Origin: Eubacteriales bacterium
GTDB taxonomy: Bacteria; Bacillota; Clostridia; Lachnospirales; Lachnospiraceae
Assembly: GCA_030524785.1 (NCBI GenBank)
Contig: JAUNFZ010000007.1
Coordinates: 1-56,436 of the forward strand
Reading direction: 5' to 3'
Length of the DNA: 56,436 nt
A model generated the notes under the pieces. That model saw only the letters and a list, made by a program, of their open reading frames with translations. It was not told where the DNA came from and searched no databases. This document shows, piece after piece, positions 1 through 56,436 of the stretch (position 1 is the first letter of the stretch; every line of letters begins with the position of its first letter). The translations under genes were made by a program, and so were the position numbers.

Positions 1-283
1 GCTCCGGTCCTTCAAATACGATATCCGGTGCCTGTCCGCCTTCGATCGCGGTGTTTACCTGGTCATCGCCGTTGGTGTAGTCCAGATATTCAACTTTTAC
101 GCTGATTTCCGGATGTGCCTCGTTGAATGTTGCAATCAGACCGTCCATTACCTCTGCGTTGCCCCAATCGCCGACCGGATACGTCCACATTGTGATTTCT
201 GTTGTTTCTCCTTCAGCAAATACATTTGCGGAAAACGCCATGCATCCTACAAGTGCAAGTGCCAAAACTCTACGAAATTTCAT
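1..283 (-). CDS. Sugar ABC transporter solute-binding protein, N-terminal part (runs off window)
   Basis: Only the first 94 codons are in the window; the gene continues past base 1. The ATG at 283 follows an AAAAGGAGGG ribosome site. The protein opens with a signal peptide (MKFRRVLALALVGC, then a second hydrophobic stretch ending NVFA-EGE). LVGC would serve as a lipobox and VFA-E as an ordinary signal peptidase site; I cannot decide between them. The mature start (ITMWTYPVGDW, then a segment ending in PDIVFEGPE) is typical of family 1 extracellular binding proteins for sugars. It lies next to nanA/nanE/nanK-type genes and shares a regulatory motif with them, so the likely ligand is sialic acid or 2,7-anhydro-sialic acid. 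That ligand is inference. The permeases are expected beyond the left edge. Confidence 0.85.
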   Translation of the reverse strand, partial: MKFRRVLALALVGCMAFSANVFAEGETTEITMWTYPVGDWGNAEVMDGLIATFNEAHPEISVKVEYLDYTNGDDQVNTAIEGGQAPDIVFEGPE

Positions 284-344
284 ACTTAAACCCTCCTTTT
301 TTCTCGTTGATTAAATGCCCTCGATTTAATCATCTGATAATTTC

Positions 345-373
345 ATTCTACATAGTTGCCAGCCGTTTGTCAA
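345..373 (-). promoter_or_regulatory. Sigma-A promoter of the solute-binding protein gene
   Basis: On the minus strand TTGACA (368-373) is followed by a 17-base spacer and TAGAAT (345-350). This predicts a start of transcription near 338 and a leader of about 55 bases before the ATG at 283. The transporter therefore has its own promoter, separate from that of nanA. The palindrome pair at 381-423 lies just upstream of the -35 box. Confidence 0.75.
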
Positions 374-380
374 TGAATTT

Positions 381-423
381 TTCAAAATATTTTCATTTTC
401 TCTTTTTATGAAAATAATTTACA
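381..423. promoter_or_regulatory. Paired 15-bp palindromes (candidate RpiR/NanR operator) upstream of the binding-protein gene
   Basis: Two 15-base sites fit the loose consensus TGAAAATWATTTNCA: 381-395, which reads TGAAAATATTTTGAA on the minus strand, and 409-423 (TGAAAATAATTTACA). Their centres are 28 bases apart. The same arrangement and spacing recur at the other two promoters of the locus. The predicted start of transcription is about 50 and 78 bases from the two centres. Binding by the neighbouring RpiR protein is inference. Confidence 0.55.
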
Positions 424-478
424 TTTTTATGCATACTCCGGCATATCCACACCCCCAGGCGCCGCGCATTTCCCGTTT

Positions 479-1123
479 TTACAGACACTCCGGCACCTTT
501 ACGGCCAGCGCTTCGGCAAGCTGACGGTGCCCCTCTGCGGTCAGATGCATATAATCGATATCGTTGGGAGCTGCCGAAATCACCTGATTGGCGTCAAGAT
601 AATGACATCCCATCATTTCAGCAATTTTCCTGTATTCTTCCGCCAGGCCCTCCGATTTTTCCGCGCAGCCCCGACCCATAGTCGCCGCCACCTCCGTGCC
701 GGCGTATTCTCTGCCGATATTCTGGGGCGTCACCACCAGAATATTGGCGCGGCCGTCTCTCCAGCAGTCCACCGTCGCCTGGGCTTTAATGATCAGCCGG
801 CGCAGTCCCAGCGCAATGCACGCCGCCGAGGAACCAAACCTTTCCTTTGTATCGTTTGTCCCAAGCATAATGATTAAAAGATCCACCGGTTCGTGGCTCA
901 TCAGGCAGGGATAAATATAATCGAGTCCCCGCAGCCCCTCGTGAATAGGATCGTCAAAGCAGGTCGTCCGGCCGCTTAAGCCTTCTTCAATTATCAGATA
1001 TTCCTCTCCCAGCTTCTTCTGAAGCAAATGCGTCCACCGTTCGTTCTCATCAAAGCGTCCGTTCGTGGCGGCGCAGTAACCGTGGGTATTGGAATCTCCA
1101 AAACATACTATGTGCTTTGCCAT
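479..1123 (-). CDS. SGNH/GDSL-family hydrolase, probable sialate O-acetylesterase of the nan operon
   Basis: 214 residues, starting at the ATG at 1123; the GTGGAGG ribosome site lies inside the end of nanE and the gap is one base, so the two genes are coupled. The SGNH blocks are visible: block I FGDSN with catalytic Ser11, a block III GTND, and near the C-terminus DYMHLT supplying the Asp/His pair. There is no signal peptide, so it should act in the cytoplasm. SGNH esterases remove O-acetyl groups from sugars among other substrates. As the last gene of an operon with sialate lyase, ManNAc-6-P epimerase and a ROK kinase, deacetylation of imported O-acetylated sialic acid is the most economical role, but this is inferred from context. 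Another carbohydrate ester is possible. Confidence 0.8.
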   Translation of the reverse strand: MAKHIVCFGDSNTHGYCAATNGRFDENERWTHLLQKKLGEEYLIIEEGLSGRTTCFDDPIHEGLRGLDYIYPCLMSHEPVDLLIIMLGTNDTKERFGSSAACIALGLRRLIIKAQATVDCWRDGRANILVVTPQNIGREYAGTEVAATMGRGCAEKSEGLAEEYRKIAEMMGCHYLDANQVISAAPNDIDYMHLTAEGHRQLAEALAVKVPECL

Positions 1124-1124
1124 C

Positions 1125-1823
1125 TTACCGTGCCTCCACTGCTTTGATAAAGCGCTGGGCAATCTCCAGAGGTCTTGTGATCGCTCCGCCCACCACTACG
1201 GCAAAAGCGCCTGCGTCCAGCATTTCCACCGCCTGCTGGGGCGAATGTACTTTTCCTTCGCCGATGACCGGAATCGGAAGTTGTGCCGAAAGCCGTCTGA
1301 CAAGTTCAAAATCCGGGCCGTCCACCTTCGGAGAATAGGGCGTGTAGCCGCTCATGGTTGTTCCCACAATATCCATTCCCTGTTTCCAGGCATTAACGCC
1401 TTCTTCATACGTGGAAATATCCGCCATCAAAATGGCGTCCGGATATTTTGCGCGGACCTCTGCGATAAATTCATTCACGGTCTTTCCGTCGCCGCGTTTG
1501 CGGTCCGTACAGTCAAGGGCGATTACGTCTGACCCCGCTGCCACCAGATCGTCCACTTCTTTCATGGTAGGCGTAATATAGCTGTCGAATCCCTCATACT
1601 GAATCTTCACCAGTCCGATCACCGGCAGCCCCGTTTCCTCTTTGATTGCAACGACGTCACGGATGCTGCTGGTGCGTATTGCCGGCGTTCCCGTCTGTTT
1701 TGCCGCTCTCGCCATCAGGTACATAATCGATTTTTCTTCCACATAAAGAGGTTCTCCGGGAATTGCCTGGCAGGAGACAATCACCTTTCCCTTGATCTTC
1801 TCAAAAAATTCTTCCTTTTTCAC
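1125..1823 (-). CDS. nanE: N-acetylmannosamine-6-phosphate 2-epimerase
   Basis: 232 residues from a GTG start at 1823. That start is chosen because GGGAGG stands seven bases upstream and the first residues (MKKEEFFEKIKGKVIVSCQA) align with the usual NanE beginning. A longer reading frame exists upstream but would run into the kinase gene. The chain has the TIM-barrel features of the family: IVSCQAIPGEPL, a central DVIALDCTDRKR segment, and near the end IPVIGEGKVHS followed by GAFAVVVGGAITRP, the phosphate-binding end. It converts ManNAc-6-P to GlcNAc-6-P, the third cytoplasmic step of sialic acid breakdown. It lies between the ROK kinase (28 bases upstream) and the SGNH hydrolase (one-base gap). 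Confidence 0.93.
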   Translation of the reverse strand: MKKEEFFEKIKGKVIVSCQAIPGEPLYVEEKSIMYLMARAAKQTGTPAIRTSSIRDVVAIKEETGLPVIGLVKIQYEGFDSYITPTMKEVDDLVAAGSDVIALDCTDRKRGDGKTVNEFIAEVRAKYPDAILMADISTYEEGVNAWKQGMDIVGTTMSGYTPYSPKVDGPDFELVRRLSAQLPIPVIGEGKVHSPQQAVEMLDAGAFAVVVGGAITRPLEIAQRFIKAVEAR

Positions 1824-1851
1824 AATTTTTCCTCCCATTCGCCTTCTTTTT

Positions 1852-2745
1852 CTATTCCACGCATTTCTCTGCCGCAGCGGCCGCTGCGCCCAACATTCCC
1901 GCACGATTGCCAAGTTCGGCTTTCCGCAGTTTCACATGCGCAAAGCTCGGCATAATATGTTCGTTCAGTTTTAATTTGATCTGCTCCGTCAGACAGGGCT
2001 GCTCCATCACGCCTCCGCCAAGAATAATGCAGGATGGATTCAGCGTATGGACGATGGTCGTCAGGCCATACACAATTTCCAGAATCCATGCGTCGATAAC
2101 GGCTTTCACTGCCGGTTCATCCATGCACGCAAAAATCTTCCGGCCATCCGTCAGTGTGCCGTCCACTTTTTTTGCCCGGGCCACCAGCGCCGTGACGCTT
2201 GCATATTTTTCATAACAGCCGCTGAACATATCCTCCCGGGGATTTCTTTCCTCCGGGTGGACAATGATCGCGCCAAATTCTCCCGCAGAGCAGCTGCTTC
2301 CCCGGTAGAGATGTCCGCCGGTAAACACCGCGCCACCCACGCCCGTGCCGTAAGTAAGGCATACAAATTCCTGCTGCCCGCGTCCCGCGCCGAACACAGC
2401 TTCGCCGACAGCCGCAGCGTTCACATCATTCTCCACAGCTACCGGAACCTGAAACCGTTCCCTGAGAATACCCGCCACCTGCATCCCCGTATAGCCGGGG
2501 ATATTTTGGTTGGCATAAATAATCGATCCCTTCACCGGGTCTACCTGTCCCGCCGTGCTGACGCCAATCCGCTCAAACGCATACTTTTCCCGGTAATCTG
2601 CAATGATCTCCCCGGCGCGCTTCATCACATGTTCTCCGCCAAGGGACGCCTCCGTTGGAAACTCCCGGATATCTTCAAGCTGTCCCGCTGTACAGATACC
2701 TGCCTTGATAGCCGTGCCGCCGATATCAAGCACCATGATCTTCAT
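1852..2745 (-). CDS. nanK: ROK-family sugar kinase, probable N-acetylmannosamine kinase
   Basis: 297 residues; the ATG at 2745 has GGGAGG eight bases upstream and gives the standard ROK opening MKIMVLDIGGTAIKAGI with the phosphate-binding DIGGT. Further family features are ENDVNAAAVGEA with the catalytic Asp, and a glycine-rich TYGTGVGGAVF segment. The classical CXCGXXGCXE zinc motif is absent: the matching region reads GEFGAIIVHPEE and then SGCYEKYAS, a form seen in zinc-poor Firmicutes ROK proteins. It lies between nanA and nanE, so phosphorylation of N-acetylmannosamine is the expected reaction. The ROK family is certain; the substrate comes from context, and glucokinase-like activity cannot be excluded. 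Confidence 0.85.
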   Translation of the reverse strand: MKIMVLDIGGTAIKAGICTAGQLEDIREFPTEASLGGEHVMKRAGEIIADYREKYAFERIGVSTAGQVDPVKGSIIYANQNIPGYTGMQVAGILRERFQVPVAVENDVNAAAVGEAVFGAGRGQQEFVCLTYGTGVGGAVFTGGHLYRGSSCSAGEFGAIIVHPEERNPREDMFSGCYEKYASVTALVARAKKVDGTLTDGRKIFACMDEPAVKAVIDAWILEIVYGLTTIVHTLNPSCIILGGGVMEQPCLTEQIKLKLNEHIMPSFAHVKLRKAELGNRAGMLGAAAAAAEKCVE

Positions 2746-2779
2746 AGCCGCAACCTCCCGCCTGCCTGTCACAGACTTT

Positions 2780-3700
2780 CTACTTACAGAATTTACCGAT
2801 GGCTGCGTCGATCATAGCCGCGCATTTCTTTACCTGGGGCATATCTTCACCGATCAGATTCGGCAGGGGCTTTCTCACTCCGCCAAGCTCCAGGCCGTCG
2901 CGCTGCTTCATAATCTCCTTCATCACCGCATAAAGATTTCCGTGGCATGCGCACATCGCATAAATAATCTCATCCGCTGCGTTCTGCACATCCAGCGCTT
3001 CTTTCATTTTTCCCGCATCCACCAGTTCCTTTATTTTCAGATACAGTTCCGGCATAACGCCATAGGTTCCGCCGATGCCGCCGTCTGCGCCCATAGCAAG
3101 TCCTGAAACCAACTGCTCGTCCGGCCCGTTAAACACAACGAAGCCCTCGCCGCCCTCCATCTTAAACATCTGAATATCCTGCACCGGCATGGAACTGTTT
3201 TTCACAGCCACTACCTTCGGATTTTTCTTCATTTCACGAAACAGCGGCATCGTCAGCGCCACTCCCGCAAGCTGTGGGATATTGTAAATCACGAAATCCG
3301 TGTTGGGGGCCGCAGCGGAAATATCGTTCCAGTACTGCGCAATCGCATGCTCCGGAAGGTGAAAATAGATCGGCGGAATGGCTGCAATCGCATCTACGCC
3401 GAGACTCTCCGCATGTCTTGCAAGCTCCTGGCTCTCCGCCGTATTATTGCAGGCCACATGGGCGATCACCGTCAGCTTTCCGTCAGCCGCCTTCATCACA
3501 TGTTCCAGGGTCAGCTTCCGGTCCGCAACAGACTGATAGATACATTCACCTGAAGATCCTCCCACATAGACGCCCTTTACTCCCTTGCCGAGCAGATGGC
3601 GCGTCAGCTGTTCCACACGTCCGCCGTCTACTTCGCCGTTCTCATCATAGCATGCGTAAAACGCCGGAATGATCCCTCTGTACTTCTCTATGCTGCTCAT
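2780..3700 (-). CDS. nanA: N-acetylneuraminate lyase (sialic acid aldolase)
   Basis: 306 residues of the DapA/NanA class I aldolase family. The key residues fall where expected: GGSSGE at 47-52 for carboxylate binding, YNIP with Tyr139, and the Schiff-base lysine Lys167 in VVAVKNSS. Positions are offset by two from E. coli NanA (Tyr137, Lys165). The enzyme splits N-acetylneuraminate into pyruvate and N-acetylmannosamine in the cytoplasm. It is the first gene of the operon; the leader contains GGGAGGAAGG before the ATG at 3700, and the promoter lies at 3755-3783. The ROK kinase follows 34 bases downstream. DapA paralogues with other substrates exist, but the nanE/ROK context makes the lyase call strong. 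Confidence 0.92.
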   Translation of the reverse strand: MSSIEKYRGIIPAFYACYDENGEVDGGRVEQLTRHLLGKGVKGVYVGGSSGECIYQSVADRKLTLEHVMKAADGKLTVIAHVACNNTAESQELARHAESLGVDAIAAIPPIYFHLPEHAIAQYWNDISAAAPNTDFVIYNIPQLAGVALTMPLFREMKKNPKVVAVKNSSMPVQDIQMFKMEGGEGFVVFNGPDEQLVSGLAMGADGGIGGTYGVMPELYLKIKELVDAGKMKEALDVQNAADEIIYAMCACHGNLYAVMKEIMKQRDGLELGGVRKPLPNLIGEDMPQVKKCAAMIDAAIGKFCK

Positions 3701-3754
3701 ATAATCCCTTCCTCCCTTAAGATATTTTTAAATCTGCTTTCTGCAGCTACATCT

Positions 3755-3783
3755 ATTGTACTCTATCCGAAAATTATTTTCAA
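3755..3783 (-). promoter_or_regulatory. Sigma-A promoter of the nan operon
   Basis: On the minus strand TTGAAA (3778-3783), a 17-base spacer and TACAAT (3755-3760) form a near-consensus promoter about 50 bases upstream of nanA. One candidate operator (3768-3782) overlaps the -35 box and spacer, as expected for repression. Confidence 0.75.
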
Positions 3784-3810
3784 TATATTTATTTATGAAA
3801 TTCAATTTCA
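3768..3810. promoter_or_regulatory. Paired 15-bp palindromes at the nan promoter (candidate RpiR operator)
   Basis: CGAAAATTATTTTCA (3768-3782) and TGAAATTCAATTTCA (3796-3810) are near-perfect inverted repeats whose centres are 28 bases apart. The first contains a perfect 6-1-6 palindrome; the second lies within a perfect 8-1-8 palindrome (3795-3811). The proximal site covers the -35 box of the nan promoter. The same pair layout occurs at 381-423 and 3880-3922. Confidence 0.6.
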
Positions 3811-3879
3811 TTTTAACAATTCATCCGGATCGCAAAATTTAGAAACCGGCACACTGTATTTCACCCACAGCCCTCAAAA

Positions 3880-3922
3880 TGAAAATTTTATTCACCTGAA
3901 TTTTTGCTGAAAATTATTTGCA
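3880..3922. promoter_or_regulatory. Paired 15-bp palindromes at the rpiR-type regulator promoter
   Basis: TGAAAATTTTATTCA (3880-3894) and TGAAAATTATTTGCA (3908-3922) have centres 28 bases apart, the third pair with this spacing in the locus. The downstream site overlaps the -35 box of the regulator's own promoter, so autoregulation is likely. The assignment to the RpiR protein encoded just downstream is inference. Confidence 0.55.
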
Positions 3923-3946
3923 TTTCGCATTATTTTCCGTTATAAT
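3918..3946 (+). promoter_or_regulatory. Sigma-A promoter of the RpiR-type regulator
   Basis: TTGCAT (3918-3923), a 17-base spacer and a perfect TATAAT (3941-3946) lie about 50 bases upstream of the TTG start at 3997. The promoter is divergent from the nan promoter and about 160 bases from it. Confidence 0.75.
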
Positions 3947-3996
3947 GATAAAAAGCAACTATTTTTTCACTTTATATTACGAAAGGAGGAGATTTT

Positions 3997-4854
3997 TTGT
4001 CTGCAACAATCCTTGACGCCATCACCGAACAGTATCCTTCTTTTACACGTTCGGCCAAAAAGCTGGCAGACTACATTTTTGTCAATACTACCAATACCCA
4101 GTATATGTCTATTTCGTCCCTGGCAGAAAACAGCGGCGTTTCTGAAGCCACCATCACACGTTTCTGCCGCAAGCTCGGCCTGGCCGGATATAATGACTTC
4201 AAGCTGGCCATTGCAAAATGCGACCGTGTTACGGATATGGGAGAGCCCTCCGATTCGCCCCAGACCATCACCTCCGAGGACAGCCTGTCCTGCATTTTCC
4301 AGAAGCTTTTGTCCTCCAACATTCTCTCTCTGAACGAGACCTATGAGCTGTTGGACGAGCAGGCAATCACCCGGGCGGTTGACCTTCTTTCCGACGCCGG
4401 CCGCGTCTACTGTTTCGGCCACGGCGGAAGCTCCGTTATGGCCATGGAAGCCTGGGCCCGTTTCTCTACGGCCTCTCCACGGTTTATTCATATTGCGGAT
4501 TCCCATATGCAGGTAATCGCCGTTTCCCTGGCAACGCCCCGGGACGTCATCCTGTTTTTTTCCTACTCGGGAGCCACCAGGGACATGGAGGATATCTTAA
4601 ATATTGCCAGGACACGCGGTATTCCTATTATCCTGATCACCCATTTTCCAAAATCCCAGGCCGCTGCGTTTGCGGACGTGGTGCTTCTCTGCGGCTACAA
4701 TGAAAGCCCCCTGCAGTCCGGTTCCATCGCAGCCAAAATGGGACAGATGTTTTTGATCGACTGCCTGTTCTACGGCTACTGTAAAAAGAATCCCGAAGTC
4801 TCCTCGGCGGCAAAAGCCACCACCGCGGAGGCAATCACAAAAAAGCTGCTGTAG
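3997..4854 (+). CDS. RpiR-family transcriptional regulator (HTH plus SIS domain), probable regulator of the nan locus
   Basis: 285 residues from a TTG start at 3997, preceded by AAAGGAGGAG with seven-base spacing; no better ATG is near. Residues 1 to about 77 form the HTH_6 domain (an SLAENSGVSEATITRFCRKLG recognition region). Residues from about 120 carry a SIS sugar-phosphate isomerase-type domain (VYCFGHGGSSVMAMEAW, then FSYSGATRDM), which in this family senses phosphosugars. RpiR regulators of sialic acid genes respond to intermediates such as GlcNAc-6-P or ManNAc-6-P. The gene is divergent from nanA, and paired palindromes lie at its own promoter, at that of nanA and at the transporter promoter. 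Whether it represses or activates cannot be read from sequence. Confidence 0.88.
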   Translation: MSATILDAITEQYPSFTRSAKKLADYIFVNTTNTQYMSISSLAENSGVSEATITRFCRKLGLAGYNDFKLAIAKCDRVTDMGEPSDSPQTITSEDSLSCIFQKLLSSNILSLNETYELLDEQAITRAVDLLSDAGRVYCFGHGGSSVMAMEAWARFSTASPRFIHIADSHMQVIAVSLATPRDVILFFSYSGATRDMEDILNIARTRGIPIILITHFPKSQAAAFADVVLLCGYNESPLQSGSIAAKMGQMFLIDCLFYGYCKKNPEVSSAAKATTAEAITKKLL

Positions 4855-4856
4855 CG

Positions 4857-4900
4857 CAAAAAATTTTGAGGACGGATTGCTCCGTCCTCAAAATTTTTTG
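4857..4900. terminator. Bidirectional intrinsic terminator between the RpiR gene and the esterase
   Basis: A perfect inverted repeat with 20-bp arms (4857-4876 and 4881-4900) and a four-base TTGC loop. The arms begin and end in A6/T6 tracts, so the stem works as a terminator on either strand for the two convergent genes, whose stop codons lie at 4854 and 4902. Confidence 0.9.
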
Positions 4901-4901
4901 G

Positions 4902-5717
4902 TTACTTCATTCCTCTGATCCAGTCTCCCGCCAGCTTTGGCCAGATCTGGCAACATTCCTGAACGCCGTACCCGTCTTTGTTTTTCGTTTCCTCATTCGC
5001 CAGTGATAATCCGTGAAGTCCCTCTGCAAAAATATGAACCTCCATAGGCACTTTATGTTTCTGCAGTTCATTAATCAGCAGAAGCGCATTTTCCACAGGA
5101 ACCGTGTTGTCCTTCTGCGTATGCCAGAGAAAGACCGGCGGCACTAAGGACGTCACATGCTTTTCCAAACTCACCGCATCCCGCATATCCGGCGTATCCT
5201 TTTCGCCAAGAAGATTTTCAATGCTTCCCTGATGGGCATATTCCCCGGCCGTAATCACCGGATAACAGAGAATTAATCCGTCCGGTCTTATCTGCGCGGA
5301 CGGCAGTCCCGCAGCCTTTGAAAGCCAGGCTTCCTGCCAAAACACACCCAGACTGGCCGCCAGATGGCCCGCAGCGGAAAATCCCAGCACAATGATCCGG
5401 TTCGGATCGATGGCATATTCCCCGGCGTTTGACCTTAGATGATTCACACACCAGGCCAGCTCACAGAGAGCCTGGGGAAACTCTGCCGGCTTTACGCTGT
5501 AGCGCAGTACACAGGCATGAAACCCCATGGACAAAAACTGCACTGCCACCGCCTCGGCTTCCCGGTCGGAGGTCATATGATATCCCCCGCCCGGGCAAAT
5601 CAGTACCAGAGGACGTTTCCTGGCCGGATCCATCTCCGGGGAATTATCCAAAAAATAGGTATACATCCTGGCCTGTTCGCCAAACTTTGTCCGGACTCTG
5701 ATTTCTGTGTGCTTCAA
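4902..5717 (-). CDS. Alpha/beta hydrolase, BD-FAE-like carbohydrate esterase/lipase
   Basis: 271 residues from a TTG at 5717, selected because AAGGAGG lies seven bases upstream; longer in-frame ATGs lack such a site. An oxyanion-hole motif (CPGGGYH) is followed by the nucleophile elbow GFSAAG, then an acid in HTQKDNTVP and the histidine in LHGLS, giving a complete Ser-Asp-His triad. Homologues are often labelled acetyl-xylan esterase or endo-xylanase, mainly from their neighbours. There is no signal peptide, so it probably acts on imported short esters. It lies 90 bases downstream of metF and faces the RpiR gene across a shared terminator. The substrate is unknown; a link to the nan locus is only positional. 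Confidence 0.8.
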   Translation of the reverse strand: MKHTEIRVRTKFGEQARMYTYFLDNSPEMDPARKRPLVLICPGGGYHMTSDREAEAVAVQFLSMGFHACVLRYSVKPAEFPQALCELAWCVNHLRSNAGEYAIDPNRIIVLGFSAAGHLAASLGVFWQEAWLSKAAGLPSAQIRPDGLILCYPVITAGEYAHQGSIENLLGEKDTPDMRDAVSLEKHVTSLVPPVFLWHTQKDNTVPVENALLLINELQKHKVPMEVHIFAEGLHGLSLANEETKNKDGYGVQECCQIWPKLAGDWIRGMK

Positions 5718-5807
5718 AATATGCCTCCTTATAAAGCCTCCGGCAAAGCCACGGCTGATGCCAGGGACAGACACCGGCCCGCTTTAAAGCCACGGCTACC
5801 GCAAGGA

Positions 5808-6686
5808 TTAAATACCAGCCTGCTTCAAAAGCTCCGGCACCTTGGACTCCCAGCCCATTGCCATGATATGTACGCCCTGACAATAGGGTTTACATTCCCT
5901 GATAATGCGGGCGGCAATCTCCACGCCCGTAATGCCAGCTTTCGTCTTTTCCTTGTCCGCCTTCAGTTCGTCAATCATTTCCTCGGGAATATGAATACCG
6001 GCTACGTTTGCGTTCATATATCTGCACATTCCCACAGACTTCGGAATTACGATGCCAAGCTGCACCGGTTTTCCAAACTGTTTTGCCTTTTCCATAAACT
6101 GAATGAACTTCTCCGGCTCATAAACCGCCTGCGTCTGGAAATACTCTGCGCCTGCGGCAACTTTGCGCTCCATTTTTGCGAGCTGTACATCCACAGAATC
6201 GCTGCAAGGAGATACAACCGCGCCCTTTGCGAATTTCGGCGGTTCGCCTATCAGCTCGTTTCCTCCCAGATCCACGCCTGACTCCAGCTGCTTCACCGCA
6301 TGAATCAGGGACACGGAGTCAAGGTCAAACACCGGTTTTGCCTGGGGATGATCACCCAGCTTCGTATGGTCGCCCGTCAAAAGAAGCAGGTTTTCAATTC
6401 CAAACAGCGCTGCGCTTAAAAGATCTGACTCCAGCGCGATACGGTTTCTGTCGCGGCAGGTCATCTGAAAAATCGGCGTCAGTCCCTCGTCCTTCAGCGC
6501 CTTACAGGTCGCCAGAGAGCCAAGCCGCATAACGGAAGACTGATTGTCCGTCACATTCACCGCCGTAATACCGCTCAGATACGTCTTTGCTTCTTCCAGC
6601 ATATGTTCAATATGAAATCCTTTAGGCGGACCTACTTCTGCAGTAACTACAAATTCACCACGTTCAAATGCTTCAGTAATTTTCAT
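5808..6686 (-). CDS. metF: Methylenetetrahydrofolate reductase, MetF subunit
   Basis: 292 residues with the TIM-barrel MTHFR fold: TAEVGPPKG near the N-terminus (catalytic Glu region), VNVTDNQSS, LLLTGDHTKLGDHP for folate/FAD contacts, and AGAEYFQTQAVYEP. The ATG at 6686 has GGAGC upstream. It reduces 5,10-methylene-THF to 5-methyl-THF. It directly follows metV (29-base gap) and a metV-rnfC fusion, the gene set known from acetogens such as Acetobacterium (metV, metF, rnfC2), so it most likely serves the methyl branch of the Wood-Ljungdahl pathway rather than methionine synthesis alone. No methionine gene or S-box leader is seen nearby. Confidence 0.92.
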   Translation of the reverse strand: MKITEAFERGEFVVTAEVGPPKGFHIEHMLEEAKTYLSGITAVNVTDNQSSVMRLGSLATCKALKDEGLTPIFQMTCRDRNRIALESDLLSAALFGIENLLLLTGDHTKLGDHPQAKPVFDLDSVSLIHAVKQLESGVDLGGNELIGEPPKFAKGAVVSPCSDSVDVQLAKMERKVAAGAEYFQTQAVYEPEKFIQFMEKAKQFGKPVQLGIVIPKSVGMCRYMNANVAGIHIPEEMIDELKADKEKTKAGITGVEIAARIIRECKPYCQGVHIMAMGWESKVPELLKQAGI

Positions 6687-6715
6687 TGTACATTGCTCCT
6701 AATCATTAAATTTTT

Positions 6716-7336
6716 CTATTTTGATACTTCATCATCAGTTGCAAAATTACGTATCTGCGTCGGACATTTCAGTACATCCAGGCGTCCAATCTGCGCAAGC
6801 CTTCTGTAGATACGCTCCCAGCCACATTCCATTTCGCTGTCCACTTCACATTTTCCGTTCTTGGAGCCGCCGCACTGTCCGTTTACCAGGCTCTTGGAGC
6901 ATGCGGTAATCGGGCAGATACCGCCGGTCAGGTTCAGATAACACTCACCGCACTGATCACATTTGTGCTCCAGAGGTGTTACGCCCTGGAAACCCGGCAG
7001 CGGATATGTGTCGCAGGCCGCACAGACTTTTTTGTCTTCCAGATACTCGGAAACAGTCTGTACCCCGACGCCGCAGGAGAACACCAGCACGGTATCGGCA
7101 GCCTTAATCTCATTCATATGTTTTTCAAGGCGCAGCTTCATATTTTCCGGATTGCATATGTAGTCGGTGGTAAGCACGCCGGTCACTTTTTCCGCCGCCT
7201 CCAGCTCTTTCTGATATTCTGCGGCTTCTTTTACCGGGAAGCTCACTTCCTTGCATCCGTGACAGTAAATCAGGAACACTTTTCCATCTGTCAGCGGCGC
7301 CAGCGCTTCTCTGGGTTTTAACTGAGTAATCAACAT
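6716..7336 (-). CDS. metV: MetV, cysteine-rich zinc subunit of the acetogen-type MTHFR
   Basis: 206 residues of the methylene-THF reductase C-terminal family. The N-terminal half has FLIYCHGCKEV and VFSCGVGVQTV. The C-terminal half is dense in cysteines (CDQCGECYLNLTGGICPI, then CSKSLVNGQCGG, then GKCEVD), consistent with metal binding. In Moorella and Acetobacterium, MetV is a tight partner of MetF and links it to the electron donor module. The ATG at 7336 comes one base after the stop of the upstream fusion gene, so translation is coupled. The same module occurs again at the N-terminus of that upstream gene, so the operon carries two MetV copies. Confidence 0.9.
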   Translation of the reverse strand: MLITQLKPREALAPLTDGKVFLIYCHGCKEVSFPVKEAAEYQKELEAAEKVTGVLTTDYICNPENMKLRLEKHMNEIKAADTVLVFSCGVGVQTVSEYLEDKKVCAACDTYPLPGFQGVTPLEHKCDQCGECYLNLTGGICPITACSKSLVNGQCGGSKNGKCEVDSEMECGWERIYRRLAQIGRLDVLKCPTQIRNFATDDEVSK

Positions 7337-7337
7337 A

Positions 7338-9299
7338 TCACTTCATCCCCCTTACCGCATTTTTTCCAGCCTTGATCTTGGTTACTAAAGGAATCTTCGA
7401 AGAACAGATATACTCACAGCATCTGCACTCAACGCAGTCCATCACGTTCTTGTCCTTCATTCCCTGCCAGTTTTCCTCATCCGCATATTTTGCAAAATAC
7501 AGCGGAGAAAGTTCCATGGGACATACGTCCACGCAGCGTCCGCATTTGATACAGGGCTGCTCTACCGTATGGTCCGTGTCAACAGCAATGATACCGTTGG
7601 AGCCCTTCATAATCGGCACATTCACATCCGGAAGTACAAATCCCATCATCGGGCCGCCGGCTTTTATCGTAATGTCGTCACCGGTCACACCGCCGCAGTA
7701 ATCAATCAGATCCTTGGTATTCGTACCGATCTTTACGATATAGTTGCCCGGATTCCTAAGTCTCTCGCCCGTTACTGTCACAACGCGCTCTACCAGAGGC
7801 ATCCCCTTCTGAATCGCATCGGAAATTGCTTTGACGGTGCTGATATTGCTTACAACGCATCCCACATCCGCCGGCAGTCCGCCGCTGGGCACCTGTCTTT
7901 TCATCACACGCTTAATCAGCATTTTCTCAGCGCCCTGGGGGTATTTCGTCTTAGCCACTACCACTTCGATTCCATCACAATCGGCCGTTTTTTCCTGTAA
8001 AAGCTTAATAGCATCCGGCTTATTGTCTTCAATAACGATCAGGCCCTTTTCGGCATTGACAGTTTTCATTACCGCCTTCAGGCCAAAAATCACATCATCC
8101 GCAAACTCCAGGAGAACTCTGTGGTCTGCCGTCAGAAGCGGTTCACATTCACAGCCGTTCAGAAGAATTGTATCGATAGGCTTCGGGGGTTTCAGTTTTA
8201 CCGAAGTCGGGAAACCGGCTCCGCCCATACCAACAATTCCCGCTTCGCGAACGATCTCCACAATCTCGTCCGGAGTCAGGCTTTCAAGATCTTTGTTCGG
8301 TTTTACTGATTCGTGCAGAGTATTTTTTCCGTCCGACCGAATAACAATGGACATACATTCGCCTCTTGTAGCATGTTTATGAGGCTCGATTGCAATTACT
8401 GTACCGCTGACGCTGGAGTGTACCGGGCTGCTGATAAACGCCGCAGCTTCTGCAATCTTCTGGCCGACCTTTACAGTATCTCCCACCTGCACCACAGGAT
8501 TCGCCGGAGCGCCTGCATGCATGGACAGAGGAATCACCACAACCTCCGGGTCAGGGAATTTTTTCAGAGGAAGATGCTCTGTAAACTCTTTGCGCTCCAG
8601 AGGATGAACGCCTCCGTAATAGCCCTCAAGCCTGTCCTCCCGTATGGACTTCACATAATCCTGTACAACCTTGAAATTGACTTTGGAGTAATCCCTCACC
8701 TGTACGGGCTGGTTTAAAAACTCGGAAAGGCGTCCCTGCTTTTCCAGCCTCTTGTATATTTTTTCCCAGGCGCAGTCTTTACTGCTGTCCACCTCGCATT
8801 TACCGTTCTTCGCGCCTCCGCACTGTCCGTTTACCAGGCTCTTGGAACAGTCGACGATGGGACAGATGCCTCCGGTGATATTCAGGTAGCACTGCGCGCA
8901 TGCGTCGCAGCTTTTCTTCGTCAGAGCCATGCCGTGGTGTCCCCGGTAATTCAGCGAATTGCTGGCCGCATACACCGGTTTTCCCGAAAGCTCTGCAACA
9001 GTCTGAATACCCAGGCCGCAGGAAACAACAAAAACATTCTCTGTGCCTTCCGGAATCATATCCTGCAGCTTCTTTTCCGTCTGTGTCTTATTGCACAGAA
9101 AGTCTACCCTGGCGCTGCCCGTAACCGTTTTTCCGCAATCCGCAGCAATCTTTTCAAATTCGCCGCAGTCCGGTTCATCCACGGTTTCAAATTCTTTGAA
9201 GCACTTGTTACAGGCAATAATGAACAGATGATCCTTATCGGCCAACAGGGATGCCAGTTCATCATTGCTTTTCAACTTATACTTGGTATAGTTTTCCAA
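7338..9299 (-). CDS. MetV-RnfC fusion (RnfC2-type electron-input subunit of MTHFR)
   Basis: 653 residues in two modules. Residues 1 to about 210 repeat the MetV fold (FIIACNKCFKEF, FVVSCGLGIQTV, then CDACAQCYLNITGGICPI and CSKSLVNGQCGG). Residues about 225 to 653 are RnfC/NuoF-like: a lipoyl-like N-part, GMGGAGFPT for flavin/NAD binding, GCECEPLLTADHR, and two 4Fe-4S motifs, CIKCGRCVDVCP and CVECRCCEYICS. The start is a TTG at 9299 behind GGAAGGTGA. RnfC2 of Acetobacterium feeds NADH electrons into MetVF; a similar role is expected here. It is the first gene of the operon; a promoter is proposed at 9425-9453. A membrane Rnf complex role is unlikely because no other rnf gene is adjacent. Confidence 0.88.
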   Translation of the reverse strand: MENYTKYKLKSNDELASLLADKDHLFIIACNKCFKEFETVDEPDCGEFEKIAADCGKTVTGSARVDFLCNKTQTEKKLQDMIPEGTENVFVVSCGLGIQTVAELSGKPVYAASNSLNYRGHHGMALTKKSCDACAQCYLNITGGICPIVDCSKSLVNGQCGGAKNGKCEVDSSKDCAWEKIYKRLEKQGRLSEFLNQPVQVRDYSKVNFKVVQDYVKSIREDRLEGYYGGVHPLERKEFTEHLPLKKFPDPEVVVIPLSMHAGAPANPVVQVGDTVKVGQKIAEAAAFISSPVHSSVSGTVIAIEPHKHATRGECMSIVIRSDGKNTLHESVKPNKDLESLTPDEIVEIVREAGIVGMGGAGFPTSVKLKPPKPIDTILLNGCECEPLLTADHRVLLEFADDVIFGLKAVMKTVNAEKGLIVIEDNKPDAIKLLQEKTADCDGIEVVVAKTKYPQGAEKMLIKRVMKRQVPSGGLPADVGCVVSNISTVKAISDAIQKGMPLVERVVTVTGERLRNPGNYIVKIGTNTKDLIDYCGGVTGDDITIKAGGPMMGFVLPDVNVPIMKGSNGIIAVDTDHTVEQPCIKCGRCVDVCPMELSPLYFAKYADEENWQGMKDKNVMDCVECRCCEYICSSKIPLVTKIKAGKNAVRGMK

Positions 9300-9424
9300 T
9301 TGCTCACCTTCCTTATAAATTGATATACAAACCTTATGCTGATCCGTCCTTTTTGTTTTTCAGCCTCTGCACTCTGAAAAAAGCAGGAAACAGACAGCTT
9401 AGTTCTGTTGTTCATACACGTTTA

Positions 9425-9453
9425 AATATAACACATATCAGCCATATTATCCA
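9425..9453 (-). promoter_or_regulatory. Possible promoter of the metV-rnfC/metV/metF operon
   Basis: Minus strand TGGATA (9448-9453), a 17-base spacer and an extended -10 TGTTATATT (-10 box 9425-9430) would give a leader of about 120 bases before the TTG at 9299. The -35 box matches consensus in only four positions. I see no riboswitch or terminator structure in 9300-9420. Confidence 0.45.
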
Positions 9454-9558
9454 GTACAAACGTATATTTTTCAACAAAACCTTTTTCATCAAAATCTAAA
9501 ATTTCGTTTTTGGGAAAGTATCTTTATAAAAAGAGCAGTAGGATTTTGATATTATTTC

Positions 9559-9567
9559 TGTTATAAT
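9559..9567 (+). promoter_or_regulatory. Extended -10 promoter of the AAA/PD-(D/E)XK gene
   Basis: TGTTATAAT (TGn plus perfect TATAAT at 9562-9567) stands about 70 bases upstream of the start codon. No good -35 box is visible at 17 bases, which is usual for extended -10 promoters. Confidence 0.5.
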
Positions 9568-9639
9568 TATTATGACATTTTATGAAGACTGAAAGCAGAC
9601 TGGATATTTAAGCAGGAATTTGGGCGAGGTGAAATGGAG

Positions 9640-11337
9640 ATGGAAAAAAAGAGACTTCCAGTAGGAATTGAGCGTTTTAAAGAGCTGCAGATAGAAAATT
9701 TTTATTATGTGGATAAGACAAATTTCATTAAAGAGCTTTTGACAGGATGGGCGAAAGTGAATCTTTTCACGCGTCCGAGAAGATTCGGCAAATCTTTGAA
9801 CATGAGCATGCTGAAAGACTTTTTTGAACTGGGAACAGACAAAGAGATTTTTGCAAATTTGAAGATTTCAAAGGAAACGGCTCTTTGTAACGAGTATATG
9901 GGAAAATTTCCCGTGATATCAGTTTCTTTAAAGGGAATGAACGGGGTAACTTATGAACAGGCGCTTCAGATGGCAATCCAGATTGTACGCGGCGAAGCAA
10001 GGCGATTCCAGTACCTTTTAGACAGCGAGCGTCTTACGGCTTATGACAAGGAAGCTCTGATTGCTCTCCTGAGGGAGGATATGGGGGAAGGTGTTTTGTG
10101 CAGCAGCCTGAAAGTTTTATCTGAATTGCTGAAAAAGCACCATGGCTGCGAGGTGATCCTGCTTATTGATGAGTATGATGTGCCCCTGGCAAAAGCATTT
10201 GAACGCGGATATTATGACCGGATGATCGTCTTTATTCGTAATATGTTTGAATATGCGCTGAAAACGAACGACAGCCTGAAATTTGCGGTCCTGACCGGAT
10301 GTATGCGTATCTCAAAGGAAAGCATTTTTACAGGCCTGAATAATCTGAAGGTCCTGTCAATCGCAGAGGTACAATTTGATGAAGCGTTTGGTTTCACAGA
10401 CAGAGAAGTGAGGGAGATGCTGGAATATTATGGGCTCTCCGATCACTATGGCGAGATCAGGGAATGGTATGACGGCTACCAGTTTGGAAACGTGGAGGTA
10501 TACTGCCCCTGGGATGTGATCAACCATTGTGATGCGCTGCTGATAGATCCGGACGCACAGCCCAGGAATTACTGGACCAATACCAGCAGTAACGAAGCAG
10601 TCAGGAGATTCATCCAGGAATCGGACAAAGTAATGGTAAGACGTGAAATTGAGAAGCTGGTTGCCGGCGAAGCGATCACAAAAGAAGTCCACCAGGAGCT
10701 GACATACAATGACATGTACGATTCTATCGACAACCTGTGGAGCGTCCTGTTCACTACGGGATACCTTACCCAGAGGGGAAAACCGGTTGGAGATAATTTC
10801 CAGCTGGCAATTCCGAATATGGAAATCCGGAAAATCTTCACCACACAGATCATGGAATATTTTAAGGAGAATGTGCCGAAAAACGGAGAAGCCTTAAAAG
10901 AATTCTGTGAGGCACTGAAAAATAAAAATGCGGAGGGTGTGGAAAAGCAGCTGGGGGAATATCTGAAAAAGACCATCAGTATCCGGGATACCTTTGTAAA
11001 GAAACAGATGAAAGAAAATTTCTATCATGGTATCCTATTGGGAATCTTAGGGTTTGAGGATACATGGAGCGTTTCTTCCAATAAGGAATCCGGGGACGGC
11101 TACAGCGATATCATAGTGGAAACAGACGATGGCGAGACCGGTATCATATTGGAACTAAAATATGCAGAAGACGGAAGGTTGGATACGGCCTGCCATGAGG
11201 CGCTGGAGCAGATTGAACGGAAACAGTATGAGGAAGCCCTCCGGGATGAGGGCGTCCTCCATATCCTGAAATATGGGCTCGCCTTTTATAAGAAAAGGTG
11301 CCGGGTGATGTCTGCCGCCGATGCCAAACAACAATAG
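9640..11337 (+). CDS. AAA-ATPase-like / PD-(D/E)XK nuclease-like protein (DUF1703 type)
   Basis: 565 residues. Of two in-frame ATGs (9634, 9640) the second is preferred because GAGGTGA then lies at normal distance. Residues 1 to about 220 are the AAA_lke (PF09820-type) domain: LPVGIERFKEL and YYVDKT, a Walker A variant RPRRFGKS and Walker B EVILLIDEYD. The C-terminus has a PD-(D/E)XK core: YSDIIVET, then GIILELKYAEDG. This family is spread in many copies through gut Firmicutes and Bacteroidetes, and its function is not established; nuclease activity is suggested by fold only. The gene stands alone between convergent neighbours, with its stop seven bases from the stop of the secreted GLUG protein, and may be accessory. 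Confidence 0.85.
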   Translation: MEKKRLPVGIERFKELQIENFYYVDKTNFIKELLTGWAKVNLFTRPRRFGKSLNMSMLKDFFELGTDKEIFANLKISKETALCNEYMGKFPVISVSLKGMNGVTYEQALQMAIQIVRGEARRFQYLLDSERLTAYDKEALIALLREDMGEGVLCSSLKVLSELLKKHHGCEVILLIDEYDVPLAKAFERGYYDRMIVFIRNMFEYALKTNDSLKFAVLTGCMRISKESIFTGLNNLKVLSIAEVQFDEAFGFTDREVREMLEYYGLSDHYGEIREWYDGYQFGNVEVYCPWDVINHCDALLIDPDAQPRNYWTNTSSNEAVRRFIQESDKVMVRREIEKLVAGEAITKEVHQELTYNDMYDSIDNLWSVLFTTGYLTQRGKPVGDNFQLAIPNMEIRKIFTTQIMEYFKENVPKNGEALKEFCEALKNKNAEGVEKQLGEYLKKTISIRDTFVKKQMKENFYHGILLGILGFEDTWSVSSNKESGDGYSDIIVETDDGETGIILELKYAEDGRLDTACHEALEQIERKQYEEALRDEGVLHILKYGLAFYKKRCRVMSAADAKQQ

Positions 11338-11344
11338 CACCCGC

Positions 11345-13519
11345 TTATTTTTTCTCTCCCACATCCGGCAGATCCCCGTTGCCCATACCGCGTTCTGCGC
11401 CGGAATATGTACAGTTTTCCACCTGTACGGAGTAGTCTTCTTCGCCGCTGGCATTGCCGATAATGCCGCCAATGTAATTGCGGTACACGATCCTGCCCGT
11501 TTTGTCCTGATACTCCTTTGGGTCGTTTATATGAATGTCGCCCGTGCTGTGGCAGTCCCTTAACACAAAGTAAGCGTCCTCCCCGTTGACGTACCTGGCG
11601 TCGTTCCCGTTATTATCCGTGGACAGATACAGGCTCCTGCCGATCTTTCCGATCACCCCTCCGGCAATCCTTGAAAGTGTAAATGACACGCTGTCCGCGA
11701 TCTCAGTCTTTTGTTCTTCCGTAAGATGGCTGTTATCGATAAACAATTCGCCGCTGTTGACACATCCTTCGATGGTACTCGGTATGCCTGCCATCCCCCA
11801 GCTCCCGGCAATTCCGCCCAGATAGCCGTTGATCTGCGTGACCGTGATTTTGCCGCTATTGCTGCAGTCCTTCAGTGTCAGCAGACTCTTTTTATTTCCT
11901 TCCTTTTTCACCGGGCAGTCCGCGCATCCCAGAATCCCGCCGGCGCCTGTTTCTCCGGTAACGGCGCCTTCGTTGCGGCAGCTCTCTATAGTAACATTCG
12001 CCGTATCGTCGTCATCCACTAATGTATAGATCCACTGCGCAAGGATACCGGCGCTGTACAACCCGTCCTCAGAGGTACAAAGCGTGCCCGTATTGACGCA
12101 GTCTCTGATCAGCACGTCGCCCGACCACGTCGTCATCAGTCCCGCAATCCCGCCGACCATTCCCTGTGACAGATCCGCCTCGTTGCGGCAATTTTCCACC
12201 GCCAGATTATACCCGTGGTCATTGTCTCCCTGACAGCTCAGTTTGCCGGCAATGCCGCCCGTATTGCCTCCGGTGTAGGATACAACCGTCCCGCTGTTCA
12301 CACAGTTTTCAATCCGCAGGCACCAGTCATTATGATCGTTGACGGCTTCCCCTACGATACCGCCCACCGACATGGTTCCCGATACGGAACCTGTATTTTT
12401 ACAGTCCGTGACCGTCGCCACGCGGCTCATATATTTTCCGCTCCCGGTGGCGCTCATAAACATCTTTCCGGCGATACCGCCCGCGCACACATCCGTCCCG
12501 GCAGAGGTCACGCCCTCTTTCATCACACAGTTGACCGTTCCCGCGTTTTCACAGCCGGAAATGATCCCGCCGCCGTATCCAGCAATGCCTCCTGTATTTA
12601 CGCTCATGGTTCCAAAATTAATCGTACCGCGGTTGACGCAGTTTGTCAGGTTGCCGCCGTTTTCGGCAGCTATACCGCCGATCGAACCCATCGAATCCTC
12701 GCGCACCTGATTGATCGTGCCGCCAAAAACGCAGTTCTGTACGGTTGAAAACGGGCCGCGCCGGTCGTCATCCTCCGTATATTCTTGATCGACGTCGTCA
12801 AAATAAGAACGTCCTCCGGCAACAGCGCCGCAGACGCCGCCCGCATCGCCGTCATAAACATCAATGACAATATTGCTCGTGCAGTCCGCCACCAGCGACT
12901 CTCCGTATACGCTGGCTGCAATACCTCCCACACGCGTTTCCACGCCGGACACACAGATATAAGACTTCTCCAGCGTCACACTCTTAATGACGGCGTCCCG
13001 AATCTCATCGAACAGCCCGTAGGCCTTCTCGTAGCTTTCGTTGTTGATATTAATATACATGCCGGATATAACGTGACCGTTCCCGTCAAAAGAACCCTTA
13101 AACGAGTCAAGGCCGTCTCCGCCGATTGGTCGCCAGTTGTACTGTGGGCCGTTTTGCGCCCACTGCTCAAAATCGGCCGTATCGTTCAGCTCGATATCCG
13201 CCGTCAGCACATAATACGCTTCTCTATAGCCCTTTTCGCCGTCTCCCTGCGCCTCCAGACGCATCCGTTCTTCCATCAGGGCCAACTGCCCGGCCGTCGC
13301 GATCTGGTAAGGGTCGTTCTGCGTTCCCGTCCCTCCGGCAAACTCCTCCGAAGCCTCAAGGTATACCGGCCCCGGCAGATCGCGGGTGACATATTCATAC
13401 CCCGCAGTCTGTGTTTCCTGCTGTATTTCCTGCTGTGGTTCTTCCTCCGCATTTACGCTACCAGTCATCAATGTGACGCACAAAAGGGCGCAGGCCGCCA
13501 ATACCGTCCGTTTATTCAT
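11345..13519 (-). CDS. Secreted GLUG-repeat beta-helix protein
   Basis: 724 residues, ATG at 13519 with AGGAGGCGGAG upstream. A signal peptide (LLCVTLMTGSVNA then EEE) directs export. After an N-terminal segment with GTQNDPYQIATAGQL, the body is built of about a dozen imperfect repeats of 35-60 residues, each with a C-x-N-x-G core (for example NCVNRGTI, GCENAGTV, NCVNSGTV, DCSNSGKI, GCVNSGEL) followed by GGIAG. This GLUG-type pattern predicts a right-handed beta-helix with cysteines stacked in a ladder. There is no LPXTG or S-layer anchor; the end is charged. It lies 92 bases downstream of the sensor kinase pair with no clear terminator, so it may be co-transcribed with, or a target of, that system. 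The binding partner is unknown. Confidence 0.8.
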   Translation of the reverse strand: MNKRTVLAACALLCVTLMTGSVNAEEEPQQEIQQETQTAGYEYVTRDLPGPVYLEASEEFAGGTGTQNDPYQIATAGQLALMEERMRLEAQGDGEKGYREAYYVLTADIELNDTADFEQWAQNGPQYNWRPIGGDGLDSFKGSFDGNGHVISGMYININNESYEKAYGLFDEIRDAVIKSVTLEKSYICVSGVETRVGGIAASVYGESLVADCTSNIVIDVYDGDAGGVCGAVAGGRSYFDDVDQEYTEDDDRRGPFSTVQNCVFGGTINQVREDSMGSIGGIAAENGGNLTNCVNRGTINFGTMSVNTGGIAGYGGGIISGCENAGTVNCVMKEGVTSAGTDVCAGGIAGKMFMSATGSGKYMSRVATVTDCKNTGSVSGTMSVGGIVGEAVNDHNDWCLRIENCVNSGTVVSYTGGNTGGIAGKLSCQGDNDHGYNLAVENCRNEADLSQGMVGGIAGLMTTWSGDVLIRDCVNTGTLCTSEDGLYSAGILAQWIYTLVDDDDTANVTIESCRNEGAVTGETGAGGILGCADCPVKKEGNKKSLLTLKDCSNSGKITVTQINGYLGGIAGSWGMAGIPSTIEGCVNSGELFIDNSHLTEEQKTEIADSVSFTLSRIAGGVIGKIGRSLYLSTDNNGNDARYVNGEDAYFVLRDCHSTGDIHINDPKEYQDKTGRIVYRNYIGGIIGNASGEEDYSVQVENCTYSGAERGMGNGDLPDVGEKK

Positions 13520-13611
13520 ATTCTCCGCCTCCTTTAGAATCTCCGCTCATTTTTCTTTAAGCTTATCATTTTCCAAAGGAGTTCTGTTTTCCCATTTCGT
13601 CGAACCGCACT

Positions 13612-14919
13612 CTAATTTCGTATTCTCAAGCTGATCTGCGCAGTAAAGCTTTCGTTTTCATATGACGTGCGGAAATCGCCGTCGTATTTTCGGGCAATGT
13701 CCGCCAGAATCTTATGACCGTAACCGGTGCCCCAGATCTTATTTTTGTGGTTTGCCAACGCCGTATTTTCGCACTTTATGATTAGATAGCCCTGCACAGC
13801 CCCGCCCGTCAGGGTGATCGCGGACGCTTTTCCCAACGCTTTTGCTTCCCTGCACGCCCTGACCGCGTTGTTCGTCAAATTGCTGAAGATCATGCAAAAA
13901 TCCAGTTCCGCGATTCCCGCCGTGTCCGGGATCGCCAGATCCACGCGCAGCGAAATGCCCTCTGCTTCGCATATTTTTTGTTTTTCCGCCAAAACTGCGT
14001 TGACAACCGGCACCGCGCAGAACGGATATTCTTTTGTAGCCGCAATGCGCACGGACAAATCCTGAAGCGCCGTCTCCGCCTCGCTATTTTCTCCCCGTTC
14101 AAGCAGCTCCAGTATAGAAGACAGGATGTTCTGATAATTTTCGCGTAATTGTTCCAGTTCCCGGCGGCGGACTTCAACCTGAGCGTAATGCGCGCTCTTT
14201 AGTTCTCCCTCGCGCTGAAGACGGCGAATCTTTTCCTGCGCTTCACGTTTTTCCAACTGGTTGGAGTAAAGCATGACCACGCCGACTTCCAGCACGATGA
14301 ATCCCCCGGCGTAACTGAGATATATGCCGTATCCGACATCGAAGATATCCCCAGGCCGTCCGGCCACGCATACCAGTATGCACAGAAATACCAGCTGCAG
14401 CATAACCGCGATCCATACGGGGCTCGCCTTCCGTCTTTTATTTTTCCGCAGTCTCTGCACAGCAAACAGGTAAATCATATTAAATAAGATCGTTACCGCT
14501 GTAACCATAACGCTGCGTTCCACAAGAGCGGGGTTTGAAAAATCGGCCGCCATAAAATCCATATTTTTTACGTCCCCCAAAAGCAGATACAAAAGCATCT
14601 CCGCAAATACCGTCTGCATGTCCAGCAAAACGCCGTGCGTAAACTTGATCCATAGCCTGTCGCCATAAAACCTGATCAGCACAAACGTCTGCGCCAAAAG
14701 TATTAAGGTCGTATGGATCCCGCCGTAATACACCGGCGGCATTACAAAGAAACTTTTGACCGCCACCCAGATAAGGCCTGAAAGCGTCCATGCGGCGATC
14801 CTCGTCAGCTTTGTGCCTCTGCGCGCCGTCAGCAGTCCCTCAAGGCAAACCCCGCCCACAACAAGCGTCAGCCCCTGCGCCACGATATTGATAATTTTTA
14901 AATAAAGCCCTCCGCTCAC
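13612..14919 (-). CDS. Membrane sensor with GHKL ATPase domain but no phospho-acceptor His (kinase-pair member 2)
   Basis: 435 residues from a GTG at 14919, 13 bases after the stop of the partner gene, with AGGGAG upstream. The N-terminal 210 residues hold about six or seven membrane helices; a coiled-coil (about 215-260) leads to a dimerisation helix and then an intact GHKL ATPase domain with N-box FSNLTNNAVRACREA and G-box GTGYGHKIL. Where AgrC-type kinases carry HDXXN, this protein reads LRENYQN: Glu260 (codon 14140-14142) replaces the histidine. It can therefore bind ATP but cannot carry the phosphoryl group at the normal place. Its upstream neighbour has the His and lacks this domain, which suggests the two work as a heterodimer. 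Confidence 0.85.
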   Translation of the reverse strand: MSGGLYLKIINIVAQGLTLVVGGVCLEGLLTARRGTKLTRIAAWTLSGLIWVAVKSFFVMPPVYYGGIHTTLILLAQTFVLIRFYGDRLWIKFTHGVLLDMQTVFAEMLLYLLLGDVKNMDFMAADFSNPALVERSVMVTAVTILFNMIYLFAVQRLRKNKRRKASPVWIAVMLQLVFLCILVCVAGRPGDIFDVGYGIYLSYAGGFIVLEVGVVMLYSNQLEKREAQEKIRRLQREGELKSAHYAQVEVRRRELEQLRENYQNILSSILELLERGENSEAETALQDLSVRIAATKEYPFCAVPVVNAVLAEKQKICEAEGISLRVDLAIPDTAGIAELDFCMIFSNLTNNAVRACREAKALGKASAITLTGGAVQGYLIIKCENTALANHKNKIWGTGYGHKILADIARKYDGDFRTSYENESFTAQISLRIRN

Positions 14920-14932
14920 ACGCTCTCTCCCT

Positions 14933-15835
14933 CTAGTCTTCTGAAACGCTGATCCGCTCCCGCAGATCGGCCAGCATCTTTTTCGCCTCGTCGCACCGTT
15001 CGTTTTTTACAAGGAACAATACCGAAGAAAGAATATTGTTATAATCGTGGCGCAGTTTCGCCATTTCCTCCCTGCGCGCCTCGATCTGCGCGTAGCGGAT
15101 CTTCTCCAGCTCCATAGCCTGCGCCAGCCGCTGCGCTTCTCTCTGCATTTCGCGTTTCTCCATATGATTCATATAAAACATCGCCAGCGCAAATTCCCAG
15201 ACGGTCCAACTGCATATCATTGCCATATACACATGTGAATCCCCGATCGCCTGTTGCGATCTGCTGTTCCACATGATCCAGAACATCAAAAACATCGGCA
15301 GCAGCACGGCGATCCATACAGGGCTTGCCGCCTCCCGCCCCTTTTTCTTCCTTCTGAATACGGCCATCGTATATACAACATTCATCAAAATAGTCAGCGC
15401 GGCGATTATCACCGTGCGTTCCGCCATTGCTGCCGACTGAAACGACGCCTGCATATTCTGAAGATCCAGCCCCTGTGTTCCGCCCATGAGCACATAAAGC
15501 AGAGCATCCGCTAAAACATTCTGCAAAAGGATTATGCTTGCATGGGCCAGCTTGATCCACGGTTTATCGCAGTAAAAATATTGCAGCATGAATATGTAGT
15601 ACAGCGTCCCAAGGATAGGATTAATCCTGATTACATATCTATTTGTCTGCGGAAAAAAGCATTTAATGCAGATGATCATACTGCCAATAATGCTCCAAAG
15701 TAAAATCCTCACCGCACGCGAGCTTCTGTTTTCGCGCGGCGTCAGCAGGACGTCTACGCAAACACCCATCTCTGTGACAGAAATGCACTGCGCGACCGCC
15801 GAGATCCACTGATAAACAACACCGCTCTCTGTCAT
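14933..15835 (-). CDS. Membrane sensor with phospho-acceptor His but no ATPase domain (kinase-pair member 1)
   Basis: 300 residues. The ATG at 15835 overlaps the response-regulator stop in ATGA, so translation is coupled; the longer open frame upstream lies inside the regulator gene. The architecture of the first 260 residues matches the next gene: multi-helix membrane domain, a basic RRKKKG loop, then a coiled coil (EKIRYAQIEARREEMAKL). The H-box is intact, LRHDYNNILSS, with His263 (codon 15047-15049). The protein stops at a TAG 37 residues later, exactly where its paralogue enters the GHKL domain. The 13-base gap to the next gene holds no ATPase remnant. It can be phosphorylated only by another protein, most simply the adjacent member 2. 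Confidence 0.85.
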   Translation of the reverse strand: MTESGVVYQWISAVAQCISVTEMGVCVDVLLTPRENRSSRAVRILLWSIIGSMIICIKCFFPQTNRYVIRINPILGTLYYIFMLQYFYCDKPWIKLAHASIILLQNVLADALLYVLMGGTQGLDLQNMQASFQSAAMAERTVIIAALTILMNVVYTMAVFRRKKKGREAASPVWIAVLLPMFLMFWIMWNSRSQQAIGDSHVYMAMICSWTVWEFALAMFYMNHMEKREMQREAQRLAQAMELEKIRYAQIEARREEMAKLRHDYNNILSSVLFLVKNERCDEAKKMLADLRERISVSED

Positions 15836-16542
15836 ATCGTCTGACCCAAATGCAGAAAGTAGCTTTTCCGCACCCTTTCCTGATGGATTTTGCTGACGGG
15901 CACCCTCCGTCCGTCCGAAAAGCAAAGATCATTGCCCTCCATATACCTGATCCGGTTCATATTCACAAGAAAGCTTTTGTGGCACTGAATAAACGACGAC
16001 GGAAGCTGTTTCTGAAAATCACTGATCTTCCCGTAAACAGAGTATGTTTCTTCTTCCGTATGAATGGAAACCCGATGGTTATTGCTTTCCAGATACAAAA
16101 CGCGGTCTGCCGCTATGATATGTTTCTTTCCTCTGACCGAAAACGTAAACACGTTCTTTGTTTCTTTCCTTTTGCAGATCTTATCCAGATATTGTCCGAG
16201 AAGCTTCCTGTCGGGAGGCTTCACAAGATATCCGGCAGGATTCGCGTCCGCCAGAAAAATCTGTTGTATGTATTTGTCGTGATATCCGGTCACATAAATC
16301 AGCTGCATCTGGGGAGCATACCGGAAAAGTTCCTTCACACACCTGATGCCGCTTTCTTCCTTGTCAAATTCTATATCCATAAAAACGGCGTCAAACTCCT
16401 TTTGCCGTTTCCCTATCGTCTCCATTAAGTGCTCCGGATTCTCGTATAAAGCAACTTCCTCCACACGTTCGTCCGCCTCCAGAGCTTCTTTCATTTCCTG
16501 TAAAAATAACCGGTTGTCGTCACATACTGCAAGTCTTAACAC
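15832..16542 (-). CDS. LytTR-family response regulator (AgrA/LytR type)
   Basis: 236 residues from a GTG at 16542, chosen because GGGGAG lies at the right distance and the chain then opens MLRLAVCDDN, the normal receiver start. Receiver domain 1-120: Asp8/Asp9 acid pair, phospho-acceptor Asp56 in AVFMDIEF, Lys near 106 in YLVKPPD. A LytTR DNA-binding domain follows (about 130-236: FSVRGKKHIIAADRVLYLES, then FIQCHKSFLVNM). It is the first gene of the operon, overlapping the His-bearing sensor by four bases. LytTR regulators typically bind paired direct repeats upstream of peptide, toxin or surface-protein genes; the secreted GLUG protein downstream is a candidate target. Confidence 0.9.
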   Translation of the reverse strand: MLRLAVCDDNRLFLQEMKEALEADERVEEVALYENPEHLMETIGKRQKEFDAVFMDIEFDKEESGIRCVKELFRYAPQMQLIYVTGYHDKYIQQIFLADANPAGYLVKPPDRKLLGQYLDKICKRKETKNVFTFSVRGKKHIIAADRVLYLESNNHRVSIHTEEETYSVYGKISDFQKQLPSSFIQCHKSFLVNMNRIRYMEGNDLCFSDGRRVPVSKIHQERVRKSYFLHLGQTI

Positions 16543-16579
16543 ACTACTCTCCCCTTTGATCTGCGAATGTTCCGTTCCC

Positions 16580-16608
16580 ATTATATCATGTCGTATGCAC
16601 GCTCACAA
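16580..16608 (-). promoter_or_regulatory. Sigma-A promoter of the LytTR/kinase-pair operon
   Basis: Minus strand TTGTGA (16603-16608), a 17-base spacer and a perfect TATAAT (16580-16585). The predicted start of transcription near 16573 leaves a leader of about 30 bases before the GTG at 16542, which supports that start over the ATG further upstream at 16581. Confidence 0.75.
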
Positions 16609-16674
16609 TTTGCAATTTCAGCCAATTCTGTCGAAAAGGCATATAATTTCGTCGTTTTCCCCTCTGTAAAGCAA

Positions 16675-16703
16675 AAAGAACAGGCCGTCCTGACCTGTTC
16701 TTT
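16675..16703 (-). terminator. Intrinsic terminator of the zinc-ribbon operon
   Basis: AAAGAACAGG and CCTGTTCTTT form a perfect 10-bp stem around a nine-base loop. On the minus strand it is followed by a T run (CTTTTTGC). It lies 30 bases past the stop of the zinc-ribbon protein ending at 16733. Confidence 0.75.
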
Positions 16704-16732
16704 CTTTGTGCAAAGTTTTTTACGCGATATAT

Positions 16733-17536
16733 TCAGCGTTTCACATATCCCTGTTCCATCATACTGGCGTGCGTAAGATCCATGGACATCAGTCCGCCAT
16801 TCTCGCCGGTCGTTGTCAAAAGCCCGCTGTCTTCCGCTTTTTTCAGAATCTCCGGATCGTCCAGATTATCAACCTTGTAGGTAAATCTGTGATAGGTCGC
16901 TCCGATATTGGAGTCGTACGTCAAGATACCCAGCGAATCGTACTTTGAAAAATACTCTCTCATTCCATCATCCAACGTCTGCCCGTCCACTTCCGCAGTC
17001 GCAAGCTCCGTGTAGATTGTTTCCTGGAACATAGTGATCACATCATCATGATACGCAAAATCCAGACAATGAACCGATCCGTCCTCGTCCACTTTTGCGT
17101 AGGACGCGGTATCCCCCAGTGTGACAAGCGGTCCTTTCACAATATACCTGTCACTGAATATCTTCATATATTCCGGGTTATCCTCCGACTGTCCTGCAGC
17201 CGTCTGGGTGTCCGCAGCGCTGCCTGCGTCGCTTCCCGCCGTGCCGGATCCTTCCGTTGATAATAAAACACTGGCGGACGGACGGTCCTTTACGTAGGAA
17301 CCCGCCATCATTTTTCCTACCCCTTGTCCGACCGCTGTCGCTGCGGCAACCACTAAAATAGTGATGAAAATACTATTTTTCCTCTTTTTCTTCACCTGCT
17401 TTGCAGGCTTAGGCGATTCCTGCCTTCCTGACCTGGCCGCCGACGGCTGCGGTCCGCTCTGCGCCAGTCTCGCGCCGCAAGAGCCGCAGAACAGAGCGTC
17501 ATCCGGAATTTCTTTTCCGCATTTTGGACAAAACAT
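16733..17536 (-). CDS. Zinc-ribbon membrane-anchored protein
   Basis: 267 residues, ATG at 17536 after GGAGGGAAGGTT. The first 25 residues form a double-CxxC zinc ribbon (MFCPKCGKEIPDDALFCGSC). A basic Pro/Lys-rich linker, one transmembrane helix (about 55-78, IFITILVVAAATAVGQGVG) and an extracytoplasmic domain of about 180 residues follow. The external part begins with a Ser/Gly/Ala-rich stretch and then a folded region without a recognised domain. Topology should be ribbon inside, domain outside. It belongs to a group with the small membrane protein, the coiled-coil ribbon protein and another ribbon-TM protein upstream. Function unknown; similar proteins are abundant in Clostridia and are generally uncharacterised. 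Confidence 0.75.
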   Translation of the reverse strand: MFCPKCGKEIPDDALFCGSCGARLAQSGPQPSAARSGRQESPKPAKQVKKKRKNSIFITILVVAAATAVGQGVGKMMAGSYVKDRPSASVLLSTEGSGTAGSDAGSAADTQTAAGQSEDNPEYMKIFSDRYIVKGPLVTLGDTASYAKVDEDGSVHCLDFAYHDDVITMFQETIYTELATAEVDGQTLDDGMREYFSKYDSLGILTYDSNIGATYHRFTYKVDNLDDPEILKKAEDSGLLTTTGENGGLMSMDLTHASMMEQGYVKR

Positions 17537-17570
17537 AACCTTCCCTCCTATGTAATCTGTTGCATACTAT

Positions 17571-17747
17571 TTATTTTTCTTTCTTAGCGTTTACAACCAA
17601 CAGGATTACAGCGATAATCGCCGGTGCAAAATATCCCAGCGTCATAAAAATTCCGCCGCCAAATATCCTTTCCAGGCTTCCTCCCGCAAGCCCGCCCAGC
17701 AGCGCCAAAACCTGAATTACCAAAAGAACAATCGCCACTTTCTTCAT
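17571..17747 (-). CDS. Small two-helix membrane protein
   Basis: 58 residues from the ATG at 17747, which follows AAAGGAGAAAAAATT; a longer frame starting at 17771 lacks such a site. Two hydrophobic segments (VAIVLLVIQVLALLGGLAGG and the last 25 residues before NAKKEK) are separated by a short SLERIFGGG loop. No family is recognised. It lies between two zinc-ribbon genes (gaps of 34 and 100 bases) and is probably co-transcribed with them. Confidence 0.7.
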   Translation of the reverse strand: MKKVAIVLLVIQVLALLGGLAGGSLERIFGGGIFMTLGYFAPAIIAVILLVVNAKKEK

Positions 17748-17847
17748 AATTTTTTCTCCTTTTCCATTCAAAAATTAAGAGCTTACCCTGTCTATATTTT
17801 ATCATCCTCAAAAAGATTTTTTTCAATTAATTCTGTTGCCCTGCCTG

Positions 17848-18498
17848 TTATTTTCGATCTTTCGCGTCAAGTCTCTGCCCGCATTTATGGCAAAATTGAC
17901 TGCCTGTGGGTACTGACGCGCGGCACTTCGGACAGATCATATCCGCCCGCTCCTTTGACTGTGATTCGCGCTCCGGCTTTGGCGCTCTCCTGCGGTCCAT
18001 GTCAAAACCGCAATAAACACAGAACCGGCTACCTGACGGCACTAACCTGCGGCACTGGGGACAGGCAAACATGGCGACATTCTGCTCTTTCGGCGCGGCA
18101 GCCTTTGTCTCCTCCTGCTTCTGGGCCCCGGCTTTTGTCTCCTCCTGTTTTTCCGTCGCGGCCTTTATCTTCTCCGGCCCTGTCGCCCCGGCTTTTATCT
18201 CCTCCTGTTTTTCCGGCGCGGCTTCTATCTTCTCCTGCCCTGCCGCAGCTTCTCCTGCGCCCGCAGTCTGTTTCCCGTCCTGAAGTTCGCCCTGAAGTTC
18301 TTTTATCCGCTGCTGCAGCTTTGCAATTTCTTCCTGTTTTTTGCGTTCCGCCTCCAGTTGTTCCTTACGCAGTCTCTCCAGTTCTGCCTGGCGCCGTTCC
18401 TCCCCGCGCTTTTTCTGTATCAGTTCCTGTGCCTTTGCAATCACGCCCTCAAGTTCCCCGATCGACAGCGCATCTAATTTTTCCCATAATTCTTTCAT
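17848..18498 (-). CDS. Coiled-coil protein with two C-terminal zinc ribbons and a repeat linker
   Basis: 216 residues; ATG at 18498 with a modest AGGTAG site. Residues about 20-75 are a charged coiled coil (EERRQAELERLRKEQLEAER). Residues 75-140 are a Lys/Glu/Ala linker made of imperfect repeats (KQEEIKAGA, KQEETKAGA, KQEETKAAA). Two ribbon modules end the protein: CPQCRRLVPSGSRFCVYCG and CPKCRASVPTGSQFCHKCG. No signal peptide or membrane helix is seen, so it is cytoplasmic and may act as a soluble partner of the flanking membrane ribbon proteins. The linker repeats look like recent in-frame duplication. No function can be assigned. Confidence 0.72.
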   Translation of the reverse strand: MKELWEKLDALSIGELEGVIAKAQELIQKKRGEERRQAELERLRKEQLEAERKKQEEIAKLQQRIKELQGELQDGKQTAGAGEAAAGQEKIEAAPEKQEEIKAGATGPEKIKAATEKQEETKAGAQKQEETKAAAPKEQNVAMFACPQCRRLVPSGSRFCVYCGFDMDRRRAPKPERESQSKERADMICPKCRASVPTGSQFCHKCGQRLDAKDRK

Positions 18499-18517
18499 TC
18501 TACCTTCTCTTTTCTCT

Positions 18518-19648
18518 CTATATTTCTCTGTCCCGCCACGAAGTTTCGTTCTCCTCGATCATCTCAAATCCATTATCCTGCAAAAATTGTCCACATTCCA
18601 CCACAAGCAGGAAACCATCCTGCACGGGCAGATCAAAACACTGGGCGGCAAGGGATACTGCCTCGGGATTTCCTTCATTTAGCTTGTCAAACTCCATGTA
18701 GCTCCAAAAATAATCCGAATCCCATTCTCCTTCCCTTGTACCGATAGTAATGAGATCCGCCGAAGCGCTCTGCCTGCTCTTTTCCTCCAACGCCGTATTT
18801 TTTGATACAATATCCGCGTAACCATCGACGTCTGAATGAATACTGACCTCATACCTGACCCGTCTTACATAGATGGAATCTTCCTCATAATACAATGTGA
18901 TGTCACAGCTGTCATTTTCGCCCCCTATTCCCTTCAATTGAAAATGTTTATACCCGCTGCCGCGCAGCACCTGATCCTCCGGTCCTCTTGCATTGCGGAA
19001 AGCTTCCTCTGTTATTACCCCGTTCTCCGCTTCACAGTCCATAAATTCCGCTGTCAGTTCCGCCATGTTTTGGTCTTCATCCAAGCGCGCAAGAACATAC
19101 TCTACCCTGTATCCGTCAGACTGGGGATCAGCAGAGATATTGATGCTGGAGGACAGATACGCAGAATCGCCAGCTTTCAGCCCCTCCAACCGGGCCTTTG
19201 CCGTTTCCGCATCATTTTTAAATTCATCAGCATCTATGAGGTCCGCACTGTACATTGTGCCCCGGATCAGAAAAACTCTGCCGTCCCGATAGGTATAGGT
19301 TACAATCGATCTTCCCTCATTGTCATTGTATGCAGGCACAAGTGTCGTTTCGCCCACATAACTTTCCGTACTGTCTTCTGTTTTCTCCTGCCCTGCCGCA
19401 TCATTTGAGGAACCGAAATCAAAGCTATCCGGCGTATCAAACGGCGTGGGCACTTTTAGCCGGTCAGCTCCGGTTGCAAAATATCCGATCACAAAACACG
19501 CGGCAACGGCCACGATTGCCAGAATAATCCTAAGCGGTCTCTTTTTCTTTGCTTTTTTGGCGTGCGGCGAAGCGCTTTGATCCGCGCCGCAGTGATTACA
19601 AAATCTTGCTTCGTCCGGAAGCTCTTTCCCACACTTTTTGCAAAACAT
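18518..19648 (-). CDS. Zinc-ribbon membrane-anchored protein (larger paralogue)
   Basis: 376 residues, ATG at 19648. Same plan as the protein ending at 16733: N-terminal ribbon (MFCKKCGKELPDEARFCNHC), basic linker, one membrane helix (about 38-60, IILAIVAVAACFVIGYFATG) and a large external part of about 310 residues. The external part starts with a Ser/Asp-rich stalk and continues with an alpha/beta-rich domain without recognised motifs. It is the first gene of the four-gene zinc-ribbon group; the next gene follows after 19 bases. It may sense or handle an extracytoplasmic ligand while the ribbon contacts cytoplasmic partners, but that is only a topological inference. Confidence 0.75.
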   Translation of the reverse strand: MFCKKCGKELPDEARFCNHCGADQSASPHAKKAKKKRPLRIILAIVAVAACFVIGYFATGADRLKVPTPFDTPDSFDFGSSNDAAGQEKTEDSTESYVGETTLVPAYNDNEGRSIVTYTYRDGRVFLIRGTMYSADLIDADEFKNDAETAKARLEGLKAGDSAYLSSSINISADPQSDGYRVEYVLARLDEDQNMAELTAEFMDCEAENGVITEEAFRNARGPEDQVLRGSGYKHFQLKGIGGENDSCDITLYYEEDSIYVRRVRYEVSIHSDVDGYADIVSKNTALEEKSRQSASADLITIGTREGEWDSDYFWSYMEFDKLNEGNPEAVSLAAQCFDLPVQDGFLLVVECGQFLQDNGFEMIEENETSWRDREI

Positions 19649-19776
19649 ACTGCATTTCCCCCGTTTCTTTTCCTGTATGTATACATCAAATTATCGTCTT
19701 CGGTTCTTCGCACGCGGGCGGTTTGCAGTACAATATCTTTCTATCCGCAAGCTGCACCCGCATGTCTGCAAAGCAA

Positions 19777-19806
19777 TGGGGACACGGAACAAGTCCCGCG
19801 TCCCCA
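19777..19806 (-). other. Unassigned hairpin
   Basis: TGGGGACGCGG and CCGTGTCCCCA (minus strand) pair over 11 bases with one G-U and an eight-base loop. No T tract follows on the minus strand, so a terminator is doubtful. It lies about 130 bases upstream of the zinc-ribbon operon. Apart from this and the RhuM remnant I see nothing in 19649-20237. Confidence 0.3.
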
Positions 19807-19981
19807 TATTCATTTTATCATCTGAGAAAAGCTTTCTTTAAACTAATTCTGTCGGTTTGTCCGCTCTTTTCGCCATATGTTTCGGGGGTATGGAGGAAAG
19901 AGATATCTATAAATACTAACCTGCTACTCCATATATTTCATTCTGTCAATCATGTGCATACGCTTTATCTATTGCTCTTAC

Positions 19982-20096
19982 TCAATAAGCCGTCACCAAT
20001 TTGTTCAATGCATCTAATTCATGCTCGTTCAGATAATTCTTTGCAATTTCAGAATCCGGCTTTTTAATTTTTCCCTTCCCATGAATTTCGGGCTTC
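19982..20096 (-). pseudogene. Remnant of a RhuM-like virulence-associated protein
   Basis: Minus-strand reading from 20096 to a TGA at 19982-19984 gives about 37 residues, including KKPDSEIAKNYLNEHELDAL followed by NKLVTAY. This matches the conserved central part of RhuM family proteins, where IAKNYL is followed by an EL..LNR-V pattern. A stop stands just upstream and no start codon or ribosome site is present, so only a fragment remains. RhuM genes are usually carried on genomic islands or with restriction systems, so this marks lost accessory DNA. The identification is from memory of the family pattern. Confidence 0.45.
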
Positions 20097-20237
20097 TACA
20101 TTCATACTTCATGTGAAATTTCAAGATACCGTACACAGAAGTTTCTTTTCTGGCATATTAACAGTAACGAAAGGCACAATCTCTCCAAAGAATGTTGCCT
20201 TGATAAAAAGCGAAAATTTTTTTGCAGAGGCGAGGGG

Positions 20238-20435
20238 GTGATTGTCACGAAAAAGTATATCAAAGATTTCCTCAAAAATGAGGACGGTATGGAGATCATT
20301 GAATTTGTGGTTATTCTGGCTATCTTGGTCGGGCTGATCGCAATTATTTCATCTGTCGAATTAACTGTACGCGAAAAGGCAACTAATGTAAAAACGCAGA
20401 TTACAAATGGTCTTAATTCGATTACCTATAAGTAG
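20238..20435 (+). CDS. Orphan Flp-type (type IVb) pilin
   Basis: 65 residues from a GTG at 20238 with AGAGG seven bases upstream. The N-terminus is short and charged (KKYIKDFLKNEDG). It is followed by MEIIEF and a 20-residue hydrophobic helix, the class III/Flp prepilin pattern: cleavage after Gly, Glu at +5 and an aromatic at +6. The rest (VREKATNVKTQITNGLNSITYK) is a typical short Flp tail. Such subunits are assembled by Tad machinery (TadA, TadB/C, TadV), none of which is in the window, so the gene depends on a system elsewhere or is a leftover. It lies inside a patch of pseudogenes. Confidence 0.7.
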   Translation: MIVTKKYIKDFLKNEDGMEIIEFVVILAILVGLIAIISSVELTVREKATNVKTQITNGLNSITYK

Positions 20436-20487
20436 AAAGATTTCATCCGCCGGCATCGGACTTTGGAAGGCATATTCTTTTATCTCT

Positions 20488-20868
20488 TTAAATGACCAGC
20501 TTAAGACAGAGTTGACGGTATGCCGGACGCTTTGTCCAGAACCACAGCCTGATGCCGTCCTTTGCATAGGTAAGTATGCCAGAGATACCTTTTGCCAGCC
20601 GGTAATAGCAGAAATGCACTTTTTCTTTATAGGGTCTGCTTTTTGTATGCTTGCAGCCCTTAAAGACATGGGGCTCCGGCTTCATGGAGATATGGGCCAG
20701 AAATGCCATGCATAAAGTGGGAAGCATCCCAAAGATCCGACTCTTTTCTAATACACTCAGTGCAGTAGATGTTGTGTTTACGACTTCCGTAAGTGCAGCT
20801 ACAAACGCTTGAGCCCGAGACGAATCATTGCAATGGAGCATGAAATTATAAGATATCTTCCATCCCAT
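20488..20868 (-). other. Unrecognised open frame in a degraded region
   Basis: A 126-codon minus-strand frame between the pilin gene and the Sel1 remnant. I recognise no family. It lacks a convincing ribosome site (GAAGCAG before the ATG), and frames on the other strand of similar length exist, so it may not be a gene. The region 20436-20903 otherwise shows no promoter, RNA or repeat I can support. Confidence 0.2.
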
Positions 20869-20903
20869 CTGCTTCTTTTTGGAAAGATATCTAAAATAGG
20901 ATT

Positions 20904-21458
20904 CTAAAATATTTCTTGAACGTTCTCCGAAATGAAACTCATCAAGCTTCCTTTATTACTTCCAAGCTCAAAATACTCAACTGCTTTGCCCATATCCTTT
21001 TCGACGCCACGTCCATCACGAAACATAACGCCCAAATTACAACAAGCTGCAATACTACCTTCTTCAACCGAAAGAAGATATTATTTCACGGCTTCTTTTT
21101 CATTTTTTACAGCATTTGATCCTCCCGTACGAAGATATGCTATGTCAAAATAATCTCTCTTTCTCCCTGCTTCAATCGCTTTTCTATACCAAATGAGTGC
21201 CTGTTCTTCGTTCTTGTCAGTTCCTTTGCCATTATCATAGCAAGTGGCAAGCTTATACATAGCATTTGCGTATCCTTGAAGTGCTGATTGCATATATAGT
21301 TCAAATGCTCTTTTAAGATCTTTCTCTGTTCCCCTACCATTTTGACAATTGTTTCCCAAATTATATTGTGCAACTCGATCGCCTAAACTTGCAGAAATAT
21401 TATACCAGTAGCACGCCTTTTCATCGTCCTTTTTCACTCCATATGCAAAATCATACAT
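20904..21458 (-). pseudogene. Sel1-repeat protein, 5'-truncated by IS200 and with an in-frame stop
   Basis: From 21458 down to 21081 the minus strand encodes three to four Sel1-like repeats (AQYNLGNNCQNGRGTEKDLK, AMYKLATCYDNGKGTDKNEE). A TAA at 21081-21083 then interrupts it. The same frame continues with another repeat (AACCNLGVMFRDGRGVEKDM) to a TAG at 20904-20906. The intact gene therefore read through a codon that is now TAA. The 5' part is missing: the frame begins directly at the end of the IS200 remnant with no ribosome site. Sel1 repeats mediate protein-protein contacts. The gene is not expected to be functional. Confidence 0.7.
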
Positions 21459-22090
21459 TACGCCCGCCCTACTTGGCCGCGTCTCAAGGCGCTGGCTTTC
21501 TCTTTATACGCCATGGGAAGTCTACCCTTTGTAGCCTTCCCACGGCTCCGTTCAAGCCATATTACTATTGACTCGTTGCTGCCCTGAAGGGGCGTTCGTA
21601 CTACTTAGCCTTAACCCTTAAAAGGGTCTTCATATTCTTTCACGCTAAGTTTATCCTGCATAATATCCGCCTTCTCTTGATCCTGCATATATTTTTTATT
21701 GTGGCTTCATTCAACCCCACTGTACTAACATAATATCCTTCTGACCAAAAATGACGATACACTAATCTTAGGTGGTATGCTCACCAGCATGTGCACATGT
21801 TCTGGCATAAGATGTCCCTCTAGAATTTCCACACCCTTATAACTGCATAATTGTTTTAGAATATCCCGCAAATCAGCTTTGTATTGATTATAAATCATTT
21901 TTCGTCTATACTTTGATGTGAAGATGATGTGATATTTACACATCCACTTCGTATGTGCGAGCGAATTTGTTTGCTTTGCCATGAAATCACCTTTCCTCTC
22001 TTTAATAGTGGCCTGAACACCCTCTATTATATATAACGGAAAGGTGATTTTTTGTATAACAAACGTCGCGCACCCGCATAGCGGGTGGTT
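21459..22090 (-). mobile_element. IS200/IS605-family insertion sequence remnant
   Basis: The element carries a broken tnpA (21611-21982), a left-end hairpin CACCCGCATAGCGGGTG (22071-22087) upstream of tnpA, and an imperfect right-end hairpin at 21475-21496. Between tnpA and the right end is a second stem (GGGAAG/CTTCCC, 21513-21540). These are the subterminal structures expected of IS200 elements, which have no inverted repeats. The right end abuts the truncated Sel1 gene. Exact ends are inferred from the hairpins and the Sel1 junction. With the transposase broken it could move only with help in trans. Confidence 0.65.
21611..21982 (-). pseudogene. tnpA: IS200-type transposase TnpA with internal deletion and frameshift
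   Basis: The ATG at 21982 follows a GAAAGGTGATTTC site and opens in typical fashion (MAKQTNSLAHTKWMCKYHII), keeping the HUH motif region HLMPEHVHML. After PPKISVSS the frame jumps to HFWSEGYYVSTVGLNEATIK in another frame: about 45 codons of the family sequence are missing. A further one-base loss follows before KYMQDQEKADIMQDKLSVKE and the original TAA at 21611-21613. The catalytic tyrosine region is partly retained but out of frame. Residues and order are read from the sequence; the deletion size is judged against the usual family length of about 150 residues. Confidence 0.7.
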
Positions 22091-22141
22091 TATATTTCGT
22101 ACGTCTCCGTTTCTCCGCTAAGAAACTCCAACATACTCAAC

Positions 22142-22193
22142 TGGGTCTATCCGACCCACAATAAAAGCTGCTGCACCGAATGCAACAGCTTTT
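22142..22193. terminator. Tandem hairpins, the second a likely bidirectional terminator
   Basis: TGGGTC/GACCCA (22142-22158) is followed by AAAAGCTG-C-TGCA/TGCA-A-CAGCTTTT (22163-22193), which has T-rich flanks on both strands (CTTTTTC on plus, CTTTTAT on minus). They separate the IS200 remnant from the region before rlmD. No intact gene obviously uses them now. Confidence 0.5.
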
Positions 22194-22265
22194 TCATTTC
22201 TAAAACTAACGCCATTTTTTAATGCCTGATACCAAAGTCAAGTTTGATTACAATATGTATATTTA

Positions 22266-22282
22266 GACGACATTTAGTCGTC
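22266..22282. repeat. Isolated 6-5-6 palindrome
   Basis: GACGAC-ATTTA-GTCGTC, a perfect inverted repeat about 140 bases downstream of the rlmD stop. It has no T tract. It could be a protein-binding site or chance. I see nothing else in 22200-22423. Confidence 0.3.
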
Positions 22283-22423
22283 ATTATGATTGGTTAACAC
22301 TCGACGCTATACAACCAACAACAGACTAATTGCCATTTAGATTCCTCCTTGTTAAATTACATCTTCTTTATAAAAAATAGAAGGCGGTTTTACACCACCT
22401 CCTATTTCTTCGTATTTTGCGTT

Positions 22424-23800
22424 TTAAGCCACTGGGCGGTTGACCTTTTCCCTTACCAAAAGTACGCACGTCTCAACATGCACACTCATCGGGAACTGGT
22501 CTACTGCCCGGCACCGTTTCAGCTCATATCCGTGATCACACAGTATCCGCAGGTCTCTTGCAAGAGTGGCGCTGTCGCAGCTCACGTAAACCACCTTTTC
22601 CGGCTGCATCTGAATAATAGTATCCAAAAGTTTGTTGTCGCAGCCCTTGCGGGGCGGATCCACCACGATGACATTCGCCCGTATATGGTGCCTGCGGTAG
22701 ATCTCCGGCAAAATTTCTTCCGCTTTTCCCACATAAAACTGGGCGTTTGTGATATTGTTGATTTTTGCATTGCGGCAGGCGTCGTCAATGGCCTGCGGAA
22801 CGATTTCCACACCGTATACCTTCTTTGCCTTCTGCGCCAGGTAGAGTGAGATCGTGCCGATGCCGCAGTACAAATCCCAGACGGTCTCGCTTCCGGTAAG
22901 GCCCGCGTATTCCAGCGCCAGATCATAAAGCTTCTCTGTCTGTACCGGATTCACCTGGAAGAAGGACAGCGGAGATACCTGATACTTCACGCTGCCAATG
23001 TAATCCTCGATGTAGGGCCTGCCCCACAAAAGCCGCAGCTCTTTTCCAAGAATTACATTTGTCCGCTCCCGGTTGATGTTAAGAGAAATGCTGGTCATCC
23101 CGGGGATTTTCTGAAGGCGGCGTACCAGCTTGTCTTCCTTCGGAAGGCTGCTTCTGTTGGCAATCAGGCAAACCATCACTTCCTTTGTGCGAAAGCCGCA
23201 GCGAATCAGCACATGGCGCACGATTCCGCTTCCGCTTTCCTCATCATAGGCCGGAATGTGTTCTTCCTCCATATAGGCGATCACTTCATTGAGAACCTGT
23301 TCGTTCACCGCTGTTCCCAGATAACATTTCCTGTTTTCAATAATGGTATGGGTTCTTCCCGCATAAAATCCTGCAATGACATGTCCGTTTTTGTCTGTTC
23401 CAATCGGAAACTGCGCCTTGTTGCGGTAATACAGCGGCTGATCCATCCCAATGATCGGTTCCATGGGAATCTCCGTGAATTTCCCAATACGCTCCAGGTT
23501 GGAGCGCACCTTCTGTTCCTTGAACCGCAGCTGGGCCTGATAATCCATCTCCTGTATCTGGCATCCGCCGCATTTCCTGGCCACCGGGCACACCGGCTGC
23601 ACCCGCCAGGGCGACGGGGTAATGATTCTCATAAGCCGGGCATAGCCGTAGGTCTTTTTCATTTTCATGATCTTTGCTTCTACGGTATCTCCGGTGATCG
23701 TATCCTTTACAAAAAGCACCGTCCCGTCTGCTCTGCCAATGCCAATCCCCTCCGAGCTGATGTCTTCAATGGTCAGCTGCAGGATATCATCCTTTTTCAT
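22424..23800 (-). CDS. rlmD: 23S rRNA (uracil-5-)-methyltransferase, RumA/RlmD/RlmCD type
   Basis: 458 residues. The N-terminal TRAM domain (1-60, IEDISSEGIGIGRADGTVLF) is followed by the 4Fe-4S cysteines C71, C77 and C80 (CPVARKCGGC), with a fourth Cys later in ENRKCYLG. The SAM-binding domain has DLYCGIGTISLYLA and VVDPPRKGCDNKLL; the catalytic cysteine lies in VYVSCDSATLARDL. It methylates C5 of a uridine in 23S rRNA. Gram-positive members may modify two sites (RlmCD), and some paralogues modify tRNA, so the exact target is open. It follows the ABC permease gene by 12 bases and may be co-transcribed. Confidence 0.9.
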   Translation of the reverse strand: MKKDDILQLTIEDISSEGIGIGRADGTVLFVKDTITGDTVEAKIMKMKKTYGYARLMRIITPSPWRVQPVCPVARKCGGCQIQEMDYQAQLRFKEQKVRSNLERIGKFTEIPMEPIIGMDQPLYYRNKAQFPIGTDKNGHVIAGFYAGRTHTIIENRKCYLGTAVNEQVLNEVIAYMEEEHIPAYDEESGSGIVRHVLIRCGFRTKEVMVCLIANRSSLPKEDKLVRRLQKIPGMTSISLNINRERTNVILGKELRLLWGRPYIEDYIGSVKYQVSPLSFFQVNPVQTEKLYDLALEYAGLTGSETVWDLYCGIGTISLYLAQKAKKVYGVEIVPQAIDDACRNAKINNITNAQFYVGKAEEILPEIYRRHHIRANVIVVDPPRKGCDNKLLDTIIQMQPEKVVYVSCDSATLARDLRILCDHGYELKRCRAVDQFPMSVHVETCVLLVREKVNRPVA

Positions 23801-23812
23801 ACTTCCTCCAAA

Positions 23813-24556
23813 TTACACGCTCAATTTTCGTTCCATAATCCATCCGGCTGCTGCATACATCACAGCAATAATCACCAGAGAACCGCATATCGTAACAACA
23901 AGCTGCATGTTTTCATCCCCGTAAACCGGAAGTTTATCCAAAATCATTCCTGATGCCCATCCAAGAATCAGGTACAATACAAAACTGATAATACCGCTGT
24001 ACCGCTTTCCTGCCAGAACAGTAGCGCTAAGTATAATCGCAAGATACCCCATAACCACCATTAAAAGCCAGGAGGTCAGCACCGTCATAAACATCATAAA
24101 CGCCGAACCGGGAGTGATGTTAATATTCACCTGGATATTCGTAAGAAGCTGTCCAAGCATATCCAGGAATTCTTTGAGGCCGCCCAGATATAGAATTGCA
24201 AGGCTGGCATCCAACGCCGCCAGCGCCGCAAAAAATAGACCTGTCACGAAAATAGAAATACCATTTTCCAGAACCTTGGCGCCCAGCACCTGATAGCTGT
24301 TTTTTGGCGTTAAAAACAACATATAGCTCTGCTTTGTATTCAAATCCCGGTGGAATACCAAAAGACTTTCCACCCCGATATAAAATATACCGATCATTGC
24401 ACACATCGCCAGCCCGAGAGTGCCAATTCCAAGCCCATTCCCCCAGTTAAAAAAGAGCCCTATCAGAAATACAACCTCGGAAATCGCTGTGATAATCAAT
24501 AAAATTGCTTTTGAAAACATTGTCTTTCTGAATTCATATTTCATCAACTTTAACAT
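23813..24556 (-). CDS. ABC-2 type permease
   Basis: 247 residues with six hydrophobic segments (for example AILLIITAISEVVFLIGLFF, ISFVLYLILGWASGMI, VVTICGSLVIIAVMYAAAGW) and no further domain. The ATG at 24556 overlaps the stop of the ATPase gene by seven bases (ATGTTAA). It forms the membrane part of an exporter with the ATPase encoded at 24550-25257, under the GntR regulator at the head of the operon. Such YtrA-type operons respond to cell-envelope stress or peptide antibiotics in Bacillus and relatives; the substrate here is unknown. Confidence 0.85.
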   Translation of the reverse strand: MLKLMKYEFRKTMFSKAILLIITAISEVVFLIGLFFNWGNGLGIGTLGLAMCAMIGIFYIGVESLLVFHRDLNTKQSYMLFLTPKNSYQVLGAKVLENGISIFVTGLFFAALAALDASLAILYLGGLKEFLDMLGQLLTNIQVNINITPGSAFMMFMTVLTSWLLMVVMGYLAIILSATVLAGKRYSGIISFVLYLILGWASGMILDKLPVYGDENMQLVVTICGSLVIIAVMYAAAGWIMERKLSV

Positions 24557-25257
24557 GTCTGTTCTCCCCCGTGTCCATAGATTTCGCGGTATACATCCGC
24601 CACTGATTTTCCCTGCCGTATGCGCAGCTCCTCCACGTCATACATTCCTGCCAGATGCCCTTCCTTAACAAAGATCGCCACATCCACTACCTTTTCCAGC
24701 TCATCCACCAAATGGCTGGATACAATCAGCGCTTTATCCGGGTCTGAGGCTTCAAGAATACTCCTCATAATCTCATCCCGCGCCAACAGGTCAATGCCGT
24801 TTAAGGGTTCATCCAGCATATATATTTTGGCGTCCCTTGCCATAGTGACGGCGATCTTAAGCTTTGCCATCATACCGGAGGAAAGTGATTTTGTTTTCAT
24901 ATCCGGCGTCAATTCCATTCTCTGCAAAAGCTTCTGGTATTGCTCCATAGAAAAATCTTCAAAGAAATCCTCGTAGTATTTTCCCACGTCCTGGGCCGTC
25001 ATCCATGCGTAGAAATACGGCTCTGTAGACATATAAGCGATTTCCCTGCGGCTCTTTGGCCCTACCGGCTCATTATTATAAAAAAATCCGCCCGTATTCG
25101 GCTTTACCAGTCCCGCCGCCATTTTCATCAGGGTTGTTTTTCCGCTTCCGTTCGGCCCCAGCATCGCATAGATTCTGCCCGGCTCAATCTGAAAGGACAC
25201 AGCGTCCACCGCTTTTTTTCTTCCATAGATTTTTGTAATCTCCCTGCACTCTAACAT
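24550..25257 (-). CDS. ABC transporter ATP-binding protein (YtrA-operon type)
   Basis: 235 residues: Walker A GPNGSGKT, a signature variant LSSGM in place of LSGGQ, Walker B IYMLDEPLNGID and an H-loop histidine in IVSSHLVDELE. The start at 25257 overlaps the GntR stop by seven bases (ATGTTAG), and the stop overlaps the permease start in the same way, so all three genes are coupled. It powers the ABC-2 permease downstream. It resembles ATPases of exporters for antimicrobial peptides or related lipid-targeting compounds, but the substrate cannot be read from sequence. Confidence 0.9.
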   Translation of the reverse strand: MLECREITKIYGRKKAVDAVSFQIEPGRIYAMLGPNGSGKTTLMKMAAGLVKPNTGGFFYNNEPVGPKSRREIAYMSTEPYFYAWMTAQDVGKYYEDFFEDFSMEQYQKLLQRMELTPDMKTKSLSSGMMAKLKIAVTMARDAKIYMLDEPLNGIDLLARDEIMRSILEASDPDKALIVSSHLVDELEKVVDVAIFVKEGHLAGMYDVEELRIRQGKSVADVYREIYGHGGEQTC

Positions 25258-25607
25258 TTTTCTCTCTCCTTAATGATATTGATTGCTTCCTGGGGGGAAA
25301 TTCCCAGACGCTTCATCCCGTCCAGAAAATGATCTGTGAGTTCCTTTGCCATTTCTTCTTTCATCTGTTCCACCCTTTCTTTATCCTCCGTGATAAATGT
25401 TCCGAGACCGCGCCGTGTAAAGCAGATGCCCTCCGCCTCCAGCTCCGTATAGACCCTGCCCGCCGTATTTGGATTGATCGTATACGATACTGCCAGATCT
25501 CTCACAGACGGCAGCTTATCCCCGGGCTTTAGCTGGCCAATCACAATGTCTCGCTTTATGGATGTTACTACCTGTAAATAGATAGGTACTTGCGGATTAA
25601 ATTCCAT
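25251..25607 (-). CDS. GntR-family regulator, YtrA subfamily
   Basis: 118 residues: a winged helix (1-75, IYLQVVTSIKRDIVIGQLKP then LPSVRDLAVSYTINPNTAGR) followed by a short two-helix tail of about 40 residues, the length that defines the YtrA group. The ATG at 25607 has AGGAGA upstream. It is the first gene of a three-gene operon with an ABC ATPase and permease. A perfect 8-6-8 inverted repeat covers the -10 box of its promoter (25639-25660), which fits an autorepressor released by an envelope or antibiotic signal. Confidence 0.92.
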   Translation of the reverse strand: MEFNPQVPIYLQVVTSIKRDIVIGQLKPGDKLPSVRDLAVSYTINPNTAGRVYTELEAEGICFTRRGLGTFITEDKERVEQMKEEMAKELTDHFLDGMKRLGISPQEAINIIKEREKC

Positions 25608-25638
25608 AATATTTCTCCTGTACGTATATCGTTTCCTT

Positions 25639-25680
25639 GTGTACTAGTAACATAGTACACTAATTTTGTAAGTCTGTCAA
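25639..25680 (-). promoter_or_regulatory. Promoter and overlapping operator of the GntR-ABC operon
   Basis: Minus strand TTGACA (25675-25680), a 17-base spacer and TACTAT (25652-25657). A perfect inverted repeat GTGTACTA-GTAACA-TAGTACAC (25639-25660) covers the -10 box and start region. This geometry implies steric repression by the GntR protein encoded 30 bases downstream. Binding is inferred. Confidence 0.75.
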
Positions 25681-25705
25681 TATCTTTTTGAAAAAATAGT
25701 GGCGA

Positions 25706-25734
25706 TTGATACGAAAGTAATTTTGCTGTATAAT
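25706..25734 (+). promoter_or_regulatory. Sigma-A promoter of the flavodoxin-like reductase gene
   Basis: TTGATA (25706-25711), a 17-base spacer and a perfect TATAAT (25729-25734), 47 bases upstream of the ATG at 25781. It is divergent from the GntR promoter. Confidence 0.75.
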
Positions 25735-25780
25735 ATCCTTGCAAAAATTTTCAAATCAGCACAGATTTCAGGAGGTAAAA

Positions 25781-26401
25781 ATGAAAGTATTAATGTTGAA
25801 CGGCAGCGCTAAAACACAGGGAAATACATATACAGCGCTTCTCGAAGTTGGAAAACAGCTTGAAAAAGAAGGAATTGATTATGAAATTGTGCAGATCGGC
25901 CCAAAGCCGGTCAGAGACTGCATCGGATGCGGCAAGTGTACGGAATCCGGATGCGTTTTTACGGATGACGCCGTAAATGAATTTGTTGCAAAAGCAAAAG
26001 AGGCGGACGGCTTTGTTTTTGGAACGCCCGTTTATTATGCGCATCCCAGCGGCCGTATTCTGTCGTTTTTGGACAGGGTATTTTACAGCAGCAGTAAGAC
26101 ATTCAAATTCAAGCCGGGAGCATCCGTGGCAGTGGCCAGGAGAGGCGGCACTACAGCCTCCTTTGACTGTCTGAACAAGTATTTCGGCATATCTCAGATG
26201 CCGGTGGCAGGTTCTACCTATTGGAATATTGCACACGGGGCCGCTCCCGGTGAGGCAGCTATGGATGCGGAAGGCCTGCAGACCATGCGCAACCTGGCCC
26301 GCAATCTTGCCTGGATGATGAAATGTTTTGAAGCGGGTAAACAAAATGGTATTTCTTTGCCGGAAACCGAAACAGGCAGCCGGACAAATTTTATCCGGTA
26401 A
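25781..26401 (+). CDS. Flavodoxin-like NAD(P)H-dependent FMN reductase with CxxC-containing segment
   Basis: 206 residues; the ATG at 25781 lies behind AGGAGGTAAAA, and the longer frame upstream crosses the promoter. The N-terminus LMLNGSAKTQGNT is the FMN phosphate loop of the flavodoxin_2/FMN_red families. RDCIGCGKCTESGC gives a cluster of four cysteines near residue 50, as in many anaerobe multimeric flavodoxin reductases. FGTPVYYAHPSGR is the second flavin contact. It probably reduces quinones, flavins or nitro compounds in the cytoplasm. It is a single gene ended by its own hairpin and divergent from the GntR operon. The physiological acceptor is unknown. Confidence 0.85.
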   Translation: MKVLMLNGSAKTQGNTYTALLEVGKQLEKEGIDYEIVQIGPKPVRDCIGCGKCTESGCVFTDDAVNEFVAKAKEADGFVFGTPVYYAHPSGRILSFLDRVFYSSSKTFKFKPGASVAVARRGGTTASFDCLNKYFGISQMPVAGSTYWNIAHGAAPGEAAMDAEGLQTMRNLARNLAWMMKCFEAGKQNGISLPETETGSRTNFIR

Positions 26402-26427
26402 GGGTTTTCCCTTACCGGCTGGTTTTT
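26395..26427 (+). terminator. Intrinsic terminator of the flavodoxin-like gene
   Basis: CCGGTAAGGG-TTTT-CCCTTACCGG (26395-26418), a perfect 10-bp stem, followed by CTGGTTTTT. The stem includes the TAA stop of the reductase gene and also the TAA stop of the convergent yhaM at 26412, so both genes end in the same hairpin. Confidence 0.85.
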
Positions 26428-27356
26428 CTGACATTGGACTCGAAAATGCGGTTAAAGCCCAGCCAGCCGTTATTATCGCCGGCACTTTTAAGTATTTCCT
26501 TGAAGGATTCCATTTTTGCATCTGTATTGTCTGCCAGATTCAGCGCTACCGCCTCGATCAGCGCAGGCTTTTTGGGCGAACCGTACTCCAGTTCCCCATG
26601 ATGCGCCAAAATACAATGGCACAGTTCCCCGGAAAGGCGTTTTGGAAATCCAGGTATTCTCCGTATGCCGGCGTGTACCAGCTCTGTCCCCATAAAAATG
26701 TGGCCCAAAAGCTGACCTTCGTCGGTGTAATCGTTCTCCGGGAAAACGGAAAGCTCCCGCATTTTCCCAATGTCGTGAAAAGCCGCCGCCGTCAGCAGAA
26801 GATCCCGGTTCAGCGCCGGGTACTGTGTGCAGTAATAATCGCACAGTTTCACCACGCCCAGCGTATGCTCCAAAAGGCCTCCCACAAAGCTGTGATGAAC
26901 CGCCTTTGCAGCGGAGTGGAATTTAAACGCTTTTTCAAAGGCCTCGTTATTTCCGAAATACATATCGATCAGCTGCGCCAGGTAAACGTTCTCTACTGTT
27001 TTTAACACGTCCTGCAGCTCGCGGTACATATCGTCCAAATTCTTTTCCGAGACAGGAAGATAATCCTGAGGATCGTATTCTCCCTCTGCCGCACGCCGTG
27101 CCCTCTTGATGGACAGCTGCAGCGTACCCTGAAAATTGCTCACGTCCCCCACCACATCCACGTAATCCAGCACTTCAAATTCTCCGATGCCGTTGGAGTT
27201 CGGATCCCATATCTTTGCATCTATGGTTCCCGTCTTGTCCTGCAAAATAACATTTTCATAGGTTTTTCCGTTCTTTGTCACCGCTGCCTGTTTATATTTG
27301 CACAGGTAAATATCTCCTACACGGTCTCCCTCTTTTAACGCCTCGATATATTTCAT
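26412..27356 (-). CDS. yhaM: 3'-5' exoribonuclease YhaM family (OB fold plus HD domain)
   Basis: 314 residues. The OB-fold nucleic-acid-binding domain occupies about residues 1-110 (VILQDKTGTIDAKIWDPNSN). The HD phosphohydrolase domain follows: HHSFVGGLLEHTLGVV, then AAAFHDIGKMREL and LAHHGELEYGSPKK, supplying the metal-binding His/Asp set. YhaM degrades RNA and single-stranded DNA from the 3' end in Firmicutes. The ATG overlaps the TGA of the upstream glucosaminidase gene in ATGA, so translation is coupled, an unusual partnership. The stop lies inside a hairpin shared with the convergent gene. Confidence 0.9.
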   Translation of the reverse strand: MKYIEALKEGDRVGDIYLCKYKQAAVTKNGKTYENVILQDKTGTIDAKIWDPNSNGIGEFEVLDYVDVVGDVSNFQGTLQLSIKRARRAAEGEYDPQDYLPVSEKNLDDMYRELQDVLKTVENVYLAQLIDMYFGNNEAFEKAFKFHSAAKAVHHSFVGGLLEHTLGVVKLCDYYCTQYPALNRDLLLTAAAFHDIGKMRELSVFPENDYTDEGQLLGHIFMGTELVHAGIRRIPGFPKRLSGELCHCILAHHGELEYGSPKKPALIEAVALNLADNTDAKMESFKEILKSAGDNNGWLGFNRIFESNVRKTSR

Positions 27357-28327
27357 TGCTGCTCCTGCTCCGTTTCTGTCTCTGTTTCTGTTCCCGGCAC
27401 TGTTTCTTTCTCTGTCCCCGGATCCATCTTAGGCTTTGTTTCTGCTTCTGCCCCGTCCGCTTTCTCTGTCCCGGACTTTGTTTCCGCTTCTGCCTCTGCC
27501 ACGTCCGCCGTCTCCGTCTCGAACTTTGCTTCCGTCTCTGCTTCTGCTCCGTCTGCCGTCTCTGTCTCGGACTTTGTTTCTGCCTCCGCCCCGTCTACTG
27601 CTTCTGTCCCGGACTCAAACTCTGTTTCTGTCTCCGTTTCCAAAGTATCCTCAGGCTGGTCAAACCGGGTCAGATTGTATGTCTCAATCAGGCTGCACAG
27701 TTTATCCACATAACGTACATCCGTGGCATAACCGCCGTTTTTTATAATCTGGGCTGCCACCCGGTAGTCTGTCTGATACTGCAGGCCGTCATACCGAAAA
27801 TGATCGCCGTTCACCGCACCCAGCAGATAAGCCGAGTGATCGCCTACGGAATCTACAATACTTGTATATGCCCGAAAATCTGCTACTATGTAGTATTCTT
27901 TTCCTGAAGCCGTCTGTTCCGCCGTCCGGGCGGTATAGACGCTGACGCCGTCCCAGGTGCTGTTCTCCCAGTTGTTTCCGGACAGCGTGGCTTTAATGCC
28001 AAAAAGATTATTGGCGCCCGTCGCCAGGCCGGTCGTCCCAAACCCCGACTCCAGAATTGCCTGCGCCACCGTAACCGACGCCAGAATCCCGCTGCATTTC
28101 ATATCCTCACGGGCAATGGCTCCGATCACTTCAATAAAACTTTCATTCGAATCATAGTACAGCTCTCCGTGGTACGTCTCAGAATTTACAAAACCACTGC
28201 TGTTATAAAAAAAGCTTCCCTCTCCTCCAGGGCTGATATTTCCTTCCTCCGCTGCTGTATGCATGCCACTGCAGACAATACAAAGTACGGCAAGCAAAAG
28301 CGGCAGCTTCTTTTTTATGTCTTTCAA
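27353..28327 (-). CDS. Secreted endo-beta-N-acetylglucosaminidase (flagellar-J-like/LytG type) with acidic repeat tail
   Basis: 324 residues from a TTG at 28327 behind AAGGAAG. A signal peptide (LPLLLAVLCIVCSGMHTAA) precedes the glucosaminidase domain (about 60-220): SVTVAQAILESGFGTTGLAT holds the catalytic Glu, then ANNLFGIKA and the C-terminal IIKNGGYATDVRYVDKL. It should cut the peptidoglycan glycan strand outside the membrane. The last 95 residues are almost only Glu, Thr, Ala, Lys and Gly in repeats such as ADGAEAETKS. No anchor motif is seen. The promoter (28383-28411) is back to back with that of mutS2; yhaM follows with a four-base overlap. Confidence 0.85.
   Translation of the reverse strand: MKDIKKKLPLLLAVLCIVCSGMHTAAEEGNISPGGEGSFFYNSSGFVNSETYHGELYYDSNESFIEVIGAIAREDMKCSGILASVTVAQAILESGFGTTGLATGANNLFGIKATLSGNNWENSTWDGVSVYTARTAEQTASGKEYYIVADFRAYTSIVDSVGDHSAYLLGAVNGDHFRYDGLQYQTDYRVAAQIIKNGGYATDVRYVDKLCSLIETYNLTRFDQPEDTLETETETEFESGTEAVDGAEAETKSETETADGAEAETEAKFETETADVAEAEAETKSGTEKADGAEAETKPKMDPGTEKETVPGTETETETEQEQQ
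27375..27650 (-). repeat. In-frame degenerate repeats coding an acidic tail
   Basis: The 3' end of the glucosaminidase gene consists of imperfect repeats of gcttctgc/gtctctgt-type hexamers and longer units (copies of ADGAEAET with TKS, EAK or TKP following). The longer units recur about every 20-24 codons. The plus strand shows long open frames here only because of this composition. Confidence 0.6.
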
Positions 28328-28382
28328 TTCAACGTCTTCCTTTCACACTTATCCTGCCGGCACCCGTCACTTCACCTTCAAC

Positions 28383-28433
28383 AGTGTATCACAATTTTAT
28401 GGGTTTGTCGACTGCTATCATTTGTGATATAAT
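28383..28433. promoter_or_regulatory. Back-to-back promoters of the glucosaminidase-yhaM operon and mutS2 sharing the -35 region
   Basis: Plus strand: TTGTCG (28405-28410), a 17-base spacer, TATAAT (28428-28433), for mutS2. Minus strand: TCGACA (28406-28411), a 17-base spacer, TACACT (28383-28388), for the glucosaminidase. The two -35 boxes overlap in five bases, so RNA polymerase should be unable to occupy both at once. Confidence 0.65.
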
Positions 28434-28517
28434 GGCGCAGAGGGCAGAAGAAAACAAAAGGATATCATTTGGTTTCCCGATTCTCTGCCCGCGTGCCAAG
28501 CAATAATAGGAGGTATC

Positions 28518-30902
28518 ATGAACGCAAAGGTTCTGAAAACATTAGAATATCATAAAATCATAGATCGCCTGACAGAGCTGGCAGGCTCTGTGCTGGGCAA
28601 GGAGCAGTGCAGAAATCTTGTTCCGCTTTCAGATATTGAAGAAATCCGCACTCTCCAGAGAGAGACAAGTCTGGCGCTGGCGCTGCTGTACCGCAAAGGC
28701 CACCTTTCCTTTTCCGGCGTCGCGGATATCCGGGGTTCTCTGAAGCGGCTGGAAATCGGCAGTGTTTTAAGTCCCGGAGAGCTGCTCGCCGTCTGCCGCG
28801 TTCTGGAAGTGTGCAGCCGCGTAAAAGCGTACGGCCGGAAAGAAAACGCCGAGGTTTGTGAGGAACCGACCGCGCTGGACGCAATGTTTGATGCTCTGCA
28901 GCCACTGACGCCCCTGGCGAATGAAATTCGCCGCTGTATCCCTTCCGTGGAAGAAATCAGCGATGATGCAAGTCCGGCGCTGCGCAGTATCCGCCGCTCT
29001 ATGCGTCAGATGAACGACAAGGTTCACGCACAGCTTAACTCCATGGTAAACGGCTCCGCCCGCACCTATCTGCAGGACGCTGTGATTACTATGCGAAATG
29101 GCCGTTACTGCCTTCCGGTGAAGGCAGAATACCGCAGTCAGGTACAGGGCATGATCCACGATCAGTCTTCTACGGGTTCTACGCTCTTTATAGAGCCTAT
29201 GGCCGTCATCAAGCTCAATAATGAACTGCGGGAACTGGAGATCAAAGAGGAAAAAGAAATTGAAATCATTTTGGCTGAACTCAGCAGTAAAACCGCGCTG
29301 GAACTGGACGCACTGGAAAGCGATCTGACGCTGCTTACACAGCTGGACTTTATCTTTGCCCGGGCGCAGCTTTCAAAATCCTATGACGGGAGCGAGCCGA
29401 CCTTTAATACAGAAGGCGTCATCAACATCAAAAAAGGCCGCCATCCCCTGCTGGACAAAAAGAAAGTCGTTCCCATAGATATTCGCCTGGGTTCGGACTT
29501 CACGCTGCTGATCATCACCGGCCCGAATACCGGCGGAAAAACGGTTTCACTGAAAACGGTGGGTCTGTTTACACTGATGGGACAGTCCGGCCTTCACATT
29601 CCCGCCTTCGAGGGTTCCGAACTTGCTGTATTTGAAAATGTATTTGCCGATATCGGAGACGAGCAGAGCATTGAGCAAAGTCTCAGTACCTTTTCCGCTC
29701 ACATGACAAATATCGTATCTATCCTGCAGGAGGCAGACGAGCGCTCCCTTGTTCTTTTCGACGAGCTGGGTGCAGGTACCGATCCCACAGAGGGAGCCGC
29801 TCTGGCAATCTCCATTTTATCGAACCTTCACCGTCTGGGAATCCGCACCATGGCTACGACCCATTACAGTGAACTGAAAGTATTTGCCCTCTCCGCCTCC
29901 GGCGTGGAAAACGGCTGCTGCGAATTTGATGTGGAAACGCTTCGCCCTACCTACCGTCTGCTGATTGGTATTCCCGGCAAAAGCAACGCCTTTGCGATCT
30001 CGTCAAAGCTCGGTCTTCCCGAATATATCATCGAGGAAGCCCGTCAGCAGCTTTCCCAGCAGGATGAAGATTTTGAATCCCTGATCACGGATCTGGAAAC
30101 CAGCCGTGTTACCATTGAGCGGGAGCGTGAAGAAATCAACCGCTACAAAGAAGAAATCGAAGGGCTGAAGAAACGTCTTGAGCAGAAGCAGGAGTCCCTG
30201 AATACCAGCCGCGAACGTATTCTGCGGGAAGCAAACGAACAGGCTCACGCTATTTTGCGGGAAGCCAAGGAATACGCCGATACTACCATAAAAAACTTCA
30301 ACCGCTTCGGCAAAGAAGGCATATCCTCCAAGGCTATGGAACAGGAGCGTACCCGTCTCCGCGAAAAAATGTCTTCTGTGGAAAAGGAGCTGACTCTGAA
30401 AAAAGAGGAGCGCCGTTCTGCCGCCCTTTCCCCAAAGGATATCCATCTGGGGGACAGCGTAAAAGTTCTGAGCATGAATTTAAAGGGAACCGTAAGCTCC
30501 CTTCCCAACGCCAAAGGCGACCTATTCGTTCAGATGGGGATCCTGCGCTCCCAGGTAAACATCAAAGATCTGGAACTGCTGCCGGATATGGACACGGCGG
30601 CCCCGTATAAGCATCAGACGGGCACCGGAAAAATAAAAATGTCCAAGTCGTCCTCCGTCGGTATCGAAATTAACCTGCTTGGCAAAACCACAGACGAGGC
30701 CATTGCCGAGCTGGACAAATATCTGGACGACGCATACCTCTCCCATATGCCGAGTGTGCGCATTGTACACGGTAAGGGAACCGGCGCTCTGCGCAAAGCA
30801 GTTCACAATTATCTTCGCCGGCAAAAGCACGTAGCTTCTTACCGTCTGGGGGAATTTGGCGAGGGAGACGCCGGCGTCACAATCGTCACTTTTAAACAAT
30901 AA
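28518..30902 (+). CDS. mutS2: Endonuclease MutS2
   Basis: 794 residues, normal length for MutS2. ATG at 28518 after ATAGGAGGTATC. It lacks the mismatch-recognition domain I of MutS and starts with the core/lever domains (LEYHKIIDRLTELAGS). The ATPase domain has Walker A TGPNTGGKT near residue 334, Walker B VLFDELGAGTDPTEGAALA and TTHYSELK. A coiled coil (about 520-620) and the C-terminal Smr nuclease domain follow (INLLGKTTDEAIAELDKYLD, then IVHGKGTGALRKAV). MutS2 suppresses homologous recombination and, in Bacillus, also acts on collided ribosomes. The response-regulator gene follows after 74 bases. Confidence 0.95.
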   Translation: MNAKVLKTLEYHKIIDRLTELAGSVLGKEQCRNLVPLSDIEEIRTLQRETSLALALLYRKGHLSFSGVADIRGSLKRLEIGSVLSPGELLAVCRVLEVCSRVKAYGRKENAEVCEEPTALDAMFDALQPLTPLANEIRRCIPSVEEISDDASPALRSIRRSMRQMNDKVHAQLNSMVNGSARTYLQDAVITMRNGRYCLPVKAEYRSQVQGMIHDQSSTGSTLFIEPMAVIKLNNELRELEIKEEKEIEIILAELSSKTALELDALESDLTLLTQLDFIFARAQLSKSYDGSEPTFNTEGVINIKKGRHPLLDKKKVVPIDIRLGSDFTLLIITGPNTGGKTVSLKTVGLFTLMGQSGLHIPAFEGSELAVFENVFADIGDEQSIEQSLSTFSAHMTNIVSILQEADERSLVLFDELGAGTDPTEGAALAISILSNLHRLGIRTMATTHYSELKVFALSASGVENGCCEFDVETLRPTYRLLIGIPGKSNAFAISSKLGLPEYIIEEARQQLSQQDEDFESLITDLETSRVTIEREREEINRYKEEIEGLKKRLEQKQESLNTSRERILREANEQAHAILREAKEYADTTIKNFNRFGKEGISSKAMEQERTRLREKMSSVEKELTLKKEERRSAALSPKDIHLGDSVKVLSMNLKGTVSSLPNAKGDLFVQMGILRSQVNIKDLELLPDMDTAAPYKHQTGTGKIKMSKSSSVGIEINLLGKTTDEAIAELDKYLDDAYLSHMPSVRIVHGKGTGALRKAVHNYLRRQKHVASYRLGEFGEGDAGVTIVTFKQ

Positions 30903-30976
30903 ACAATTGACCGCTGCGCCCCGGCAGTCCATAAAAACCGGGCTAAAGCCTGCAAAGACTGCAGAAAGGAAAACGG

Positions 30977-31732
30977 ATGAACAGACCGCAGAACATTTTA
31001 ATTATGGAAAACGATATACCGACAGCGCGCATACTGCGCGGTCATCTGCGGTCAGATTTCCGGGAGGCCGCTGTCGTTTTTGACAGCGCCTCGGTTTTGA
31101 AGGAGCTTTCCGCTCTGCCGCCTGATGTCCTTCTTCTGGACAGCGACGCACTGCCAGCCGGGAAAACAGCTTCCCTCTGCCGGGAGATTCGCAGTCTGTG
31201 CTCTGTGCCGGTGATGCTTCTCTTTACCGAAATGTCCACAGAGGAAAGAATACAGGCACTGCAGGCCGGCGCCGACGACTATCTGCAAAAACCGCCCAAT
31301 CTGAGGGAACTGTCCGCAAAAATTGACGCTCTCTGGCGCCGCTTTATGATGCAGCCAAAGCCCTCGTCTGCCCCGGAAAAATGCGTAGACTATCCGCAGC
31401 TTTTTATCAATATGACAAATTATTCCGTTACCTGCGACGGCGCGCCGGTGGATATGCCGCCGAAGGAGCTGGAACTTCTTTATTTTCTTGCTTCTTCCCC
31501 AAATCAGGTGTTCACCAGAGAGCAGCTTCTGGACCACATCTGGGGATACGATTATATTGGCGACTCCCGCACGGTAGACGTACACATCAAGCGCATCCGG
31601 GCAAAAATAAAAGACCATTCCTCATGGTCTTTAGATACTGTCTGGGGCGTAGGCTATCGTTTCAGCCTTCATTCCAGTCATATTTCGTCAAATGGCCCGA
31701 CAGCGCCATCTGCGCAAACTGATTCTGTCTGA
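30977..31732 (+). CDS. Orphan OmpR/PhoB-type response regulator with altered acidic pocket
   Basis: 251 residues, ATG at 30977 after AGAAAGGAAAACGG. The receiver (1-115) has Asp55 in VLLLDSDAL as acceptor, Thr in LLFTEMS and Lys in YLQKPPN. The usual acidic pair after the first strand reads Glu11-Asn12 (ILIMEND), which may weaken Mg2+ binding. The winged-helix domain (about 130-228) is canonical: PPKELELLYFLASSPNQVFT, then REQLLDHIWGYDY and RTVDVHIKRIRAKI. A Ser-rich tail of about 22 residues continues past the usual GVGYRF end. No histidine kinase is adjacent. The last 71 bases overlap the 3' end of trmL on the other strand. Confidence 0.88.
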   Translation: MNRPQNILIMENDIPTARILRGHLRSDFREAAVVFDSASVLKELSALPPDVLLLDSDALPAGKTASLCREIRSLCSVPVMLLFTEMSTEERIQALQAGADDYLQKPPNLRELSAKIDALWRRFMMQPKPSSAPEKCVDYPQLFINMTNYSVTCDGAPVDMPPKELELLYFLASSPNQVFTREQLLDHIWGYDYIGDSRTVDVHIKRIRAKIKDHSSWSLDTVWGVGYRFSLHSSHISSNGPTAPSAQTDSV

Positions 31733-32165
31733 GCGCTTCATACAGAACAATGGCCACAGAATTTCCCAGATTCAGAGAACGTATATCCTCAAGCATAGGG
31801 ATACGCACGGCTGTTTCTCTGTATTTCAATAGGATCTCCTCCGGGATGCCTGCGCTCTCCTTTCCGAACATCAAATAGCAGTCCGGTTCATATTTCACCT
31901 GCGTATAGGTTTTTTCTGCTTTCGTCGTGGCCATGTAAATTTTGGCGCCCGGATTTTTCTCCAGAAAATCTTCAAAATTAATATACCGGACGACATCCAG
32001 CTTGTCCCAGTAATCCATTCCGGCGCGCCTAAGCGCCTTTTCATTCAGCCGAAACCCCAGCGGTTCTATAAGATGCAGGCGCGTGCCGGTGGCAACGCAG
32101 GTCCTGCCGATATTGCCGGTATTTGCCGGTATTTCCGGCTCCAAAAGAACAATGTTCATTGCCAT
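31662..32165 (-). CDS. trmL: tRNA (cytidine(34)-2'-O)-methyltransferase
   Basis: 167 residues from the ATG at 32165, which has GGGAG at normal distance; the ATG two codons on is also possible. SPOUT-family features: LLEPEIPANTGNIGRTC at the N-terminus, then LMFGKESAGIPEE and RIPMLEDIRSLNLGNSVAIV forming the trefoil-knot SAM site. It methylates the wobble nucleotide of tRNA-Leu isoacceptors. It is the last gene of a long minus-strand operon; its start overlaps the stop of the AIR-synthase-like gene by one base (TGATG). The final 71 bases overlap the convergent response-regulator gene. Confidence 0.92.
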   Translation of the reverse strand: MAMNIVLLEPEIPANTGNIGRTCVATGTRLHLIEPLGFRLNEKALRRAGMDYWDKLDVVRYINFEDFLEKNPGAKIYMATTKAEKTYTQVKYEPDCYLMFGKESAGIPEEILLKYRETAVRIPMLEDIRSLNLGNSVAIVLYEALRQNQFAQMALSGHLTKYDWNEG

Positions 32166-33223
32166 CACGCTTCTCCCTTCTGTGCACCGGCGCATTTGTC
32201 CGGCGAATGTCCGCACTCATCCCCGCTACCCGTTCCCCGCTCATACAGAACACGGTAAATCTCGTCCTGTGCAGGGCGCGAAAGGAAACGCCTCTCCTCG
32301 CCGTTTTTCAGCACTCTGTCCCTGGAGGCATTTGTTTTTCCAATCACAGCCGCCTCAATGCCCCGGCGTCCCAGTTCCCGGGCCATGCTCTCTCCGTCCT
32401 GCGCCGCAATCAAAAGCGCGCCGCCGGAAATCAGGCAGTATGGATTGCATCCAATGTATTCGCACACCTCTATCGTCTCCTGTCGGATAGGGATACGCCT
32501 TAAATCTGCTTCCAGGCCGATTTCCCCGCCCTGGCACATTTCCCAGAGCGCGCCGAAAACACCTCCCTGGGAGACGTCATGAAGGGCCGCCGCCCCAAGC
32601 GCCGCGGCCTCCCGGGCCTCCCTAAGCACAGAAATACTGGCGCCAAGCTTCTTTGCCCCTTCCACAAATCCTAACGTAAAACGACCAAGGAGCTGCTGTT
32701 CATAAGCGCGGGCCAAAAGAGACGTCCCTTCCATTCCCGCATACCCTGTCATCAGAAGATCCATTCCCGGACGGATATTGCCCGCCGTAAGCGCCGCCTG
32801 TTCTGTGAAACCCAGAGCTGTCACCTGAAGAACCGGCCGGTTTACCGCTGCCGTCACCTCAGTATGCCCTCCGGCAATTCCAATCCCATATGTCCCGCAG
32901 ACAGCCGACACCATATTCATCAGCTCCTTCAGTTCCTCCTCGCAGAATGTCGGCGGCAGAAGAATCGTGACAAGAACGGCCGAGGGCAAACAGCCGGAGC
33001 ATGCCAGATTATTTAAGGCATGCTCCACACTGTAAATTACATTTACACTTGACTCTATCGCGGCAGAATGGACTGCGCACGATATTATACGTTTATTGTT
33101 GACATCAAACAGTGCGCTGTCGTTTGCCGCACCCGCCCCCTGCACAGTATCTGCACCGGGGAAACGGCAGTATTTCAACACCGACCGTTTTAAAATCGTT
33201 TCTGAAATTTTTCCTGTTCTCAT
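32165..33223 (-). CDS. AIR synthase-related (PurM/HypE-fold) protein
   Basis: 352 residues of the PurM superfamily: an N-terminal ATP-binding half with VTILLPPTF and GIGIAGGHTEVTAAVNRPVL, and a C-terminal half with ALHDVSQGGVFGALWEMC and LISGGALLIAA. These are the motifs of the AIR synthase/HypE/ThiL/SelD family, which activate a carboxylate or amide by ATP. No purine, hydrogenase or thiamine gene is adjacent, so the substrate is unknown. It differs from true PurM in length and from HypE in lacking the C-terminal cysteine. The neighbours (VanW gene 22 bases upstream, trmL downstream) do not point to a pathway. Confidence 0.82.
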   Translation of the reverse strand: MRTGKISETILKRSVLKYCRFPGADTVQGAGAANDSALFDVNNKRIISCAVHSAAIESSVNVIYSVEHALNNLACSGCLPSAVLVTILLPPTFCEEELKELMNMVSAVCGTYGIGIAGGHTEVTAAVNRPVLQVTALGFTEQAALTAGNIRPGMDLLMTGYAGMEGTSLLARAYEQQLLGRFTLGFVEGAKKLGASISVLREAREAAALGAAALHDVSQGGVFGALWEMCQGGEIGLEADLRRIPIRQETIEVCEYIGCNPYCLISGGALLIAAQDGESMARELGRRGIEAAVIGKTNASRDRVLKNGEERRFLSRPAQDEIYRVLYERGTGSGDECGHSPDKCAGAQKGEA

Positions 33224-33245
33224 ATTCTTATCTGCCTGATACGGA

Positions 33246-34895
33246 TTACCAGGTCACAACCCCCGAATCGCTGCCGCCCACATAAACCTCACCGTCCGTA
33301 GTGTCAATGTACTGGCCGGTGCCTCCGGTGGTATCGATGTACTGGCTCGCATCCCCGGTGGTATTCGCCCCCGTACTGTCTGTGGCCGCTGTATCTGTAG
33401 TTCCGGTTCCCGCCGCAGCATCTGTCGCTGCTGTTCCGTCCGTCTGCTGGGTGGTATCTACGGTTGGCTGCTGGACTGCCGAAGCCGTGCCGCCATAAAT
33501 CGCTGCCTGCACAGTTGCCAGATCATTAGAATAAACGGCGCTCATAAAGGCATCCGACGCGCCTGCCGTCCCCACTTCATATCTGGCCGGAGACGCCTCA
33601 TAGACGCTGGAATTGACCTGTGTATCTGTGGTCTGTCCGTTCTCTGTAACACTTTTCCAACATTCCGCCGTAAGTCCGCCTGTAGCTGCCTGCACATTCA
33701 CCAGATAACCCACCGCCTGCTCCGGCACTGCCGTCAGGATGGTTCCGCTGGCTTCAAGCTGGCTGGTCGTTACACTGTAGTAGTATACGGTTCTGTCCGC
33801 CGGCCTCGTCTCTTTTCCATAAACAGAAAACGTCAGCACACCGCCGTAGGCGTAACCCGAAATAAAGATCGGCGTATCCAGATTGTTTCGAAACACCAGG
33901 TCCATTGCCCCCTCCGCGATAGCCGCATCCATAGAGGGCTCCACATAGGACACTGTCATGGTATGGCAATGGCGCTCCACGATCTCAAGCTCCGCCTGCA
34001 GAAGCGCATTATACAGCGTCGTAGAAACCTGGCAGATTCCTCCGCCGTAACCCTGCACTACCTGCCCCATAGAATATTCGGGGGCCAGCTCATAACCATT
34101 TTCCGCATTGAAGGGAACAAGATGATCGCACACAGAAAACGTCTCTCCGGGATAAATCACATGGCCATTAATCAATTCCGCGCCGCGTTCCACGTTCATA
34201 TTGCGCCCCGTTGTAGAACCGTAATAGGTGGTGTACGTTCCAAGCAAATCCTGAATCGTCTCCAGATCCTTTGTGTCTCCCTTCGGTTCCTCCAGCTCCA
34301 CAGAAAGCGCCACCGTACCTGAACCGCCCTGCCATTCGCCGGCAATATACTCCTGGACTGCTTTCACAGATTCTTCTACGTTAATCACCTGGCCTGTCAC
34401 GCCTTCTACCAACTCAAAGCCTGCGCTTCCGTCCGAAGTAATCGTAGCCTCCTGGGGCTCTTTTTCAAACTGCATACAATTTTCTTCAATAAACTCCCGC
34501 ACTGCATTTTCGTTGGCGGAAAATTCAAGCTTCAGCTCACGGTTTTCCCTGGCCAGATCCTTTTCATCCTTATACCGCTTTACCGGATTGCCTGAATTTC
34601 CAATCTCAACCGCATCACGGACAATATTTTTGTTTTCCCAATGCAGACCCAGATCGCTGGCGGAAGCCTCCACGCTGTCTTCTCCCACCTGCACGGTAAT
34701 CGTGGCGTTTCGTATCTGCTGTACCCGCTGCTCTACCATGCTCTGCGCCGCCGCATAATCCAAGCCGGAGACGTCCATATCGTTAATATAAACGCCCTGG
34801 CCAATCGTCTCCTCTGCGCCAGCCGCTGCAGACGCTGCCGCAATTCCAACGCAGGCCATCACAAACGCAGCCGCAAGCTTTCTTCTTAACCTCAT
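33246..34895 (-). CDS. VanW-family cell-wall protein (YoaR-like)
   Basis: 549 residues. A signal peptide (RRKLAAAFVMACVGIAAASA) is followed by peptidoglycan-binding-4-type repeats (about 35-230, GVYINDMDVSGLDYAAAQSM) and the VanW domain (about 230-370: YPGETFSVCDHLVPFNAENG, GIVPQVSTT-like GGGICQVSTTLYNALLQA). The C-terminal 90 residues are low complexity, rich in Thr, Gly, Asp and Ala, and include the doubled segment QYIDTTGG/QYIDTTDG. VanW proteins are envelope proteins of unclear biochemical function in Gram-positives. Within the operon it follows the 35-residue peptide gene (40-base gap) and precedes the AIR-synthase-like gene. Confidence 0.88.
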   Translation of the reverse strand: MRLRRKLAAAFVMACVGIAAASAAAGAEETIGQGVYINDMDVSGLDYAAAQSMVEQRVQQIRNATITVQVGEDSVEASASDLGLHWENKNIVRDAVEIGNSGNPVKRYKDEKDLARENRELKLEFSANENAVREFIEENCMQFEKEPQEATITSDGSAGFELVEGVTGQVINVEESVKAVQEYIAGEWQGGSGTVALSVELEEPKGDTKDLETIQDLLGTYTTYYGSTTGRNMNVERGAELINGHVIYPGETFSVCDHLVPFNAENGYELAPEYSMGQVVQGYGGGICQVSTTLYNALLQAELEIVERHCHTMTVSYVEPSMDAAIAEGAMDLVFRNNLDTPIFISGYAYGGVLTFSVYGKETRPADRTVYYYSVTTSQLEASGTILTAVPEQAVGYLVNVQAATGGLTAECWKSVTENGQTTDTQVNSSVYEASPARYEVGTAGASDAFMSAVYSNDLATVQAAIYGGTASAVQQPTVDTTQQTDGTAATDAAAGTGTTDTAATDSTGANTTGDASQYIDTTGGTGQYIDTTDGEVYVGGSDSGVVTW

Positions 34896-34935
34896 TTATT
34901 TATACCCCCGAGCTATTATAGACGACTGTACGCAA

Positions 34936-35043
34936 TCAGAGGAAAGCTCCGATAATCGTTGTCACTACCATGGCAAGCACCAGCAATCCTGCAATAATGC
35001 CCGCGATCATTCTTTTTCTTTTCGTATTTCTCATATCCATCAT
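34936..35043 (-). CDS. 35-residue single-helix membrane peptide
   Basis: The ATG at 35043 follows AAGAGGTGACAGAT. The product reads MMDMRNTKRKRMIAG, then a hydrophobic stretch (IIAGLLVLAMVVTTIIGAFL) up to the TGA at 34936-34938. A basic N-terminus and one helix predict a membrane peptide with its N-terminus inside. It lies between the DnaQ-like exonuclease (five-base gap) and the VanW gene (40-base gap), so it is translated from the operon message. I recall similar very short proteins in other Lachnospiraceae but cannot name a family. Too short for routine gene calling. Confidence 0.72.
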   Translation of the reverse strand: MMDMRNTKRKRMIAGIIAGLLVLAMVVTTIIGAFL

Positions 35044-35048
35044 ATCTG

Positions 35049-35780
35049 TCACCTCTTAATCCTTCCATGTGTGGTAAGTAACCGGTCGATCAGCCTCGAC
35101 GCTTCATTTTTGGTCAGGCTCTCAATATCGACATCCAGCTCTATTCTATGATATTTTACCAAATCTATCAAGTACGCTTTTTGAAATTTTGTGGCAGGCC
35201 CCTGTTTTTTTGCCTGATACACAAGAGGTTTGGGCAAAAACGCCTTTTCATCCGCTTCTTCAAAGTCTTTTGCCAGTTTTTCATAGAGCAGATGCGCCGC
35301 GTATGCGTCGTCAACGGCTCTGTGGCTTTGGCGCTGTTCAATGCGGTAGTACCCGCACAGTGATTCCAGACTTCTGCTTGGAAGCTGTGCTAAAAAGCGG
35401 CGGGCAATTTTCAGTGTGTCAATTCCCAACACTTCAAATTTTTCTCCCTGATTTACCGCCTGATGTTTTATAAAGCTGTAATCAAAAAGAATATTGTGGC
35501 CCAAAACCGGCCTCTGCCCGCAAAAATCCAGCAGTTCCTCCACTGCCTGGCACGCCTTTGGCGCCTCCCCCTTTTCTCTGGCGGCTTCCATCATCTCCTC
35601 CGTGATGCCGGTCAGCCGGGTAATCTGCCATGGAATCTTCATCTGGCAGTCCACCAGCGTATGATACGTATCCGTCACCACTCCGTCCTGCACCCGCAGG
35701 GCGCCAATCTCCAAAATTCTGTCCCTTGATGCGCTGAGTCCTGTTGTCTCCAGATCCAGCGCCGTGTACTCCCTGATCAT
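35049..35780 (-). CDS. DnaQ/PolC-type 3'-5' exonuclease
   Basis: 243 residues. The DEDDh exonuclease motifs are complete: YTALDLETTGLSASRDRILE (Exo I, DxE), VLGHNILFDYSFIKH (Exo II) and SHRAVDDAYAAHLL (Exo III, H..D). A 70-residue C-terminal extension (FLPKPLVYQAKKQGPATKFQ, then LIDLVKYHRIELDVDIESLT) contains a SAP/HTH-like helical segment that may bind nucleic acid. It resembles stand-alone proofreading-type exonucleases of Clostridia. ATG at 35780 after AAAGGATATCGA. It lies 55 bases after the B12 radical SAM gene and five bases before the 35-residue peptide gene. Confidence 0.88.
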   Translation of the reverse strand: MIREYTALDLETTGLSASRDRILEIGALRVQDGVVTDTYHTLVDCQMKIPWQITRLTGITEEMMEAAREKGEAPKACQAVEELLDFCGQRPVLGHNILFDYSFIKHQAVNQGEKFEVLGIDTLKIARRFLAQLPSRSLESLCGYYRIEQRQSHRAVDDAYAAHLLYEKLAKDFEEADEKAFLPKPLVYQAKKQGPATKFQKAYLIDLVKYHRIELDVDIESLTKNEASRLIDRLLTTHGRIKR

Positions 35781-35835
35781 TCGATATCCTTTCTTTTTTC
35801 TTCGGATTTGGGTGTCGAAACACCCGGATTTATGA

Positions 35836-37665
35836 TTACACGGATGCTTCGTGCTTCGCCAGAAGAAATTCTTCTGTGACGTCTCTTACTGCCACATTCT
35901 GGCTCAGCGGATCTCTCTTTTGATAGTCGAACAGGATCCACTTTTCCTGCCAAAAGCCTTCTTCAGAGAACGCGTACGTAAAGCACTCGATATGCGTCAT
36001 ATGCATCATCTGCTTTGCGCTTCGCCCTTCGTACCCGCGCAGAATCTCGCGCCGCCGCTCCTCCCGCTGATAAAATTTCAGTATTTCCTCTTTCCTTTTT
36101 GAAAGATCGGGCGACCAGTCCGGGCGGCTTTTGCTGTTTTCCCGCAGATACAGGTCAAGCGTCAGCAGTTCCTCATATACCGGATCTTTGCTTTTTTCGT
36201 GAATAAACCGGCGCAGAAGTTCCAGGCGTGCGATTCTGGAAAATTTCATATCCTTTTTTGTGCTGCGCTTATAAAACTCTGCCAATTCTTCAAACATTGC
36301 AAAGGGATGTGCAAATTCTCTTTCCAGCCTCCTCAGAGTGTTTGCAAACTGCCCGCTGTTATAATACACCTCCAGCATCTCCTCAGTGTCCTTAAGCTTC
36401 AGAATTTCATCATAGGAAATCCACCTGCTGAAAAACACCTCATACGGCGGCGTACCGTGATAACACAATCCATATTCCCCCGCCTTCTGATACATAGCAG
36501 AACCTTTTAAAACCTTGAGAAACCCCAGCTGCAGCTGCTCCGGGTGCAGGGCGTACACGTCATTAAAAGATCTGACAAAGCTTTCGTAGTCCTCAAAGGG
36601 CAGCCCCGCAATCAGGTCAAGATGAATATGTATGTTATGTTTCCCGGCCAGTTTCCGGACAATGCCTGCCAGCCGCTCAAAATCAGAAATACGCCTGATC
36701 TCCCGAAGGGTCTGCAAATTGGTAGACTGGACGCCGATTTCAAGCTGCACCAGCCCGGGCCGCAGGCTGCCAAGAAGCTCTATCTCATCCTCTTTCAAAA
36801 GATCTGCCGCAATTTCAAAGTGGAAATTTGTAATGCCGTTGTCGTGTTCTTTTATGTAATTCCAGATTTCCATGGAGTGTTCGTGCCTGCTGTTAAATGT
36901 GCGGTCCACAAATTTCACCTGGGGAACGCGCCGGTCCAGAAAAAACTGCAGTTCACGTTTTACCGTTTCTGTGCTTCTGAATCGCTGGGTTCTGTCAATG
37001 GAAGACAGACAGTAGCTGCAGGAAAACGGACATCCCCGGCTGCTTTCGTAGTATACGATACGATTTTCAAAAGCCGCGATATCCCCATAGGGGAAAGGCA
37101 GCGTATCCATGGAAAGAGGCGGCCGAAGCGGTGTTGTGATCACCTCGCCGCTGCTGTTTTTGTAGACTATGCCGCGCACTTTTGAAAAGCTCTCACCGCC
37201 GGCTCTCGAAAGGCTCTCCCCACCGGCTTTCGGGAAACTCTCCCTGCCGGCTCTCCACAGGCTTACCAGCTCGCAAAAGGTTTCCTCTCCCTCCCCGGTC
37301 ATAATTCCTCTGACGCCCGGATGACGCTTCAGAAATGCTTCCGCATCATAGGACACTTCCGGGCCTCCCAGCCAGATCTGCGTATCCGGCAGAATCCCCG
37401 GAAGATTCTCTATCAGTTTTTCTATGATCTCCAGATTCCAGATATAACAGGAAAAAGCCAGTATCCCCGGCTTTTTTCTATAAATCTCCCGCAGGATGAC
37501 GTCTGTTTGGTGATTGATCGTAAACTCGGCAATCTCAATGTCGCCCGCCGGCTCCCGCAGCTTTCCTTCTCTTTTATCATATGCCTGCACAAATGCTTTC
37601 AGACTGTAGACCGCAGGATTTGAATGTATATATTTTGCGTTTATAGCAGCAAGTAATATTTTCAT
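35836..37665 (-). CDS. B12-binding-domain radical SAM protein (DUF4080 type)
   Basis: 609 residues from the ATG at 37665 behind GGGAG; an ATG 22 codons earlier lies in the preceding gene's spacer and lacks a site. The N-terminal domain (1-150) is a B12-binding Rossmann fold without the cobalamin-lower-ligand DxHxxG. The radical SAM barrel has CPFSCSYC near residue 212 for the 4Fe-4S cluster and IHLDLIAGLPFEDYESF. A C-terminal DUF4080-like region follows. Residues 136-160 contain three tandem eight-residue repeats (37184-37255). The reaction is unknown; relatives act in methylation or in tRNA/cofactor chemistry. It sits in an operon with a second radical SAM gene. Confidence 0.85.
   Translation of the reverse strand: MKILLAAINAKYIHSNPAVYSLKAFVQAYDKREGKLREPAGDIEIAEFTINHQTDVILREIYRKKPGILAFSCYIWNLEIIEKLIENLPGILPDTQIWLGGPEVSYDAEAFLKRHPGVRGIMTGEGEETFCELVSLWRAGRESFPKAGGESLSRAGGESFSKVRGIVYKNSSGEVITTPLRPPLSMDTLPFPYGDIAAFENRIVYYESSRGCPFSCSYCLSSIDRTQRFRSTETVKRELQFFLDRRVPQVKFVDRTFNSRHEHSMEIWNYIKEHDNGITNFHFEIAADLLKEDEIELLGSLRPGLVQLEIGVQSTNLQTLREIRRISDFERLAGIVRKLAGKHNIHIHLDLIAGLPFEDYESFVRSFNDVYALHPEQLQLGFLKVLKGSAMYQKAGEYGLCYHGTPPYEVFFSRWISYDEILKLKDTEEMLEVYYNSGQFANTLRRLEREFAHPFAMFEELAEFYKRSTKKDMKFSRIARLELLRRFIHEKSKDPVYEELLTLDLYLRENSKSRPDWSPDLSKRKEEILKFYQREERRREILRGYEGRSAKQMMHMTHIECFTYAFSEEGFWQEKWILFDYQKRDPLSQNVAVRDVTEEFLLAKHEASV
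37184..37255 (-). repeat. Three in-frame 24-bp tandem repeats in the B12 radical SAM gene
   Basis: Units 37184-37207, 37208-37231 and 37232-37255 share the pattern GAAA.GCTCTC.C..CCGGCTCTC and encode ESFPKAGG, ESLSRAGG and ESFSKVRG-type octapeptides. The copies differ in four to eight bases. They lie in the linker between the B12 and radical SAM domains. Confidence 0.8.
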
Positions 37666-37676
37666 GTCCCGGCTCC

Positions 37677-38189
37677 CTACATCAGCTCGCTCACCAGATA
37701 ACCATAAATCTGCTGGCTTTTTTTCTTCCAATTGTCGCAGAGTACAATCGCCTGCTGTTCCAGAGGCACCGTCAAAGACACCTCCACCAGCACCGCATTT
37801 TTTTCTTTTACCTGAAGCTGCGCCGTAAATTCATTCGTTTTAGTCCGGTGATAGTCGGCGATCACCGAATTTTCATTGCGCATCTTCAGCTTATTTTTCC
37901 TGAAATATTCCTCGATGTCTCTGCGGATACCGGACGATACGTCGTTTCCAAAATACTCCAGCGTCTCCCTGCCGCTTTCCGTCATGGCGTAATGGGTGCT
38001 GTTGCGTATGGTCTTTGCCTCGATCAGACCCGATTCAAGCATCTCCGACAGAGTTTCCTGCAGCGTAAAATAATCCGTATACTGCTCTCCAAGAATAAAG
38101 GTGGAGATCTGGCTGTTCGTAAGCTCAAAATCCACTCTGCCAAGCATGGTCAATATAATCAGTTTGTAAAGTGTATGCGCATCTTTCAT
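37677..38189 (-). CDS. DUF4364 family protein (predicted transcription regulator-like)
   Basis: 170 residues from the ATG at 38189, which follows GGAGATAGCT; the longer frame upstream reads back into the radical SAM gene. The N-terminal 75 residues look like a winged helix (LYKLIILTMLGRVDFELTNS, LQETLSEMLESGLIEAK, HYAMTESGRETLEYF), as in PadR/DUF4364 proteins. The remaining 90 residues are an alpha/beta domain of unknown role. DUF4364 is nearly restricted to Clostridia. It lies 11 bases before the B12 radical SAM gene and 41 bases after the other radical SAM gene. A regulatory role is suggested by fold only. Confidence 0.85.
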   Translation of the reverse strand: MKDAHTLYKLIILTMLGRVDFELTNSQISTFILGEQYTDYFTLQETLSEMLESGLIEAKTIRNSTHYAMTESGRETLEYFGNDVSSGIRRDIEEYFRKNKLKMRNENSVIADYHRTKTNEFTAQLQVKEKNAVLVEVSLTVPLEQQAIVLCDNWKKKSQQIYGYLVSELM

Positions 38190-38230
38190 AGCTATCTCCA
38201 TTCTGCCCGTCCATAATCCCAGGCCATTTT

Positions 38231-39268
38231 TCAGTGTTTCGGCACTTCTGCACACCTTCCCTGCCAGGTATTGCGCTCCTTCATACGGCTGTGTATCCGA
38301 TTCAGCACCGTGCGTTTCCGGCAGCTCCAAAGAGGCGCCAAAAGAAGCTCTCTCGGGCCGTCCCCCGTCAGCCGGTGCACAACAATCTCCGGCGACAGGC
38401 GCTCCAGGCAGTCAATCACCAGCTCCACATATTCTTCCATTTCCATCACACGGATCGGAGGGTTGGAATGTCCGTTCTGCTGGCCTTCACTTTGCAGGCC
38501 TTCGCTTTCCAGACGTTCGTTCCGAAGATCTTCACTTTCCGGATGTCCATTCTGTGCCTCAAATCTTCTGCCGAGTTCCGTTCCTTTTAAAATATGCAGA
38601 AGCTGAAGCTTAATTCCCTGGATTTCGCACCCGTTCAGGTAGCGGATAGTCTCAAAAATCTCTTTTCTTCCCTCTCCGGGCAGTCCCAGAATCGTGTGGA
38701 CAATCACTTCTATCTTTCGCTCTCGAAGCTCCCGGACAGCCCGTTCAAAGCAGGGCAGCTCGTATCCTCTGCGGATAAGGCACGCCGTATTTTCCTGCAC
38801 TGTCTGAAGCCCCAGCTCTACCCAGACCGGTTTCACCCGATTCAGACGTTCCAAAAGATCCAGCGTTTCCTCCGGCAGGCAGTCCGGCCTCGTGGCCACC
38901 GACAGCACCGCCACGTCTTCATCCGCCATGGCTTCCGTAAAAATTTTTTCCAGATAATCTGCCGGTGCATACGTGTTTGTGTATGCCTGAAAATATGCGA
39001 TATATTTTTTTGCCGGCTTTTTCCCCCTCAGAGCCTCCTTCTGAGACTGTATCTGCTCCGTTATAGACAGCCCTTTATCCGCAGCAAAATCGCCGCTTCC
39101 GCCCGCGCTGCAGAAAATGCAGCCTCCCGTGCCAATCGTTCCGTCCCGGTTTGGACACGTCATTCCGCCGTTTAAGGAGAGTCTGTACACCTTCTCACCG
39201 AACTGCCGGCGCAGGCGAAAATCCAGGGAATAATATGGTTTTTCGCCCCACAATGTCTGTGATCTCAT
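38231..39268 (-). CDS. Radical SAM protein, TIGR01212 (YhcC) family
   Basis: 345 residues. The ATG at 39268 is preferred: AGGGTGA precedes it, and the upstream in-frame ATG falls on the -10 box of the promoter. The family's cluster motif with wide spacing is present (LSLNGGMTCPNRDGTIG, then GGCIFCSAGGSGDF). Barrel signatures are YFQAYTNTYAP, VATRPDCLPEE, ELGLQTVQE and VHTILGLPGE. About residues 236-262 contain a Glu/Ser/Leu-rich insertion made of five-residue repeats. YhcC proteins are widely conserved; a role in tRNA or ribosome-associated modification has been proposed but the reaction is uncertain. It is the first gene of an eight-gene operon. Confidence 0.88.
   Translation of the reverse strand: MRSQTLWGEKPYYSLDFRLRRQFGEKVYRLSLNGGMTCPNRDGTIGTGGCIFCSAGGSGDFAADKGLSITEQIQSQKEALRGKKPAKKYIAYFQAYTNTYAPADYLEKIFTEAMADEDVAVLSVATRPDCLPEETLDLLERLNRVKPVWVELGLQTVQENTACLIRRGYELPCFERAVRELRERKIEVIVHTILGLPGEGRKEIFETIRYLNGCEIQGIKLQLLHILKGTELGRRFEAQNGHPESEDLRNERLESEGLQSEGQQNGHSNPPIRVMEMEEYVELVIDCLERLSPEIVVHRLTGDGPRELLLAPLWSCRKRTVLNRIHSRMKERNTWQGRCAEVPKH
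38471..38560 (-). repeat. In-frame 15-bp tandem repeats in the TIGR01212 radical SAM gene
   Basis: Six consecutive 15-base units (starting at 38471, 38486, 38501, 38516, 38531 and 38546) share a TTC.CTTTCC.G.. core and encode pentapeptides such as ESEDL, NERLE and SEGLQ. The outer two units resemble each other (TCCGTTCTG, TCCATTCTG). The block is an insertion between conserved parts of the protein. Confidence 0.75.
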
Positions 39269-39287
39269 TTCTTTCACCCTGCTATTC

Positions 39288-39316
39288 ATTATAACTTTCG
39301 CCACTTTTCCTGTCAA
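39288..39316 (-). promoter_or_regulatory. Consensus sigma-A promoter of the eight-gene operon
   Basis: Minus strand TTGACA (39311-39316), a 17-base spacer and TATAAT (39288-39293), perfect at both boxes. The start of transcription near 39281 leaves only about 13 bases before the ATG at 39268. The promoter rules out the upstream ATG, because that codon lies on the -10 box. Confidence 0.85.
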
Positions 39317-39448
39317 CCTGGAGGGACTTCAAAACTGCCAGCCCGGACGAACTTCAAAACCCTCTTTTCCTGCGGCTGCAAAAATGATATACTGTATTCA
39401 AAATCTTACACAATCTGGCCTTTGGCCTGCCCACAGGAGGGATTCCAT

Positions 39449-39715
39449 ATGAATTTATCAAAACAGCAGCAGGAAAAACTGACCCTTGCCATTCAGGCGG
39501 TTCTTGGAGTCGTGATCATTGGCTTATCCGCCCGCAGCACAATCAGGCTTCAGACCTCCCAGACAAAACGGCAGGCAAAAAAAGAAGCCAGAGAGATCAG
39601 CAAGCTGCGCCGCAGCGAGTACCGGTTAAAAAACAAGCTTATGAAGCAGCGCTACCGCTCTAAACTGCAGAAAGAGCGGCGGGCAAAGCCGCTGATGCAC
39701 TTCTCCCGCCGGTAA
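39449..39715 (+). CDS. Small basic membrane protein
   Basis: 88 residues, ATG at 39449 behind CAGGAGGGATTCC. One hydrophobic segment (about 12-27, LAIQAVLGVVIIGLSARS) is followed by a very basic helix with many Lys/Arg/Gln (KRQAKKEAREISKLRRSEYR). A single-pass protein with a long positively charged cytoplasmic part is likely; it might contact nucleic acid or acidic lipids. No family recognised. It is monocistronic between two minus-strand operons. Confidence 0.75.
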   Translation: MNLSKQQQEKLTLAIQAVLGVVIIGLSARSTIRLQTSQTKRQAKKEAREISKLRRSEYRLKNKLMKQRYRSKLQKERRAKPLMHFSRR

Positions 39716-39750
39716 TTGCCGCGCCTGCCTGCGCCTTTTCAGAGCGCTAT

Positions 39751-41064
39751 TTATTCGCGCAGCCACTTCATATGTTCTTTGATTTGTTTTTCATAACCAT
39801 TCTCAGAAGGCCGGTAAAATACCCGGTCTTTTATTTCTTCCGGCAGATACTGCTGTCTTGAGAAATGCTTCGGGCAGTCGTGGGCATACTCGTACCCAAT
39901 GCCATGCCCCAGTTTTGCAGCCCCTTTATAATGAGAATCCTGTAAATGAACGGGCACCGTGGCCTTTGAGGTTTGCACCGTTTCCATAGCCTGCGAAACC
40001 GCCATCACAGCGGAATTGCTTTTCGGCGCCGTGGCAACGTACAAAACAGCCTGGGAAAGAATGATCTGGGCTTCCGGCATCCCCACCCGCTCCACGGCCT
40101 GGGCCGCCGCCACCGCCACCTGCAGTGCCTGAGGATCTGCGTTTCCCACGTCCTCAGAGGCACAGATCATGATTCTTCTGGCAATAAAAGTAACGCTCTC
40201 TCCCGCATACAACATCCGCGCCAGATAATAAACCGCCGCATCCGGATCGGAACCCCTCATGCTCTTAATAAAAGCGGAAATTGTATCGTAATGGTTGTCC
40301 CCCGTTTTGTCATAGCGCACCACACGCTTCTGGATGCACTCAGAGGCCACCTCCAGGGTAATATGAATTTTTCCGTCCCCGCTTCTCTGCGTCGTCAGCA
40401 CCCCAAGCTCCACGGCATTTAACGCTGCCCGGGCGTCGCCTCCGGCCACGTCCGCCAGAAATTCCCGGGCGTCCTTATCTATCACCGCATCATAGCTGCC
40501 CATCCCCCGCTCTTTATCGTAAACCGCCCGGTCAATCAGACTTTCAATGTCCTCTTTGGAGAGCGGTTTTAATTCAAAAACCACAGACCGGGAAATCAAC
40601 GCGCTGTTCACCTCAAAATATGGATTCTCCGTAGTCGCTCCGATCAGAATCAGCGTGCCGTCCTCCACAAAGGGAAGCAGGTAGTCCTGCTGGCCTTTAT
40701 TAAATCTGTGGATTTCATCCACAAAAAGGATGGTCCTTTTCCCATACATTCCCCGGCTGTCCTTCGCAGCCTTCACCACGTCCTCCATATCCTTTTTTCC
40801 GGCCACAGTCGCATTGATCTGGGTAAACTCTGCGCTGGTGGTATTGGCAATCACTTTCGCCAGAGTGGTTTTGCCGGTTCCCGGAGGACCGTAAAAAATC
40901 AGAGAGCTCAGCTTGTCCGCCTTGATCGCCCGGTACAAAAGCTTGTCCTTTCCAATAATTTCCTGCTGTCCAACTACTTCCTCCAGCGTTCTTGGCCGGA
41001 TGCGGGAAGCCAGAGGCGCTTCCTTTTCCATGGTATTGCTTCTCATATAATCAAATAAATCCAT
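39751..41064 (-). CDS. rarA: Replication-associated recombination protein A (MgsA/RarA)
   Basis: 437 residues. AAA+ domain: LASRIRPRTLEEVVGQ, Walker A GPPGTGKT (59-66), Walker B ILFVDEIHRFNKGQQD and sensor-1 GATTENPYFEVN. The C-terminal tetramerisation/helical part reads KSMRGSDPDAAVYYLARM, then GIGYEYAHDCPKHFSRQQYL near the end. RarA acts at stalled replication forks. It follows the polysaccharide deacetylase gene by 24 bases and ends facing the small basic membrane protein gene. Confidence 0.94.
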   Translation of the reverse strand: MDLFDYMRSNTMEKEAPLASRIRPRTLEEVVGQQEIIGKDKLLYRAIKADKLSSLIFYGPPGTGKTTLAKVIANTTSAEFTQINATVAGKKDMEDVVKAAKDSRGMYGKRTILFVDEIHRFNKGQQDYLLPFVEDGTLILIGATTENPYFEVNSALISRSVVFELKPLSKEDIESLIDRAVYDKERGMGSYDAVIDKDAREFLADVAGGDARAALNAVELGVLTTQRSGDGKIHITLEVASECIQKRVVRYDKTGDNHYDTISAFIKSMRGSDPDAAVYYLARMLYAGESVTFIARRIMICASEDVGNADPQALQVAVAAAQAVERVGMPEAQIILSQAVLYVATAPKSNSAVMAVSQAMETVQTSKATVPVHLQDSHYKGAAKLGHGIGYEYAHDCPKHFSRQQYLPEEIKDRVFYRPSENGYEKQIKEHMKWLRE

Positions 41065-41088
41065 CTCGACAATAAACTTCCTTTCCTT

Positions 41089-41805
41089 TCACTCCAGCAG
41101 CAGTTCCTCCACCGTCACAAACTCAAAGCCCCTCTGTTTCAGAATATCTACAATCTGCAGTGCCGCCTCCACTGAGGAGGCATAATAATCATGCAGCAAA
41201 ATAATATCATTTTCCGACGCTTTTGATACCACACGTTCCACAATCTGCGCCGTGTTCGCCGTCGTCCAGTCCAGCGGATCTATCGTCCACTTTACCGCCA
41301 GCATTGTCACCATGCCGTCCAGGCTGTCGTCCCAGTTGCCAAAAGGCGGCCGCACATAGGCCGTTCCGTTTCCGGTAATCTCCTCCACCAGCCTGCTCGT
41401 CTTTTCCAGTTCCTCGCAGGCTTTTTCACTGCTCATCCTGCTGATGTCCGCATGGTCGTAGGTATGGTTGCCGATCACATGGCCTTCCGCCGCCATCCGG
41501 CTGATTAATTCCTCATGGCCCGGGATATTTTCCCCCACCACAAAGAACGTGGCTTTTACGCCCCGCTCTTTCAGCCCTTCCAGCAATGTTTCCGTATATA
41601 TGGGATGCGGGCCGTCGTCAAAGGTCAGGGCTATGCGCCTGGGAACGCTGCCATAACCTGCGCCGTTCTGCACTGCTGCCTCGTCGGCAGTCTGAACAGT
41701 CTGGACGTCTTCCCTCTGCTGTTTCTGGATATAAAGGCTGAAAATAATCATCACCGCAAACAGAATCGCCGCCGGTACCTTTGCCCGGATAGAAATCTCC
41801 CGCAT
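41089..41805 (-). CDS. Polysaccharide deacetylase (carbohydrate esterase family 4)
   Basis: 238 residues with an uncleaved signal anchor (ILFAVMIIFSLYIQKQQR) and a NodB domain: LTFDDGPHPIYTE (catalytic Asp and metal Asp), GNHTYDHADISRM (metal His-x3-His), VRPPFGNWDD, then LLHDYYASSVEAALQI. It probably removes N-acetyl groups from peptidoglycan, as in lysozyme-resistance and sporulation enzymes (PdaA/PgdA types). It is preceded after 84 bases by an integral membrane protein and followed after 24 bases by rarA; the three may share the promoter at 42544-42572. Confidence 0.9.
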   Translation of the reverse strand: MREISIRAKVPAAILFAVMIIFSLYIQKQQREDVQTVQTADEAAVQNGAGYGSVPRRIALTFDDGPHPIYTETLLEGLKERGVKATFFVVGENIPGHEELISRMAAEGHVIGNHTYDHADISRMSSEKACEELEKTSRLVEEITGNGTAYVRPPFGNWDDSLDGMVTMLAVKWTIDPLDWTTANTAQIVERVVSKASENDIILLHDYYASSVEAALQIVDILKQRGFEFVTVEELLLE

Positions 41806-41889
41806 ACGCCGCTCCGCGCTTTCCCTTTGCAGTTATCCTATGAAGCAGCAAAGCCGCCTATGCCTCCCGGCCGTCATTTTTCTCTGCTG

Positions 41890-42480
41890 TCATTCATCGC
41901 TTTTTGCGCCGTCCTCCAGCACCGCGCCGGCTTCTTCCTCGCCGCTCCCCGGTTCGGCAACTTCCGCTGGGCTGCTCTCTGATTCAGCCTCCGCTTCCTC
42001 TGCGCCGTCCTCCAGAGCGGTGCCGGCTTCCTCTGGGCTGCTCTCCGGTTCCACGTCCGCTTCCTCTGCGCCGGTTTCTTCCTCCTGGGCCTTTTTAATT
42101 CCATAAAAAATATCCTGATTATCGCGTTTCAGCCTGACTGTCACCACATAAATTACGGCTCCAATCAGACTGCTGTTTCCGGCGTTTCCCATGCCCAGCA
42201 GAAAGTATGCAATACCTGCCAGTCCGATAAAATCAAAGAGAATATATTTCAGATAAGCGCTTTTTCGCTCCGCGCTGATGCCATCAAGGCGTTTCATCAA
42301 AAATGGCTCCGCCACGTCCGCCAAAAACCAGTAGAGAAACAGCGAAACGCCAATCAGGCCGTTGCTCTGGCTGTTTGTAATCGTCTTTTTAAATGTACCG
42401 TAGATCATCACGGCAACGGCCAGTATCAATTGTCCCAGCGCCACCCCCATGATGATGTTTATTTTCGTGTTTTTCTTCAT
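41890..42480 (-). CDS. Four-helix membrane protein with acidic repeat tail
   Basis: 196 residues from the ATG at 42480, which follows AAAGGAGCAAAGAC. Residues 1-120 contain four hydrophobic segments (INIIMGVALGQLILAVAVMI, LIGVSLFLYWFLADVA, ILFDFIGLAGIAYFLLGM, SLIGAVIYVVTVRL). The last 70 residues are Glu/Ala/Ser-rich and include two related blocks with EEAGTALEDGAEE and EEAGAVLEDGAKS. The function is unknown. The tail should be cytoplasmic if the Lys/Arg-rich end before it follows the positive-inside rule. It is the first gene of the group with the deacetylase and rarA. Confidence 0.7.
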   Translation of the reverse strand: MKKNTKINIIMGVALGQLILAVAVMIYGTFKKTITNSQSNGLIGVSLFLYWFLADVAEPFLMKRLDGISAERKSAYLKYILFDFIGLAGIAYFLLGMGNAGNSSLIGAVIYVVTVRLKRDNQDIFYGIKKAQEEETGAEEADVEPESSPEEAGTALEDGAEEAEAESESSPAEVAEPGSGEEEAGAVLEDGAKSDE

Positions 42481-42543
42481 GTCTTTGCTCCTTTTGCCAA
42501 AATTCATTCATCCCAGCCGGCCTGCTGCACGGCTGCTGACTCA

Positions 42544-42572
42544 AGTATATATGATATTTTCATCTTTTGCAA
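42544..42572 (-). promoter_or_regulatory. Sigma-A promoter of the membrane protein/deacetylase/rarA group
   Basis: Minus strand TTGCAA (42567-42572), a 17-base spacer and TATACT (42544-42549), about 60 bases upstream of the ATG at 42480. Confidence 0.65.
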
Positions 42573-42580
42573 AACATTTG

Positions 42581-42609
42581 TAGACAAGAAATTTATATTC
42601 TACTATAAT
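42581..42609 (+). promoter_or_regulatory. Sigma-A promoter of the first MATE gene
   Basis: TAGACA (42581-42586), a 17-base spacer and a perfect TATAAT (42604-42609). It is divergent from the promoter at 42544-42572, with only eight bases between the -35 boxes. The leader to the ATG at 42712 is about 95 bases with no clear hairpin. Confidence 0.75.
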
Positions 42610-42711
42610 AGCCTTTGTACATCTGATATGCACGCCTGCAAAACAGATGAAACACGCGGCTTTGCCCGCCGGGCCGAGCCGAATATTTTTTATGATAAAG
42701 GATGATTTACT

Positions 42712-44082
42712 ATGCAGCAAGCACAACCAAAAGAAAACAAAATGGGCGTAATGCCCATCCCAAAACTTGTGATTACAATGTCTCTGCCAATGATGCTTTC
42801 CATGCTCGTGCAGGCTCTCTACAACATCGTAGACAGTATTTTCGTTTCCAGAATCGACGAGTATGCGCTCACTGCCGTTTCCATGGCTTTTCCCATGCAG
42901 AATCTGATGATCGCCGTGGCGTCCGGCACCGGTGTTGGCATCAACGCATTTCTCTCCAGAAGTCTTGGGGAGAAGAAGCAAAAAGAGGCCGATCTGGCAG
43001 CTGCCAACGGCATTTTTCTCGCTGTTGTCAGCTATATTGTATTCGCCGTTGTAGGTTTACTGTTCTCCCGTCCCTTTTTTGAGATGCAGATGCAGGCGCA
43101 GACCAGAGTACCGGAGATTGTAGAATATGGTGTCCAGTACCTTTCTGTGATTACGCTGTTTTCCTTCGGCGTGTTTCTGCAGATCACCATGGAGCGCCTT
43201 CTGCAGTCCACCGGACGGACGTTTTTTAATATGATCACGCAGGGAATTGGAGCTATCACCAATATTATTCTGGATCCCATTCTGATTTTCGGCCTGTTTG
43301 GCATGCCGAAGATGGGCGTTGCCGGCGCGGCGGCAGCCACGGTAGCCGGACAGATCCTGGCAATGATACTCGGCGTTATCTTTAATATGAAATTTAATAC
43401 CGATATCCACATCAGTTTAAAGGGATTTCGCCCCAGCCGGCGAATTATCGGCATCATCTACTCCGTGGGCGTCCCCTCTATCATCATGATGGCAATCGGC
43501 TCTGTTATGACATTTGGATTCAACAAGATTTTAATGATGTTTACTTCCACGGCCACGGCCGTATTCGGCGTTTACTTTAAGCTTAATAGTTTCGCCTTTA
43601 TGCCCGTGTTCGGCCTGAACAACGGCATCATCCCCATCATTGCCTATAACTACGGCGCCAGAAACAAAAAGCGCATTACAGACGCCATAAAAATAAGCAT
43701 TGTCATCGCCACCGCGGTTATGGTCGCAGGATTTCTGGTATTCCAGCTTCTGCCCGAACAGCTTCTTCTGCTCTTTAACGCCTCGGAAAATATGCTGGAA
43801 ATCGGCATCCCCGCCCTGCGCACGATCAGCATCAGCTTTTTGTTTGCAGGCTTCGGCATTGTGGTTGGCTCCGTCTTTCAGGCGCTGGGCAACGGAGTAT
43901 ACAGCCTTTTGATCTCCCTGTCCAGACAGCTGATCGTTCTTCTTCCGGCAGCCTACATCCTGGCAAAAGCGCTTGGCCTTTCCGCCGTATGGTGGAGCTT
44001 TGATATTGCAGAGATTGTCTCCCTGGTGATGAGCATCTTCCTGCTGAAAAAAATCTATAAAGATAAGGTGCGGGATCTGTAA
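42712..44082 (+). CDS. MATE family multidrug/cation antiporter
   Basis: 456 residues with twelve hydrophobic segments in two homologous halves, as in NorM/MepA proteins. The N-terminus has VITMSLPMMLSMLVQALYNI and VDSIFVSRIDEYALTAVSMA. Other typical segments are GIGAITNIILDPILIFGLFG and GLNNGIIPIIAYNYGA. It sits nearest the MepA-like branch common in Clostridia. It exports cationic compounds using Na+ or H+; the substrate is unknown. ATG at 42712 after AAAGGATGATTTACT. It is monocistronic, with its own promoter and a terminator that covers the stop codon. Confidence 0.9.
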   Translation: MQQAQPKENKMGVMPIPKLVITMSLPMMLSMLVQALYNIVDSIFVSRIDEYALTAVSMAFPMQNLMIAVASGTGVGINAFLSRSLGEKKQKEADLAAANGIFLAVVSYIVFAVVGLLFSRPFFEMQMQAQTRVPEIVEYGVQYLSVITLFSFGVFLQITMERLLQSTGRTFFNMITQGIGAITNIILDPILIFGLFGMPKMGVAGAAAATVAGQILAMILGVIFNMKFNTDIHISLKGFRPSRRIIGIIYSVGVPSIIMMAIGSVMTFGFNKILMMFTSTATAVFGVYFKLNSFAFMPVFGLNNGIIPIIAYNYGARNKKRITDAIKISIVIATAVMVAGFLVFQLLPEQLLLLFNASENMLEIGIPALRTISISFLFAGFGIVVGSVFQALGNGVYSLLISLSRQLIVLLPAAYILAKALGLSAVWWSFDIAEIVSLVMSIFLLKKIYKDKVRDL

Positions 44083-44095
44083 CCCGCACCTTTTT
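44067..44095 (+). terminator. Intrinsic terminator of the MATE gene, shared with the convergent DUF4250 gene
   Basis: GGTGCGGG (44067-44074), loop ATCTGTAA containing the stop codon, CCCGCACC (44083-44090) and TTTTT. The minus-strand gene ends at 44094, so it reads into the same stem. Confidence 0.85.
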
Positions 44096-44267
44096 ACACA
44101 AACTGATTCAGTTTCTCATCATATTCGTAATCAATCTTTTGAAGCTTTTCCTCTATTTCCTTCCGGTCGGCCCCGGTTTCGGCCGCCAAAGCATCCAGAC
44201 TCGGGTAAAAGTCCCGAAGCTGCGTATTTATATAACTTAAGAGCATCACAGGATCCTTTGGAATCAT
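44094..44267 (-). CDS. DUF4250 family small protein
   Basis: 57 residues. The ATG at 44267 overlaps the clpB stop in ATGA, so translation is coupled. The sequence [20 protein letters not shown], then [14 protein letters not shown] and the C-terminal [12 protein letters not shown] match the DUF4250 pattern of Firmicutes and Bacteroidetes. It is small, soluble and of unknown function. Placement directly behind clpB suggests co-expression under protein stress, though no link is established. Its stop falls next to the terminator hairpin of the convergent MATE gene. Confidence 0.85.
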
Positions 44268-46849
44268 GGCCGCACCTCCGCCGTCAGCGCTTTGTTCTGC
44301 ACGTCGATCGTAATCACGTCGCCTCCGCGCACGTCTCCGGAAAGAATCTTCCTGGCCGCCAGCGTTTCCACATTTTTCTGCAGGAACCGCTTCAGAGGCC
44401 TTGCGCCGTACAGAGGCTCATATCCTCCCTCGATCACAAATTCCTTTGCAGCTTCTGTGAGCGCCAGGGAAATATCCTGGGAGGCCAGCCGCCGGTTCAG
44501 GTCAGCCATCATCAGATCTATAATTCTTCCGATGTTATCTTTTGTGAGAGGCTTAAACATAATGATCTCATCCAGACGGTTCAAAAACTCAGGCCGGAAA
44601 TGTCCCCTCAGATCCGTCATTACCATCTCCTCACACTCAGGACGGATGCTGCCGTCCTCTCCAATGCCTTCCAGCAGATAGGAGGAACCAATATTGGAGG
44701 TCATAATCAGGATAGTGTTCTTAAAGTCCACCGTCCGTCCCTGGGAGTCCGTAATCCGCCCGTCGTCCAGCACCTGAAGCAGTACGTTGAATACGTCGGG
44801 ATGCGCTTTCTCTATCTCGTCAAACAATACTACCGAATAGGGTTTTCTGCGGACGGCCTCTGTCAACTGGCCTCCTTCCTCATATCCCACGTATCCGGGA
44901 GGCGCTCCGATCAGCCGGGACACGGAGTATTTCTCCATGTATTCGCTCATATCAATACGCACCATATTCTGCTCGTCGTCAAACAGACATTCCGCCAAAG
45001 CCTTTGCAAGCTCTGTTTTTCCCACACCGGTGGGCCCCATAAACAGGAAAGAGCCAATGGGCTTTGTGGGATCCTTAATGCCTGCCTTGGAGCGGATGAT
45101 TGCATCCGTCACCTTCTGCACGCCGTCGTCCTGCCCGATCACACGTTTGTGGATTTCATCATTCAGATGCAGGATCTTGGAACGTTCGCTCTCGGTCAGT
45201 TTCGCCACAGGAATACCCGTCCAGCGGGAGATGATACGGCTGATTTCCTCCTCCGTTACGCTCTCATGCACCAGCGACAAGTCTTTGTTCTTTACCTTTT
45301 CTTCCTCAATGGCAAGCTGCTGCTGAAGTTTCGGAAGTTCTCCGTATTTGAGCTGCCCCGCCCGGTTCAGATCGTAATCTCTCGTGGCCTTTTCAATCTC
45401 TTTGTTCATGTTCTCAATCTGTTCTCTGAGTTTTGAGAGATTGTCCACCGCGTTCTTCTCGTTGTCCCACTGGGCTTTCATCCCGGCAAATTCATTTTTC
45501 AGCTCCGCCAGCTCTCTCTGCAGGGTTGCCAGACGGTCCTGGCTAAGCTTATCCGTTTCCTTTTTCAGAGCCGCTTCCTCTATCTCCATCTGCATAATAC
45601 GCCTTGAGAGTTCATCCAGCTCCGCAGGCATGGAATCCAGTTCCGTCTTGATCAGAGCACAGGCCTCGTCCACAAGATCGATGGCCTTGTCGGGAAGAAA
45701 ACGGTCGGAAATATAACGGTCGGACAGCGTTGCCGCCGCCACCAGCGCCCCGTCGGTAATTTTCACGCCGTGGTATACCTCGTAGCGCTCCTTCAGTCCA
45801 CGGAGAATGGAGATCGTATCCTCCACCGTCGGCTCGTCTACCATCACCGGCTGAAAACGCCGTTCCAGAGCCGCGTCCTTTTCAATATACTGACGGTGTT
45901 CATCCAGCGTTGTTGCGCCGATACAGTGAAGCTCTCCCCTTGCCAGCATAGGCTTGAGCATATTACCCGCATCCATGGCCCCGTCGGTTTTGCCCGCACC
46001 CACGATCAGATGCAGTTCATCCACGAAAAGAATAATCTCGCCTTCGCTCTTTCGCACGTCCTCCAGCACTGCCTTCAGCCGTTCCTCAAATTCTCCCCGG
46101 TACTTTGCGCCTGCCACCAGAGCTCCCATATCCAGTGAAAAAATTTTCTTGTTCTTCAGTCCCTCCGGCACGTCTCCGCGAACGATACGCTGAGCCAGCC
46201 CTTCCACGACCGCCGTTTTTCCGACGCCCGGTTCGCCGATCAGCACCGGATTGTTTTTCGTCTTGCGGGACAGGATACGGATTACATTTCGTATTTCCGC
46301 GTCCCGGCCGATCACAGGATCCATCTTCTGCTGTCTGGCCTTTTCCACCAGTTCCTGTCCATATTTTTCCAGCGTGTCATAGGTGGCCTCAGGATTATCT
46401 GAAGTCACCCGCTGATTTCCGCGGACAGTGGAGAGCGCCTGCAGGAAACGTTCCCTCGTAATGCCGTACTCCCGGAACAATTCCTTTACCGCCTTGTTCG
46501 GGTATCTTATCAGCGACAGAAAGATGTGCTCCACAGACACGTATTCGTCGCCCATGGCCTTTGCCTCGTCCTCCGCCGTCACCAACACCTTGTTCAAATC
46601 GTTTCCGATATATACTTTTCCGCCAGACACTTTCGTGCGTTTCTCCAGCGCCGAAATAATAGAATTTGCAAAATACTGGGGCTGAATCTCCATTTTTTCA
46701 ATCAGCTTCATAATCAAGCTGTCTTCCTGGTTCATCAACGCATACAGCAAGTGCTCCTGCTCTATTTCCTGGTTTCCATATTCATAAGCAATCTTTTCCA
46801 GTTCATTGATCGCCTGCAATGATTTTTGGGTAAATTTATTTATATTCAT
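44264..46849 (-). CDS. clpB: ATP-dependent chaperone ClpB
   Basis: 861 residues from the ATG at 46849, which follows GGGAGGTGGGACT; an ATG five codons upstream lies on that ribosome site. Architecture: Clp N domain (1-150), NBD1 with Walker A GEPGVGKT near 203 and [12 protein letters not shown], a middle coiled coil (about 400-525, [20 protein letters not shown]), and NBD2 with [16 protein letters not shown] and [22 protein letters not shown]-terminal D2-small domain follows ([12 protein letters not shown]). With DnaK/DnaJ it rescues aggregated proteins. No CtsR or CIRCE site is visible upstream. DUF4250 follows with a four-base overlap. Confidence 0.95.
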
Positions 46850-46881
46850 AGTCCCACCTCCCATGCATTTGTTCTATAACT

Positions 46882-46909
46882 AATATAACACTTATTTTTA
46901 AAATTGCAA
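46882..46909 (-). promoter_or_regulatory. Promoter of clpB
   Basis: Minus strand TTGCAA (46904-46909), a 16-base spacer and TATATT (46882-46887), preceded by TGT (extended -10). It lies about 35 bases upstream of the clpB ATG. No inverted repeat of CIRCE type and no CtsR heptads are present around it, so heat regulation, if any, must use another route. Confidence 0.6.
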
Positions 46910-47019
46910 GCCCTTTTTTTATTTTTTTATCTGCAAGTCACAATCCTCTTTCTTTTCCATTTGTTTTATGCTAGGATAAGAGCAATCGTTTATGCCTGTT
47001 TCGCAAGGAGATATTTGAT

Positions 47020-48369
47020 ATGGCTTCTGTTCGTAATATGACCTCCGGCAAGCCGGGGCTTTTGATTTTTTCTTTTGCTCTGCCTCTGATGGTGGGAAAT
47101 TTGTTTCAGCAATTATATACTGTGGCTGACGCCATGATCGTAGGACAGGTCCTCGGCGTAGAAGCGATTGCGGCCGTAGGCGCTACCGAATGGATGATTT
47201 GGCTGTCTCTCGGCATGATTCAGGGATTCACTCAGGGATTTTCTATCTGGATGGCGCAGGAGTTTGGCGCAGGCCATCCGAAAAAGCTTCGGAACATCGT
47301 TGCAAATTCTGTCTTTCTCTCTGCGGTGATCGCCCTTTTGATGCTGATTGCCGGACAGCTGTGCGCCTCGCCTGTGCTTTATCTGTTAAATACTCCCGCA
47401 GCAGTATTCCCAAATGCACTGGCCTATATGCGCACCATGTTCGCGGGTATCCCTGTGGTGATGGCTTACAACCTGCTGGCTTCCATTCTCCGCTCTCTGG
47501 GAGACGGCAAAACGCCGCTGTACGCCATGATCTGTGCCGCCGTTTTAAACATAGCGCTGGATCTTTTGTTTGTAATTGTGTTTCATATGGGTGTTGCCGG
47601 AGCCGCAGCAGCCACCGTAATCGCGCAGTTCTTTTCCGGTGTCTTCTGCTTTCTCAGAATACGGAAAATTGATGTGCTGAAAATAGAAAAAAGCGACTGC
47701 TCCATGCACCCGCGCACGCACCTGCACCTGCTAAAACTCGGATTTCCCATGGCTTTTCAGAACGCTGTGATTTCCGTGGGCGGTATGATCGTTCAGTTTG
47801 TTGTGAACGGTTTCGGCGTTATTTTTATCGCAGGTTTTACCGCCACCAACAAACTGTACGGTATGCTGGAAGTGGCCGCCACCTCCTATGGATTCGCCAT
47901 GACGACCTACACAGGGCAGAACATGGGCGCCGGAAAGCCTGACCGCATCCGTCAGGGTTATATTTCCGCCATGGCCATTGCCGTTGTCACCTCCCTGGTG
48001 ATTATGGCGATAATGATACTCGGGGGACGCCCCATTTTAAGCTGTTTTATTTCCGGCGATGCAAAGACAGTGGCGGACACTCTGGACGTGGCTTACCACT
48101 ATCTGTTTATCATGAGCGTCTGCCTTCCTATTTTATATTTTCTTCACGTAACGCGTTCCTGTATTCAGGGTATGGGCAATACCGTACTGCCTATGCTGTC
48201 CGGCTTTGCAGAATTTTTTATGCGTACCGGGGCGGCGCTTTTGCTTCCCCGCCTGATGGGACAGGAGGGTATTTTTTACGCAGAGATCGCCGCGTGGCTC
48301 GGCGCAGATCTCGTACTGCTTCTAAGCTTTCTGTACTGCATGAAAAAGCTGAACCGCATGTTTTCATAA
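47020..48369 (+). CDS. MATE family antiporter (second copy, DinF/MepA-like)
   Basis: 449 residues with twelve hydrophobic segments. The N-terminal MTSGKPGLLIFSFALPLMVG, then NLFQQLYTVADAMIVGQVLG is typical of clostridial MATE exporters. Later features are AVLNIALDLLFVIVFHMGVA and TYTGQNMGAGKPDRI. It is only distantly similar to the MATE protein at 42712. ATG at 47020 after CAAGGAGATATTTG. The gene is divergent from clpB; its TAA directly follows the stop codon of the convergent ABC permease, giving a six-base overlap. Substrate unknown. Confidence 0.9.
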   Translation: MASVRNMTSGKPGLLIFSFALPLMVGNLFQQLYTVADAMIVGQVLGVEAIAAVGATEWMIWLSLGMIQGFTQGFSIWMAQEFGAGHPKKLRNIVANSVFLSAVIALLMLIAGQLCASPVLYLLNTPAAVFPNALAYMRTMFAGIPVVMAYNLLASILRSLGDGKTPLYAMICAAVLNIALDLLFVIVFHMGVAGAAAATVIAQFFSGVFCFLRIRKIDVLKIEKSDCSMHPRTHLHLLKLGFPMAFQNAVISVGGMIVQFVVNGFGVIFIAGFTATNKLYGMLEVAATSYGFAMTTYTGQNMGAGKPDRIRQGYISAMAIAVVTSLVIMAIMILGGRPILSCFISGDAKTVADTLDVAYHYLFIMSVCLPILYFLHVTRSCIQGMGNTVLPMLSGFAEFFMRTGAALLLPRLMGQEGIFYAEIAAWLGADLVLLLSFLYCMKKLNRMFS

Positions 48370-49965
48370 CTCTGCAAAAATTTTTGTTCCCCGGTGCTTT
48401 ATCCAGCGAATCAGCAGGATATCGGCTGCCGCCAGCAAAAGAGCTCCCAGCAGCAGAAAGTACTCCGCCGAAATCAATCTGACCGTCAGTACGCAGATTC
48501 CGCCCAGAGCCAGCAGTACCGCCCAGCTTCCAAACATAGCGACGGCTACGCCGATGCCCTGCTTTACCGCCGCTGTTTCATTTGTCCATTTCAGATTCGG
48601 CAGTTTTAAATTGACCGCCAGACCAAACAGAGCTGTAAATATAATAAACAGAAGAACTGCCGCCGGAATCAGGATACCCATCCCAAAGCCGGGCCAAAGC
48701 ACATACTCTGCCGCTCCGATACAGATCAGCGCCGGGATCGCCGTCAAAAGTATATGCAGTTTCAGCTTTGCTTTCAGCACCTGCCAGGCCGAAACCGGCA
48801 GAGACTGCACAATCCATATATTTTTCCCCTCCAGCGATACCGATGGCGCCGTGAGGTCATTCATAGCCGCTATGAAGCAGACCGCCGCGCAGATCACAAG
48901 AGACATTGCATTTTTCTCCTCAATTCCAAACTGCGTAAAAGCCAGACCGATCCACTCTCCTTTAAATACGACGAGAACGGCAGCAATAAGAAAGAACACG
49001 GTTCCCATACTGCAGTTCATCATATAGACAGGACTTCCCAGATAACGCAGCCACTCTTTTCTGAGCAGCGCCCCTGTTTTTGTCCCTGCTTTCAGCGTCT
49101 TCTCTCTGTATACTGTTTTTGTCTCACCCCGCTTCGCAGTAACAATTTTTACAAAGCTGCGGTCCAAAACAGCATACACCAACCCGGACGCCGCGAGCAC
49201 CATCAGAGCAAAGCATCCAAAAGCCGCTGCATTTCCCTGCATAGCCAGACCCATCTGATACAGCGGGTAAAGAAACAGTTTCACGTTTTTCCCCAGCGCT
49301 CCCGCCTGAATTAAAATCGCCTGCAGAGATTCCATAACCCGAAAATAAAAGTAATAGCATGCTAAAATTCCGACAAAGGACAATGCCACCAGCAGAATAT
49401 TTTTCACCCGTGTGCTCACATGGCCTGCGACGATTCCCAAAAGCCACCCCAAAACACAGGACAGCGCCGATGCAAAAAGAGGCAGGAGAAGGATTATGGC
49501 AATGTCGAAAATGATTGTCAAAACGGACATGCCGACTGTCCCGGCATACGCAAAAACCGCCGGAATCAGCACAGTCGCCTCAAAGATAAAACTTATAGCA
49601 TAGATCCCGGACAGCCTTACCAGGAGAATCTTCCAGGGCGCAATAGGCATAGACAAAAGGAGTTCGTTATCCCGTGCCTGATAAAGCCCCGAGTATGTCA
49701 TAAAAATGCTTCCAATTACTCCCAGCGCCGTTGCCATCAGACCCATCAGCGCAAAATACAGCCATCCCAGCTTCATCTGCACCAGCGCCGGGCACAGCGA
49801 TCCGGCCATCTCGAAAAACAGCCATCCAAAAATACATGGAATATACACCATCAGCAGCGCATACAGCACCAGGGCCGCTCTGGAACGCCGCTTTCCATTC
49901 CGGCCGTCCTGATAAATAAAGGACGCCATCTCCCATACCTGTTTCTTAAATAATGTTCTGAGCAT
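48364..49965 (-). CDS. Large ABC-2-like exporter permease
   Basis: 533 residues from the ATG at 49965 (MLRTLFKKQVWEMASFIYQD), which lies inside the end of the ATPase gene (20-base overlap). About twelve hydrophobic segments are visible, for example LVLYALLMVYIPCIFGWLFF, VLIPAVFAYAGTVGMSVLTI and ISAEYFLLLGALLLAAADIL. A soluble segment near the middle (about 270-300) reads KIVTAKRGETKTVYREKTLK. Such long permeases pair with a single ATPase as two fused ABC-2 halves. The substrate is unknown. It is convergent with the second MATE gene, stop to stop. Confidence 0.85.
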   Translation of the reverse strand: MLRTLFKKQVWEMASFIYQDGRNGKRRSRAALVLYALLMVYIPCIFGWLFFEMAGSLCPALVQMKLGWLYFALMGLMATALGVIGSIFMTYSGLYQARDNELLLSMPIAPWKILLVRLSGIYAISFIFEATVLIPAVFAYAGTVGMSVLTIIFDIAIILLLPLFASALSCVLGWLLGIVAGHVSTRVKNILLVALSFVGILACYYFYFRVMESLQAILIQAGALGKNVKLFLYPLYQMGLAMQGNAAAFGCFALMVLAASGLVYAVLDRSFVKIVTAKRGETKTVYREKTLKAGTKTGALLRKEWLRYLGSPVYMMNCSMGTVFFLIAAVLVVFKGEWIGLAFTQFGIEEKNAMSLVICAAVCFIAAMNDLTAPSVSLEGKNIWIVQSLPVSAWQVLKAKLKLHILLTAIPALICIGAAEYVLWPGFGMGILIPAAVLLFIIFTALFGLAVNLKLPNLKWTNETAAVKQGIGVAVAMFGSWAVLLALGGICVLTVRLISAEYFLLLGALLLAAADILLIRWIKHRGTKIFAEL

Positions 49966-50671
49966 GATCTTCCTCCAGTTCCAGGAATACGTCCTCCAGG
50001 GAAGCATCCCCTCGAACCTCCTCCATCGTGCCTGATTTTATCAGCTTTCCATTCTTTATAATGGCCACCTTGTCGCAAAGCTTTTCGGCCACCTCCAACA
50101 CATGCGTGGAGAAAAAGATTGCTCCGCCCCGTCCGCAGATATCGCGCATAATCTCTTTCAGCAGATGAGACGCACTGGGATCCAGCCCCACAAAAGGTTC
50201 ATCCATGATTAACAGCTTGGGTTCGTGTATCAGGGCTGAAATGATGGCAAGCTTCTGCTTCATCCCATGGGAATAGGAGCTGACCGGCTGTCCCAGATCC
50301 CCCGTCAGTTCAAAAAGCCCGGCATACCGGTGAATTTTGCTTCCCCTCTCCTGGCTGCCCACACCAAAAATATCTGCAATAAAGTTTAAATACTGAATCC
50401 CTGTCATAAACTCATACAGGTCGGGATTGTCAGGAATATAGGCCATGTTCGCCTTACATTCCAGGGGTCTGCGTCGGACAGACACGCCGTCCACATAAAT
50501 TTCTCCCTCATCGAACTGCAGGATGCCGCAGCATGATTTAATCGTCGTCGTTTTTCCTGCGCCGTTGTGTCCGATAAATCCATAAATCTCTCCGGGCCGA
50601 ATATGAAGGGAAAGGTGATCCACCGCCTTTTTTCCGCCGTATGTCTTTGTCAGATTCTCAATTCTCAGCAT
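49946..50671 (-). CDS. ABC exporter ATP-binding protein
   Basis: 241 residues from the ATG at 50671 behind AGAGGTGG. Walker A GHNGAGKT, the signature variant SYSHGMKQKLAI, Walker B LLIMDEPFVGLDP and the H-loop in FFSTHVLEVAE are all present. The C-terminus ends in LEDVFLELEE, common in export ATPases of the CcmA/BcrA type. It is translationally coupled with the long permease downstream. A BcrA-like role in self-protection or lipid export is possible, but nothing in the window fixes the substrate. Confidence 0.9.
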   Translation of the reverse strand: MLRIENLTKTYGGKKAVDHLSLHIRPGEIYGFIGHNGAGKTTTIKSCCGILQFDEGEIYVDGVSVRRRPLECKANMAYIPDNPDLYEFMTGIQYLNFIADIFGVGSQERGSKIHRYAGLFELTGDLGQPVSSYSHGMKQKLAIISALIHEPKLLIMDEPFVGLDPSASHLLKEIMRDICGRGGAIFFSTHVLEVAEKLCDKVAIIKNGKLIKSGTMEEVRGDASLEDVFLELEEDHAQNII

Positions 50672-50785
50672 ATACGCCACCTCTGTTTTCTCCCCGCAGG
50701 GTTCTTCTTTCCCATACCCTACACCTTCCACAAAGGGAAAGTCAAGTACTTTTTTTCTTTACACAAATATTCAGCGCATAAAAAC

Positions 50786-50831
50786 AGAGGAGCAAACATT
50801 AGCCTCTGCTTTGCATCATGTCTGCTCCTCT
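50786..50831 (-). terminator. Intrinsic terminator at the end of the chelatase/ABC importer operon
   Basis: AGAGGAGCA-A-ACAT (50786-50799) pairs with ATGT-C-TGCTCCTCT (50818-50831). The minus strand then continues GTTTTTATG. The upper arm overlaps the final codons of the ATPase gene that ends at 50816. Confidence 0.7.
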
Positions 50832-51910
50832 CTCGCTTTCCATCGTTCAAATAATTCCTGATTTCTTTTATTGCCTGTCCCAAATTCCTTCAGGCAGCAG
50901 ATCACCTCGCGGCAGTCCTTTATCACATCCTCCGCCCGCCGGAATGCCTCCTCGCCGATCGGCTCAAAGGCTTTCTCTGTAATCACTTCAGACGCCAATG
51001 CCTTCGCCACCTCATAATCCACATCATTTTCATGGAGAACCCCCGCTGCAAAGGGAATCCCCTGCCTTGCCAGCCGGCGGTATACCGGAATACCGCTGCC
51101 GCCTCCGCCAATCACAAACACTGCGGGCCGTCCTTTCGGCGCTTCCAGCTCCAGGCACCCAAAATCTGCGTTGTAGCTTCCCTTTGTCATCCCGTACAGT
51201 TCCCGTATGTAGGCATCCGAAAAAATTTCCTCGGGCGTTCCGTATTTCTCAATTTTATCTCCGTGAACGCAGATTACGGCGTCCGATATTTTCTGTGCCA
51301 GATCAATCTCATGCAGCGACATAATGACCGCCAGTTTTTTCTCTTTTACCAGCTTTTTCAAAATGGTCAGAAGCTCCAGCTTATGCTTGATATCCAGAAA
51401 AGACGTCGGCTCGTCCAGGACAATAATCTCCGGCTGCTGGCAGATCGCCTTTGCCAGCAAAATTCTCTGGCGCTGTCCATCGCTGATCTGCGTAAAATCA
51501 CAGTCCCGCAGCTCGCAGGCGTGCACCATCTCCATCGATTCCTGCACAATCCGGTGATCTTCCTCAGACAAAATTCCCAGACGGCCCGTGTAGGGGTAGC
51601 GCCCCGCCGCCACCACATCCTCGCAGGTCATCAGCTCCGGCTGGATGCGATCCGTCATCACCACCGACATTTTTCGTGAAACTTCTTTGTCCGACAGATC
51701 CTGCATCCTGTTCTTTTCCAGATAAACCGTGCCGCCCAGCACGGAAAGCTGCCTGGTAATGCTCTTTAAAATCGTAGATTTTCCCGCTCCGTTCGGACCG
51801 ATCAGCGTCAATATTTCTCCGCGTCTCAGCCGAATCTGAATATCCTGAATCAGAGGCCGGCCATTGTACCCCACGGCCATATGGTCTGTGTAAATGTAAA
51901 AGTCGTTCAT
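50816..51910 (-). CDS. FecE/BtuD-type importer ATPase with extra C-terminal nucleotide-fold-like domain
   Basis: 364 residues, ATG at 51910 after AGGAGCATTACG. Residues 1-245 are a normal iron-chelate/B12 ATPase: GPNGAGKS, ISDGQRQRILLAKAI, EIIVLDEPTSFLDI and the H-loop in MSLHEIDLA. About 110 more residues follow, beginning VFVIGGGGSGIPVYRRLARQ, a glycine-rich loop like that of a Rossmann fold, then ENDVDYEVAKALASEVI. The extension may sense a small molecule or regulate transport; I cannot name it. It is the last gene of the operon that starts with the exported chelatase. Confidence 0.88.
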   Translation of the reverse strand: MNDFYIYTDHMAVGYNGRPLIQDIQIRLRRGEILTLIGPNGAGKSTILKSITRQLSVLGGTVYLEKNRMQDLSDKEVSRKMSVVMTDRIQPELMTCEDVVAAGRYPYTGRLGILSEEDHRIVQESMEMVHACELRDCDFTQISDGQRQRILLAKAICQQPEIIVLDEPTSFLDIKHKLELLTILKKLVKEKKLAVIMSLHEIDLAQKISDAVICVHGDKIEKYGTPEEIFSDAYIRELYGMTKGSYNADFGCLELEAPKGRPAVFVIGGGGSGIPVYRRLARQGIPFAAGVLHENDVDYEVAKALASEVITEKAFEPIGEEAFRRAEDVIKDCREVICCLKEFGTGNKRNQELFERWKAREEQT

Positions 51911-51930
51911 CGTAATGCTCCTATCATCCT

Positions 51931-52953
51931 CTATCTCGCACGCCCCGATGCTTTTCCAAACATGGCATATATGACGACGGGCGCTCCGAATATCGCCGTC
52001 ACAGAACTGATGCTAAGTTCTGTGGGAGCAAACACCGTCCGCGCTATCATATCGCAGAACAGGCAGAATACCGCTCCGCCCAAAAAGCATGCCGGAATTA
52101 CCAGAATCGGTTTGGCTGTCTTCAGGGCGTTTTTGATTAAATGGGGCACCGCAATTCCAACAAAGGAGATTGGTCCGGCAAAGGCCGTTACACAGGCTGA
52201 TAAAATGCTGGACAGCAAAATTAATTGTATGCGGAACACGCGGATATTCACTCCCATGTTTCTGGCGTACACTTCCCCGAGCTGATAGGCTCCGATAGGT
52301 TTCGACATCAGAAATGTAATTGCAAGAGCTGCAAAAACTACAACCGTCATCACCTGAATATTATCCCAGGACATACCGGAAAAGCTTCCCATAGACCAAT
52401 TATGCAGATTTACGATATTGGAGTCGTCTGCAAAAGTCACTACAAAATCCGTGACCGCCGAACAGATATAGCCGATCATAACGCCGCAGATCACCAGCAT
52501 GGACATCTGCTTTACCTGTCGGGAAATGGCAAGAATAAACCCCATAGAAATCATAGAACCGACAAAAGCCGACAGAATCATCACCTGCGATCCTGCCACA
52601 TACCCTCTGCCAAGAAGGTAAATCATTACCAGCGCTACCACCAGCTTTGCGCCGGAGGAAATTCCAAGCACAAAGGGACCGGCGATAGGGTTTCCAAAAA
52701 ATGTCTGCAATAAAAAACCGGAGACGGAAAGCGCTCCGCCCAGGATAATCGCCGCCAAAATGCGGGGCATACGAATCTCCCAGACGATATTGTAGGCGGT
52801 TTCCTCCCCGCTGTGATGTACAAGAATATCGAATACTTCTTTTACCGTCAGATTAATGCTGCCGGAATTAATATTCCAGAAAGTCAGAAGCGCCAGGCAT
52901 GCAAGCAGCACCCCAAAGGAAATATAATATCGTCTGCGGGATCTTTTCTCCAT
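51931..52953 (-). CDS. FecCD/BtuC-family importer permease
   Basis: 340 residues from the ATG at 52953 behind AAGGAGGCGTCGGAC; the upstream ATG lacks such a site. Ten hydrophobic segments; family signatures are PRILAAIILGGALSVSGFLL, QTFFGNPIAGPFVLGISSGA, and later GPISFVGIAVPHL. These permeases import iron-siderophores, heme or cobalamin. The gene lies between the binding protein (41 bases upstream) and the ATPase (20 bases downstream), completing a type II importer. Confidence 0.93.
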   Translation of the reverse strand: MEKRSRRRYYISFGVLLACLALLTFWNINSGSINLTVKEVFDILVHHSGEETAYNIVWEIRMPRILAAIILGGALSVSGFLLQTFFGNPIAGPFVLGISSGAKLVVALVMIYLLGRGYVAGSQVMILSAFVGSMISMGFILAISRQVKQMSMLVICGVMIGYICSAVTDFVVTFADDSNIVNLHNWSMGSFSGMSWDNIQVMTVVVFAALAITFLMSKPIGAYQLGEVYARNMGVNIRVFRIQLILLSSILSACVTAFAGPISFVGIAVPHLIKNALKTAKPILVIPACFLGGAVFCLFCDMIARTVFAPTELSISSVTAIFGAPVVIYAMFGKASGRAR

Positions 52954-52994
52954 GTCCGACGCCTCCTTTTTTGAAAATGTTTTCTCCACAGTTT

Positions 52995-54161
52995 TTATGA
53001 TATGGGATACATATACGTAAACTCCTGCGTTTTGTCCCCTGTCAGCATGGTATGCATATCGGCAATCATCGTTCCGAGGCCCATGGTCTCCTGAAACAGG
53101 TTCTTCTGCGTACAGTAAACATTTCCCTCCTTTACCGCCTTAAAATCCTTCAGCAAAGGACTCTTTTGAAACAATTCCTGCAGCGTATGAATTTCTCCGT
53201 CGATCGTGCTGTTATATATAATGTAATCTGCATCCTTCGCGCGGGCATAAAACTCCTCCATCTGCATGTTCATAGTCGACAGAGAACTTTCAGAATCGCC
53301 CAGATCGTCAAAGATATATTTTCCTCCGGCCAGCTCGATCATTTTTGAGACATAGTCGCCGCTTTTGCGCACGTTTACATAGCCGTTGGAGCTGATATAG
53401 AAAAACGCCACAGTCTTTCCTGTGTTTTCCTGCGCCATCACTTCGTCCAGACCTTCCGCCTGCTCTGCAAACAATTTCTCCGCCAGTTCTTCTTTGCCCA
53501 GCAGAACGCCGTACAGCTTCAGCCACTCTGTCCGGCCGAGAGGATGGCTCTCATAGCTGGAACGCTCCACTAAAACCGGAATACCAAATTCCTCCAGCTT
53601 CTCCTTCACCTCCGGCGAATGATAGATCATGGTGGACTCCACAGCCAGTTTGCAGTTTTCCGAGACAATCAGTTCGTAATCCGGCGCGCTGTATTTTCCT
53701 GCGTAAATCATGTCTCCGGCCTCCATGGCCTCTCTCGCCTTTTCTACATACCAGTCAGAGGCCTGCGTGCCGGAAAGTCTGATCTGTGTCTGTCCGTCCA
53801 GTGCACAAAAGAGATCCATCGCCGAAGTAGCCACCAGATAGATATTTTCTATGGGCTGCTGCAGCACTGTCACATCCTCATCCAAATTTGCCGGAACCTC
53901 TTTTCCCTCCGGCACAACAAGAAAGCGGCCGCTGTCCTCAATGGTAATAAGCGCGTATTCGCCCGTATAATAATCTACGGCAAACTGATCAGCGTAGAGC
54001 AGTTCCATGCTGCGCTCTACGGTCATCTGCTCCCAGTCTGCCGTCTCTGTATTTACCGTTTCCTCCCGCGCCGCCGGCGTTTCCTGCGCGCAGACCGCAC
54101 AGGGAAACGTTACAAGCAGCGTCGTAATCAACGTTTTCAAAAATATGTTTGCTGTTCTCAT
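52995..54161 (-). CDS. Substrate-binding protein of FecB/BtuF/IsdE type
   Basis: 388 residues. The ATG at 54161 overlaps the stop of the NEAT-like gene in ATGA. Signal peptide TLITTLLVTFPCAVCA then QET, with no clear lipobox, unlike most Gram-positive binding proteins. The two-lobe class III fold is visible: a first lobe with ENIYLVATSAMDLFCALDG and VESTMIYHSPEVKEKLEEF, a long helix, and a second lobe with KTVAFFYISSNGYVNVRKSG, AGGKYIFDDLGDSE and KEGNVYCTQKNLFQETMG. It should hand a chelate, heme or corrinoid to the FecCD permease. The context favours a tetrapyrrole. Confidence 0.88.
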   Translation of the reverse strand: MRTANIFLKTLITTLLVTFPCAVCAQETPAAREETVNTETADWEQMTVERSMELLYADQFAVDYYTGEYALITIEDSGRFLVVPEGKEVPANLDEDVTVLQQPIENIYLVATSAMDLFCALDGQTQIRLSGTQASDWYVEKAREAMEAGDMIYAGKYSAPDYELIVSENCKLAVESTMIYHSPEVKEKLEEFGIPVLVERSSYESHPLGRTEWLKLYGVLLGKEELAEKLFAEQAEGLDEVMAQENTGKTVAFFYISSNGYVNVRKSGDYVSKMIELAGGKYIFDDLGDSESSLSTMNMQMEEFYARAKDADYIIYNSTIDGEIHTLQELFQKSPLLKDFKAVKEGNVYCTQKNLFQETMGLGTMIADMHTMLTGDKTQEFTYMYPIS

Positions 54162-55069
54162 TCTTCAGCCTTCTCTATCGTTGCAGAATCAAAGTACAGT
54201 GTGTAGTCGATCTCATGCGGCGTACTCATCGCTATCGTATCTGCCGTCACCGGCATTTTCCAGTCAAATCCCGCAACCGCTATCTCGAACACCGAATTTT
54301 CTTCCATTGTAACCGGCTCTATTCTTTCCCCGTTTACAATCATATAATCATAAAAATGACTGCTCCAGACAATCGTTGCCGTTGCCTGATCCCCCTCAAC
54401 CACAAGTTTGGCCGGAGACGCTACGCTTGTCTTGCCCGAGCCGCCTTCCAGGGTAACTCCGATCTGATATGTCCCGTCCTCCAGGTCAAGGTCTGAAAGC
54501 TGCGTGATCGTCCCTTCTGCAAACGCATCCTGGGGTAAAGAATCAGCACGGAAAACCAGAACGCGGTCATACCACTTTTCTTTCTTCTTGCTGAAAGCCG
54601 CACAATCTATACCCATATCCAGCGCCTCCACCGGAACTTCGTAAACCTGCTTGCCCTCATCGTTTAATGTAAAAGTGATATCATCGTCTTCCGCTGCCTC
54701 CACGGCTTCCAGGCCGGTGCCCATGTACAATTTCAGGTAACCGTCCCCATTAAGCGTAATCGCCGCCTTCATTTCGCCTTGTTCCACCGTAAGCTGGCAG
54801 TCGATAATTTTGAACATAGACGAGCTGGAATCCACCTCGATGCTGTATGTTCCGTCTTTGATGGAACTTCCGTATACCGCAACCATGTCCTCGTCTACAA
54901 TATCCACCGGCTGTGCCATTTCCTCTGCGGAAGCCACCTGGCTGTTCGCTGCCTCTGTTTTTGCCGCTTCTTCCGTGGCTGTCTCTGTCCCCTGTTCCTG
55001 GGCATTGCATACCGTCATCATGCTGGCTGCGAAAATCGCAGCCAGCACGGTCATTTTTGACTTTTTCAT
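54158..55069 (-). CDS. Secreted protein with two NEAT-like beta-sandwich repeats
   Basis: 303 residues from the ATG at 55069, which follows TTGGAGAGTATT; an ATG 19 codons earlier lies in the spacer. Signal peptide MTVLAAIFAASMMTVCNA then QEQG. An acidic linker is followed by two related domains, each starting DGTY (DGTYSIEVDSSSSMFKI near residue 70, DGTYQIGVTLEGGSGKT near 200). Each has a central strand before an aromatic segment (LNGDGYLKLYMGTG, WSSHFYDYMIVNGER), and the second ends EIDYTLYFDSA. This resembles the NEAT heme-binding fold. I rate the fold as likely but not certain. No anchor motif. It lies between the chelatase (19-base gap) and the binding protein (four-base overlap). Confidence 0.7.
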   Translation of the reverse strand: MKKSKMTVLAAIFAASMMTVCNAQEQGTETATEEAAKTEAANSQVASAEEMAQPVDIVDEDMVAVYGSSIKDGTYSIEVDSSSSMFKIIDCQLTVEQGEMKAAITLNGDGYLKLYMGTGLEAVEAAEDDDITFTLNDEGKQVYEVPVEALDMGIDCAAFSKKKEKWYDRVLVFRADSLPQDAFAEGTITQLSDLDLEDGTYQIGVTLEGGSGKTSVASPAKLVVEGDQATATIVWSSHFYDYMIVNGERIEPVTMEENSVFEIAVAGFDWKMPVTADTIAMSTPHEIDYTLYFDSATIEKAEE

Positions 55070-55088
55070 AATACTCTCCAATTGCTCT

Positions 55089-56081
55089 TTACTGAGCGTC
55101 CATTTCTTCCATTGCTTCTCTTGCATGCTCGATCAGAAGTCCCTGAATCTCCTCGTTCTCGCCAAGACCGCGAAGCAGTGTTGTAACTTCATATCCCGCG
55201 TCCTCAAACGTCTTCTTCCAGGCACCGTCCTCGTCGCCTGCCATATCGTTGTTTGCATGATCACCGGCCACGATCATCAGCGGCTCAAGAATAACCTTCT
55301 TGTAATCGCCTTCCTGAACTTTAGCCAGAACATCCTCCAGAGACGGAGACGCCTCTACAGTGCCTACAAAGTAATTTGCGTAGCCGTCCTCTGTCAGCAG
55401 ATCCTGCATTTTGCCATAAACTTCGTTTGAATCTGCCTCTGTACCATGTCCCATAAATACGATGGCTGTTTCTCCGTCGTCGTATTCTGCGGTCCACTCT
55501 GTGATGGCTTTCTCGACAATCTTGAAGTCCTCGTCACTTGTCAGAAGCGGTTTGCCAAGCACAACCTTTTCAAAGGAATCCGCATATTCAGCCAGCTCAT
55601 TTTCAACGTCCGTATACTCCAGGCCATTCATCAGATGCGTCGGCTGTACCACAAGATTTTTCACGCCGTTGGCAACAGCTCTGTCCAGAGCCTCGGTGAA
55701 ATTGTCAATCACTTCCCCGTCGCGATCCTTTACATGGTCGATAATAATCTGCGCGGTAAATCCTCTCCTTACAGAGAAATCCGGGAACGCTTCTTCCATT
55801 ACGTTCTCAATTGCCCCGATAGTCGCCACGCGGTTGTCGTTAAAGCTCGTGCCGAAGCTTACTACCAGCAGTTCGTTCTCACCAATGTCATCCTGATTTC
55901 TGGGATTATCCTTGGAAGCGTCGCCGGTGTCATAGTTTTCTTCGTCTTCTTCCTCCGCTTCTTCTGCAGCCTCGGTTACCACCTCGGTCTCAGTTTCCTC
56001 TGCCTGCACTGCAGCCGCACCCATCATCAAAACTGCCGCGCCTGCGCCTGCCAGCATCAACTTCATCATTCTGTTTTTCAT
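55089..56081 (-). CDS. Exported CbiK-type sirohydrochlorin cobaltochelatase
   Basis: 330 residues, ATG at 56081 after AAAGGAGGACAAGG. A clear signal peptide (MLAGAGAAVLMMGAAAVQA then EE) and a very acidic linker (residues 27-60) precede a class II chelatase domain from about 68: ELLVVSFGTSFNDNR, LVVQPTHLMNG, IVFMGHGTEADSN with the metal-binding His, and LEPLMIVAGDHANNDMAG with the second His. Cytoplasmic CbiK inserts Co2+ into sirohydrochlorin; an exported form is known in Desulfovibrio (CbiK-P) and has been linked to heme or iron transport. As the first gene of an operon with a NEAT-like protein and a FecBCD-type importer, it may load or strip metal from tetrapyrroles outside the cell. Confidence 0.88.
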   Translation of the reverse strand: MKNRMMKLMLAGAGAAVLMMGAAAVQAEETETEVVTEAAEEAEEEDEENYDTGDASKDNPRNQDDIGENELLVVSFGTSFNDNRVATIGAIENVMEEAFPDFSVRRGFTAQIIIDHVKDRDGEVIDNFTEALDRAVANGVKNLVVQPTHLMNGLEYTDVENELAEYADSFEKVVLGKPLLTSDEDFKIVEKAITEWTAEYDDGETAIVFMGHGTEADSNEVYGKMQDLLTEDGYANYFVGTVEASPSLEDVLAKVQEGDYKKVILEPLMIVAGDHANNDMAGDEDGAWKKTFEDAGYEVTTLLRGLGENEEIQGLLIEHAREAMEEMDAQ

Positions 56082-56136
56082 GTCCTTGTCCTCCTTTTGA
56101 CAACCTCAGGCGAACGCTTTATGCATCCGCCTCTGA

Positions 56137-56164
56137 TGTATATAAAATTTTCATCAGCGAACAA
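56137..56164 (-). promoter_or_regulatory. Possible promoter of the chelatase operon
   Basis: Minus strand TTGTTC (56159-56164), a 16-base spacer and TATACA (56137-56142), about 55 bases upstream of the chelatase ATG. No cobalamin riboswitch, B12 box or Fur-like palindrome is visible in 56082-56330. Confidence 0.5.
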
Positions 56165-56330
56165 AAGTACGGGACAAGAACATTCTTGCCGCATCTCAAC
56201 AGGCAGAAGCTTTTACGTGAAAATTTCCGCAAAAAAACCTTCTACTTATTGAGTAAAAGGCTACAAATGCTGACAAACGGTACAACCAATTACTCGTGAT
56301 CTGGACATATAACAGACCTGGTTTTTCCAA

Positions 56331-56436
56331 AACCAACATGCCTTGGGCTTGTCGCACTAACCCGGAGCCAATGCACCTTGGGCATGTCGCCTCACTCTGG
56401 AAACCAACATGCCTAGGGCTTGTCGCACTGACCTGG
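56331..56436. repeat. Three imperfect 35-bp tandem repeats, array continues past the window
   Basis: Units 56331-56365, 56366-56400 and 56401-56436 share the core CCT(T/A)GGGC(T/A)TGTCGC, preceded by CCAACATG or CCAATGCA and followed by CAC..(A)CCCGG/CTCTGG/ACCTGG. Units 1 and 3 are about 90 percent alike and unit 2 is more diverged. A small hairpin GGTTTT-TCC-AAAACC (56320-56334) precedes unit 1. There are no spacers, so this is not a CRISPR array. No open frame or gene is associated in 56165-56436. Confidence 0.7.

What the first reader, a model, noticed from the sequence alone, without database searches (positions are those of the whole stretch)
13612..16542. Split sensor kinase: one paralogue keeps the histidine, the other keeps the ATPase domain
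Two adjacent, clearly related membrane sensors share one operon with a LytTR regulator. The first (14933-15835) has an intact H-box, LRHDYNNILSS with His263, but ends at a stop codon just where the ATPase domain should begin. The second (13612-14919) has a full GHKL domain (N-box FSNLTNNAVRA, G-box GTGYGHKIL), but its H-box reads LRENYQNILSS, with Glu260 for His, Asn for Asp and Gln for Asn. Each lacks exactly what the other has. Only a heterodimer phosphorylating in trans would give a working kinase. This would be an obligate two-protein AND-gate sensor, which I do not know as a described AgrC-type arrangement.
Basis: partly seen in the sequence, partly recalled or inferred. Interest (0 to 1): 0.88.

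Follow-up and report, generated by a model that had tools for sequence, protein, structure and literature searches.

The report
Histidine kinase split into two proteins
A bacterial membrane sensor normally made as one protein is here divided into a receptor that keeps the phosphorylation site and a partner that keeps the ATP-using engine, and the same division appears to have arisen several times in related bacteria, in one case with four receptors beside a single engine.

Summary
The 300-aa sensor (14933-15835) has an intact H-box and stops before the ATPase domain; the 435-aa paralogue (13612-14919) has the GHKL ATPase but Glu in place of His. It is not a strain-specific nonsense mutation: the same complementary pairing beside a LytTR regulator occurs in nine species (eight genera, two families). 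All 15 ATPase-less sensors in those loci keep the His; all nine ATPase-bearing partners have lost it, to seven different residues, whereas 30 of 30 control kinases keep it. One species has four truncated sensors and one partner; another has both halves fused in one 589-aa protein. The ATPase-domain tree needs six changes of the His and rejects a single origin (AU p = 1.9e-5). Paired 21-bp-spaced repeats lie upstream of the operon and of the next secreted-protein gene, in the window and in one relative. Split kinases are known (CheA3/CheA4); my searches found no report of this AgrC/LytTR type. Trans-phosphorylation itself is inferred; no biochemistry or structure model was possible.

The parts
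15832..16542 (-). LytTR response regulator (GTG start, 236 aa), receiver Asp in FMDIEFD intact
14933..15835 (-). Receptor subunit 'T': multi-TM sensor + DHp with His263 (LRHDYNNILSS), no ATPase domain; start overlaps regulator stop by 4 bp
13612..14919 (-). Catalytic subunit 'hub': multi-TM + His-less DHp (LRENYQNILSS, Glu260) + GHKL ATPase (N-box FSNLTNNAVRA, G-box GTGYGHKIL)
16625..16654 (-). Paired direct repeat CGACGAAAT-N12-CGACAGAAT, predicted site of the LytTR regulator upstream of its own operon
16580..16608 (-). Promoter-like TTGTGA-N17-TATAAT, 16 bp after the repeat pair (read by eye, no scan run)
   Evidence: sequence
13594..13623 (-). Second repeat pair ATACGAAAT-N12-CGACGAAAT, overlapping the end of the hub gene, upstream of the secreted-protein gene
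11345..13519 (-). Probable target: 724-aa protein with a signal-peptide-like N-terminus (by eye) and a sub-threshold GLUG match

Best explanation
The three genes encode one two-component system whose histidine kinase is divided between two membrane proteins. T is the receptor subunit: it senses a signal through its membrane domain and carries the phosphorylatable His. The hub is the catalytic subunit: it pairs with T through its DHp helices and its ATPase domain phosphorylates T's His in trans; neither makes phospho-His alone. T~P passes the phosphoryl group to the LytTR regulator, which binds 21-bp-spaced repeats to drive its own operon and the adjacent secreted-protein gene. Shown by sequence: anatomy, recurrence, complementary loss, fusion, more than one origin, purifying selection, repeat pairs. 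Inferred: heterodimer, trans-phosphorylation, phosphotransfer, DNA binding, activation.
For: Complementary loss in nine loci: T's 15 of 15 with His, hubs 9 of 9 without; no ATPase match in the 11 of 15 T's scanned with Pfam, the other four end as early; 8 of 9 hubs pass the HATPase_c_5 cut-off. Control 30 of 30 with His. The N-box Asn is invariant in the seven hubs and the fusion aligned. Ka/Ks 0.13 in the ATPase domain of two congeneric hubs, 0.18-0.40 in T pairs with a finite Ks (several Ks exceed 1, so rough). Natural T+hub fusion in G156. Four T's with one hub in G290. Regulator Asp kept in all nine loci and the fusion locus. More than one origin of His loss. Repeat pairs in the window and at both corresponding places in G290. 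In AgrC each His is phosphorylated by the other protomer's kinase domain (passage in PMC6066662 citing George Cisar 2009).
Against: No biochemistry and no structure model (tool off). Of ten loci with a T beside an ATPase-bearing kinase, one (G382) has a partner that keeps its His. G661 has two T's, no hub beside them and a frame-broken regulator; G435 has a lone T; the kinases read elsewhere in those two genomes (two in each) keep their His, so T's without a hub exist. The G339 hub frame breaks near the G-box. The G496 hub matches only 25 of 102 HATPase_c_5 positions in its best stretch. T's were found with a profile that contains the His, which may favour His-bearing hits. All nine loci come from multi-contig draft genomes. 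TM counts rest on hydropathy, with uncertain starts for some ORFs.
Confidence: 0.77

Rival explanations
1. T is not a phosphodonor but a modulator: it uses its DHp to titrate or dephosphorylate the regulator, and the hub is a pseudo-kinase whose ATP binding only changes shape (DivL-like). The regulator is phosphorylated by another kinase or a small phosphodonor.
For: DHp motifs also serve phosphatase activity (the H-E/D-x-x-N/T motif is named in PMC3591291). DivL is a repurposed kinase (start of abstract and passages of PMC4211667). T's without a hub exist in G661 and G435.
Against: His kept in 15 of 15 T's beside a hub; ATPase motifs kept and under purifying selection; the T+hub fusion has the content of a full kinase in one chain.
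Confidence: 0.13
2. The hub autophosphorylates on another residue and is a complete kinase; T's are decoy or accessory receptors.
For: Five of nine hubs have a His 16 residues before the H-box site.
Against: No His is common to all nine hubs from -30 to +35; the G437 and G267 hubs have none there.
Confidence: 0.05
3. Decay: tandem duplicates in which truncation and His loss are degenerative accidents.
For: Frame-broken regulator in G661 and frame-broken hub in G339; tandem full-length paralogues exist (G168).
Against: Recurrence in eight genera; Ka/Ks below 0.5 in every pair where it could be computed; in the nine loci the two copies never lose the same part; shared truncation point in the window and four G290 genes.
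Confidence: 0.04

Closest known systems
CheA3/CheA4 of Rhodobacter sphaeroides (split chemotaxis kinase)
   Same: Phospho-accepting His and kinase domain on separate proteins; only the mixture with ATP gives phospho-CheA3 (passages of PMC3591291).
   Different: CheA proteins with P1/P3/P4/P5 domains in a cytoplasmic chemotaxis cluster; here membrane receptors with a DHp H-box, a GHKL (HATPase_c_5) partner, a LytTR regulator, and up to four receptors per hub.
Hik36-Hik43 of Synechocystis (split CheA/PilL)
   Same: Described as a split histidine kinase (passages of PMC7656254).
   Different: CheA-like, pilus system; not a pair of paralogous membrane sensors.
AgrC and other LytTR-linked sensor kinases
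   Same: Multi-TM sensor, DHp, HATPase_c_5, adjacent LytTR regulator; trans phosphorylation between protomers reported for AgrC (PMC6066662 passage). Sensor 1 matches the NCBIfam AgrC model weakly (25.2 bits, cut-off 500).
   Different: AgrC is one protein acting as a dimer; here the two functions sit on two paralogues.
Pseudo-histidine kinases such as DivL
   Same: Hub lacks the H-box His.
   Different: DivL's catalytic output domain is repurposed as an input (start of abstract of PMC4211667); here ATPase motifs are kept and His-bearing partners lie beside the hub in all nine loci.

Membership tests
Split histidine kinase (functional class) | Phosphorylatable His and catalytic ATPase domain on separate co-encoded proteins | tested here: met
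Split histidine kinase (functional class) | Neither protein autophosphorylates alone, the mixture does | not testable with these tools
   needs a phosphotransfer assay
CheA-type split kinase | CheA P1/P3/P4/P5 domains | tested here: not met
   Pfam scans show HATPase_c_5 and SPOB_a-like matches, no CheA domain
AgrC-type LytTR two-component system | Multi-TM sensor with HATPase_c_5 kinase next to a LytTR regulator | tested here: met
   (TM by hydropathy only)
AgrC-type LytTR two-component system | H-box His and ATPase in the same protein | tested here: not met
AgrC (equivalog NF046015) | Score above the curated cut-off (500 bits) | tested here: not met
   sensor 1 scores 25.2; no AgrC match listed for sensor 2
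AgrC-type quorum sensing | AgrB/AgrD genes nearby | not tested
   no dedicated search was run
LytTR Regulatory System (LRS) | LytTR regulator without phosphosignalling plus a membrane inhibitor (as I understand it; passages of PMC6193735 only) | tested here: not met
   regulator has a receiver domain with Asp

The most novel reading that the evidence does not exclude
A receptor-subunit / catalytic-subunit class of membrane histidine kinase: one ATP-using hub serves one to four interchangeable His-bearing receptors, so several signals feed one regulator. It has evolved repeatedly from tandem-duplicated LytTR-linked kinases through visible stages: tandem full-length kinases, truncated copy beside an intact kinase, His-less hub, shortened hub, and fusion.
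Probability: 0.68. Interest if true: 0.86.

Novelty: new variant of a known kind. Interest (0 to 1): 0.79.

Why it matters
Sensor histidine kinases are usually treated as self-sufficient homodimers. A recurrent natural division into receptor and engine would show that trans-phosphorylation is not just a detail of homodimers but a route to modular wiring, like receptors sharing a kinase in animals. It gives a natural test bed for dimer specificity, signal integration and the bistability predicted for split bifunctional kinases (PMC3591291), and it warns that such receptors may be dismissed as truncated and such hubs as degenerate.

Tried and rejected
Strain-specific nonsense mutation: rejected, homologues end at the same place. 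Plasmid homologues: none. A first genome-contig scan with sensor 1 alone gave no confirmed relative; a second, with alignment A2, gave one, Lachnospiraceae bacterium UBA9414, whose contig has the length and match coordinates of G290's. No solved structure matches the hub by sequence.

The first regex for the control kinases was too narrow and was redone (one contig-edge kinase read). The controls are the best-scoring HATPase_c_5 match of each of 30 genomes, not a random draw.

Repeats: similarity between the window's two upstream regions taken alone was not significant (80 of 300 shuffles). Counting any 21-bp-spaced 7-of-9 repeat without a motif, shuffles reached the observed number in 39 of 500 (window regulator), 7 of 500 (window target), 66 of 500 (G290 regulator) and 1 of 500 (G290 target); the case rests on the shared half-site. 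In the whole genome, at up to three mismatches, the pattern has 7 places against 10 for its reversed control; only the two operon places have two mismatches. Upstream of the other regulators looked at (eight regions, plus one downstream of G437) the best ACGAAATT pair scored 7-10 of 16, except 13 in G841, not tested further; G339 has a different perfect 21-bp-spaced repeat.

Hits read and set aside as not split: G020 and G382 contig 32 (one-TM full kinases with His), G231, G811, G223, G672 and G850 (full kinases or other proteins), G961 (contig edge, His kept), G442 (kinase cut between TM and DHp parts), G194 (odd, see noticed). Hits with long open frames were mostly not fetched for their neighbours, so further pairs may have been missed.

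Full report
WHAT IS IN THE WINDOW. On the minus strand, in order: a LytTR response regulator (15832-16542), sensor 1 (14933-15835) and sensor 2 (13612-14919), with a 4-bp ATGA overlap between regulator and sensor 1 and 13 bp between the sensors. Sensor 1 carries LRHDYNNILSS with His263 and ends 37 aa later. Sensor 2 carries LRENYQNILSS (Glu260) and a HATPase_c_5 domain above the Pfam cut-off. They are 37% identical across the shared part. I call sensor 1 'T' (receptor with His, no ATPase) and sensor 2 'hub' (ATPase, no His).

IS IT A TRUNCATION ACCIDENT? No. Among 397 genomes of the same family, genome G290 holds one contig with regulator, four T's and one hub. Those four T's are 41-45% identical to sensor 1 and all end 37 aa after the His, like the window's; the G290 hub has Arg at the His site.

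HOW WIDESPREAD. I built profiles of the DHp region and searched 397 same-family genomes, 391 of the class, 297 more complete ones of the family (overlapping the first set), 3 of G496's family and 120 of another family, at E up to 1e-9. I read the neighbourhoods of the hits in short open frames and of some others; most hits in long open frames were not followed. Nine loci show the complementary pair: G000 (window), G290, G294, G339, G437, G267, G883, G496, G841; eight genera, two families. T's 15 of 15 with His, ending 24-47 aa after it; hubs 9 of 9 without His (Glu, Arg, Gln, Asp, Ala, Ser, Ala, Arg, Gly). Pfam finds HATPase_c_5 above cut-off in 8 of 9 hubs (G339's frame breaks near the G-box, and G496's best stretch covers only 25 of 102 positions) and no ATPase in the 11 T's scanned of 15. 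Gene order differs: regulator-T-hub in five loci, regulator-hub-T in four.

CONTROL. A search with HATPase_c_5 itself in 60 genomes of the family gave 30 loci, the best match of each of 30 genomes, not chosen by H-box; 30 of 30 kinases have His-Asp or His-Glu at the H-box. Against 0 of 9 hubs, Fisher p = 5e-9; counting G382's His-bearing partner, 1 of 10, p = 4e-8. A caution: the DHp profile contains the His, so a T without His might be missed, although the same profile did find His-less hubs.

EXCEPTIONS. G382 has a truncated sensor beside a full-length kinase that keeps its His, perhaps an intermediate. G661 has two T's, no hub beside them and a frame-broken regulator; G435 has a lone T. Searching both genomes with the hub ATPase profile gave only matches at the level of unrelated kinases (best 7e-23 and 8e-24, against 3.7e-23 for an ordinary kinase of the window's genome), and the two read in each genome keep their His; one further G661 match at a contig edge and four further G435 matches were not read. 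G194 has a 165-aa truncated sensor beside an ATPase domain joined to a flagellin-like stretch, which I did not count.

FUSION. In G156, congeneric with G841, a single 589-aa protein contains T (His kept) followed by a second membrane stretch, a region that by eye is a His-less DHp, and the ATPase domain. This is the fusion expected if T and hub work as one complex.

EVOLUTION. A tree of the ATPase domain was built from 27 rows: eight hubs (G339 left out for its broken frame), the fusion, nine His-bearing relatives and nine of the 30 controls. His loss needs six changes, at least three forced by well-supported branches; holding all His-less rows together is rejected, AU p = 1.9e-5, with the usual caution for long branches. 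His-bearing kinases nest among hubs (G961 with the window and G290 hubs). Stages are visible: tandem full-length kinases (five in G168), truncated copy beside an intact kinase (G382), His-less hub, shortened hub, fusion. Ka/Ks is 0.18-0.40 among T pairs with a finite Ks and 0.14 between the G267 and G883 hubs (0.13 in the ATPase part); several Ks exceed 1 or were saturated, so these are rough. In G290, for three of the six T pairs split by region, the DHp parts are 79-87% and the membrane parts 45-77% identical: probably different inputs, common output.

AND GATE OR SHARED ENGINE. By hydropathy the T's have 4-7 membrane segments, the window and G290 hubs 6 and 7, and the other seven hubs 2-4. 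In most loci the hub has lost much of the sensing part, and in G290 four receptors share one hub. This favours receptor plus catalytic subunit over an AND gate; for the window, where the hub keeps its membrane part, dual sensing remains open.

ALTERNATIVE PHOSPHO-SITE. No His is common to the nine hubs from -30 to +35 of the H-box site; two hubs have none there, five have one at -16.

OUTPUT. The regulator Asp is kept in all nine loci and in the fusion locus. Upstream of the window's regulator lies CGACGAAAT-N12-CGACAGAAT and upstream of the next secreted-protein gene ATACGAAAT-N12-CGACGAAAT; the joint pattern at up to three mismatches occurs only at these two places in the window (expected 0.04; 0 of 100 shuffles with two matches). 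In the whole genome it occurs at seven places, these two the best, against ten for the reversed control, so only the best two are meaningful. In G290 a matching half-site pair at the same spacing lies upstream of the regulator and of the next secreted-protein gene; the paired half-site score was reached by 0 of 2000 shuffles in each of the four regions. The half-site was derived from the window, so the G290 result is the independent one; without the half-site, 21-bp-spaced repeats alone are unremarkable in the two regulator regions (39 and 66 of 500 shuffles). Most LytTR regulatory operons described in PMC6193735 have direct repeats separated by 12 bp (passages). A promoter-like TTGTGA-N17-TATAAT lies 16 bp after the window's repeat pair (read). 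I infer autoregulation and control of the secreted protein.

COMPARISON. CheA3/CheA4 is the proven precedent for a split kinase, and that paper notes that 1,556 of 42,417 HisKA proteins in SMART lack HATPase, some of which could be split (passages of PMC3591291). Hik36-Hik43 is another CheA-like case (passages of PMC7656254). For AgrC, phosphorylation of each His by the other protomer's kinase domain is reported (PMC6066662 passage citing George Cisar 2009; the original was not held). Paper searches showed no AgrC/LytTR-type split kinase; these cover open-licence PMC papers only, and I judged them from listings and from passages of the papers cited.

MECHANISM AND STATUS. Shown by sequence: complementary anatomy, recurrence, more than one origin, selection on both halves, fusion, repeat pairs. 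Inferred: T-hub heterodimer, phosphorylation of T by the hub in trans, transfer to the regulator, promoter activation. The signal is unknown.

Noticed in passing
L079 4339-5631 (-), G194: A 430-aa ORF joins a flagellin-like N-terminus to an AgrC-like ATPase domain, beside a 165-aa truncated sensor (H-box IRHEF) and a LytTR regulator; a real insertion or an assembly chimera.
   Followed up: partly
window 16733-19648 (-): Three zinc-ribbon proteins (Pfam) just upstream of the split-kinase operon; by eye similar genes lie beside the T's of G661 (L098) and the fusion of G156 (L121).
   Followed up: no
window 9634-11337 (+): 567-aa AAA-ATPase_like + PD-(D/E)XK nuclease protein (PF09820, PF08011) facing the operon's probable target gene.
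   Followed up: no
L097 464-1723 (-), G442: A LytTR-linked kinase cut by a stop between its membrane part and its DHp-ATPase part: another kind of split or a lesion.
   Followed up: partly
L118 5693-6556 (-), G435: Lone ATPase-less sensor with H-box in a single-contig genome, without regulator or kinase beside it.
   Followed up: partly
L034 11471-13753 (+), G290: Secreted protein downstream of the hub with a sortase-like C-terminus (by eye) and a predicted regulator site upstream.
   Followed up: partly
L040 about 8000-8290 (-), G339: A perfect 9-bp direct repeat (ATTCTGGCA) at 21-bp spacing, possibly the LytTR site of that locus.
   Followed up: no
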